Of a stretch of 29,812 bases of DNA, positions 1 through 29,812 are shown one piece after another. Within the stretch, counting starts at the first letter, position 1, and every line of letters starts with the position of its first letter. The DNA lies in the IMG/VR virus record IMGVR_UViG_3300043446_003016, positions 1 to 29,812 of that record. The stretch is one strand, 5' to 3'. Origin of the DNA: a virus. Made by a program: the position numbers and the translations under genes. The notes beneath the pieces are model-generated. The model had not been told where the DNA came from and did not search any database. It worked only from the letters and a program-made list of their open reading frames with translations.

Positions 1-1
1 T

Positions 2-121
2 TCAATCAAAAAAGATCAACCAGCACGTAAAAAATCTTATTGTGCCAGATCAGGTGGTATCAAAGGTACAAGTGATAAGACCTCAGCAAATTATTGGTCA
101 AGAAAGGCATGGGACTGCTAA
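2..121 (+). CDS. C-terminal part of a small Cys-containing phage protein (possible DUF6321-type tail)
   Basis: Only the last 39 codons are in the window; the gene begins upstream. The visible end carries SYCARSGGIKG followed by YWSRKAWDC and a TAA stop. A CARS motif followed by a basic stretch and a terminal W-x-C resembles, from memory, the DUF6321-type ending found on small proteins or domains of aquatic phages, whose function is unknown. The two cysteines and the tryptophans suggest a small folded or metal-binding tail. The next gene starts at the base after this stop and in the same frame. The family name is a recollection, not a search result. Confidence 0.5.
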   Translation, partial: SIKKDQPARKKSYCARSGGIKGTSDKTSANYWSRKAWDC

Positions 122-1432
122 GTGGCACAATTTAGAACCGACCTACACAAGATAGATTCTGGACAAGTATTCACTCGTTATGAAGTGAATATGTTGTCTG
201 ATCGTCTGTCACCATCTGGCACTATGACGGATGCGTTTGGTCGTCTTCGTATCGTAAATCCTGTTACTTTATTTGAAAGCACACATCGTTTTTCTGATAA
301 TGGTCTGTGGGTAACATCAAATACAGCAAGCAATAGTTCATATACTTTTGTTGAAAACCAAAGTACAATTAATATGACTGTTGGCACAACCGCAAATGCT
401 GAAGTTGCCAGAGAAACGACAAAAGTTATGTCTTATCAACCAGGTAAATCTTTGTTGATTATGTCAACATTTGCTATGAACGAACCAAAAGCAAATGTTC
501 GTCAAAGAGTAGGATATTTTGGTCAAAGTAATGGCATTTATCTTGAGAATGATGGTACAACAAATTATTTCGTATTGAGAACAAACACATCAAGCACAGT
601 TACAGAAACAAGAGTTGCACAATCAGATTGGAATGTAGATAAGTTTGACGGTACGGGTTATTCATCACAAAGTGGTGGTGCAGAACACACTGGTGGACTT
701 GACGTAAGTAAAACAAACATTCTTTGGATGGACGTTGAATGGTTAGGTGTTGGTGATGTTCGTTGTGGTTTTGTTGTTGATGGTAAAATGACAATCGCAC
801 ATATATTTCATAATGATAATAAAAATTTAACACCTTACATGACAACGGCCTCTTTGCCATTAAGATATGAAATCAAGAATACTGGAGTTACCGCAAGTAA
901 CTCAACAATGAAGCAAATATGTTCGACAGTCATTTCTGAAGGTGGGTATGAATTGTATGGCTCTCAACAAGCCATTCAAACAGCAATTGGATCACCTATT
1001 GATTTACCAACGCCTGGAACATATTATCCAGTTATTTCACTAAGATTAAAAGCAAATCGTTTAGATGCAATCGTAATTCTTACTGCACTATCAATATTGG
1101 GTATTACGAATAACTCAGTTTATAATTGGCAAGTAAGAGCAGGCGCCAACACCACTGGAGGTGGAACTTGGGTAAGTGCGGGAGATAATTCTTCTGTTGA
1201 ATACAAAATTGATGGCGGTACAATGACTGGCGGTCGTGTATTAGCATCAGGTTTTACTGGTGCAACAATTAGTGCAGCACCAGTTGATATTCTTAAAGAA
1301 GCATTATTCAAATTTCAATTAGAAAGAGACAGTTTCACCAACACTCCATACGAATTAACATTATGTGCTTCTGCTACCCTAAACGGTTCAGACATCTATG
1401 CATCAATGGATTGGGAAGAGATTACAAGATAA
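122..1432 (+). CDS. Putative virion structural protein (436 aa)
   Basis: I read this as a structural protein, probably a fibre, decoration or other appendage component. It is long, rich in Gly, Ser, Thr and Asn with few charged clusters, lacks a signal peptide or membrane segment, and has the beta-rich look of virion surface proteins. Residues 1-60 contain LSPSGTMTDAFGRLRIVNP, a lead-in I associate with structural proteins of T4-like aquatic phages. The start is a GTG placed directly after the upstream TAA (119-121) in the same frame, with no clear Shine-Dalgarno, so translation is probably coupled. An internal ATG at 190 is an alternative that would remove the conserved-looking N-terminus. 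The exact role is unknown. Confidence 0.7.
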   Translation: MAQFRTDLHKIDSGQVFTRYEVNMLSDRLSPSGTMTDAFGRLRIVNPVTLFESTHRFSDNGLWVTSNTASNSSYTFVENQSTINMTVGTTANAEVARETTKVMSYQPGKSLLIMSTFAMNEPKANVRQRVGYFGQSNGIYLENDGTTNYFVLRTNTSSTVTETRVAQSDWNVDKFDGTGYSSQSGGAEHTGGLDVSKTNILWMDVEWLGVGDVRCGFVVDGKMTIAHIFHNDNKNLTPYMTTASLPLRYEIKNTGVTASNSTMKQICSTVISEGGYELYGSQQAIQTAIGSPIDLPTPGTYYPVISLRLKANRLDAIVILTALSILGITNNSVYNWQVRAGANTTGGGTWVSAGDNSSVEYKIDGGTMTGGRVLASGFTGATISAAPVDILKEALFKFQLERDSFTNTPYELTLCASATLNGSDIYASMDWEEITR

Positions 1433-1456
1433 CAAAACTAAATCAGGAGAACTACA

Positions 1457-2479
1457 ATGTCAATTTTTCATGACAAGGCACTGAAAGGTGTCGCAGAAGC
1501 AGCAGCAAAAATCATGGCAGAAACAAGTCATGGTTCAACACCAAAAACCGACAAAGAGAAATCTTTGGCAGCACTAGCACATCCAAAAGATAAGATTACA
1601 CACAAAGATGTGTTGGTTGGTCGTGGTGTGCTGAAGAAAGAAGAAGTTGAACAATTAGACGAAGTTGGTGATACACCAGCAGGTAGAAAAGCACTTGGTT
1701 CATATGTAAGCAAAGCAATTGCAGACAAGACAAAAAACCGCACAAAAGGTCTGCGTAAGGCAACATCACGCATGTACAAAGATGATTACTATGGTAAAAA
1801 GAATGAAGAAGTTGAAGCATCAGAACAAGAGCAACTGAACGAAGCATTTCCAACTGTAGCAGATGCTAAGAAGCGCATGGATGCTGGTAAGACAGCAACA
1901 GGTTCAGTCACAAAGACAGCAACAGGTCTTGTACATAAGCGTGACTACAAAGATGACGATGATGAAGATGATACACCAAAGAAAAAAGGTGGTTATGGTG
2001 CCCGTCAAAACTACAAGCGTTCAACACGTGTCAATGAGTCAGCATCATTTACAGAAATGCTTGAACTGTACAATGAGCATGGTCTGAAAGTTCTAGCACC
2101 AATTGAAACTGAAGAGATGGACATTGACGGTACAAAAATTGAAGTGCTTGATGCCGACAAGGTAAATGGCTTTGTTGAAACCATCGTTGAAGAGCCAACA
2201 AATGACGAGTGGACAAAAGAATATGAAGACCAAAAAGCAAGTTTTGAAGCTAAGAAGAAACAACCAAAAATTGCTGCTGGTAAAACTGTCGGTGTAAAGA
2301 CAATGCCAGAATCAGTTGAGCAAATTGATGAGCGTGAACTGACAAAAGGTGAAGCAAAGAAGAAAGAAGATTATGTAATGGGTATGAAGAAAAAACTTTC
2401 TGGTTTCAAACAGCGTTACGGTGAACGTGCAAAGTCGGTAATGTATGCCACCGCAACCAAAATGGCTAAGAAAGACTAG
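1457..2479 (+). CDS. Modular phage protein with VEQLDE-type linkers (340 aa), possible head-core or internal protein
   Basis: This is a charged, Lys/Glu-rich mosaic protein. Visible modules are DTPAGRKALGSYVSKA (about 72-87), a segment with TATGSVTKTATGLVHKRDYK (146-165), an acidic run (165-172), a small mixed-charge domain (196-265), and a C-terminal module with FKQRYGERAKSVMYATATK (317-335). Segments are joined by short acidic linkers, VEQLDE (64-69) and VEQIDE (287-292). These modules recur in different orders in aquatic T4-like phage proteins, as far as I know. Their glutamate-rich linkers look like prohead-protease sites, which is inference. The start has a good Shine-Dalgarno (AGGAG, 7 bp upstream). 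The next gene shares the same linker and follows after 2 bp, so the two probably work together. Confidence 0.65.
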   Translation: MSIFHDKALKGVAEAAAKIMAETSHGSTPKTDKEKSLAALAHPKDKITHKDVLVGRGVLKKEEVEQLDEVGDTPAGRKALGSYVSKAIADKTKNRTKGLRKATSRMYKDDYYGKKNEEVEASEQEQLNEAFPTVADAKKRMDAGKTATGSVTKTATGLVHKRDYKDDDDEDDTPKKKGGYGARQNYKRSTRVNESASFTEMLELYNEHGLKVLAPIETEEMDIDGTKIEVLDADKVNGFVETIVEEPTNDEWTKEYEDQKASFEAKKKQPKIAAGKTVGVKTMPESVEQIDERELTKGEAKKKEDYVMGMKKKLSGFKQRYGERAKSVMYATATKMAKKD

Positions 2480-2481
2480 TC

Positions 2482-3972
2482 ATGTCAGTCGCCGATAAAC
2501 TACATCAACGACAAATGGCTCTGCGTAAGAAGTCGGGACTACCACATCCCGACTATTACAAAGAACTAGGTCATTCTTACAGCATTTCTGATGACAGAGA
2601 AAGACTTGCAAAGCAGGCCGAAATCAAAAAGAAATATAAAGTTGAATCAGTTGAACAACTTGATGAGATGCCAGAGTCAAGCATGAAGACACGTGATGTA
2701 CATGCTCATCTGAAAAAATCTGGTTGGTCACTGAAGAGAACTTCTGGTGGTCATGATGTATACGGCCATCCTAAGTCAAAAGAAAACATTTCTGTGCCAA
2801 GACATAAACAACTCAAAGCACCATTGATTCGTGGTATCATGAAAGCATCAAGAGTTTCTGAAGAGACAGAAGTGAATGAACAAATTCAAACTGGAAGAAT
2901 TTCATATGAATTGTTCAAAAAAGGCAGACATGTTTCTGGACCTTCAAAAAAACCATTTCAATCTTTCACTCAAGCATCACCTAGAGTAAACGAGGAACAT
3001 ATGAAAGAAGCAAAAGACCCACGTGAATACGATTACGAAGGCGATATGGCAATGTCACAACTTCGTTCGTTAATGTTCAATGCACAAGATTTGATTGACA
3101 TGATGGATGATAACACAAATCTTCCTGAATGGGTACAATCAAAGATTACATTGGCTGAAGATTATATTTCTACAGCGGCAAACTATCTGCGTGGTGAATT
3201 GAGCGAAGCAGCAAATCCTGCACAACAGGCAGCAATTGCTATCAACATGAAGAAAAAAGGTATCAAGCCTAAGGGTATGAAAGAAGAAGTTAAGCGATAT
3301 GTTCCTTCTCCACATGGTACTCCTGTTGCAAAGAAACCAAAAGGTGAATATGAACGCAAGGTTGACAAGTATTTGAAAAAGAAATACAACAAAGAAGAAG
3401 TTGAACTGACAGAAGGCCGTCCATCACAGCGTCATCCACTAGAAGGTCATGAGTATCATAAGAAATCTAATGAAGCGTTAGTTCACATTGCCAAAGATGC
3501 ACATGAAGCAGCAGAAGCAATGAAGAGTCATAACACAACAGCAGAAAACAAGTATCGTGACCAAGCAAATGATTCTGCGACTGTAAGACATTGGAGAAAA
3601 AAGAATGGCATGCCTGATTGGTACAAAAAGAAGTATGGTCATGTCAACGAAGAGATTGAGTATCTTGAAGAGAAGAATGCTCCGACCAATCCTGCATTGT
3701 GGTCTAAAGCAAAAGCACTAGCAAAACAAAAGTTTGATGTGTATCCTTCTGCATATGCCAACGGTTGGGCATCAAAGTGGTACAAGTCAAAGGGGGGTGG
3801 CTGGAAGACTGTAAGTGAAGCCGTTGACGAGCCAAGTGCAGCAGCAAGAACTCTATCCCGTAAAGCACAAATCGTAAGAGATGCTGCAAAAGGAAAAAAG
3901 CAAGAACAAGAAGAGGCATCGGACAAGTTTCAAAAAGACCCCGAATTGTCTAGCGATATGCAGAAAACATAA
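2482..3972 (+). CDS. Modular phage protein with HicA-like domain and DUF5872-like C-terminal module (496 aa)
   Basis: A second mosaic protein. Residues 55-62 hold VESVEQLDE-type linker sequence. Residues about 69-123 resemble a HicA/YcfA mRNA-interferase fold: KKSGWSLKRTSGGHDVYGHP followed by VPRHKQLKAPLIRGIMK, with the usual Gly-His (H91) retained. Residues 179-240 form a helical module starting DPREYDYEGDMAMSQLRS. Residues 318-388 are another helical module. Residues 402-442 contain KFDVYPSAYANGWASKWYK before KGGGW, matching my memory of DUF5872. Linkers EEVELTEG and EEIEYLEE separate modules. No HicB antitoxin lies nearby, so the HicA-like unit may be a structural or RNA-binding reuse. The gene follows the related protein by 2 bp and ends at a late-type promoter. 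Confidence 0.65.
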   Translation: MSVADKLHQRQMALRKKSGLPHPDYYKELGHSYSISDDRERLAKQAEIKKKYKVESVEQLDEMPESSMKTRDVHAHLKKSGWSLKRTSGGHDVYGHPKSKENISVPRHKQLKAPLIRGIMKASRVSEETEVNEQIQTGRISYELFKKGRHVSGPSKKPFQSFTQASPRVNEEHMKEAKDPREYDYEGDMAMSQLRSLMFNAQDLIDMMDDNTNLPEWVQSKITLAEDYISTAANYLRGELSEAANPAQQAAIAINMKKKGIKPKGMKEEVKRYVPSPHGTPVAKKPKGEYERKVDKYLKKKYNKEEVELTEGRPSQRHPLEGHEYHKKSNEALVHIAKDAHEAAEAMKSHNTTAENKYRDQANDSATVRHWRKKNGMPDWYKKKYGHVNEEIEYLEEKNAPTNPALWSKAKALAKQKFDVYPSAYANGWASKWYKSKGGGWKTVSEAVDEPSAAARTLSRKAQIVRDAAKGKKQEQEEASDKFQKDPELSSDMQKT

Positions 3973-3975
3973 ATA
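3968..3975 (+). promoter_or_regulatory. T4-late-like promoter octamer CATAAATA
   Basis: CATAAATA matches the T4 late promoter consensus TATAAATA at 7 of 8 positions. It overlaps the stop codon of the upstream gene and would start transcription near 3981. That leaves a short leader with AGGAG (3993-3997) six bases before the ATG at 4004. The position between two virion-type genes fits late expression. The same octamer recurs at 5729. Confidence 0.5.
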
Positions 3976-4003
3976 AACAATCAAAGATTTATAGGAGAAA
4001 AAC

Positions 4004-4582
4004 ATGCCACTTTGGGGAAATGTAGACGCATCTAACAATGCTCCAAACTTTTCGGGTCTAACAGGCTACGATGTATCAACCACTGGTGAAAGTATAGCTA
4101 ATTCGGAAACTTCATCAGTATTTGGTAACACATACATGAGTGCAACCCGCACAAATGTAGAGTTTGGTGTATTCGGTATAGATACGACAGAAGAGCCACT
4201 TATCACTGACGGTCAACCAACACATGCTGGTTGGGTAGCTCGTACAAAAGGTTCTGGTCCTGTTGTGTCAGTTACAGCAAACACTGGCGCTGTAGGTCCA
4301 GCAGCATCGGCCTGCACATATACACTGGTATTGTCTGGTGGTGGTACAAATAACACCTCTGCACAAGTCAGCGTAACGACTGCTGCTACTGGTAGAATTT
4401 CTAGCATCTCAGTTTCAAATGCTGGTCTGTATACTGGTACACCAACAGCGAACACATTTGGAAACACTGCATTCACCTTTACAATGGGTGGACGCAATGG
4501 TCGCACCACATTTGAAACTCTAGTAGCAATGGGTTCAATGACTGGTGACGCATCTGATGACGCTATTGCACCTGACTCTTGA
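4004..4582 (+). CDS. Putative virion-associated protein (192 aa)
   Basis: A Gly/Ser/Thr/Asn-rich protein beginning MPLWGNVDASNNAPNF and ending with a GGRNGRTTFETLVAMG motif. That start and end pattern is one I recognise from small structural proteins of aquatic T4-like phages, with a variable beta-rich centre (about 85-150) between conserved ends. No signal peptide, membrane segment or catalytic motif is visible. It has a good Shine-Dalgarno (AGGAG), its own late-like promoter upstream and a hairpin terminator downstream, so it may be a separately transcribed and abundant late product. The function is unknown. Confidence 0.65.
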   Translation: MPLWGNVDASNNAPNFSGLTGYDVSTTGESIANSETSSVFGNTYMSATRTNVEFGVFGIDTTEEPLITDGQPTHAGWVARTKGSGPVVSVTANTGAVGPAASACTYTLVLSGGGTNNTSAQVSVTTAATGRISSISVSNAGLYTGTPTANTFGNTAFTFTMGGRNGRTTFETLVAMGSMTGDASDDAIAPDS

Positions 4583-4590
4583 TTGAATTG

Positions 4591-4612
4591 GCGGCTGGCT
4601 TCGGTCAGCCGC
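4591..4612 (+). terminator. Hairpin terminator with cUUCGg tetraloop
   Basis: GCGGCTGGC and GTCAGCCGC-side bases form a 9-bp stem (one G-T wobble) closed by a C(TTCG)G loop, followed by ATTTATTA. The UUCG tetraloop is typical of stable phage terminators. There is no long T-run, so termination may be partial, and the next gene starts only 8 bases after the stem. Confidence 0.65.
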
Positions 4613-4619
4613 ATTTATT

Positions 4620-5012
4620 ATGTCGTTTGAGAATCTGACTGAAGAAAATATTATGTTATATGCTGCAAAGGCTTATGATAGGCCTAATTGCATCATGAGT
4701 GAGTTCACTGAGGACATGAAGCGATTAAATTATCTCAAACGATTATTCAGACGTTACTCTAAACATGGTGAAATGCGTGAGCGACTGATACTCAATCACA
4801 TTGTTGTTTTGTACAATATTTTTGGTCCTGAAGTATCGACGAGAATAATGTTTTATCACACCAACAAAAGTGATTATAGTATTCTCAAAACATATTTGAT
4901 ATTTTTGAATCTCATGCCCGAAAGAGTTCGTGGCATCAACGGCACAGACATCATATCATCAGAAATACCGATTGATATGAATGTCGCAGAAGTTCTCAGA
5001 AATCTAAAATGA
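4620..5012 (+). CDS. Conserved phage protein of unknown function (130 aa), DUF7207-like
   Basis: A compact, mostly helical protein starting MSFENLTEENIMLYAAKAYD and containing DMKRLNYLKRLFRRYSKHG. Proteins of this length and opening are frequent in T4-like aquatic phages; I associate them with DUF7207, but that is from memory. The middle (about 60-100) is rich in Ile, Leu and Tyr and looks like a buried helical core. No membrane segment or catalytic motif is seen. The ATG lies just behind the hairpin terminator and lacks a clear Shine-Dalgarno. Its stop overlaps the next start by 4 bp, so the two are translationally coupled. Confidence 0.65.
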   Translation: MSFENLTEENIMLYAAKAYDRPNCIMSEFTEDMKRLNYLKRLFRRYSKHGEMRERLILNHIVVLYNIFGPEVSTRIMFYHTNKSDYSILKTYLIFLNLMPERVRGINGTDIISSEIPIDMNVAEVLRNLK

Positions 5013-5725
5013 TAATCGGACCTGGCATCACAATCACTGGTGGAATCTACGTTGATTCACAGATACCAGTTAGTGGTGTTTATACATTAAACACTGGCAC
5101 AAAGGCGCCCGTTCTGGGTGCTGGCGCACAAAGTCCATTTCCCGCATCTGGTTGGACATCTATCATTTCATCAACTGGTGATGATGCAAATACAAATGTG
5201 ACTTTACCATTTACATGGACATACAATAATACTGGTTATACTAGTTTTTTTCCAAACTCAAATTACTATGTAACATTCGGTTCAGGCTCAAATCAATTCA
5301 ATGGTCTAAGTGCATCTTCACCTGCTCTCAATAAAATATTTTTTGCCGCCGCAGATAATTCATGGCAAAGAGTTTCAAGTTTTACTTCGGGTACAGACTA
5401 TAAGAGGTTGCGTTGGGAAGGAACATCATCAACAACTGGCACACCGGGCAGCCCCAACATGGTGTATGAATTAACATTTTTTAACCCAAGTCTGACTGGT
5501 GGCAGTCCTTGGATTGAATTGTTGGTTGGTGTACAAGCAAGAGGTAATAATAATGTTGGTGTCATTTCCGGTTTGTACAGTTCTACAGCAAAACTCACAG
5601 GCGGTGATTTGGGACCATCAAATCGTGGTGTAACTGCCAATCAAAGTTATGTTATGGTTGGAGATAGCACAGGCACAAATTGGACTGTATATACTGGCTA
5701 TAATGTTGGTGGAACAGGGTACTAA
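5009..5725 (+). CDS. Putative virion fibre/adhesin-like protein (238 aa)
   Basis: A Gly/Ser/Thr/Asn-rich protein opening MIIGPGITITGGIYV, followed by a globular part with NSNYYVTFGSGS and LSASSPALNKIFFAAADNSW. This combination is one I recognise in repeat-bearing structural proteins of T4-like cyanophages and relatives, where it probably forms a beta-sandwich exposed on the particle. There is no signal peptide, membrane segment or enzyme motif. It overlaps the upstream gene by 4 bp and is followed by a late-like promoter at 5729. A role in host contact is inference from composition. Confidence 0.6.
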   Translation: MIIGPGITITGGIYVDSQIPVSGVYTLNTGTKAPVLGAGAQSPFPASGWTSIISSTGDDANTNVTLPFTWTYNNTGYTSFFPNSNYYVTFGSGSNQFNGLSASSPALNKIFFAAADNSWQRVSSFTSGTDYKRLRWEGTSSTTGTPGSPNMVYELTFFNPSLTGGSPWIELLVGVQARGNNNVGVISGLYSSTAKLTGGDLGPSNRGVTANQSYVMVGDSTGTNWTVYTGYNVGGTGY

Positions 5726-5728
5726 TAA

Positions 5729-5736
5729 CATAAATA
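5729..5736 (+). promoter_or_regulatory. T4-late-like promoter octamer CATAAATA
   Basis: Identical to the octamer at 3968 (7 of 8 matches to TATAAATA). With the T4 geometry, in which +1 lies six bases after the last A, transcription would begin at 5742, exactly the A of the next gene's ATG. That gene has no Shine-Dalgarno, so this promoter would give a leaderless message. It is well placed to drive the lysis genes late in infection. Confidence 0.5.
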
Positions 5737-5741
5737 AAACT

Positions 5742-5975
5742 ATGTCTAACGAATTCAAAAAAGAATGTGGTGCAGGTTATTATTGGTGTAGCACCGATAA
5801 AGTCTGTAAACCACTCAAAGAAGATGCTGGTGCTATGGGCGCACCAGCAAACGCAGTCGGCGGTGGTGCTATTGCCGGACTTGGTGTAGGACCACAGGGT
5901 GAACCTGGTGTCAAGAAACGCAAGACTGCGACATTCATTTCATTCCTAAAGAGAAAATCAAATGTGGCTTCTTAG
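5742..5975 (+). CDS. Small Cys-containing phage protein with collagen-like tail segment (77 aa)
   Basis: Begins MSNEFKKECGAGYYWCSTDKVCK, a GYYxC(x)nDKxCK module common in aquatic T4-like phages, and continues with Gly-rich AVGGGAIAGLGVGPQGEPGVKKRK. The three cysteines could form a small disulphide or metal knuckle. An in-frame extension back to 5649 exists, but it would lie inside the upstream gene and break the conserved opening, so I place the start at 5742. No Shine-Dalgarno is visible, and the predicted late transcription start coincides with the ATG. It overlaps the i-spanin gene by 14 bp. Function unknown; virion association is likely by family context. Confidence 0.7.
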   Translation: MSNEFKKECGAGYYWCSTDKVCKPLKEDAGAMGAPANAVGGGAIAGLGVGPQGEPGVKKRKTATFISFLKRKSNVAS

Positions 5976-6399
5976 TTTTTTGCCCTCTGGTTTTCTTCTA
6001 TTCATTATTAATACAGTTTTAGTTTGTGGTGTCATAGGCACCATCTTAGGTTTCATAGGTAGCAGACTATTATTCATTAGCAACTATGCGAACATAATCA
6101 AATATGTTTCCATAGCACTGCTCTGTGTCGGTATATATTGGAAAGGAGGCTATAGCGTAGAGCAAGAATGGCGTCAACGAGTGGCTGAACTAGAGGAGAA
6201 AGTGAAAGATGCAGAAGCGAAATCACAGCAGACAAATGTTGTTATTGAAACGCAAATCAGAGAGAGAACAAAGAGAGTCGTTGAAAAACGAGAGATTATT
6301 GTCCAAAAGATTAAGGAAGTGGAAAAAGTTATTGATGCGAAGTGTGAACTTGATCCCAACGTAGTAAGTATTTTGAACGAAGCAGCCAAGAAGCCATGA
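5962..6399 (+). CDS. Putative inner-membrane spanin, i-spanin/Rz-like (145 aa)
   Basis: Two hydrophobic segments (about 5-40 and 46-60) are followed by a long charged coiled coil from about 64 to 125, ending in KCELDPNVVSILNEAAKKP. An N-terminal anchor followed by a periplasmic coiled coil is the Rz/i-spanin plan, although i-spanins usually have one membrane segment rather than two. The next gene overlaps by 4 bp and encodes a small lipoprotein, exactly the Rz/Rz1 arrangement, and an endolysin follows. In this scheme the pair fuses inner and outer membranes after the wall is cut. Confidence 0.7.
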   Translation: MWLLSFLPSGFLLFIINTVLVCGVIGTILGFIGSRLLFISNYANIIKYVSIALLCVGIYWKGGYSVEQEWRQRVAELEEKVKDAEAKSQQTNVVIETQIRERTKRVVEKREIIVQKIKEVEKVIDAKCELDPNVVSILNEAAKKP

Positions 6400-6656
6400 A
6401 AAAATTACTTATAGTCTTATTGCTGTCTGGCTGTAGCACTACCGTGCCAGTGGCTCGTAAGTTTCCTGAAATGCCAGAATCACTAGGAAAACCTTGCCCG
6501 CCACTGACACAACTAAAAGAAGACACGACCAAACTGAGTGATGTGATTACGGTCGTATCTGACAACTACATGGAGTATCATAAGTGTAGTGACAAAGTTG
6601 ACATGTGGATAGAATGGTATAGATTACAAAAGGAGATTTTTGATTCCGTAAAATAA
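6396..6656 (+). CDS. Putative outer-membrane spanin, o-spanin/Rz1-like lipoprotein (86 aa)
   Basis: The N-terminus MKKLLIVLLLSGCSTT is a lipoprotein signal with lipobox LSGC, so Cys13 would be lipidated and the mature protein held in the outer membrane. The mature part has the Pro-containing stretch PEMPESLGKPCPPL followed by a short helix, as in Rz1-type spanins. It starts inside the stop of the i-spanin gene (ATGA) and precedes the endolysin by 15 bp. The sequence itself is not strongly conserved in o-spanins, so the call rests on lipobox, size, proline content and position. Confidence 0.75.
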   Translation: MKKLLIVLLLSGCSTTVPVARKFPEMPESLGKPCPPLTQLKEDTTKLSDVITVVSDNYMEYHKCSDKVDMWIEWYRLQKEIFDSVK

Positions 6657-6671
6657 TACCTGAGGATACAC

Positions 6672-7289
6672 ATGGAACTCACAAAAGAACAATTAAAACA
6701 ATTACTACCAAAAAACCCATATATTGATCAGTGGCACAAAGCATTAAGCCAATTACTTCCAGATTATGAAATCAATACGCCACAGCGTATTGCATCGTTT
6801 ATTGCACAATGCTCACATGAGTCTGGTGGTTTTGTTTTTCTCACAGAGAACTTGAACTACAAAGCAGAAAGTCTGATGAAAATATTTGGAAAGTATTTTC
6901 CAGATATGGCAACTGCAAAAGCATATGAAAAGAAACCAGAGAAAATTGCTAATCGTATTTACGCCGACCGTATGGGTAATGGCAACGAAGCATCTGGTGA
7001 CGGCTACAAATACCGTGGCCGTGGACTGATTCAACTGACTGGCAAAACAAACTATACTTGGTTTGCCGCTTCATTAGAAATATCTCCTGAAGAAGCAGCA
7101 GAATATACACAAACATTTGAAGGCGCTGCACAATCTGCATGTTGGTTTTGGGAAACAAACAAACTGAATCAATGGGCAGATAAAGGTGATATTCTGACCA
7201 TGACTAAGAGAATTAATGGTGGCACCATAGGACTTGAAGACCGCAAGAAACATTATGAACATGCACTTCATGTTCTAGGAGTACACTGA
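6672..7289 (+). CDS. Endolysin, glycoside hydrolase family 19 (chitinase-like) (205 aa)
   Basis: Peptidoglycan hydrolase that cuts the glycan strands for lysis. The GH19 fold is recognisable: AQCSHESGGF carries the general-acid Glu50, and GDGYKYRGRGLIQLTGKTNY (109-128) is the conserved substrate-cleft motif, followed by ACWFWE and the RINGG segment near the C-terminus. About 200 residues is the normal size for single-domain phage GH19 endolysins, and no separate cell-wall-binding domain is present. It has no signal peptide, so it needs a holin to reach the wall. It lies directly behind the spanin pair, with a GAGGA-type ribosome site upstream, and its stop overlaps the next lipoprotein start. 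Confidence 0.92.
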   Translation: MELTKEQLKQLLPKNPYIDQWHKALSQLLPDYEINTPQRIASFIAQCSHESGGFVFLTENLNYKAESLMKIFGKYFPDMATAKAYEKKPEKIANRIYADRMGNGNEASGDGYKYRGRGLIQLTGKTNYTWFAASLEISPEEAAEYTQTFEGAAQSACWFWETNKLNQWADKGDILTMTKRINGGTIGLEDRKKHYEHALHVLGVH

Positions 7290-7513
7290 TGAAATATCTA
7301 GTCCTTCTATTGTTACCATTACTGGTTGCTTGTGAAGAAAGATATCGTTATCCATGTCAAGACCCAGAAAATTGGGAACAGAAACAATGTAAAAAACCAT
7401 ACTGTAGCGCAAACGGAACTTGTCCAGAAGATTTGACACATTACGAAAAAAATAAAGTCGGTCAACCTTCACAACCAATGCTACAAGTTCCAAGTAAAGG
7501 AGAATGCAAATGA
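7289..7513 (+). CDS. Small Cys-rich lipoprotein of the lysis region (74 aa)
   Basis: MKYLVLLLLPLLVAC is a lipoprotein signal with lipobox LVAC, so Cys15 is the likely lipid anchor. The mature protein has about six further cysteines (YPCQDPENW, QCKKPYC, GTCPED, GECK) that could make disulphides in the periplasm. The start overlaps the endolysin stop (TGATG). Similar short lipoproteins occur beside endolysins in aquatic T4-like phages. It may regulate lysis, protect the envelope or act as an extra spanin-like factor. None of these roles can be read from the sequence. Confidence 0.75.
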   Translation: MKYLVLLLLPLLVACEERYRYPCQDPENWEQKQCKKPYCSANGTCPEDLTHYEKNKVGQPSQPMLQVPSKGECK

Positions 7514-7992
7514 TTAACGAATTATGGTCAGGAGAAAGATACACCACTGAAGAACTAAACGCACGACTGAAGTTTTTCATTGGTATCGTTTTAGGTCTAA
7601 CACTATTTGGTATTGTTTTTGTTGTTCTGTATAGTTTGATTTTTGTTACTCAGCCAATGAACGGCATGAGTCCTGTTGACAATAAGTTTTTTGAATTGAT
7701 TATTCCAATTGCTACATTCTTGACTGGTACATTGTCGGGTATTATGTTAGCAGGTGATGATAAAGAGTTGAGAGCAAAGGCACTTGAAGCAGCAAACAAG
7801 CCACCTCCACCATCTCCACCACCAGCTCCAGTAAGTTCAGTGGGCTTTAGTTCACCAACGAGCATGGCTGGGTTTGCAGCACCAATGGGTATGTCTGCTG
7901 GATTTGATGCATTTGCATCATTTGCACCAACAGTGGCAACAGGTTTTGGTGGTAAAGAAGCACCAGCACAGCCACCACATCCAGAACTGTGA
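7510..7992 (+). CDS. Two-helix membrane protein with Pro/Ala/Gly tail, holin candidate (160 aa)
   Basis: Two strong membrane segments (about 24-48 and 64-82) are followed by a short charged stretch (DDKELRAKALEAANK), a proline run (PPPPSPPPAP) and a low-complexity Ala/Phe/Gly/Ser tail. I prefer the ATG at 7510 over 7504 because AAAGGAG (7496-7502) sits 7 bases before it and because it makes an ATGA overlap with the previous stop. Two membrane helices within a lysis cassette fit a class II holin, but the long tail is unusual, and the neighbour at 7989 is an equally good candidate. Confidence 0.65.
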   Translation: MINELWSGERYTTEELNARLKFFIGIVLGLTLFGIVFVVLYSLIFVTQPMNGMSPVDNKFFELIIPIATFLTGTLSGIMLAGDDKELRAKALEAANKPPPPSPPPAPVSSVGFSSPTSMAGFAAPMGMSAGFDAFASFAPTVATGFGGKEAPAQPPHPEL

Positions 7993-8216
7993 AAAAATTT
8001 ATGATACAAATGCTCACCGCTGAAGGTGAGCAACAGCCTAGCAGCAAAAGGTTCATTACCTTTTTGGCGTTCCTTTTGCTTGCTACTGGTTTTATTGCCG
8101 AATTGTTTTTTGAAAAGAAATTGAATCCTCAGACACTTGATGTTATAATGTATGTTGTGCTTGGTGGATTGGGATTTACCGCAACCGAAAAATTTGTTTC
8201 GAAGGAAGAAAAATGA
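7989..8216 (+). CDS. Small two-helix membrane protein, holin candidate (75 aa)
   Basis: The GTG start overlaps the previous stop (GTGA). The protein has two hydrophobic segments (about 21-41 and 50-66) separated by a charged turn (FFEKKLNPQT) and a charged C-terminus. At 75 residues with two membrane spans it has the size and plan of many phage holins, and it sits between endolysin-linked genes. An alternative start at the ATG 12 bases downstream would shorten the N-terminus by four residues. I cannot separate holin from another small membrane protein by sequence alone. Confidence 0.65.
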   Translation: MKKFMIQMLTAEGEQQPSSKRFITFLAFLLLATGFIAELFFEKKLNPQTLDVIMYVVLGGLGFTATEKFVSKEEK

Positions 8217-8410
8217 AAAAAGAAATTGCATTCTTATCCATGATTTTGGCTCTGCTTTTCGTACCACTAAGCAAAGGCGCTTTTGCTGCTGAAGAAAAGA
8301 AAGTGTGTGTCAAAGAGTTTGATAACAAAACTAAAAAAGAAAAAGAAGTCTGCAAGACTATCAAAGTCCACAAAAAACTGGAAGGTACAGCGATACCTGA
8401 TAAGAAGTAA
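8213..8410 (+). CDS. Small secreted Lys-rich protein (65 aa)
   Basis: MKKEIAFLSMILALLFVPLSKGAFAAEEKK is a Sec signal peptide with probable cleavage after AFA. The mature part is only about 40 residues, highly charged, with two cysteines (KVCVKEF and KEVCKTI) that could pair. It would end up in the periplasm. It overlaps the upstream gene by 4 bp and precedes an XhlA-like gene, so it belongs to the envelope/lysis cluster. Function unknown. Confidence 0.7.
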   Translation: MKKEIAFLSMILALLFVPLSKGAFAAEEKKVCVKEFDNKTKKEKEVCKTIKVHKKLEGTAIPDKK

Positions 8411-8413
8411 GCA

Positions 8414-8842
8414 ATGGACGGAGATGTAGCACTCAAAGTGGAAGTTGGCGTTCTCAAAGAGAAAGTCAACACACTTGTTGACCTTTGTGAAAAGATGGAT
8501 CGTGTTATCGAGAAACTCTCAGATAACAATTCATCGGTGGTCAACCAAATTTACAAAGACATGGACAAACGCAAAGAAGATACCGTTAGCGATATTAAGG
8601 AACTTCATTCGAGGATTACTACCACAGACAGAAATCTATCCGATAAGATTGAACTGACAGAACGTAGAATCATGGATGAAATCAAATCGTTGCGTGACCA
8701 TATCACCGAACACAATCAAAAAGAAGACGATGACCTAAAGTCTTTGATGCAGTGGAAGTGGATGGTCGCCGGCGGCGTTGTGGTTGTCGCATGGATTATT
8801 TCTAACGTAAAATTCGAATACCTGGCAAAGTTTTTTAATTGA
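8414..8842 (+). CDS. Coiled-coil protein with C-terminal membrane anchor, XhlA-like (142 aa)
   Basis: Residues 1-110 are a long amphipathic, heptad-like helix (KEKVNTLVDLCEKMDRVIEK and onward), followed by WKWMVAGGVVVVAWIISNVKF (about 112-132) as a single membrane segment near the C-terminus. That is the plan of haemolysin XhlA-type proteins, which in some phages assist holin-dependent lysis. The placement at the end of the lysis cassette supports it. There is no signal peptide. The assignment rests on architecture only. Confidence 0.65.
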   Translation: MDGDVALKVEVGVLKEKVNTLVDLCEKMDRVIEKLSDNNSSVVNQIYKDMDKRKEDTVSDIKELHSRITTTDRNLSDKIELTERRIMDEIKSLRDHITEHNQKEDDDLKSLMQWKWMVAGGVVVVAWIISNVKFEYLAKFFN

Positions 8843-8871
8843 TTGATTTTCTTGAGCAGTAGTGTTATAAT
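8843..8871 (+). promoter_or_regulatory. Sigma70-like promoter TTGATT-17-TATAAT before the primase gene
   Basis: A -35 box TTGATT (8843-8848) and a perfect -10 TATAAT (8866-8871) are separated by 17 bp. The expected start point, about seven bases past the -10, is 8878, the A of the primase ATG. No ribosome-binding site lies between them. It separates the late lysis genes from the nucleotide/replication block and fits early expression by host RNA polymerase. Confidence 0.75.
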
Positions 8872-8877
8872 GAATGT

Positions 8878-9927
8878 ATGGCTCTTTATATTGATACAAA
8901 ATATGTGAGATTGACCTCTTCACGCTTGCGTAATTTCAAGCAGAAGGGTGACAATCTGTGGAACTTCTCTTGCCCGTATTGTGGAGATTCCAAAACTAAC
9001 AAAATCAAAGCCCGTGGTTATATTTTTGCCAAGGGCAATGATTTATTCTATCGCTGTCATAACTGTGGAGTAGGAACAAATGTCGCCAATTTCCTCAAGC
9101 ACATCGACCCATCCTTACATGGAGAATATGTACTCGAAAAGTACAAGTCGGGCACAACCGGAACTGCCAACACGTATCACAGAAAGAGTGAGTTTTCACC
9201 ACGAATCGTCACCAACCCACCCAAATTTGGTCACATCAAAAAGCGCAGCATATTTGAACATGGGGAATGGCTCAGTAACTTACCAAGTGGACATTTTTGT
9301 CTAACATACGCTGAGAATCGTTTAATACCTGAAGAACATTATGATAAGTTGTTGTTCACTTCAAACTACAAAGCATTTTGTGATGCGCTTATACCAAATC
9401 ACGATAAGAAACTAGTTGAAGACGCTAGGCTAGTTATACCATATTTTAATTACCAGAACGAACTAATTGCTGTGTCTGGTCGTGCTTTAGAGACAAGCGA
9501 CCGCACACTACGCTATGTTACATTGAGAACAGATGAATCAACAAGTAAACTTGTCTTTGGTATGGACAGAGTTGATTTAAAGAAACGTGTTTATCTTGTA
9601 GAAGGTCCACTAGATAGTTTGTTTCTGAATAATTGTGTAGCATCGGGTGATGCTAATTTATCTTTAACAGTGAAAAATATTCATGCAGAAAAAATTACCT
9701 TGGTATTTGATAATGAACCAAGAAATAAAGAAGTGTGTAAATTGATTGAGGATGCTATCAAATCAAATCATAATGTTGTAATTTGGCCTGATAACATTGA
9801 AGGTAAAGATATAAATGAGATGGTGCTGAACGGTTTTTCAACAGGCGAAATTCAGGAAATCATAGATAGTAATACATTTTATGGACTTGAGGCTATAGCC
9901 AAATTTACTTTTTGGAAGAAATTATGA
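8878..9927 (+). CDS. DNA primase, T4 gp61-type (349 aa)
   Basis: Synthesises RNA primers for lagging-strand replication together with the phage helicase. The N-terminal zinc ribbon is clear: CPYCGDS (C32, C35) and CHNCG (C60, C63). A central region leads to a TOPRIM domain with VYLVEGPLDS (E242) and LVFDNEP (D278), the metal-binding acidic residues. About 350 residues matches gp61. The start is just behind a strong sigma70-like promoter and lacks a Shine-Dalgarno, so the message is probably leaderless. The stop overlaps thyX by 4 bp. The partner helicase (gp41) is not in the window. Confidence 0.9.
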   Translation: MALYIDTKYVRLTSSRLRNFKQKGDNLWNFSCPYCGDSKTNKIKARGYIFAKGNDLFYRCHNCGVGTNVANFLKHIDPSLHGEYVLEKYKSGTTGTANTYHRKSEFSPRIVTNPPKFGHIKKRSIFEHGEWLSNLPSGHFCLTYAENRLIPEEHYDKLLFTSNYKAFCDALIPNHDKKLVEDARLVIPYFNYQNELIAVSGRALETSDRTLRYVTLRTDESTSKLVFGMDRVDLKKRVYLVEGPLDSLFLNNCVASGDANLSLTVKNIHAEKITLVFDNEPRNKEVCKLIEDAIKSNHNVVIWPDNIEGKDINEMVLNGFSTGEIQEIIDSNTFYGLEAIAKFTFWKKL

Positions 9928-10577
9928 ATGTGAAGTTAGTTGGTATAACGTTACCATTAAATGGTTACAGTTCTGCTGAAGATTTGATTGTGCATATGGC
10001 ACGTGTATCAAATCCAAGCAATCAGGGAATGAACAGTGACCCTGCAAAATTGATTCGTTATCTTATCAAAAATCAACATTGGTCACCATTTGAAATGGTC
10101 AATGTCGTTATGGAAATAAACACTACAAGAGACATTGCAAGACAAATCTTGCGACATCGTAGTTTTTCTTTTCAAGAGTTCAGCCAAAGATATGCTGATC
10201 CAACAAAAGATTTAGGTTTTGAACTACGTGAAGCAAGATTACAAGACACAAAGAATCGTCAAAACTCTATTGAGACTGACGATAATGAATTACAGTCGGA
10301 ATGGAAAGTTAAGCAAGTCAATCTAATTGCTGAAGCAAAAGCAGCATATGATTGGGCGATAGCAAATGGTATTGCAAAAGAACAAGCACGTGTAGTATTA
10401 CCAGAAGGCAACACACAGTCACGTATGTACATGAATGGTACATTACGTAGTTGGATCCACTACTGTCAGTTGCGTATGGAAAATGGCACACAAAAAGAAC
10501 ATATGAATGTAGCAAAAGCATGTTGGGAAATTATTGAATATAAATTTCCAAATGTAGTGGCAGCACTAGAAAAATAA
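9924..10577 (+). CDS. thyX: FAD-dependent thymidylate synthase ThyX (217 aa)
   Basis: Converts dUMP to dTMP with methylenetetrahydrofolate and FAD/NADPH. The signature RHRxxSxxExSxR is exact (RHRSFSFQEFSQR, residues 77-89), and the C-terminal LRSWIHYCQLRM region matches the family. Length is normal for ThyX. I place the start at ATG 9924 (ATGA overlap, GGAAG upstream) rather than an in-frame TTG at 9912. It sits between primase and ribonucleotide reductase, so the cluster supplies dNTPs. ThyX frees the phage from dependence on dihydrofolate reductase for thymidine synthesis. Confidence 0.95.
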   Translation: MNVKLVGITLPLNGYSSAEDLIVHMARVSNPSNQGMNSDPAKLIRYLIKNQHWSPFEMVNVVMEINTTRDIARQILRHRSFSFQEFSQRYADPTKDLGFELREARLQDTKNRQNSIETDDNELQSEWKVKQVNLIAEAKAAYDWAIANGIAKEQARVVLPEGNTQSRMYMNGTLRSWIHYCQLRMENGTQKEHMNVAKACWEIIEYKFPNVVAALEK

Positions 10578-10590
10578 CAATGGAGAAGAA

Positions 10591-12384
10591 ATGGTAGATA
10601 AGAGCAGCATTACAATAGACTATACAAGGGATAACTTATTTGATGAACTCGGAATTAAAAGACTTAGAGAATCGTACATGCGTGAGGACGAAACAAGCCC
10701 ACAAGAAAGATTCGCATTCGTATCCGCAGCCTTTGCATCCAATCCTGATCATGCTCAAAGGCTTTACGATTATTCTAGTAAGCACTGGCTTTCTTATTCT
10801 ACTCCTATCTTATCTTTTGGCCGCAGTAAGCGTGGTCTGCCTATCAGTTGTTTTCTACCCTATTTGGATGATTCAGCGGAAGGTTTGGTCAATACTCTTT
10901 CGGAAGTAAATTGGTTATCAATGTTGGGAGGTGGTGTTGGAATCGGCTTGGGAATTCGTTCTGCTGACGATAAGTCCGTTGGTATTATGCCTCACTTACG
11001 TACTTACGATGCATCTTCATTGGCATATAGACAAGGTCGTACAAGGCGTGGCTCTTATGCTGCTTATCTTGACATTTCTCATCCTGATATTATCAATTTC
11101 TTAGAGATGAGAAAGCCAACTGGTGATCCTAATCTGCGTACACTAAATCTGCATCATGGCATCAACATCACCGATGACTTTATGCAACTGATTGAAAAAT
11201 GTATGCTTGACCATGATGCTGATGATACATGGGAACTCAAAGACCCACACTCAGGTGAAGTCAAAGATAAAATATCGGCACGTGAATTGTGGCAACGCAT
11301 ACTTGAAACACGTATGCTCACTGGTGAACCATACATTCATTTCATTGACACATCAAATCGTTTGATGCCAGAGTTTCAGAAAGAAAAAGGCCTGAGCATC
11401 AAACAATCAAATCTTTGCAGTGAAATTATTTTACCTACAGATAAACAACGCACAGCAGTTTGCTGTCTTTCGTCTGTAAACTTGGAGTATTATGATGATT
11501 GGAAAAATGATAAACTTTTTCTGCGGGACGTGGCGGAAATGCTTGATAATGTACTTCAGTATTTTATTGACAATGCTCCTGATGCTATACACAGAGCCAG
11601 GTTCTCTGCTCAACAAGAGCGCAGCATTGGCGTGGGGGCTCTTGGCTATCATGCTCTTCTACAGAAGAAAAATGTGGCGTTCGAATCAGCAGTAGCAAAG
11701 TCACTGAACAATCAAGTATTCAAACATATTCGTGAGAGATTAGATGATGCAAATTACGAACTCGGAAAAGAAAGAGGTGAGGCTCCTGATGCTGTTGGTA
11801 CAGGTAAAAGGTTTAGCCATATGCTTGCCATTGCTCCTAATGCTTCATCTTCCATTATTATGGGCAATACTAGTCCCTCCGTTGAGCCTTACCGTGCTAA
11901 TGCTTATAGACAAGACACTCTTTCAGGCGCTTTTCTAAACAAGAATAAATTTCTAGATAAAATTATTCAGGAGAAATGTAATGCAGACAGCAAATTGGAT
12001 TATCAAGAAATCTGGTCAAGTATCATTGCAAACGACGGTTCCGTCCAGCACTTGGATTTCCTGGATGACTACACCAAAGATGTCTACAAAACTGGTATGG
12101 AAATTGACCAAAGATGGGTTGTGGACCACGCCGCTGACAGACAGCATTACATTGACCAGGCGCAATCCATTAACCTCTTTTTTAGACCTGATGTAAATGT
12201 TAAATACCTTCATGCAGTACACTTTCAAGCATGGAAGCAAGGACTTAAAACATTGTACTACTGTCGTTCAGAAAAACTAGCAAAGGCTGACAAAGTATCC
12301 AAAAAGATTGAACGAGAAATCATTCAAGAAATTGATTTGAAGCAACTGGCTACCGAGGAGGTCTGTTTAGCATGTGAGGGCTAA
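10591..12384 (+). CDS. nrdA: Ribonucleoside-diphosphate reductase, class I alpha subunit (597 aa)
   Basis: Reduces NDPs to dNDPs with the NrdB radical subunit encoded at 14530. Catalytic landmarks are present: the active-site Cys in LPISCFLP, the NLCSEI motif (cysteine and Glu), the second redox Cys in AVCCLSSVNL, and a C-terminal redox pair in EEVCLACEG. The protein is short (E. coli and T4 NrdA are about 750 aa), and the N-terminus has no ATP-cone. Allosteric overall-activity control by dATP therefore seems absent, which suits a phage needing continuous dNTP supply. TGGAGAAGAA lies upstream as ribosome site. NrdB is separated from it by several small genes. Confidence 0.95.
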   Translation: MVDKSSITIDYTRDNLFDELGIKRLRESYMREDETSPQERFAFVSAAFASNPDHAQRLYDYSSKHWLSYSTPILSFGRSKRGLPISCFLPYLDDSAEGLVNTLSEVNWLSMLGGGVGIGLGIRSADDKSVGIMPHLRTYDASSLAYRQGRTRRGSYAAYLDISHPDIINFLEMRKPTGDPNLRTLNLHHGINITDDFMQLIEKCMLDHDADDTWELKDPHSGEVKDKISARELWQRILETRMLTGEPYIHFIDTSNRLMPEFQKEKGLSIKQSNLCSEIILPTDKQRTAVCCLSSVNLEYYDDWKNDKLFLRDVAEMLDNVLQYFIDNAPDAIHRARFSAQQERSIGVGALGYHALLQKKNVAFESAVAKSLNNQVFKHIRERLDDANYELGKERGEAPDAVGTGKRFSHMLAIAPNASSSIIMGNTSPSVEPYRANAYRQDTLSGAFLNKNKFLDKIIQEKCNADSKLDYQEIWSSIIANDGSVQHLDFLDDYTKDVYKTGMEIDQRWVVDHAADRQHYIDQAQSINLFFRPDVNVKYLHAVHFQAWKQGLKTLYYCRSEKLAKADKVSKKIEREIIQEIDLKQLATEEVCLACEG

Positions 12385-12507
12385 ATGTCATTCGAACTAA
12401 ATCCAAAAAAACAAAAGCCGCATCCAAAAAGGCCAACTTACAAGGAAAAAACTCCTGTTCAACAACCAAAGAAAAAAGAGCAGGAGAATAAAAAAGAAGA
12501 AAAATGA
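12385..12507 (+). CDS. Lys-rich small protein (40 aa)
   Basis: A 40-residue, very basic and Pro/Gln-containing peptide (MSFELNPKKQKPHPKRP, then PKKKEQENKKEEK). It starts at the base after the nrdA stop and ends in an ATGA overlap with the next gene. The tight placement with no spare bases is the reason I count it as a gene. It looks unstructured and might bind nucleic acid. Function unknown. Confidence 0.55.
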   Translation: MSFELNPKKQKPHPKRPTYKEKTPVQQPKKKEQENKKEEK

Positions 12508-13145
12508 GTTGTACAATTGCTCTTTTTGTACAGCACCCAAGGTGTTCTGTACAATCATGTAATGGTGTAATCAAAGCACTAGGTGCTAACTATAACTACA
12601 AACTTTTTACCAAACATGAAATTGAAGACGACTACTTTAACGATGTGGATATTGTTTGCTTTCCTGGTGGCATTGGCGATGCTGACACCTATGACCATAT
12701 GTTTAAATATCATGAATCTGGTGTCAGACAATACATTAAGAATGGTGGTAGATTTCTCGGTATTTGCATGGGTGCTTATTGGGCTGACCACAATTTTTTG
12801 GACATTGTGGATGGCATTGAAGCCAAACAATACATACGACGACCAAATACCTGTACTAAACGATATTATTCCAAAGCAGTTGAATGTGACTGGCAAGGCA
12901 ATACAGACAGGTTCTTCTTTTACGATGGACCTGCATTTATCGGAGATGAATCAAAGTTCGAAACAATTGCCAGATACAGCAACGGTGATCCAGCAGCAGT
13001 CATACAAAACAAAATAGGACTAATTGGTCCACACTTAGAAGCAGAAGAGTATTGGTACAGTAAACCATATCTACATAAACATTGGCATCAAGGGAGACAT
13101 CATAAACTTTTGAGAGAGTTTGTGAATAGATTATTGGAGAAGTAA
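12504..13145 (+). CDS. Class I glutamine-amidotransferase-like protein, BPL_N-type (213 aa)
   Basis: Residues 45-95 contain DVDIVCFPGGIGDADTYD and RFLGICMGAYW, the nucleophile elbow of class I GATase-like/DJ-1 superfamily proteins with Cys88 as candidate nucleophile. The combination with a PGG oxyanion loop and a C-terminal GPHLEAEEYWY histidine region resembles the biotin-protein-ligase N-terminal (BPL_N) family. No ligase or synthetase domain is attached, so the substrate is unknown. It is encoded within the nrd operon, overlapping the upstream small gene by 4 bp. It could release ammonia, act as a peptidase-like hydrolase or modify a nucleotide; none is established. Confidence 0.7.
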   Translation: MSCTIALFVQHPRCSVQSCNGVIKALGANYNYKLFTKHEIEDDYFNDVDIVCFPGGIGDADTYDHMFKYHESGVRQYIKNGGRFLGICMGAYWADHNFLDIVDGIEAKQYIRRPNTCTKRYYSKAVECDWQGNTDRFFFYDGPAFIGDESKFETIARYSNGDPAAVIQNKIGLIGPHLEAEEYWYSKPYLHKHWHQGRHHKLLREFVNRLLEK

Positions 13146-13146
13146 C

Positions 13147-13275
13147 ATGATACTTGAAATTATGATGTGGGGTTTCTTTTCAGCATGGGGCTGGTTCGGA
13201 GCCAATTATATCAAAGAACAAATCTGGCCACCTGAGCCACCACCAGTAGAAAAGAAAGTCGAAGAGAAAAAATAA
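13147..13275 (+). CDS. Small membrane-anchored protein (42 aa)
   Basis: MILEIMMWGFFSAWGWFGANY forms one hydrophobic helix. It is followed by IKEQIWPPEPPPVEKKVEEKK, a proline-rich and charged tail, probably cytoplasmic or periplasmic. TTGGAGAAGTAAC upstream provides a ribosome site, and the stop overlaps the next start (TAATG). Similar 40-50 aa membrane peptides are common beside nrd genes in aquatic T4-like phages, from memory. Function unknown. Confidence 0.65.
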   Translation: MILEIMMWGFFSAWGWFGANYIKEQIWPPEPPPVEKKVEEKK

Positions 13276-13529
13276 TGTGGGCATATATTTTTACATTTGT
13301 TTGTATGTTTGTTACAGACATTGTTTATACACAGTTACTTAAATCAGTACAAAACGATAGACCAATGGCATCAAGTATTTGGGCATCAGCAATTACATTT
13401 TTAGGTGGTGTAGCAATCATCAACTACACAAACGACAACATGATGATCATACCAGCAGTTCTTGGTGCATTTGCAGGAACATATGTTGGCATGAAATTTC
13501 ATTTACATGAGAAAAAATGGCACATTTAG
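13275..13529 (+). CDS. Small multi-pass membrane protein (84 aa)
   Basis: Three hydrophobic segments can be seen (about 2-19, 32-50 and 56-74), with a charged turn QNDRPMA and a His/Lys-rich end (HLHEKKWHI). It probably spans the inner membrane three times. Conserved-looking TDIVYTQLLKSVQNDRP resembles small membrane proteins of other T4-like phages that have no assigned function. It overlaps both neighbours (TAATG at the start, 13 bp at the end), so it belongs to the same operon as nrdA. Confidence 0.65.
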   Translation: MWAYIFTFVCMFVTDIVYTQLLKSVQNDRPMASSIWASAITFLGGVAIINYTNDNMMIIPAVLGAFAGTYVGMKFHLHEKKWHI

Positions 13530-14149
13530 TAGCAAATCTGCCACCTGTACATTGTTACATACGCAAGGAGTTTCTGTATGATTTTGAGAAAGGTCATGGT
13601 GAGTATGAGCCATGTATCTGGGTTACAATCAAAAGCATCAGAAGTCAAGCATTCAGAATAGAGGCATATTTACCAAACTATGGCGCACTTTACGATAAAC
13701 TACCATTACATGCTTTTGTTAGCAGAACGGATAATCTCCCAAAAACTTTTTTACCTTTAGACACATTGCAAATTTGGGATTGTTTCAGTTATGATTTCAC
13801 TGTGATACAAAAAGCATTTGTGCGTAATCTTACATGCAAGTTTTATGCCAAAGACAAACAGTTCTACGAAGGCAACTATTTGTTTACTGTAGACCATTCG
13901 GCACCAGATTTAAATATTATAGATACAAGTTATGCTGAATGGCCAGAAGATCATAAGAGTTTCAATTTCATTGAATTATACAACGGTCAGTATGCAGCAC
14001 AGCCAAATAATCGTTGTTTGTTTTTAGACGCAGCAAGTAATCCAAAAGAACTAAAGTTTCCAGATTTTAAAGTTTGTACCAAGAAGTATGTTGTAGAACA
14101 AAATCCCAAATGGTCTTTGGGTGACACTGAAACAGTAATGTATGAATAG
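13517..14149 (+). CDS. Phage protein of unknown function in the nrd operon (210 aa)
   Basis: A soluble, aromatic-rich protein (many Tyr, Phe, Trp, His) starting MAHLVANLPPVHCYIRKEFLYD, with FNFIELYNGQYAAQPNNRCLF late in the sequence. I see no catalytic motif, signal peptide or membrane segment. Proteins of this size and composition lie between nrdA and nrdB in related phages, as far as I recall, but the role is not known. It overlaps the upstream membrane protein gene by 13 bp and is followed by AGGAGAAATT, the ribosome site of the next small gene. Confidence 0.65.
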   Translation: MAHLVANLPPVHCYIRKEFLYDFEKGHGEYEPCIWVTIKSIRSQAFRIEAYLPNYGALYDKLPLHAFVSRTDNLPKTFLPLDTLQIWDCFSYDFTVIQKAFVRNLTCKFYAKDKQFYEGNYLFTVDHSAPDLNIIDTSYAEWPEDHKSFNFIELYNGQYAAQPNNRCLFLDAASNPKELKFPDFKVCTKKYVVEQNPKWSLGDTETVMYE

Positions 14150-14157
14150 GAGAAATT

Positions 14158-14295
14158 ATGTCAGTTAAAGCACCTAACGTGAACAAACACAAAACAGTAC
14201 ACAAACGCACAAAACAAGGCGGTCAAAAGAAAACAGCATCAATGAATAAACATGAAAAGCGTTCACATAAAAAATATAGAGGTCAAGGCAAATGA
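14158..14295 (+). CDS. Small highly basic protein (45 aa)
   Basis: About half the residues are Lys, Arg, His or Gln (for example NKHKTVHKRTKQGGQKK). It has no hydrophobic core and resembles a small nucleic-acid-binding or ribosomal-like basic peptide. AGGAG sits 5-6 bases before the ATG, and the stop overlaps the thioredoxin start (AATGA), which supports it being translated. Function unknown. Confidence 0.6.
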   Translation: MSVKAPNVNKHKTVHKRTKQGGQKKTASMNKHEKRSHKKYRGQGK

Positions 14296-14537
14296 AAAAG
14301 GTCGTTAGATTTACAGCATCATGGTGTGGTCCATGTAAGATGTTAGCAAAGACACTAGAAGATGTACAAACAAATGTGCCAATTGAAGTAATTGACATTG
14401 ACGCACAACCAGAAATAGCAGCAGAATTTGGTATTCGTGGTGTACCAACATTGGTGATGATGGAAGATAACATGGCAACAAAAAGATTAGTAGGTAATAA
14501 GACAAAACAAGAACTAGAGGCATTCATCAATGATTAA
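14292..14537 (+). CDS. Thioredoxin-like protein (81 aa)
   Basis: Redox protein with the thioredoxin active site WCGPCK (C12, C15) and cis-proline P52 in RGVPTLVM. At 81 residues it is shorter than bacterial thioredoxin (about 105), lacking the first strand/helix, as is common for phage thioredoxin/glutaredoxin proteins. It lies directly upstream of nrdB and overlaps it by 8 bp, so it most likely reduces the C-terminal cysteine pair of NrdA. It could also serve other thiol targets in the host. Confidence 0.88.
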   Translation: MKKVVRFTASWCGPCKMLAKTLEDVQTNVPIEVIDIDAQPEIAAEFGIRGVPTLVMMEDNMATKRLVGNKTKQELEAFIND

Positions 14538-15522
14538 AAAGCAAGATACAAAACTAACAGACGAAAGAACATCATTCAAACCATTTGCATATCCTTGGGC
14601 ATACGAAAGTTGGCTCAAACATGAACAGAGTCACTGGCTTCACACGGAAGTTCCAATGCTTGAAGATGTTAAGGATTGGAAGAATAAACTTACGAAAGAC
14701 GAAAAGAATTTTCTTACTCATATATTCAGATTTTTTACTCAGGGTGACATTGATGTTGCGGGTGGCTATGTTAATAATTACCTACCTTATTTCCCTCAAC
14801 CTGAAGTAAGAATGATGCTGTTAGGTTTTGCAGCACGTGAAGCATTACACATCGCAGCATACTCACATCTAATTGAAACACTTGGTATGCCAGACACCAC
14901 ATACACGGAGTTTATGGAATATGACGAAATGCGTTCAAAACACGATTATATTCTTGGTATTAGCACACAGAATGGCGATAGGGCTTCTACTGCTGCTCAT
15001 ATTGCAGTATTCTCTGCTTTCACCGAAGGGATGCAACTATTCAGTTCCTTTATCATGCTACTTAACTTCCCACGCCAAGGTAAAATGAGAGGCATGGGTC
15101 AGATTATTACTTGGTCAATCGTGGATGAAACACAACACGCTGAGTCTATGATTAAATTATTCCGAACCTATATTGAAGAAAATAAGCAGATATGGAATGA
15201 CGACCTTAAATCAAAAATTTATACTATTGCTGAAAAAATGGTTGAACTTGAAGATAAGTTTATTGATCTTGCTTTTAATATGGGTGACATGTCTGGTCTA
15301 TCTGCTGATGACGTTAAACTTTACATACGCTACATTGCTGATCGTCGCCTCATTAGTCTGGGTCTCAAGGGTGTATTCAAGGTTAAAAAGAATCCGCTTC
15401 CATGGGTTGAAGAGATGATCAATGCACCAACACACACAAACTTTTTTGAGAATCGTGCAACAGATTATTCAAAAGGTGCATTGACAGGCAATTGGGAAAC
15501 TGTTTGGGGTAAAGCAGCGTAA
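14530..15522 (+). CDS. nrdB: Ribonucleoside-diphosphate reductase, class I beta subunit (330 aa)
   Basis: Holds the di-iron/tyrosyl-radical cofactor that activates NrdA. Ligands and radical residue are in place: D73 (or D75) in QGDIDVA, E104 and H107 in REALHIAAY, the radical tyrosine Y111 at the normal spacing, E166 in FTEGMQL, and E200/H203 in DETQHAES. This is therefore a conventional Tyr-radical subunit, not a Tyr-less variant. Length fits phage NrdB. It starts within the thioredoxin gene and is followed by a hairpin terminator, which closes the nucleotide-metabolism block. Confidence 0.95.
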   Translation: MIKKQDTKLTDERTSFKPFAYPWAYESWLKHEQSHWLHTEVPMLEDVKDWKNKLTKDEKNFLTHIFRFFTQGDIDVAGGYVNNYLPYFPQPEVRMMLLGFAAREALHIAAYSHLIETLGMPDTTYTEFMEYDEMRSKHDYILGISTQNGDRASTAAHIAVFSAFTEGMQLFSSFIMLLNFPRQGKMRGMGQIITWSIVDETQHAESMIKLFRTYIEENKQIWNDDLKSKIYTIAEKMVELEDKFIDLAFNMGDMSGLSADDVKLYIRYIADRRLISLGLKGVFKVKKNPLPWVEEMINAPTHTNFFENRATDYSKGALTGNWETVWGKAA

Positions 15523-15534
15523 TACTAAATATAA

Positions 15535-15561
15535 AGTCTGATTGTCTTCGGCGGTCAGACT
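15535..15561 (+). terminator. Hairpin terminator after nrdB
   Basis: AGTCTGA and TCAGACT form a 7-bp perfect stem, extended by wobble pairs around a TTCG-containing loop, and followed by an A/T-rich stretch. It closes the nucleotide block and separates it from pstS. The downstream run is of A rather than T on this strand, so efficiency is uncertain. ACTAAATA (15524-15531, 6 of 8 to the late consensus) lies just before it. Confidence 0.6.
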
Positions 15562-15580
15562 ATTAAAAAAAATTCTAAAT

Positions 15581-15598
15581 TGTGACGGATCCGTTACA
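15581..15598 (+). promoter_or_regulatory. 18-bp near-palindrome upstream of pstS (candidate operator)
   Basis: TGTGACGGATCCGTTACA is an inverted repeat with only one mismatched pair in nine. It lies 38 bases before the pstS ATG, with a weak -10-like TATTTT at 15605-15610. It also contains two weakly Pho-box-like heptamers (TTGTGAC at 15580, CCGTTAC at 15591) 11 bp apart, the Pho-box period, each matching CTGTCAT at 4 of 7 positions. Either a repressor-type operator or a degenerate PhoB site is possible. Confidence 0.4.
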
Positions 15599-15635
15599 CA
15601 GAACTATTTTAGTAGTCTAACTCAAAGGAGATAAT

Positions 15636-16658
15636 ATGAAGAAGTTTTTACTATCATTATTGCTATTCACAGGAGTCGCATCAGCAGCAGAATTTACTGG
15701 AGCCGGTGCGACTTTTCCATTTCCAATCTATGCAAAGTGGGCTGAAGCATATAAAGCACAAACTGGCATTGGTCTAAACTATCAATCAATCGGTTCGGGT
15801 GGTGGCATTCGTCAAATCAAAGCCAAGACAGTTGATTTTGGCGCATCTGATATGCCATTGAAGAAAGAGGAATTAGACAAAGAAGGTCTAATGCAGTTTC
15901 CAGCAATCATCGGTGGTGTAGTACCAGTATTCAACCTTGATGGCATTGAGTCAGGCAAACTGAAACTGACACCAGATGTAGTCGCAAACATTCATCTTGG
16001 TAAAATTACAAAGTGGAATGACAAAGCAATCACCGATTTGAATCCTGGTATAAATCTACCTGCAATACCAATCACAGTTATTCATCGTGCAGATGGTTCA
16101 GGCACCACATTCATCTGGACAAACTTTCTTGGTAAAGCAAATCCTGAATTTGCAAAAGTAGTCGGTGAAGGCACAGCAGTAAAATGGCCAACAGGTGTAG
16201 GTGGTAAAGGTAATGAGGGTGTAGCAGCACAAGTACAAAGACTGAAAGGTGCATTTGGTTATGTTGAATATGCATATGCAAAACGCAATAAGATTCCTTA
16301 TGCGTCACTAAAGAATCGTGATGGTAACTTTGTATTACCTGATGATTCTACATTCAAAACAGCGGCAGCAAATGCAGATTGGGCAAATGCACCAGGCATG
16401 TATCTATTGCTGACATGGCAAACAGGTAAAGATGCATGGCCAGCAACAGGCGCAAGTTTTATTTTGATGCACAAGCAACAAGCAGATGCATTGACAGGCC
16501 GTGCAGTTCTCAAGTTCTTTGACTGGTCTTACAAAAACGGTGGCAAAATGAGTGAAGAATTAGAGTATGTTCATATGCCTGCCGATGTGGTTAAACTTGT
16601 ACAAGACAACTGGCGCAAGGATCTAAAAGGTCCTGACGGTAACTCAATTTGGAAATAA
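15636..16658 (+). CDS. pstS: Phosphate ABC transporter substrate-binding protein PstS (340 aa)
   Basis: Periplasmic phosphate-binding protein that delivers phosphate to the host PstCAB transporter. The signal peptide MKKFLLSLLLFTGVASA is cleaved before AEFTG. Phosphate-binding motifs are visible: GAGATFPFP (start of mature protein), SGGGIRQI, VDFGASDMP and HRADGSGTTFIW. Length matches bacterial PstS, and no transporter subunits are encoded, as in cyanophages that carry pstS alone. It has a strong AAGGAG ribosome site and a palindromic candidate operator upstream, and the porin gene follows after 9 bp. It is an auxiliary metabolic gene for infection under phosphate limitation. Confidence 0.96.
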   Translation: MKKFLLSLLLFTGVASAAEFTGAGATFPFPIYAKWAEAYKAQTGIGLNYQSIGSGGGIRQIKAKTVDFGASDMPLKKEELDKEGLMQFPAIIGGVVPVFNLDGIESGKLKLTPDVVANIHLGKITKWNDKAITDLNPGINLPAIPITVIHRADGSGTTFIWTNFLGKANPEFAKVVGEGTAVKWPTGVGGKGNEGVAAQVQRLKGAFGYVEYAYAKRNKIPYASLKNRDGNFVLPDDSTFKTAAANADWANAPGMYLLLTWQTGKDAWPATGASFILMHKQQADALTGRAVLKFFDWSYKNGGKMSEELEYVHMPADVVKLVQDNWRKDLKGPDGNSIWK

Positions 16659-16667
16659 GGATAAATC

Positions 16668-18074
16668 ATGAAACTATTTAAAAAACTTTCTATCGTAATT
16701 GCACTAGCAGCGGCAATTCCTGCATATGCTGATGAGTATAAAGAAACATTGAACATTCTAAGAGAGAAGAATGTAATCACTCAACAAGAATATGAAACAA
16801 AACTCAAAGCATATGAAGAAAGAGAAGAAAACAAAAAATTTGCCGAGCAAAGAATTGACAAAGATGTTAGCGACAACAACAAGTGGAGACAAGCCAGAGC
16901 AAATGATGGTTCAGTCACCGAAAATGGAATTGGACTCAAAAGCAAAGATGGAAACAACACAGCACAATTTACAGGTCGATTACATATGGACTATCGACAC
17001 TACTCACCGAATTATGCTGTCGGTCAAACCACGGATTCGTATCAAAACTTAGCAGAAGTTCGTCGTGCTAGATTTGGTGTTCGTGGACAGTTTGCTAAAG
17101 ACTTCAAATATGAATTTGTGGGTAATTTTGGTAATGATGTTGGCGCAGCATCATCAACAACAAATTTAGATGTAGGATGGGTAAACTATGCAGCCAATCC
17201 TGAAATGCAATTTCAGTTTGGTTTGTTCAAAATGCCATTTAGTTTAGAGCAACTACAAAGTTCCAACAATATTGATATGATGGAACGTAGTCTGATTGGT
17301 CAAGTTGAAGGTGAATTTATTCCTGCAAAAGAAACAGGCTTTATGATTCATGGTGTGCCGACAACAGGATTGACCTATGCAGCCGCAGTCAGTCGTGGTC
17401 GTGGTAACAAAGATGTCGTAGCAGATAGTCTTGATTACATTGGTCGTGTAACCACAAACATTGCTGAACTCACTGGCAGCAAAGCATATGTCGCACATTT
17501 GGGTGCTGCATATAGTACAGGTGAAATTAAAGGTGGAGTTACACCATCAAGTGCAAGAACAGAATCAAGGTCTCAAAATGCTTGGTTTACCGGCCCTGCT
17601 CTAAGTGGTTTGACAACTAGAACACGCCAAGGTCTTGAAGCAGCAATAGCATATAATGCCTTTAAAATACAAGGTGAACAATTTGAATTCGTTTATGATC
17701 CTGCTGTTGGTGTAAATCAAGAAATTAAAGGGTATTATGTTTTAGCAACTTATAATATTACTGGTGAATCATACAATTATAAAGACGGTGTGTTTGGTGC
17801 AATTAAACCTAACAATTCTTTAGACAAAGGTGGCCGTGGTGCATGGCAAGTTGGTGTACGTATGAGTGAGTTTGATGCAAGTCCTATCGTAGTAGCGGCT
17901 GGCAAATCAAATCGTGCTACTGCTATGACATATGGCATCACATGGTTTGCTACCGACAATCTACGTTTTATGGTAAATTATGTTGATACAAAGTTTGATC
18001 AATTAGTTGGTGCATCGGGCAGTCGTGTAAAAGGTGATCAAGCAGTCATGTTCAGAAGCCAGTTGAACTTCTAA
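16668..18074 (+). CDS. Outer-membrane phosphate-selective porin O/P-type (468 aa)
   Basis: Outer-membrane beta-barrel channel of the OprO/OprP family (Porin_O_P). After the signal peptide (MKLFKKLSIVIALAAAIPAYA) comes a short coiled-coil with EKNVITQQEYETKLKA. The barrel opens with FTGRLHMDYRHY and contains the family hallmarks AEVRRARFGVRGQ, LDVGWVNY and FGLFKMPFSLEQLQS with MERSL. It ends in FRSQLNF, whose terminal aromatic is the signal for BAM-dependent insertion. The gene is 9 bp behind pstS with AAGG upstream, so the two are co-transcribed and together cover outer-membrane entry and periplasmic capture of phosphate. Ion selectivity is inferred from family and context. A full-length porin in a phage genome is unusual. 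Confidence 0.9.
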   Translation: MKLFKKLSIVIALAAAIPAYADEYKETLNILREKNVITQQEYETKLKAYEEREENKKFAEQRIDKDVSDNNKWRQARANDGSVTENGIGLKSKDGNNTAQFTGRLHMDYRHYSPNYAVGQTTDSYQNLAEVRRARFGVRGQFAKDFKYEFVGNFGNDVGAASSTTNLDVGWVNYAANPEMQFQFGLFKMPFSLEQLQSSNNIDMMERSLIGQVEGEFIPAKETGFMIHGVPTTGLTYAAAVSRGRGNKDVVADSLDYIGRVTTNIAELTGSKAYVAHLGAAYSTGEIKGGVTPSSARTESRSQNAWFTGPALSGLTTRTRQGLEAAIAYNAFKIQGEQFEFVYDPAVGVNQEIKGYYVLATYNITGESYNYKDGVFGAIKPNNSLDKGGRGAWQVGVRMSEFDASPIVVAAGKSNRATAMTYGITWFATDNLRFMVNYVDTKFDQLVGASGSRVKGDQAVMFRSQLNF

Positions 18075-18091
18075 AACAAAATAAAAAAATC

Positions 18092-18129
18092 GGTCACAAC
18101 TATCAGGTGACACTGGACCCGTAACCAGT
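18092..18129 (+). other. Two adjacent short hairpins in the porin-plcP intergenic gap
   Basis: GTCAC/GTGAC (18093-18097 with 18107-18111) and ACTGG/CCAGT (18112-18116 with 18125-18129) can fold side by side in the 61-base gap. There is no T-run behind them. They could be a weak terminator, a processing site or a leader for the next gene, which has no obvious Shine-Dalgarno. Confidence 0.3.
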
Positions 18130-18135
18130 ATTTCA

Positions 18136-18963
18136 ATGGACAAAAAATATCGTAGTATTTTCATTTCAGACGTTCACCTTGGAACGAAAGATTGTAAGGC
18201 TGAAGCACTAAACAATTTTCTCAAAAATAATTCGTGTGAAACACTTTATCTTGTTGGTGATATAATTGATGCTTGGAAAATAAAACAAAATAAATGGCGC
18301 TGGAAACAAAGTCACACAAATGTGGTAAGACGTATATTAGGACACGCAAAAAGAAATACAAGAGTGGTATATGTGTTAGGTAATCATGATGAATTTCTTA
18401 GACCATATTTACAATATAATTTAAATTTTGGTATGATTGAAATGCATAATCAAATAGAACACATTGGTGCTGATGGTAAACACTATCTTGTTATTCACGG
18501 AGACTTTTTTGACGGTATTACTAGACTTGCTCCGTGGCTAGCAATACTAGGAGACAAAGCGTATGACACCATTTTATCTTTCAATAGTAAATTCAATTGG
18601 ATCCTCCATAGAATGGGTGTTGGTTATTTTAGTCTTAGTCGTTTCCTTAAGCGCAAGGTAAAAAAAGCAGTTGATTTCATATTTCAATTTGAAAGTAATT
18701 TAGCGGCATATTGTAAGAAAAAAGGATTTGACGGTGTGATTTGTGGTCATATACATCAAGCAGAAATAAAAAAAATTGATGGTGTAATGTATATGAATGA
18801 CGGTGACTGGGTAGAATCAATGACAGCACTTGTTGAACACCATGATGGTAGATGGGAAATAATCACATGGACACAGGAGAGCGATAATGTGGTTGATGAT
18901 ATTGATAGCGGTACATCTGAACAATTCAAACGACATACCGGGAAGAATAAATCTACAATTTGA
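18136..18963 (+). CDS. plcP: PlcP/LpxH-like metallophosphoesterase (275 aa)
   Basis: Calcineurin-like metallophosphoesterase of the COG2908 group, usually auto-labelled UDP-2,3-diacylglucosamine diphosphatase. All metal motifs are present: SDVHLG (D12, H14), VGDIID (D42), LGNHDE (N83, H84), H121 in VIHGDFFD, and CGHIH (H205, H207). The length and the segments DVHLGT-DCKAE, ETLYLVGDIIDAW, TRVVYVLGNHDEFLRPY and NDGDWVESMTALVEHHDGRW agree better, from memory, with PlcP than with E. coli LpxH (about 240 aa). PlcP is the phosphate-starvation phospholipase C of alphaproteobacteria and marine heterotrophs. Placement behind pstS and a porin and ahead of a glycosyltransferase mirrors the bacterial lipid-remodelling context. 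The LpxH activity remains an alternative. Confidence 0.75.
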   Translation: MDKKYRSIFISDVHLGTKDCKAEALNNFLKNNSCETLYLVGDIIDAWKIKQNKWRWKQSHTNVVRRILGHAKRNTRVVYVLGNHDEFLRPYLQYNLNFGMIEMHNQIEHIGADGKHYLVIHGDFFDGITRLAPWLAILGDKAYDTILSFNSKFNWILHRMGVGYFSLSRFLKRKVKKAVDFIFQFESNLAAYCKKKGFDGVICGHIHQAEIKKIDGVMYMNDGDWVESMTALVEHHDGRWEIITWTQESDNVVDDIDSGTSEQFKRHTGKNKSTI

Positions 18964-19072
18964 TACACAACAACAATGTGAACAAACTTTACAGTCTATG
19001 ACGTATTGGTTAAAGTTTGACAATTTTAAGATTGAGGGAAAGTGCGTGAGGAAAGATGAAACTAAGCGATAA
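18887..19072 (+). CDS. Small protein with N-terminal hydrophobic helix and Cys pair (61 aa), overlaps plcP
   Basis: Starts inside the plcP-like gene (77-bp overlap) but has a good AGGAG (18875-18879) 7 bases before the ATG, and its end overlaps the glycosyltransferase start by 17 bp. It therefore bridges the two genes. MWLMILIAVHL is hydrophobic, and the rest carries two cysteines (QQQCEQT and EGKCVRK) with FKIEG between. The pattern MW...C...(F/Y)(K/R)(I/V)..C also appears in the 62-aa protein at 25326. It is probably a secreted or membrane-tethered small protein. Function unknown. Confidence 0.6.
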   Translation: MWLMILIAVHLNNSNDIPGRINLQFDTQQQCEQTLQSMTYWLKFDNFKIEGKCVRKDETKR

Positions 19073-19766
19073 AATCACAATTGTTATTCCAAGCAAAAAT
19101 GAAGAAAATTACATAAATCATTTGCTTAATTCTTTACGTCAACAGAAGATAGGTGACACTAGAATTATTATTGCTGACTGTTCAACTGACAACACCAGAG
19201 ATGTAATTAGAAACAATCGTGCTTTTCTGAATATTGAAATCATTGATGGTGGTCCTGTTGCTGTGGCACGAAACAATGCCGCAAAATTAGTCACCACACC
19301 ATATATTTTGTTCATAGATGCTGATGTGATATTTTTTGATAATTATATGATTCGTGATGCTGTTTTTGAGATTGAACAGAACGATTTAGATTTGATTGGA
19401 GCAAATATTAGATGTTACGAAGATGATTGGAAAGCGGAACTTGGGTTTTTTATTTTCAATAAAATCAATCAAATTTTGAAACATTTTTCTCCGTTTGCTG
19501 TGGGTGCCTTCATGCTAACCCGTAAGAGTAAGTTTGATGCGTTTGGGGGCTTCAATGAAAGGTTTTCTACATCTGAAGATTATTTCCTTTCAAGAATGTA
19601 TGAACCTAAAAAGTTTAAAATACTAAATCATTATTTTGGTCAAGATTCCCGTAGATTCAAGAAAATGGGGTACTTTGGTATGGGTTGGTATTTGATCAAA
19701 AACTTCATAAATCGTAATAATCAAAAGTATTGGGATAAATTGGACAACAGTAAATACTGGAGTTGA
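19056..19766 (+). CDS. Glycosyltransferase family 2 (236 aa)
   Basis: GT-A fold transferase. ITIVIPSKNEENYINHLLNS (7-26) is the nucleotide-sugar-binding opening. DCSTDNT (41-47), ARNNAA and LFIDADV with the D88-x-D90 metal motif follow, then GAFMLTRKSKFDAFGGFNERF and STSEDYFL with the likely catalytic E174/D175. No strong membrane helix is present, although GFFIFNKINQILKHF could associate with membrane. Directly following the plcP-like gene, it may glycosylate diacylglycerol released from phospholipids, as the glycosyltransferase linked to bacterial plcP does. That bacterial partner is usually of another GT family, so modification of LPS or phage surface is an alternative. Confidence 0.85.
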   Translation: MKLSDKITIVIPSKNEENYINHLLNSLRQQKIGDTRIIIADCSTDNTRDVIRNNRAFLNIEIIDGGPVAVARNNAAKLVTTPYILFIDADVIFFDNYMIRDAVFEIEQNDLDLIGANIRCYEDDWKAELGFFIFNKINQILKHFSPFAVGAFMLTRKSKFDAFGGFNERFSTSEDYFLSRMYEPKKFKILNHYFGQDSRRFKKMGYFGMGWYLIKNFINRNNQKYWDKLDNSKYWS

Positions 19767-19773
19767 TTTGTGT

Positions 19774-19815
19774 TCTAAATAGGTGTTTCGGGGGGATCCC
19801 ATGAAGCACCTATTT
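19774..19815 (+). promoter_or_regulatory. Late-like promoter TCTAAATA overlapping a hairpin that hides the next start codon
   Basis: TCTAAATA (19774-19781) matches TATAAATA at 7 of 8 positions, with predicted +1 at 19787. AAATAGGTGTTTC (19777-19789) pairs over 13 bp (one G-T) with GAAGCACCTATTT (19803-19815). The loop holds GGGGGG and most of the ATG. Read-through RNA would fold and block translation, while RNA begun at the late promoter lacks most of the 5' arm and would be free. T4 gene e and some other late genes use the same logic. Confidence 0.65.
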
Positions 19816-20256
19816 TCTTTTGTCATTGCAGCACTTTTAGCCTTTTCGGTAAATGCAGAAGAGTCGGAATACCGGCTTAACTTCACAAACGATGATAAAA
19901 TCATCCACAATCAAAACGACTGGCATTTTGTAACTCAGTCCGATGGTTATGATATATACATTGAGAAAAGCACAGTCGGCGCTAAACAAGAAATTGTTAG
20001 TTTTCACGCATATGTGCCATATCATGTTCCACAAGAATTTTATGGCGTAGATGTTCCTGTGAGTGCATTGTATGTATTTGGTTCATTGCACTGTGGTAGA
20101 AAACAACTCATGATGCTTATGGATTTGTATGTTGATGCAAATAATAAAGTAGTTTTTCGCAACTCATATGAAGTCAATTCAAACATCGTTAGTTTGAATG
20201 TGCCGCACACCACACGCTTTGATATTCTCAATCTCGTTTGTAAGGAATCAATATGA
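19801..20256 (+). CDS. Secreted protein of unknown function (151 aa)
   Basis: A Sec signal peptide (MKHLFSFVIAALLAFSVNA) is followed by a compact beta-rich domain: DWHFVTQSDGYDIYIEKSTV, VSFHAYVPYH and a terminal NLVCKES, with one further Cys in GSLHCGRK. W-x-x-V with YIE and a V-x-F strand recalls small periplasmic proteins of the surface-adhesin E type, but the likeness is weak. An in-frame ATG at 19783 would place the start upstream of the hairpin loop, and I prefer 19801 because the signal peptide starts there. It is under the late promoter/hairpin just described, so a late, envelope-directed role is likely. Confidence 0.7.
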   Translation: MKHLFSFVIAALLAFSVNAEESEYRLNFTNDDKIIHNQNDWHFVTQSDGYDIYIEKSTVGAKQEIVSFHAYVPYHVPQEFYGVDVPVSALYVFGSLHCGRKQLMMLMDLYVDANNKVVFRNSYEVNSNIVSLNVPHTTRFDILNLVCKESI

Positions 20257-20687
20257 AAAAATTGCTGTTAATGATTATGCTATTGCCGTCACTGGCATTG
20301 GCACAAAAAGCACCACAAGGCGTGATGTATGATGCACAAATTGTCCGTGTAAATGACGGTGACACTGTAGTGATTGCAGCGCCATTTTTACCTGCACCAC
20401 TGAAGCCTGAACTTGCTGTTCGCATTTATGGTGTAGATACACCAGAAAAAGGCTTTCGTGCTAAATGTCCACAGGAGGATGAAAGAGGAAAATTGGCAAC
20501 AAAATTTACAACCAATGCAGTTGCTAAATCATCTAAGCGTCAAGTGATACTCTATGACTGGGATAAATTTGGTGGTCGTGTATTGGGAGACATCGTTCTA
20601 GACGGTCAAAGTCTTCGTTCAATGTTAATTCAAAATGGCCTTGCACGTGAATATTTTGGTGAGGCAAAACAATCTTGGTGTAATTAA
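20253..20687 (+). CDS. Secreted thermonuclease-like (SNase) protein (144 aa)
   Basis: Staphylococcal-nuclease-fold enzyme with a signal peptide (MKKLLLMIMLLPSLALA). The catalytic triad pattern is visible: R57 in VRIYGVDTPE, E65 right after, and R109 in KFGGRVLGDI, plus the metal-binding NDGDTV. SNase proteins cleave single- and double-stranded DNA and RNA with calcium. Export to the periplasm suggests degradation of incoming foreign DNA, which would exclude competing phages, or salvage of nucleotides and phosphate. It overlaps the upstream secreted protein by 4 bp, so the two are co-expressed. Confidence 0.88.
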   Translation: MKKLLLMIMLLPSLALAQKAPQGVMYDAQIVRVNDGDTVVIAAPFLPAPLKPELAVRIYGVDTPEKGFRAKCPQEDERGKLATKFTTNAVAKSSKRQVILYDWDKFGGRVLGDIVLDGQSLRSMLIQNGLAREYFGEAKQSWCN

Positions 20688-20689
20688 TT

Positions 20690-20866
20690 ATGAGAATACA
20701 ACATGAATGCACAGCATGTGGCTCTGAATTTGCCATCTCTTACAATGAGATGCACACAGAATCAGACCCAACACATTGTCCGTTTTGCGGAGAATATTTA
20801 ATACTTGACGATGAAAGTTTTGATGATGAGGACCTTCATGACGATGATGATGAAGAACCACTATGA
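20690..20866 (+). CDS. Small zinc-ribbon protein with acidic tail (58 aa)
   Basis: Two CxxC pairs (HECTACG and HCPFCGE) make a zinc ribbon over residues 7-33, and the tail is nearly all Asp and Glu (DDESFDDEDLHDDDDEE). Zinc ribbon plus acidic tail suggests contact with a protein or nucleic-acid machine such as RNA polymerase. It sits two bases after the nuclease stop and overlaps the next gene by 4 bp. Function unknown. Confidence 0.7.
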   Translation: MRIQHECTACGSEFAISYNEMHTESDPTHCPFCGEYLILDDESFDDEDLHDDDDEEPL

Positions 20867-21282
20867 CATGGTATTATGATGGTGTGCCGTATGAGTATGA
20901 CGGCACATCGTTTGGCTTTGTGTACCTAATAGAAAATCTCACTACAGGAAGAAAATATATTGGACGCAAATACTTTACGCAGGCTGGCACAAGACAAATC
21001 AACGGCAAGAAAAAAAAGATCCGAAAACCTTCCGATTGGGAAACCTATTACGGTTCCAACGACACACTCAAAAGGGAAGTTGCAGCAACCGGAGAAAGTA
21101 ACTACCGAAGAATAATTCTTCATTTGTGTAAAAGCAAATCTGAATGTGCGTATTTTGAAACGTATGAGATAATGTCACGCCATGCCTTGCTGAGTGAGAA
21201 TTACTATAACGATTGGGTCACGGCGAAGATACGCAAAGATCACCTGAAATCTATTGCACTGCATCATAAAAATACTATATAA
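20863..21282 (+). CDS. GIY-YIG-like putative nuclease (139 aa)
   Basis: GFVYLIENLTTGRKYIGRKYF (18-38) is a GIY-YIG-type opening: the VYLI strand then YIG and Arg/Lys. It is followed by KPSDWETYYGSNDTLKREV and LHLCKSKSECAYFETYEI, in which E134-side residues of the usual GIY-YIG catalytic helix are plausible but not certain. This set of motifs is one I know from a small nuclease family common in T4-like phages. It could act on host DNA, in recombination or in replication, and it has no second DNA-binding domain as a free homing endonuclease would. Confidence 0.7.
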   Translation: MTWYYDGVPYEYDGTSFGFVYLIENLTTGRKYIGRKYFTQAGTRQINGKKKKIRKPSDWETYYGSNDTLKREVAATGESNYRRIILHLCKSKSECAYFETYEIMSRHALLSENYYNDWVTAKIRKDHLKSIALHHKNTI

Positions 21283-21283
21283 T
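21254..21283 (+). promoter_or_regulatory. Sigma70-like promoter TTGCAC-18-TATAAT
   Basis: TTGCAC (21254-21259) and TATAAT (21278-21283) are spaced by 18 bp, at the very end of the GIY-YIG-like gene. Transcription would start near 21290. The message would begin with a small hairpin and then AGGAGA before the ATG at 21332. Confidence 0.65.
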
Positions 21284-21288
21284 GGTAT

Positions 21289-21310
21289 GACAGTGCCTAA
21301 GTGGGCTGTC
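21289..21310 (+). other. Leader hairpin at the 5' end of the 21332 transcript
   Basis: GACAG and CTGTC pair as a 5-bp stem, with further internal GCC/GGC pairing possible, at the predicted RNA 5' end. A 5'-terminal hairpin of this type often protects phage mRNA from decay. It leaves the AGGAGA at 21321 exposed. Confidence 0.4.
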
Positions 21311-21331
21311 TAACTTTTACAGGAGATAATT

Positions 21332-21583
21332 ATGTTTTTCACACAAGCACCTCAATTTCCAACTTTCTACTCATGGAATGATATTCAGCGCAAGGCTGAA
21401 GAAGCAACAATCAAAACAATTGATTTCAACAAAGTTTTAGTTGATCACACCATTGCCTATTTTGACAGTGTTACAGAAAACACTTTTACTACATATACAA
21501 AGAAAGTAGTAAATCTGAATAAGAACATTGCAGAAGATGCAAAAAAAATCATCAAATCCGAAATCAAAGAAACTAAGGCTTGA
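21332..21583 (+). CDS. Small helical protein, phasin-like in appearance (83 aa)
   Basis: Begins MFFTQAPQFPTFYSWNDIQRK and is otherwise an amphipathic helix with AYFDSVTENTFTTYTKKV, a pattern that resembles the helical repeats of phasins, although the match is weak. There is no signal peptide or catalytic motif. It has one of the clearest ribosome sites in the window (AGGAGA) and its own promoter and protected leader, so it is probably made early and in quantity. Function unknown. Confidence 0.65.
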   Translation: MFFTQAPQFPTFYSWNDIQRKAEEATIKTIDFNKVLVDHTIAYFDSVTENTFTTYTKKVVNLNKNIAEDAKKIIKSEIKETKA

Positions 21584-21797
21584 TATAGAAGGTAAGACGA
21601 AGTTTTGGCAACCAGTGGTCAGAAACGGTTGGTGGATAAAGTTTTCCACCTACCGTGACCACTATATCTTACTCATGATTATTTCAAAGTACACAGGTCA
21701 AACAATACTACGATATTATGAAGATGAAAGTGAAGCAGTAGCATTCATCAATTTCATTACCACATGTAGGGCGCAGGATATTTTTCAATCAGCATAG
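21537..21797 (+). CDS. Hypothetical phage protein (about 86 aa), start uncertain
   Basis: The convincing part is the segment TKFWQPVVRNGWWIKFSTYR followed by DHYILLMIISKYTGQTILRYY and DESEAVAFINFI, a compact alpha/beta protein with many aromatic residues. The start is unclear: 21537 (ATG) and 21528 (TTG) lie inside the preceding gene in another frame, and no Shine-Dalgarno is evident. The real start may be closer to the end of that gene. A start codon coupled to the preceding stop seems likely. Function unknown. Confidence 0.55.
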   Translation: MQKKSSNPKSKKLRLDIEGKTKFWQPVVRNGWWIKFSTYRDHYILLMIISKYTGQTILRYYEDESEAVAFINFITTCRAQDIFQSA

Positions 21798-21805
21798 AGG
21801 TCGTT

Positions 21806-22429
21806 ATGAACATATATGAGTCTTTGAAAGACACCAGAGCGGTGATTGATTCTTTGTTGGCGGATGCACCATTAGAGTTTGCTTCACATCCAATACCAAA
21901 TCCATTAGAAGAAACTAAAATTGCTGCACAGGCATGTGTGAGTGCCTTGTTGAACAATAAAAAAATATTTTTCATGGGCAATGGTGGTTCAGCAGCAGAA
22001 GCACAACATCTTGCTGGTGAATTAGTTTCTTATTTCAATTTACAGAGTGATGCATATGCCGCTATTGCTTTGAACACTGACACCTCAATTCTCACTGCAA
22101 TTGGTAATGATTTGGGTTTCAAGCATATCTTTTCAAGACAACTACAAGCACTTTCAAATCCTGGTGATGTAGCAATCTATCTTTCAACCTCAGGTTTATC
22201 AGAAAACATTCTTGAAGCAATGAAATTTGGCCACATGAATGGTCTAGTCAATGTTGCATTTACTGGTATGAAAACAAGATGGATGCATGACTACTCAGAT
22301 TATTACATTGCCATACCATCAACGTCAACACCACGCATACAAGAAGGTCATTTGATTTTAGGTCATTGGCTATGTGAATACATAGAGAAAACACTAGAAG
22401 AAAATGCCCGCCGAAAAAACCTGTCCTAG
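21806..22429 (+). CDS. gmhA: Phosphoheptose isomerase (sedoheptulose-7-phosphate isomerase) GmhA-like (207 aa)
   Basis: SIS-domain isomerase that turns sedoheptulose 7-phosphate into heptose phosphate, the first step toward the heptose of LPS core. GNGGSAAEAQHLAGEL (58-73) is the signature, with LSTSGLSEN as the phosphosugar loop, NTDTSILTAIGND, and STPRIQEGHLILGHWLCEYI (174-193) carrying the Gln/Glu/His active-site residues. The length is slightly more than the 190-200 aa of bacterial enzymes. AGAGG precedes the ATG. The later enzymes of the pathway are not in the window, so it would feed the host pathway or make a phage-specific sugar for the glycosyltransferase. Confidence 0.9.
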   Translation: MNIYESLKDTRAVIDSLLADAPLEFASHPIPNPLEETKIAAQACVSALLNNKKIFFMGNGGSAAEAQHLAGELVSYFNLQSDAYAAIALNTDTSILTAIGNDLGFKHIFSRQLQALSNPGDVAIYLSTSGLSENILEAMKFGHMNGLVNVAFTGMKTRWMHDYSDYYIAIPSTSTPRIQEGHLILGHWLCEYIEKTLEENARRKNLS

Positions 22430-22718
22430 ATGTGGAGTAACACACAAGAAACGTGGACCATATTGTTCCATGTCTTGTGGTAATGTTCGTGTACATTCTG
22501 AAGAAGACAAGGCGATACGGTCAAAAAAACTATTAGAGTATCATCAAACACCTGAAGGTGCAGCAACACGTGCAAAAGCAGGCAAATATCTTTCGGCACA
22601 CAGAAAAGGTGAAGAGATACACATGCCTGACATAGAGGATTTTGCAGTCAACATTCCAGATGTCACCGATTACGCCGCTGATTACGATGACACATGGCAA
22701 CGTGCAGAGAGGTGGTAA
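22404..22718 (+). CDS. Zinc-finger phage protein (104 aa)
   Basis: An N-terminal zinc finger CPRCGVTHKKRGPYCSMSCGN (four cysteines, residues 7-26) is followed by HSEEDKAIRSKK and YHQTPEGAATRAKAGKY, a motif seen in zinc-finger proteins of T4-like phages. Some of these are related to NUMOD/homing-endonuclease DNA-binding segments. The C-terminus is acidic and Tyr/Asp-rich. It overlaps gmhA by 26 bp. Nucleic-acid binding is likely, but no nuclease motif is present. Confidence 0.65.
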   Translation: MPAEKTCPRCGVTHKKRGPYCSMSCGNVRVHSEEDKAIRSKKLLEYHQTPEGAATRAKAGKYLSAHRKGEEIHMPDIEDFAVNIPDVTDYAADYDDTWQRAERW

Positions 22719-22859
22719 ATGAAAATATTCATATTTTTATTGTTTCTGTTTTTAATCGTAATGGGTATGCAAATGGGTGATATGTTTGCCATATTAATAG
22801 CGATGGCAGGTTTTCTATTCATGTGGGCATTGATGGATGAAAATGATGCAAACGATTGA
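22719..22859 (+). CDS. Small two-helix membrane protein (46 aa)
   Basis: MKIFIFLLFLFLIVMGMQMGD and MFAILIAMAGFLFMWALMD are two hydrophobic helices with a very short loop, ending ENDAND. The ATG directly follows the previous stop codon, with GAGAGGTGG upstream as ribosome site. The stop codon lies inside the -35 box of the next promoter. Such small hairpin membrane proteins may influence host membrane or exclusion. Function unknown. Confidence 0.65.
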   Translation: MKIFIFLLFLFLIVMGMQMGDMFAILIAMAGFLFMWALMDENDAND

Positions 22860-22884
22860 CAAATATTCTCAATGATGATAAACT
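22856..22884 (+). promoter_or_regulatory. Sigma70-like promoter TTGACA-17-TAAACT
   Basis: A consensus -35 (TTGACA, 22856-22861) and TAAACT (22879-22884) are 17 bp apart. The expected start at +7 is 22891, the A of the next ATG, with no Shine-Dalgarno in between. This is the same geometry as the promoter of the primase gene. Confidence 0.7.
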
Positions 22885-22890
22885 CTTTTC

Positions 22891-23061
22891 ATGGCTGAGA
22901 TATATACATTTACACCCAAACAAAAGACCACGGATGAAAACGTGGAACTAAATCGTTTGCGGGCAAGATTACTTGATTTGTATGAAATTCGTGATACACT
23001 TAATAAAGAAATAAGATTTACAAAAGATGCAATTAATCTGCTTGAAAAAGGCGAAAAATGA
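22891..23061 (+). CDS. Small coiled-coil protein (56 aa), probably from a leaderless mRNA
   Basis: MAEIYTFTPKQKTTDENV is followed by a heptad-like helix NRLRARLLDLYEIRDTLNKE and FTKDAINLLEKGEK. It could oligomerise. The start coincides with the predicted transcription start of the upstream promoter, and no ribosome site is seen. The stop overlaps the next gene by 4 bp. Function unknown. Confidence 0.65.
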   Translation: MAEIYTFTPKQKTTDENVELNRLRARLLDLYEIRDTLNKEIRFTKDAINLLEKGEK

Positions 23062-23300
23062 CAGACGATCCGGATAGTTTTGATGATGATGTTGGTGGTG
23101 ATGTTACAATCATCGATAAACTTGACATTTTGATAACACTTATTGAGAATGGTCCTAGAGACAAATATAAAGCACTGACGAATACATTATATGAGGCAAA
23201 ATTTCAATTGTTACATGCGTGGAATGAGGTTCAATATTACATGGAACTTTGTGAAGGCTATGAAAACACAATCAAACAAGTGGGTGATAAACTGAAATAA
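23058..23300 (+). CDS. Small acidic helical protein (80 aa)
   Basis: An acidic N-terminus (MTDDPDSFDDDVGGD) is followed by two or three helices with regular Leu/Ile spacing (IIDKLDILITLIENG, AKFQLLHAWNEVQYYMELC). There is no membrane segment or catalytic motif. It overlaps the upstream coiled-coil gene by 4 bp, and the two may form a complex. Function unknown. Confidence 0.6.
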   Translation: MTDDPDSFDDDVGGDVTIIDKLDILITLIENGPRDKYKALTNTLYEAKFQLLHAWNEVQYYMELCEGYENTIKQVGDKLK

Positions 23301-23305
23301 GTTTG

Positions 23306-23324
23306 TCGCCCAAGGAGAGGGCGA
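23306..23324 (+). promoter_or_regulatory. Hairpin that displays a Shine-Dalgarno in its loop
   Basis: TCGCCC (23306-23311) and GGGCGA (23319-23324) pair perfectly, and the loop is AAGGAGA, an ideal ribosome-binding sequence. The A of the ATG at 23324 closes the stem, and wobble pairs could extend it into the start codon. The site could hold the ribosome site open or be switched by a loop-binding protein such as a RegA-like repressor. Confidence 0.55.
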
Positions 23325-23416
23325 TGAACTCAATGTTCAGGTATCTACTATTCTACATCGTTGTATTCTTTATGGTGATGATTTCACCATTTATTTTTTT
23401 TCTAATCACTAAATGA
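23324..23416 (+). CDS. Single-span membrane peptide (30 aa)
   Basis: MNSMFRYLLFYIVVFFMVMISPFIFFLITK is almost entirely one hydrophobic helix with a basic residue at each end. AAGGAG lies 6 bases before the ATG, inside a hairpin loop, and its stop overlaps the D,D-carboxypeptidase start (ATGA). The ribosome site and coupling are the main support, as no family is recognisable at this size. It could act as a leader peptide controlling the next gene or as a membrane partner for it. Confidence 0.55.
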   Translation: MNSMFRYLLFYIVVFFMVMISPFIFFLITK

Positions 23417-24303
23417 ATAAGAAACTTACACTCACACAGTGGCTTGTAACATTTTTTGTTTTATTTTTTCTGACGATAACAACCGCAGATGCCAAGTCTA
23501 AACACAAAGTTAAAAAGAAAAAGAAAGCAAAGCAGCAGACAGTGCAAACTTATAGCACTGTATCGGTAATGGTCACAAATATTACTGAGGGCACAATTAC
23601 AAGGGCACAAAACATTGATGAAGTCCGTGCATTGGCAAGTATGACCAAACTCATGACTGCTATGGTTGCATTAGACTATGATCGTGATATGAATCGTAAA
23701 CTTGTACTCAGTAAAAATGCAGGCAGTAAAATGCCACGCCTTGAGTATACCCGTGGTGAATTGTTTCATATGCTACTAATCAAGAGTGACAATGCAGCAG
23801 CAGAAACATTAGCGGCAGATTATCCCGGTGGTCGTAGACGTTTTATGGATCACATGAATTCAAAAGCATTGATGCTAGACATGTACAACACAAGTTTTGA
23901 TGATCCTTCCGGCTTGAGTAAATATAATGTAAGCACAGCCAGTGATGTAACACAGATGGTTGTTGAAGCGGCAAATTATCCAGAAATACGAAACATTTCT
24001 ACCAAAAAGATTACGACGATTGAAACGCCAGGTAAAAGAAAGAATAGAGTTTTAGTTCTACATAATACAAACAACGCTATATTGTCACAAGTAGAGGGTG
24101 TTCAAATAAGTAAAACAGGCTTCACAAATCCTGCCGGCTTTTGCGTGGCAATATTAGTACACAAAGTTAATGGTGAAAAAGATTATCATGAGGTAATTGT
24201 TGTGATGGGCGCACGAAATTCTGCTCACAGAGTTGACACTGTGAAACGAGTCGTGTACAATGGAGTGATAGGAGATGACTATGACACGACGAGCCGAGTT
24301 TGA
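23413..24303 (+). CDS. D-alanyl-D-alanine carboxypeptidase, peptidase S11 / low-mass PBP (296 aa)
   Basis: Penicillin-binding-protein-type serine enzyme that trims or cleaves peptidoglycan peptides. The three active-site motifs are intact: S76-MT-K79 in LASMTKLMTA, S125-D-N127 in IKSDNAAAE, and K234-T-G236 in SKTGFTNPAG. An N-terminal signal/anchor (to about residue 27) is followed by a very basic stretch (KSKHKVKKKKKAK) before the catalytic domain. The C-terminal PBP5 domain and amphipathic anchor seem absent, so it resembles the shorter D-Ala-D-Ala endopeptidase type (PBP7-like). This group is rare in phages; wall remodelling during infection or lysis is likely. Confidence 0.9.
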   Translation: MNKKLTLTQWLVTFFVLFFLTITTADAKSKHKVKKKKKAKQQTVQTYSTVSVMVTNITEGTITRAQNIDEVRALASMTKLMTAMVALDYDRDMNRKLVLSKNAGSKMPRLEYTRGELFHMLLIKSDNAAAETLAADYPGGRRRFMDHMNSKALMLDMYNTSFDDPSGLSKYNVSTASDVTQMVVEAANYPEIRNISTKKITTIETPGKRKNRVLVLHNTNNAILSQVEGVQISKTGFTNPAGFCVAILVHKVNGEKDYHEVIVVMGARNSAHRVDTVKRVVYNGVIGDDYDTTSRV

Positions 24304-24499
24304 TGCGGTGATGAATCGCATACGCAATCTTGAAGAATATGAAGTACAAATCAATATACCCGAAGAGTTTGAGTTTAATGGTCCTGTGCCATTTGACATG
24401 GAAATTGCCGGTGGTATAGCATGGGTAAAAGTTATAGCAGAATCAATGGAAGAAGCAAAATATAAAGTAAATGAATACTTTGAAAGCAAATACAAATAA
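24281..24499 (+). CDS. Hypothetical phage protein (72 aa)
   Basis: Acidic protein beginning MTRRAEFDAVMNRIRNLEEY, with beta-strand-like VQINIPEEFEFNGPVPFDM and VKVIAESMEEAKYKVNEYF. I take the ATG at 24281 because TAGGAG is then 6 bases upstream; an ATG at 24275 would leave none. It overlaps the carboxypeptidase gene by 23 bp. It looks like a small alpha/beta fold with no known motif. Confidence 0.6.
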   Translation: MTRRAEFDAVMNRIRNLEEYEVQINIPEEFEFNGPVPFDMEIAGGIAWVKVIAESMEEAKYKVNEYFESKYK

Positions 24500-24632
24500 G
24501 CCTTGGATGGCACCAGAATATGATGTGCCTGTACTAGAAAATGAAGAGATGTGGTCACAACGAGTGATTGATGACACTGCACGTTATTTGTGGTTAGATA
24601 TTGATAGGGATGAAAATGAGCAAGAAAAATAA
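24471..24632 (+). CDS. Small acidic protein (53 aa), start uncertain
   Basis: The reading frame contains PWMAPEYDVPVLENEEMW and DDTARYLWLDIDRDENEQEK. It fills a gap between two genes in a third frame and looks like a real small phage protein because of its Trp, Asp and Glu spacing. The ATG at 24471 overlaps the upstream gene by 29 bp; an ATG at 24507 (41 aa) lies just behind the stop and is the alternative. No clear ribosome site supports either. Function unknown. Confidence 0.45.
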   Translation: MNTLKANTNKPWMAPEYDVPVLENEEMWSQRVIDDTARYLWLDIDRDENEQEK

Positions 24633-25326
24633 CACAATTAGTATTATACCGGATCCAACAATTCAAGGGTTATTTCCTACACCAATTCTATTTGCAAGGT
24701 TTCATCGTGAATGGACCAAAGAGGAGAAAAAATTCTTTGAAAAAACTGCCGAATCTACGACACAAAACTCTGGTAACACAACGAGTTCTGATCGCTATGT
24801 GTTAGAACATCCGACAATGAAAGAAATAAAGCAATACTACCAGTATCATCTGGATTATTTCATGAGAGCAGTATATGCACCAAAATATCCAGTAGAAACT
24901 TATATTACGCAGTCGTGGATGAATTACACAAAACCTGGACAGTATCACCATAGACATGCACATCCGAATAGTTGGCTATCTGGATGCATTTACATTAGCA
25001 CAGAGCGTGAAAAAGATCGCATCACATTTTACAAAGAGGGGTATAATCGCATAGAGTTGCCTACAGAAAACTTCAACACATATAATTCATCATCATGGTG
25101 GTTTTCTGTGGGCACAGGTGATGTTGTTATCTTTCCATCATATCTGACACATATGGTAGAACAAACAACGAGTAGTGATACCAGAGTAAGTATCGCTATC
25201 AATACATTCTTAAAAGGTTATGTTGGTGATGAGCATAGTTTGACTGGCTTACATTTGAAAGAGCAAGACGATTCTGCACCACAGCGTACAGAACCACGAC
25301 CAGAAAATTTATCGGGTGGTTACTAA
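24616..25326 (+). CDS. 2OG-Fe(II) oxygenase family protein (236 aa)
   Basis: Fe(II)/2-oxoglutarate dioxygenase of the kind frequent in T4-like aquatic phages. Metal and cosubstrate residues fit: H-x-H in YHHRHAHPNSWLSG (H114/H116), H179 in FPSYLTHMVEQ, and R190 in DTRVSIAINTF. The double-stranded beta-helix runs from about 95 to 200, with TYITQSWMNYTKPGQ as its opening. The natural substrate is unknown; candidates are protein side chains, DNA or RNA bases, or metabolites. I chose ATG 24616 (AGGGA upstream) over an in-frame TTG at 24601. Confidence 0.8.
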   Translation: MSKKNNTISIIPDPTIQGLFPTPILFARFHREWTKEEKKFFEKTAESTTQNSGNTTSSDRYVLEHPTMKEIKQYYQYHLDYFMRAVYAPKYPVETYITQSWMNYTKPGQYHHRHAHPNSWLSGCIYISTEREKDRITFYKEGYNRIELPTENFNTYNSSSWWFSVGTGDVVIFPSYLTHMVEQTTSSDTRVSIAINTFLKGYVGDEHSLTGLHLKEQDDSAPQRTEPRPENLSGGY

Positions 25327-25514
25327 TGTGGATTTTGTTTATTAGCCTGTACATGATACAACCTAATACTTCATTGGTGCAAAGCAAAGGTGTGATACAG
25401 GCACCACAATCTAGCCTTGAGCAATGCTACAAAGAACGTGACCGTGTAAAAGAACAGTGGCATATGAATGGTTATCGTGTAAGCCCAAGGTGCGTTTTTC
25501 TGAAAAATTATTAA
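25326..25514 (+). CDS. Small protein with N-terminal hydrophobic helix and Cys pair (62 aa)
   Basis: MWILFISLYMIQPNTSLV opens with a hydrophobic helix. The rest has SSLEQCYKERDRVKEQWHMN and YRVSPRCVFLKN with two cysteines. It shares a MW...C...(Y/F)(R/K)(V/I)..C arrangement with the 61-aa protein at 18887, suggesting paralogous small envelope proteins. The start overlaps the oxygenase stop (TAATG). The tRNA begins at the base after its stop codon. Confidence 0.6.
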   Translation: MWILFISLYMIQPNTSLVQSKGVIQAPQSSLEQCYKERDRVKEQWHMNGYRVSPRCVFLKNY

Positions 25515-25589
25515 GCGGCTATCGTATAATGGATAATACAGTTCTCTTCTAAAGAACGAATGTGGGTTCGATTCCTGCTAGCCGTGCCA
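25515..25589 (+). tRNA. tRNA-Arg (anticodon UCU)
   Basis: A complete cloverleaf: acceptor stem GCGGCTA/TAGCCGT, D-stem GTAT/ATAC, anticodon stem GTTCT/AGAAC around CTTCTAA (anticodon TCT), T-loop TTCGATT, and an encoded CCA. It reads AGA and AGG. AGA is used often by this AT-rich phage, so the tRNA would offset a host supply tuned to other codons. Confidence 0.92.
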
Positions 25590-25608
25590 AATTTACTATG
25601 GAGATATT

Positions 25609-25959
25609 ATGAGTACATTACATGGTTATGATAGCATTATTCAAAACATGTCAACAATACCGTCCAGTATTCCTATAAGCACCAACACTACAATACCACC
25701 AATAAATTCAATTGATTATATTATTCAAGGCAAAATGCTGACAGCCTCATTATCAATGTCACCGTATGAAGCCGAGCAAATGGATGACCTTGAGTTGAAA
25801 AATCGATTGATTTCATTGATAGTACGTGAAATCATGGACAACAAGTGTATAGAGTTTACAAAACAGCAAGATTATGCGAAAGATGAAGTTATCATTCGTG
25901 CAAGAATCTACGTGACCCCCGATTCCGATGTAAAATTGATAAGAAAGATGCAAGGATGA
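25609..25959 (+). CDS. Hypothetical phage protein (116 aa)
   Basis: The N-terminal 35 residues are Ser/Thr/Ile-rich and probably flexible. The remaining part (IDYIIQGKMLTASLSMSPYE to the end) looks like an alpha/beta domain with charged helices. GGAGATATT precedes the ATG. It is the first gene after the tRNA and overlaps a short downstream gene by 4 bp. No motif or family is recognised. Confidence 0.65.
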   Translation: MSTLHGYDSIIQNMSTIPSSIPISTNTTIPPINSIDYIIQGKMLTASLSMSPYEAEQMDDLELKNRLISLIVREIMDNKCIEFTKQQDYAKDEVIIRARIYVTPDSDVKLIRKMQG

Positions 25960-26030
25960 CAACACCGGTTGACACAAAAGTTATCAAAAAGAAATCACTT
26001 TGGCGCAAAAGACAGGCTCCTAGCAGATAA
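25956..26030 (+). CDS. Very small basic peptide (24 aa)
   Basis: MTTPVDTKVIKKKSLWRKRQ plus four residues, in an ATGA overlap with the previous gene and with GCAAGG upstream. It ends six bases before the -35 box of the next promoter. Overlap and placement are the only support, so it may be a translated peptide or chance. Confidence 0.35.
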   Translation: MTTPVDTKVIKKKSLWRKRQAPSR

Positions 26031-26035
26031 AACGC

Positions 26036-26078
26036 TTGACAATCTGACCGCTTTCCGCCATACTAACCATGTGATGAG
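26036..26078 (+). promoter_or_regulatory. Repeated promoter block A (TTGACA-17-CATACT ... GTGATGAG)
   Basis: Consensus -35 TTGACA (26036-26041), 17-bp spacer, -10 CATACT (26059-26064), predicted start at 26071. The block, including the CTTTCCGCCATA core and the GTGATGAG at the RNA 5' end, is repeated at 28469-28511. Both copies sit in front of small early-type genes. Confidence 0.7.
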
Positions 26079-26081
26079 AAA

Positions 26082-26366
26082 GTGAGTTACGAAATGGTTA
26101 AGAAAGCAGTTAAGTTTGATTTGAGTGAGGCTTGTGGCTGGGTCGGTATGGTTATGATTCATGCTGCTACTCTGCCAACTAGTTTGGGTGTGATTCTCGG
26201 TTACAGCGATAAGTTGCCACCATTGAGCATGGTGTTGATGGTCTGGGGCGGTTTGTTTCTGTTTCTGGTTCGTGCATTGGGTAGGAACGATAAGTTATAC
26301 ATAATTAGTAACGCTGTTGGTTTCTTCTTTAACAGCATACTGTTGGCGTTGATTGTTTTTAAATGA
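26082..26366 (+). CDS. Three-helix membrane protein (94 aa)
   Basis: Hydrophobic segments are at about 19-38, 48-65 and 74-92, with charged turns between, so an integral inner-membrane protein is expected. The start is ambiguous. GTG 26082 overlaps the stop of a four-codon reading frame that begins exactly at the predicted RNA start (GTGATGAGAAAGTGA), whereas ATG 26094 has only a weak TGAG upstream. I keep 26082. The stop overlaps the next gene's upstream region. Function unknown. Confidence 0.6.
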   Translation: MSYEMVKKAVKFDLSEACGWVGMVMIHAATLPTSLGVILGYSDKLPPLSMVLMVWGGLFLFLVRALGRNDKLYIISNAVGFFFNSILLALIVFK

Positions 26367-26377
26367 TGGAGATTGTG

Positions 26378-26572
26378 ATGAAACATTATGGTATGTTTAC
26401 AGATAACGGCAATCGTGTGATTGACGGGATTGTAATTGCTGCAAAAGAACTTGGTTGGTCATTTGATGAAGTTTTAGATATTCTGTTTGATATTGCCACT
26501 GTAGATGGTTTCGGTGAAGCGACTGATACCGCAGTGAAAGAATATGTCTACGAAGCACTGGAGGGTGTGTGA
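26378..26572 (+). CDS. Small hypothetical protein (64 aa)
   Basis: MKHYGMFTDNGNRVIDGIVI, then AAKELGWSFDEVLDILFDIA: an acidic, mainly helical protein. GGAG (26368-26371) sits 6 bases before ATG 26378. An in-frame ATG at 26363 would put the Shine-Dalgarno inside the coding region, so I reject it. No motif recognised. Confidence 0.65.
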   Translation: MKHYGMFTDNGNRVIDGIVIAAKELGWSFDEVLDILFDIATVDGFGEATDTAVKEYVYEALEGV

Positions 26573-26799
26573 TGAATAAACTTGAATGGGAAATGCAAGC
26601 CTATGGTTCACCTAAGGCAGAAATTCTTGAAATGATTGAAGATTCGCTTACATTTAAAATGTCTGGCATTGGTATGGTGATTGCATCATATTTGTCTGAT
26701 GCACAAGAATTGATTGAGTTTAACGACAAAAATCGTGCCCGTCAATATATCAATATCGCTAAGATGTTAATCTTTGAGAAAATGGATGCAGAAGACTAA
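26572..26799 (+). CDS. Conserved small phage protein (75 aa)
   Basis: MNKLEWEMQAYGSPKAEILEM followed by GIGMVIASYLSDAQELI is a sequence type I recognise from many aquatic T4-like phages, where it is a hypothetical protein. It is helical with a conserved ASYLSDAQE core. GGAGGG lies upstream, and ATG 26572 is preferred over the in-frame GTG at 26569. The upstream stop overlaps it by 1 bp. Confidence 0.7.
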   Translation: MNKLEWEMQAYGSPKAEILEMIEDSLTFKMSGIGMVIASYLSDAQELIEFNDKNRARQYINIAKMLIFEKMDAED

Positions 26800-27025
26800 A
26801 CTTGGTCCGCTATATGTCGTGGCGGGCAATCAGGAAGAATACGACGATTTTGTAATTCGTAAACGAATGAGAGGTCATGATTATGATTTTCGGTATGTTG
26901 TCAGCGCCGATGTTTTGCGTGGGTTGGATGCTATTCGTGGGTTCTACATTGGTAGTTATCAAGAACGCAACGACTGGCCTGAGATTGATACCGTTATCAA
27001 AACGATAAAAGCCAAAGGTGGCTGA
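26786..27025 (+). CDS. Conserved small phage protein (79 aa)
   Basis: The core PLYVVAGNQEEYDDFVIRK with FRYVVSADVLRGLDAIRGFYI and GSYQERNDWPEID resembles a known family of short alpha/beta phage proteins (VAGN..E, SAD.LRG, G....R..). It overlaps the previous gene by 14 bp. A TTG start at 26774 is possible, but ATG 26786 gives a typical N-terminus. Function unknown. Confidence 0.65.
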   Translation: MQKTKLGPLYVVAGNQEEYDDFVIRKRMRGHDYDFRYVVSADVLRGLDAIRGFYIGSYQERNDWPEIDTVIKTIKAKGG

Positions 27026-27026
27026 C

Positions 27027-27055
27027 TTGACAAAGTTTGTAATTGCTGATATACT
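27027..27055 (+). promoter_or_regulatory. Sigma70-like promoter TTGACA-17-TATACT
   Basis: TTGACA (27027-27032), 17-bp spacer and TATACT (27050-27055), close to consensus. Transcription should start near 27062, giving a short leader ending in TATGGAGGTTGTG before the ATG at 27086. It begins just after the previous gene's stop codon. Confidence 0.75.
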
Positions 27056-27085
27056 ATTATTTCTTGAGTTGATATGGAGGTTGTG

Positions 27086-27274
27086 ATGGCTGGTCCTGCT
27101 GTTGATGAAGATATGATTAACGAATTAGCAATGGAAATTGCTGAGGCTACTTTGACTGATTATGTTGATGATGAATGTGAGGCTATGTTGGACGCATTAT
27201 TTGCTGAACATGAGGCGATGATGTATGCGGCTCATTCGTATGACCTTGATGCGATTGCTTATGGCGAAATGTAA
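27086..27274 (+). CDS. Small acidic helical protein (62 aa)
   Basis: MAGPAVDEDMINELAMEIAE is followed by DYVDDECEAMLDALFAEHEA and MMYAAHSYDLDAIAYGEM. It is very acidic and helical with no basic patch. GGAGG (27076-27080) is 5 bases before ATG 27086; an ATG at 27074 would bury it. The charge could allow DNA mimicry or binding of a basic protein. The stop overlaps the next start (TAATG). Confidence 0.65.
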   Translation: MAGPAVDEDMINELAMEIAEATLTDYVDDECEAMLDALFAEHEAMMYAAHSYDLDAIAYGEM

Positions 27275-27504
27275 TGAAACTATGTAAAGATTGTAAATTT
27301 TTTGAAGAAGCCTCTGACAAAGAGGCTTTTTGCTTACATCCAGAAGCCTTGAAATATGATGACCCTATCTACGGTGAGCATTCAAGGGAAACCTGTCGTA
27401 GTATGCGACTAGGTGGTCCTGATCGTAATGGATTATGTGGTAGATATGGTAAACTGTGGGTAACAAAGCCAGGTTTTGTAGTTACTGTACCCGAAAGCAT
27501 TTGA
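27274..27504 (+). CDS. Small Cys-rich putative metal-binding protein (76 aa)
   Basis: MKLCKDCKFFEE starts with a CxxC pair; further cysteines occur in EAFCLHPEA, RETCRSMR and NGLCGRYG, giving five to six potential metal ligands. This CKDCKFF opening is a familiar small-protein family in T4-like phages, of unknown role. The gene carries a strong intrinsic-terminator-like hairpin early in its coding sequence (27308-27331). It overlaps both neighbours. Confidence 0.7.
   Translation: MKLCKDCKFFEEASDKEAFCLHPEALKYDDPIYGEHSRETCRSMRLGGPDRNGLCGRYGKLWVTKPGFVVTVPESI
27308..27331 (+). terminator. Intragenic terminator-like hairpin
   Basis: AAGCCTCT (27308-27315) and AGAGGCTT (27321-27328) form a perfect 8-bp stem with a GACAA loop, running into five T residues (27327-27331). 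It lies within codons 12-20 of the Cys-rich gene. It could be a real premature terminator or attenuator, or reflect the codons used. Confidence 0.45.
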
Positions 27505-27743
27505 TGAAATACTACACCATCGTTTATCCCGATGTAACAGAATCAGGTCATGAATATAATCATTGGGAAACATTATCAGAAAAAGAGATTCTAGACCAAT
27601 ACTGGTTCCACTGGTTTTTAAAAATGGTTGACAGTGGGCAACCTGATGAAAAACTTACTTCAGAGCAATGCATTGAAGATTGGTGTATTGTGCATTGGGC
27701 AGAGCGAAACTATTGGCGTGAGATGAAAGACTGTATAGAATAA
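27504..27743 (+). CDS. Conserved small phage protein (79 aa)
   Basis: MKYYTIVYPDVTESGHEYNH ... ETLSEKEILDQYWFHWF ... QCIEDWCIVHWAERNYW is a Trp/Tyr/His-rich protein of a kind common in aquatic T4-like phages (YPD near the start, CIEDW..VHWA near the end). TGATG overlap with the previous gene sets the start at 27504, removing an upstream in-frame extension. Function unknown. Confidence 0.7.
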   Translation: MKYYTIVYPDVTESGHEYNHWETLSEKEILDQYWFHWFLKMVDSGQPDEKLTSEQCIEDWCIVHWAERNYWREMKDCIE

Positions 27744-27785
27744 ATAGTGGCATGATTCGGTGATAATCCAATCAAGGCCATCATG
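27739..27785 (+). promoter_or_regulatory. Late-like octamer AATAAATA followed by a CATGAT/ATCATG hairpin over the next start codon
   Basis: AATAAATA (27739-27746) matches TATAAATA at 7 of 8 positions, with a predicted start at 27752. CATGAT (27751-27756) can pair with ATCATG (27780-27785), which contains the ATG of the next gene. This is a shorter version of the promoter/hairpin arrangement at 19774, and less certain. Confidence 0.35.
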
Positions 27786-28001
27786 TCTAACGATACAGAA
27801 GACCCAAAAGAAAAACTCAAAAAGTTCAAACCCAAAAAGAAAAAACTAGCAGTACCACAAGAATTCCTAGACAATGCAAAATCTTATGACGATAAACTTA
27901 TGTTGGTTAGACATTTGACCGAAAGAGAAAAAAATCGTGTATTGCTGGTAATCAGAGGTATGCTATCAGAAGCCGTAAAGAACAAAGGTAAAGTGAAGTG
28001 A
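27783..28001 (+). CDS. Small Lys-rich helical protein (72 aa)
   Basis: The N-terminus is Lys-rich (KEKLKKFKPKKKKLAVPQEF) and the rest helical (AKSYDDKLMLVRHLTEREKN). The charged, basic first half is consistent with nucleic-acid binding. No ribosome site is obvious, and the start codon lies in a possible hairpin. The stop overlaps the next gene (GTGA). Confidence 0.55.
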   Translation: MSNDTEDPKEKLKKFKPKKKKLAVPQEFLDNAKSYDDKLMLVRHLTEREKNRVLLVIRGMLSEAVKNKGKVK

Positions 28002-28267
28002 AACAGTTGTTGGAAATACTGCCCAAGTTGTTAGGCATGATGCCTGAACTGGTCAAGTATATCAAGTACATTCCAATACTGATGATTTTAGCTGGCATAG
28101 GTTATGTGGTATACTATGCAGCGCAACGATACAAAGATCCATATCTGTGCTATAATAATCAATTGTATGCACAAAAGTCTATAGATTCAAATGTTTATAT
28201 TTTTATTGGTGATGTTTGCGTGAGTGGAAATGAAAACGAGAATCAACCTCCTATTACAGAGAATTAA
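27998..28267 (+). CDS. Membrane-anchored small protein with extracytoplasmic Cys pair (89 aa)
   Basis: Starts with GTG overlapping the upstream stop. An amphipathic leader (KQLLEILPKLLGMMPEL) precedes one membrane helix (about 23-44), followed by a short outer domain with DPYLCYNN and GDVCVSGN, two cysteines that could pair. This small-membrane-domain-plus-Cys-pair layout recurs in several short genes here. Function unknown. Confidence 0.65.
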   Translation: MKQLLEILPKLLGMMPELVKYIKYIPILMILAGIGYVVYYAAQRYKDPYLCYNNQLYAQKSIDSNVYIFIGDVCVSGNENENQPPITEN

Positions 28268-28472
28268 TTGGGAATATGTCGTACTGTATTCCTTTTATGC
28301 CTTTTGTGTACTGGTAGCAATTACGGGTTACAATGTAGTCCGTAGCCAATTCCAGGCTGCCGAAGAGGCTTGTCAAAATCGCAACGGTATCTTGTTTCAA
28401 GAAAAGCAAGGTTCCTTTGTCTGTATCAAAAAGAAATCAATTATCAATCTAGAAACAAATAATAGCCCTTGA
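28230..28472 (+). CDS. Small membrane protein with Cys pair (80 aa)
   Basis: Overlaps the previous gene by 38 bp. A membrane helix spans about 16-36 (YVVLYSFYAFCVLVAITGY), followed by EEACQNRNGILFQEKQGSFV and CIKKK, two cysteines about 20 residues apart. The ATG 28230 has a GTGGAAA sequence upstream; the in-frame GTG at 28224 is the alternative. The -35 box of the next promoter overlaps its stop region. Function unknown. Confidence 0.6.
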   Translation: MKTRINLLLQRINWEYVVLYSFYAFCVLVAITGYNVVRSQFQAAEEACQNRNGILFQEKQGSFVCIKKKSIINLETNNSP

Positions 28473-28511
28473 CAAACCCCTGACTTTCCGCCATAATAAC
28501 ACTGTGATGAG
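28469..28511 (+). promoter_or_regulatory. Repeated promoter block B (TTGACA-17-CATAAT ... GTGATGAG)
   Basis: TTGACA (28469-28474), 17-bp spacer and CATAAT (28492-28497), predicted start at 28504. The 43-bp block matches the copy at 26036-26078, including the CTTTCCGCCATA core and the GTGATGAG at the RNA 5' end. Confidence 0.75.
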
Positions 28512-28529
28512 TTGATTTGGAGATGTCAA

Positions 28530-28709
28530 ATGTTTAAGAATCTAATGGCTGAAGTTGAATCTATTCGGATTGCACGTGGGTACAAAACCCTTGAGGCAAT
28601 TGCTTTTATTTTAGAATATGAGGACGAGTTTCCTTCTGAGGTGCGCCGTGAGTTGAAAAACTTTATGCGTGAGGGTGCTAAAATGTTTGCTCCTGTGGAG
28701 GCTGTATGA
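28530..28709 (+). CDS. Small basic helical protein (59 aa)
   Basis: MFKNLMAEVESIRIARGYKT then LEAIAFILEYEDEFPSEVRR: a short helical protein. TGGAGA is 7-8 bases before ATG 28530; an in-frame TTG at 28512 lies too near the predicted RNA start. It overlaps the next gene by 4 bp. Function unknown. Confidence 0.6.
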   Translation: MFKNLMAEVESIRIARGYKTLEAIAFILEYEDEFPSEVRRELKNFMREGAKMFAPVEAV

Positions 28710-28912
28710 TCGGTGAATCTTTTCTTGACGGTAAGCGTATCGTCGGTATGTATATGGGTGAGTATCCCGTATCGGGCACTGTGTACCTGAGTCGTGTAAA
28801 ATACGGTGGTGGTATGTCCCATCATGTTACACTTAGCCGACCAATCAAAGTATTTGGTGCGGTACGTGAGTCAATTATTCTTGATGCAAAAGAGATAGCG
28901 GGGGTTTTATAA
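28706..28912 (+). CDS. Small beta-rich protein (68 aa)
   Basis: MIGESFLDGKRIVGMYMGEY and PVSGTVYLSRVKYGGGMSHH, then VTLSRPIKVFGAVRE: short strands suggest an OB- or SH3-like small fold. No motif is recognised, but similar short beta-rich proteins occur in T4-like phages, from memory. It is linked by ATGA and TAATG overlaps to both neighbours. Confidence 0.6.
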   Translation: MIGESFLDGKRIVGMYMGEYPVSGTVYLSRVKYGGGMSHHVTLSRPIKVFGAVRESIILDAKEIAGVL

Positions 28913-29106
28913 TGTATATTGCGAAAGATTTTGGTACCGTGCGGATTGTGCATGATGGCAGTCCGTTTGATGTACTGTATGATGTAAAGGTAGAACGACT
29001 GGTCAACGGTGAGTGGAAATTCTATGACGGCTACAATAGCCTGTCCAATGACTATGCATTCTCTGAAGCAAATAAATCTGCTGCCAGAGCATTGAAATTG
29101 AATTAA
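28912..29106 (+). CDS. Small beta-rich protein (64 aa)
   Basis: MYIAKDFGTVRIVHDGSPFD, VLYDVKVERLVNGEWKFYDG and a C-terminal helix ALKLN. It looks like a paired small domain to the preceding gene, sharing strand spacing around a V-x-(R/K)-(I/V) core, though no homology is claimed. It overlaps the upstream stop (TAATG). Function unknown. Confidence 0.55.
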   Translation: MYIAKDFGTVRIVHDGSPFDVLYDVKVERLVNGEWKFYDGYNSLSNDYAFSEANKSAARALKLN

Positions 29107-29135
29107 ACCAGTCAAAAATGCTCAAAAAATGAAAT

Positions 29136-29170
29136 TTGACCACTTCTGGTACGCCGGCTTTATGCTGGCG
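29136..29170 (+). promoter_or_regulatory. Weak promoter-like site with an overlapping hairpin
   Basis: TTGACC (29136-29141) and TTTATG (29159-29164) are spaced by 17 bp, but the -10 is poor. CGCCGGC/GCTGGCG (29152-29158 with 29164-29170) forms a 7-bp stem with one wobble around TTTAT. It may be a terminator for the upstream block or a regulated promoter. Confidence 0.3.
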
Positions 29171-29178
29171 ATTTGCAT

Positions 29179-29478
29179 ATGTCTGTACCTATTTCACAAG
29201 ACACCGCTATGAATAAGAATACTCAAAAATACTGTGATGAGGTCGGCATTGATATGGCATACCTGACCAACACCAAGCAAATTGTGCTAATTGAAGAACT
29301 GGTCAAACGAGTGGCTGAACACTGCGCCCAACTATGCGGTTCACAAGCCGACAAAAAAATCATACGGGCGGCATTTGATTTGCCCGTAGAATCTAATGTA
29401 CAATATGAAGCACCACCAATCCACGGCTCAGTGACGAGCCAGTATACCCGACAATATAATTTACCAAGGAGTGAATGA
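29179..29478 (+). CDS. Hypothetical phage protein (99 aa), start uncertain
   Basis: The body is MNKNTQKYCDEVGIDMAYLT then KQIVLIEELVKRVAEHCAQL, followed by a less ordered tail. Starts at ATG 29179 and ATG 29212 are both possible; neither has a clear Shine-Dalgarno, and 29212 is where the helical core begins. It resembles the partial protein at 29658 in its AEHC and E-L-I/V segment. Function unknown. Confidence 0.55.
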   Translation: MSVPISQDTAMNKNTQKYCDEVGIDMAYLTNTKQIVLIEELVKRVAEHCAQLCGSQADKKIIRAAFDLPVESNVQYEAPPIHGSVTSQYTRQYNLPRSE

Positions 29479-29648
29479 TGGAAAATGTATTTGGACTTTT
29501 TGTTGTAATTTTTGCTTTGTTTATAGGCGGCCTTCTAGGCTACGATACTGGAAAATCTGCTGAAAGAAAAGCACTAACCGAGTGTGAAAAAACACTGCCA
29601 CGCAATGTGCAGTGTACAATCATTGGTGTGCCAGTAGATAAGAACTGA
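29478..29648 (+). CDS. Small membrane-anchored protein with Cys pair (56 aa)
   Basis: MENVFGLFVVIFALFIGGLLGYD is a signal-anchor helix. The outer part has ALTECEKTLPRNVQCTIIGV, two cysteines that could pair, an arrangement I recall from many T4-like phage small genes. AAGGAG (29466-29471) is 6 bases before ATG 29478; ATG 29475 is in frame and would be just too close. Its start overlaps the previous stop. Confidence 0.7.
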   Translation: MENVFGLFVVIFALFIGGLLGYDTGKSAERKALTECEKTLPRNVQCTIIGVPVDKN

Positions 29649-29657
29649 GTATATAAA

Positions 29658-29812
29658 ATGAATGACCGAATCCGAGAACTGGCTGAACATTGTGATTTTT
29701 ATGTGGGCAATGAACACTACAAAGAATCATATGAAGAAAAGCAACGACTATGGACAGAAAAGTTCGCCGAGTTGATTGTCAATGAATGCTTAGGTATATG
29801 TGAAGAACTAGG
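29658..29812 (+). CDS. Partial phage protein, N-terminal part only (at least 51 aa)
   Basis: Runs off the end of the window. MNDRIRELAEHCDFYVGNEH and then FAELIVNECLGICEEL match a recurrent phage family that opens MNDRIRELA and has a FA-E-L-I/V-V-x-E-C helix, usually about 60-90 aa and of unknown function. The upstream TATATAAAATG has no good ribosome site. Related in style to the protein at 29179. Confidence 0.7.
   Translation, partial: MNDRIRELAEHCDFYVGNEHYKESYEEKQRLWTEKFAELIVNECLGICEEL

Follow-up and report, generated by a model that had tools for sequence, protein, structure and literature searches.

In the window, which is the whole stretch of viral DNA that was analysed (29,812 nt), four intact open frames lie on the plus strand at the positions that an earlier sequence-only reading had given them: pstS, encoding a periplasmic phosphate-binding protein (15636..16658); an outer-membrane porin gene of the Porin_O_P family (16668..18074), separated from pstS by a gap of 9 nt; a gene for a plcP-like metallophosphoesterase, a predicted phospholipase C (18136..18963); and a gene for a GT2 glycosyltransferase of GT-A fold (19056..19766). 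The frames and the matches to family profiles confirm the order that had been proposed, i.e., pstS, porin, COG2908 phosphoesterase and GT2. On both sides they are flanked by phage genes (virion structural protein, endolysin, primase, thymidylate synthase and ribonucleotide reductase), and some 2 kb further downstream the window has a SIS-domain (sugar isomerase-like) gene. All four genes are under purifying selection, with median dN/dS values of 0.089–0.134, the value for GT2 coming from just 13 usable pairs. Of 13 related viral records, 9 have a Gp23-type major capsid protein; none was found in the 77-kb contig matching the window, although that contig may be incomplete.

The first two genes encode the predicted import proteins. 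PstS scored 421.9 bits against NCBIfam NF008171, above the equivalog cut-off of 339, and 377 bits against TIGR00975 (cut-off 205), and an N-terminal signal peptide was seen by eye. Among the matches listed, it is 52–53% identical to bacterial-type proteins over 94–98%, compared with 34–36% over ~90%, or 42–45% over ~65%, for cyanophage PstS. The porin scored 150.8 bits against PF07396 (curated cut-off 20.9) and its best PDB matches are OprP (2o4v) and OprO (4rjw), which places it inside Porin_O_P as had been claimed. Of the phosphate-binding residues of OprP, R34, R59, R60, D94 and R133 are kept in the window porin, as judged by eye in the alignment with OprP, and the lysines K25, K30, K109 and K121 are not conserved. 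The porin is predicted to pass phosphate, or anions more broadly. The best bacterial porins are 41–42% identical to it (229 genomes of one class), or 33–35% by tblastn, and pstS was found near bacterial porin homologues in none of the 30 short loci examined.

The phosphoesterase scored 48.8 bits against the Metallophos profile PF00149 (cut-off 21.5), and its metal-site residues D12, H14, D42, N83, H84, H121, H205 and H207 are invariant when the window protein is aligned with 17 relatives from viruses and bacteria. No signal peptide was seen by eye. It shares 53.7% identity over 246 aa with WP_003091510, a PA3219-type PlcP from a P. aeruginosa plasmid (locus L161), whose gene is followed by that of a glycosyltransferase, as in the pair PA3219-PA3218, described in P. 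aeruginosa as PlcP and Agt1 (PMC8528852). Identity to an S. meliloti protein is 46%, and to E. coli LpxH just 21.7% over 120 aa. On the two LpxH models of NCBIfam, the phosphoesterase scored 45.6 and 34 bits, below cut-offs of 134 and 190, and the PA3219-type PlcP itself scored similarly low (55.1 and 44.5 bits). The nearest homologues in the genome collection are mostly proteobacterial, many from Burkholderiales or Rhodospirillales, at 49–56% identity.

A motif and a phylogeny separate the two families. GNRD occurs in 13/13 LpxH rows, whereas each of the 49 viral rows, that of the window among them, has GNHD, as do 37 of the 38 remaining PlcP-like rows. Before the tree was built, viral proteins that were >93% identical by position or shorter than 230 aa were dropped, which reduced 97 to 49; the proteins of loci L001 and L002 were added separately, and 30 of the 80 genome-collection plcP loci were taken. 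The 13 LpxH rows split from all others with a support of 100 in the 100-row tree and 100/100 in a 38-row tree, and the viral rows share with the PA3219 row a 60-row branch (support 96, 100-row tree). An AU test barely rejected a placement of the viral clade on the LpxH side of the bacterial PlcPs (p 0.0498). The predicted structure, another check that had been proposed, did match a calcineurin-like fold, the best match being the LpxH fold (Z ~17) with no PlcP structure among the matches listed; because PlcP and LpxH belong to one superfamily, this comparison does not tell them apart. An identity as LpxH was thus rejected on profile scores, the 21.7% identity, GNHD and the tree. Judged by its sequence, the phosphoesterase is of PlcP type rather than an LpxH, in line with the resemblance to bacterial PlcP that had been noted in its conserved segments, and it is a putative phospholipase C.

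Gene order was compared across viral relatives, using the best 80 of 271 plcP loci, the best 80 of 114 porin loci and the best 80 of at least 591 GT2 loci. Two pairs are tight: pstS lies directly 5' of the porin gene in 80/80 porin loci (best 80 of 114), and a glycosyltransferase gene follows plcP in 77 of the 78 readable plcP loci (best 80 of 271). In 24 of these 80 plcP loci, plcP and its glycosyltransferase gene are preceded by both pstS and porin, which argues that the four-gene grouping is beyond chance. In 36 of the 77 loci that bear a glycosyltransferase, the upstream sequence, at least 2.7 kb in each of the 36, contains no pstS or porin gene; in two of the 36 (L034 and L036), pstS is found elsewhere in the locus. 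Where plcP is missing, the 3' neighbours of the porin gene, identified by eye, are adhE-like, SNase, GIY-YIG and other small genes, and no second phosphorus theme was seen by eye among them. The pairs pstS-porin and plcP-glycosyltransferase vary independently between conserved genes and are separable modules. A single fixed cassette of four genes was rejected, since the two are also found apart.

The glycosyltransferase of the window scored 76.1 bits against Glycos_transf_2 (PF00535, cut-off 23.3), and its model (pLDDT 91.9) matches GT-A enzymes, with TarS, TarP and WrtF, i.e., teichoic acid or glycan enzymes, among its structural neighbours. It gave no blastp match at E 10 to PA3218-type Agt1, which is annotated as glycosyltransferase family 1. 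As an Agt homologue it was rejected, given the lack of a blastp match to Agt1, the Pfam GT2 family and the GT-A model. GT2 is without a characterised close relative; bacterial relatives at E 1e-15 were found in 8 of 185 and 2 of 190 genomes, with a best score of 79.5 bits.

The slot after plcP is filled in two ways. Among the 80 closest genome-collection homologues of plcP, an Agt1 homologue follows directly in 41 of the 76 loci with 1 kb downstream, in one locus (L169) the plcP and Agt stretches form a single open frame, and a GT2 of the window type was found in none of the 80. L205, one of these supposedly bacterial loci, has the look of mobile DNA. After viral plcP (best 80 of 271), the next gene encodes GT2 in 43 loci, of which the window is one, Agt in 34, both in none and neither in one, while in two the sequence ends. 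Seen from GT2 (best 80 of at least 591), plcP lies directly 5' in 75/75 viral loci with room for it, five more ending too soon, and Agt was found in 0/80. On the plcP tree, at least 11 switches between GT2 and Agt are required, 5 of them forced by well-supported branches. The adjacent glycosyltransferase had been proposed as the glycolipid partner of PlcP. The Agt homologues in 34 of these 80 viral loci support this pairing, whereas the GT2 of the window is not Agt; the occurrence of two unrelated glycosyltransferases in one slot argues that GT2 also glycosylates the diacylglycerol made by PlcP. For GT2, we infer both the acceptor, diacylglycerol, and the sugar.

We analyzed the regions upstream of these genes for PhoB-type promoters. 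The scan was for TGTMAY-N5-TGTMAY within 150 nt, and regions with differences at under 15 of 150 positions were treated as one. The half-site had been widened to TGTMAY after viewing the top sites, so that its degenerate letters were picked on the same data. Sites were found in 43/47 distinct viral regions before pstS and 56/94 before plcP, the other 38 plcP regions having none, compared with 0/38 for porin, 0/28 for SNase, 0/44 for BPL, 5/61 for glycosyltransferase genes and 19/708 random stretches. With spacers of 2–4 and 6–11 nt, at most 3/47 pstS and 7/94 plcP regions scored; 60 scrambled half-sites gave a mean of 2.6 and a largest value of 16 for pstS (true value 43), and a mean of 3.6 and a largest of 21 for plcP (true value 56). 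TAAATA stands exactly 11 nt downstream of 26/26 forward sites before pstS and 37/49 before plcP, and this distance, having played no part in choosing the motif, serves as an independent control. Exact composite sites (TGTMAY-N5-TGTMAY with TAAATA) number 13, in 9 of 20 viral records and missing from the other 11, and 12 of the 13 precede plcP or pstS. Upstream regions of bacterial plcP carry the site in 12/41 cases, compared with 4/205 random ones.

The E. coli-type Pho-box consensus, with up to 4 mismatches, was present in 46% of the relatives' pstS and 42% of their plcP upstream regions, against 13% and 16%, respectively, of stretches drawn at random from these loci, and before neither RNRb (0/27) nor RNRa (0/19). 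Over the whole window, it shows no excess (5 sites, 4.5 expected). Before pstS and plcP of the window, the sole TGTMAY-type site is TGTAAC-N5-CGTCAC (15582..15598, minus strand), which has one mismatch, is reversed relative to pstS and lies 37 nt 5' of its start codon; reversed sites before pstS also occur in related phages (17/47 distinct regions). No site was found before the window's own plcP, and no composite promoter in the matching 77-kb contig. A study of cyanophages cautions that Pho boxes predicted in phage genomes are not reliable (PMC10976474). Taken at the level of motifs, pstS and plcP of many relatives carry putative PhoB-type promoters, to which PhoB would bind.

These observations make it probable, in our judgement, that the window holds a phosphorus-economy locus of a phage with T4-like larger relatives, composed of an import module and a lipid-recycling module. 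In this scheme, the porin would admit phosphate, or anions more broadly, across the outer membrane, and PstS would bind phosphate in the periplasm and pass it to the host PstCAB. A cytosolic PlcP-like enzyme would cut the phosphate head group off host phospholipids to yield diacylglycerol, to which the product of the next gene, an Agt homologue in some viruses and the small GT2 in the window, would add a sugar. In many relatives, host PhoB would turn the genes on in phosphate-starved cells, presumably to the gain of the phage. By our arithmetic, starvation frees ~0.3–0.9 million P per cell from lipids, which equals ~1–3 genomes of 160 kb. A broader reading, to which we give an even chance, is that widespread T4-like phages run a complete host-type phosphate-starvation programme, with PhoB-switched import and conversion of phospholipid to glycolipid by either a borrowed Agt or a GT2 acting as a novel diacylglycerol glycosyltransferase specific to viruses, with repeated swaps between the two.

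The lipid-recycling module resembles bacterial PlcP-Agt renovation (PA3219-PA3218, plcP of Phaeobacter MED193 and PlcP of S. meliloti) in the succession of a PlcP-like enzyme and a glycosyltransferase, in the Pho-box-type control of many viral relatives and in the Agt homologue that follows plcP in 34 of the 80 viral loci compared. It differs in that the window locus is phage-encoded and adjoins pstS and porin, and in that 43 of the 80, the window among them, have as partner a GT2 with no relation to Agt. Cyanophages, too, have a pstS with host-type regulation, by the PhoBR of the host (PMC10976474); the window PstS is nearer to bacterial-type matches, is paired with a porin and stands beside plcP. 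In Pelagibacter phage Mosig EXVC030M (MT647606), a PlcP-like protein (49%) is likewise encoded beside a divergent pstS, whereas no porin or glycosyltransferase is annotated in the stretch examined, and no Pho-box site with up to one mismatch lies between phosphoesterase and pstS. Its phosphoesterase is annotated as a UDP-2,3-diacylglucosamine hydrolase. LpxH has in common with the window protein a calcineurin-like fold and the metal site; it differs by its GNRD motif, its far branch and the LpxH cut-offs, which the window protein does not reach.

Other explanations were weighed against this reading. PlcP and glycolipids might serve a change of the membrane itself (superinfection exclusion, receptor environment or a membrane suited to late infection), with phosphate saving secondary. 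The freed phosphate is small against one phage genome, lipid renovation has been proposed in a review to alter phage binding in P. aeruginosa (PMC9804370), and plcP with its glycosyltransferase often occurs without pstS-porin; we nonetheless consider this explanation unlikely, as the PhoB-type promoters before the relatives' plcP tie the module to phosphate starvation and not to every infection, and plcP lies beside pstS in many contigs. We are similarly doubtful that GT2 is not a lipid enzyme and acts on LPS, protein or DNA while the neighbouring PlcP feeds other lipid routes: the missing match to Agt1, the teichoic acid or glycan enzymes among the best structure matches and the downstream SIS-domain gene speak for it, and the constant position of plcP 5' of GT2 and the mutual exclusion of GT2 and Agt in the same slot speak against it. 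That a hypervariable phage island has gathered unrelated host genes with no common pathway fits the independent coming and going of the two modules; the tightness of each pair, and the one promoter type, rare elsewhere, that pstS and plcP of the relatives share, make it improbable. Least credible by far is an LpxH-type lipid A enzyme, for which the shared superfamily and fold and the relatives' annotation as UDP-2,3-diacylglucosamine diphosphatase would speak, against the low LpxH scores (which PA3219-type PlcP has as well), GNHD in place of GNRD and the split in the tree.

Searches of the open-licence literature found no description of plcP as a viral gene or as an auxiliary metabolic gene, and no report of pstS and a phosphate-selective porin together as phage auxiliary metabolic genes. 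A broad survey of phage phosphorus genes covers solubilising, mineralising, transporting and regulating functions, and its main text leaves plcP unmentioned (PMC10987575). PlcP may lie hidden among viral proteins annotated as 'UDP-2,3-diacylglucosamine diphosphatase', and the promoter pattern is a marker by which phages that respond to phosphate could be recognised from sequence. The repeated exchanges between Agt and GT2 suggest that lipid glycosyltransferases may include a class new to science. Phage remodelling of host membrane lipids, if true, would be a further phosphorus route beyond those surveyed.

The window is phage DNA, and 14 of its proteins, including all four of the cassette, match a 77-kb IMG/VR contig with 100% identity. 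The sequence-only reading had described a cassette for phosphate import and lipid remodelling, and its four genes are intact on the + strand where it placed them, with their families upheld by curated models: pstS (15636-16658; PstS), the porin (16668-18074; Porin_O_P), the phosphoesterase (18136-18963; Metallophos) and the GT2 glycosyltransferase (19056-19766; Glycos_transf_2). Upstream lie ribonucleotide reductase genes; downstream are a nuclease, a gene with a weak Adhesin_E match below the cut-off (20.6 of 23.7 bits), and genes for a SIS-domain (sugar isomerase-like) protein (21806-22429), a D-alanyl-D-alanine carboxypeptidase (Peptidase_S11; 23413-24303) and a 2OG-Fe(II) oxygenase (24601-25326). 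Near a structural gene, positions 2482-3972 encode a 496-aa protein with a HicA-like domain at residues 71-122. A tRNA-Arg(tct) lies at 25515-25589; phage Mosig has a tRNA-Arg(tct) of its own near its pstS. Of 13 related viral records, 77-356 kb in length, nine encode the T4-type capsid protein Gp23, and all nine are 155 kb or longer; Gp23 was not found in the 77-kb contig matching the window.

Judged by its sequence, the phosphoesterase is PlcP-like, as had been proposed. It shares 53.7% identity over 246 aa with P. aeruginosa WP_003091510, whose gene is followed by genes for a glycosyltransferase and an adenylate cyclase-domain protein; from this gene order, WP_003091510 and its neighbor are probably PA3219-PA3218, the PlcP and Agt1 described in the available part of PMC8528852. 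For scale, the same source gives 47% identity between PA3219 and Phaeobacter MED193 PlcP. Identity to E. coli LpxH was 21.7% over 120 aa, and in trees of 100 and 38 rows the window protein stood apart from the 13 LpxH proteins (12 from genomes also carrying a PlcP-like gene), which split from all else with full support. The LpxH rows all read GNRD (13/13); GNHD, the motif of the window protein, was found in 49/49 viral and 37/38 other PlcP-like rows, the remaining one having GNHE. The LpxH model cut-offs were missed alike by PA3219-type PlcP and the window protein. A structure model (pLDDT 78) had LpxH as its best match (Z 17.2, 188 residues), as would be expected of a COG2908 protein. The AU test barely rejected (p 0.0498) a tree that puts the viral clade between LpxH and the bacterial PlcPs, so this clade may have split off early as a sister to bacterial PlcP instead of being nested within it.

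Several bacterial records deserve comment. In the S. meliloti reference, an autoinducer synthase gene and a gene of LuxR type lie close to plcP; we take this to be the sinR-sinI region beside the published S. meliloti PlcP. This 3.7-Mb record is labelled pSymB and may be mislabelled, 3.7 Mb being the size of the S. meliloti chromosome. Three P. aeruginosa plasmid records carry plcP relatives, with a glycosyltransferase next in the one examined (L161). A PlcP grouping beside the viral ones comes from a 669-kb contig (L205) filed as a Methylotenera MAG. Its short frames are densely packed, most of them in one direction, and suggest phage or some other kind of mobile DNA; the contig may be a very large phage that was misbinned.

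The single cassette of the sequence-only reading holds in the window, where the four genes stand together, but in related viruses the import and plcP-GT modules also occur apart; pstS-porin and plcP-GT are two modules, not one. Among the closest 80 of 114 viral porin matches, pstS was directly upstream in 80/80, whereas of the 76 loci with enough sequence beyond the porin, 19 had plcP next. Among the closest 80 of 271 viral plcP matches, 24 had a glycosyltransferase downstream (GT2 in 20, Agt in 4) and, upstream in the same orientation, both pstS and porin; in two of the four Agt loci, L063 and L079, a distantly related porin stands 2.4-2.8 kb away. These 80 also include one further GT2 locus with porin without pstS, one pstS-porin locus that ends before the glycosyltransferase, and four Agt loci with pstS without porin. 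The direct order pstS, porin, plcP, Agt was seen in L028 and L075.

The glycosyltransferase slot of the same 80 plcP loci held GT2 in 43, an Agt homologue in 34 and both in none; neither was seen in one (L040), and two were cut. Since near-copies exist, we dropped viral plcP proteins >93% identical by position, which left 49: 28 with GT2, 18 with Agt and 3 with neither seen. Conversely, plcP was directly upstream in 75 of the closest 80 of at least 591 viral GT2 relatives, the other five being cut, and Agt occurred in 0/80, so that the rule covers GT2 loci closely related to the window's. At least 11 switches were counted on the viral plcP tree (46 rows), five forced by well-supported branches. 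The viral Agt homologues (33 listed) are 36-43% identical to Agt1. In genome collections, an Agt1 homologue came right after plcP in 41 of 76 loci with at least 1 kb downstream (80 closest homologues), and the viral GT2 had no match in any of the 80. A Burkholderiales MAG locus (L169, 4962-6869) has PlcP (59% over 234 aa) and Agt1 (53% over 329 aa) stretches in one open frame of ~635 aa, possibly a natural fusion or an assembly error. A glycosyltransferase does adjoin plcP, as in the sequence-only reading. GT2 (by Pfam; GT-A by structure model) and Agt (annotated GT family 1) are two unrelated families. Because the two are mutually exclusive in this position after plcP, the simplest reading is that both would do the same job, diacylglycerol glycosylation.

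PhoB-activated promoters have half-sites, then about 10 nt, then a -10 hexamer, and PhoB-type promoters of this layout were seen in related viruses. We scanned distinct viral upstream regions for TGTMAY-N5-TGTMAY (≤1 mismatch, within 150 nt, either strand). Sites were found before pstS (43/47) and plcP (56/94), compared with 0/38 for porin, 0/28 for SNase, 0/44 for BPL, 0/17 for RNRb, 1/15 for RNRa, 1/11 for Fd, 5/61 for GT and 19/708 random 150-nt stretches. Other spacers of 2-11 nt gave at most 3/47 (pstS) and 7/94 (plcP), and 60 scrambled half-sites averaged 2.6 and 3.6 (largest 16 and 21). TAAATA lay exactly 11 nt after 26/26 forward sites before pstS and 37/49 before plcP, with one more at 7 nt and none within 24 nt of 11 forward plcP sites; its frequency in random 24-nt stretches is 0.9%. 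The exact composite occurred 13 times, in 9 of 20 viral records (3.83 Mb), before plcP (6), pstS (6) and a gene of unknown function (1); the reversed control gave 0 in the same records. In L036, L050, L067, L072 and L079, only ~4 nt separate the end of TAAATA from the plcP start codon (start 8001), so that transcription would start at or near the ATG and the mRNA is predicted to be leaderless. A third gene with the composite promoter (L061 9626-9659; L383 3315-3348; L036 9896-9929; L345 4716-4749; also L396), just downstream of the glycosyltransferase in several phages, encodes an Ala/Val/Glu-rich protein starting MR(L/F)(E/D)DLA(A/V)RL. Counter to this pattern, the window has a reversed, one-mismatch site before pstS (15582-15598, minus strand), a trait of its class; no Pho-box-type site precedes its plcP, and its matching 77-kb contig has no composite. 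By eye, L085 and L106 show further minus-strand tandem half-sites before pstS. The available part of a cyanophage paper finds predicted phage Pho boxes unreliable and PhoB binding to some phage promoters (PMC10976474).

Membership of the porin in Porin_O_P was confirmed, and among proteins of solved structure OprP and OprO are closest to it in sequence. Of what we take to be the key OprP residues, R34, R59, R60, D94 and R133 are kept in an alignment by eye and lysines K25, K30, K109 and K121 are not; we therefore regard it as an anion porin of this family with possible phosphate selectivity. No relatives were found by tblastn in INPHARED phage records, a set that may omit records near the window.

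Phage pstS and bacterial PlcP-Agt were already known. We found no treatment of plcP as a viral gene in the open-licence papers searched; plcP, porin and phospholipase are absent from the main text, as available, of a broad survey of phosphorus genes carried by phages in soil (PMC10987575). In the phage Mosig record, a gene beside a phosphate transporter gene is labelled 'putative UDP-2,3-diacylglucosamine hydrolase', whereas phosphate, pstS and diacylglucosamine go unmentioned in the available part of its announcement (PMC7892664). On starvation, lipid P atoms per cell fall from 0.54 to 0.27 million in MED193 and from 2.63 to 1.72 million in Dokdonia (PMC4796936, available part). Set against 0.32 million P in one 160-kb genome, these losses mean that, by our own arithmetic, the lipid phosphorus set free would suffice for about 1-3 genomes per cell, perhaps a useful gain, but a small one; a main rival explanation is that the change of the membrane itself could be what serves the phage.
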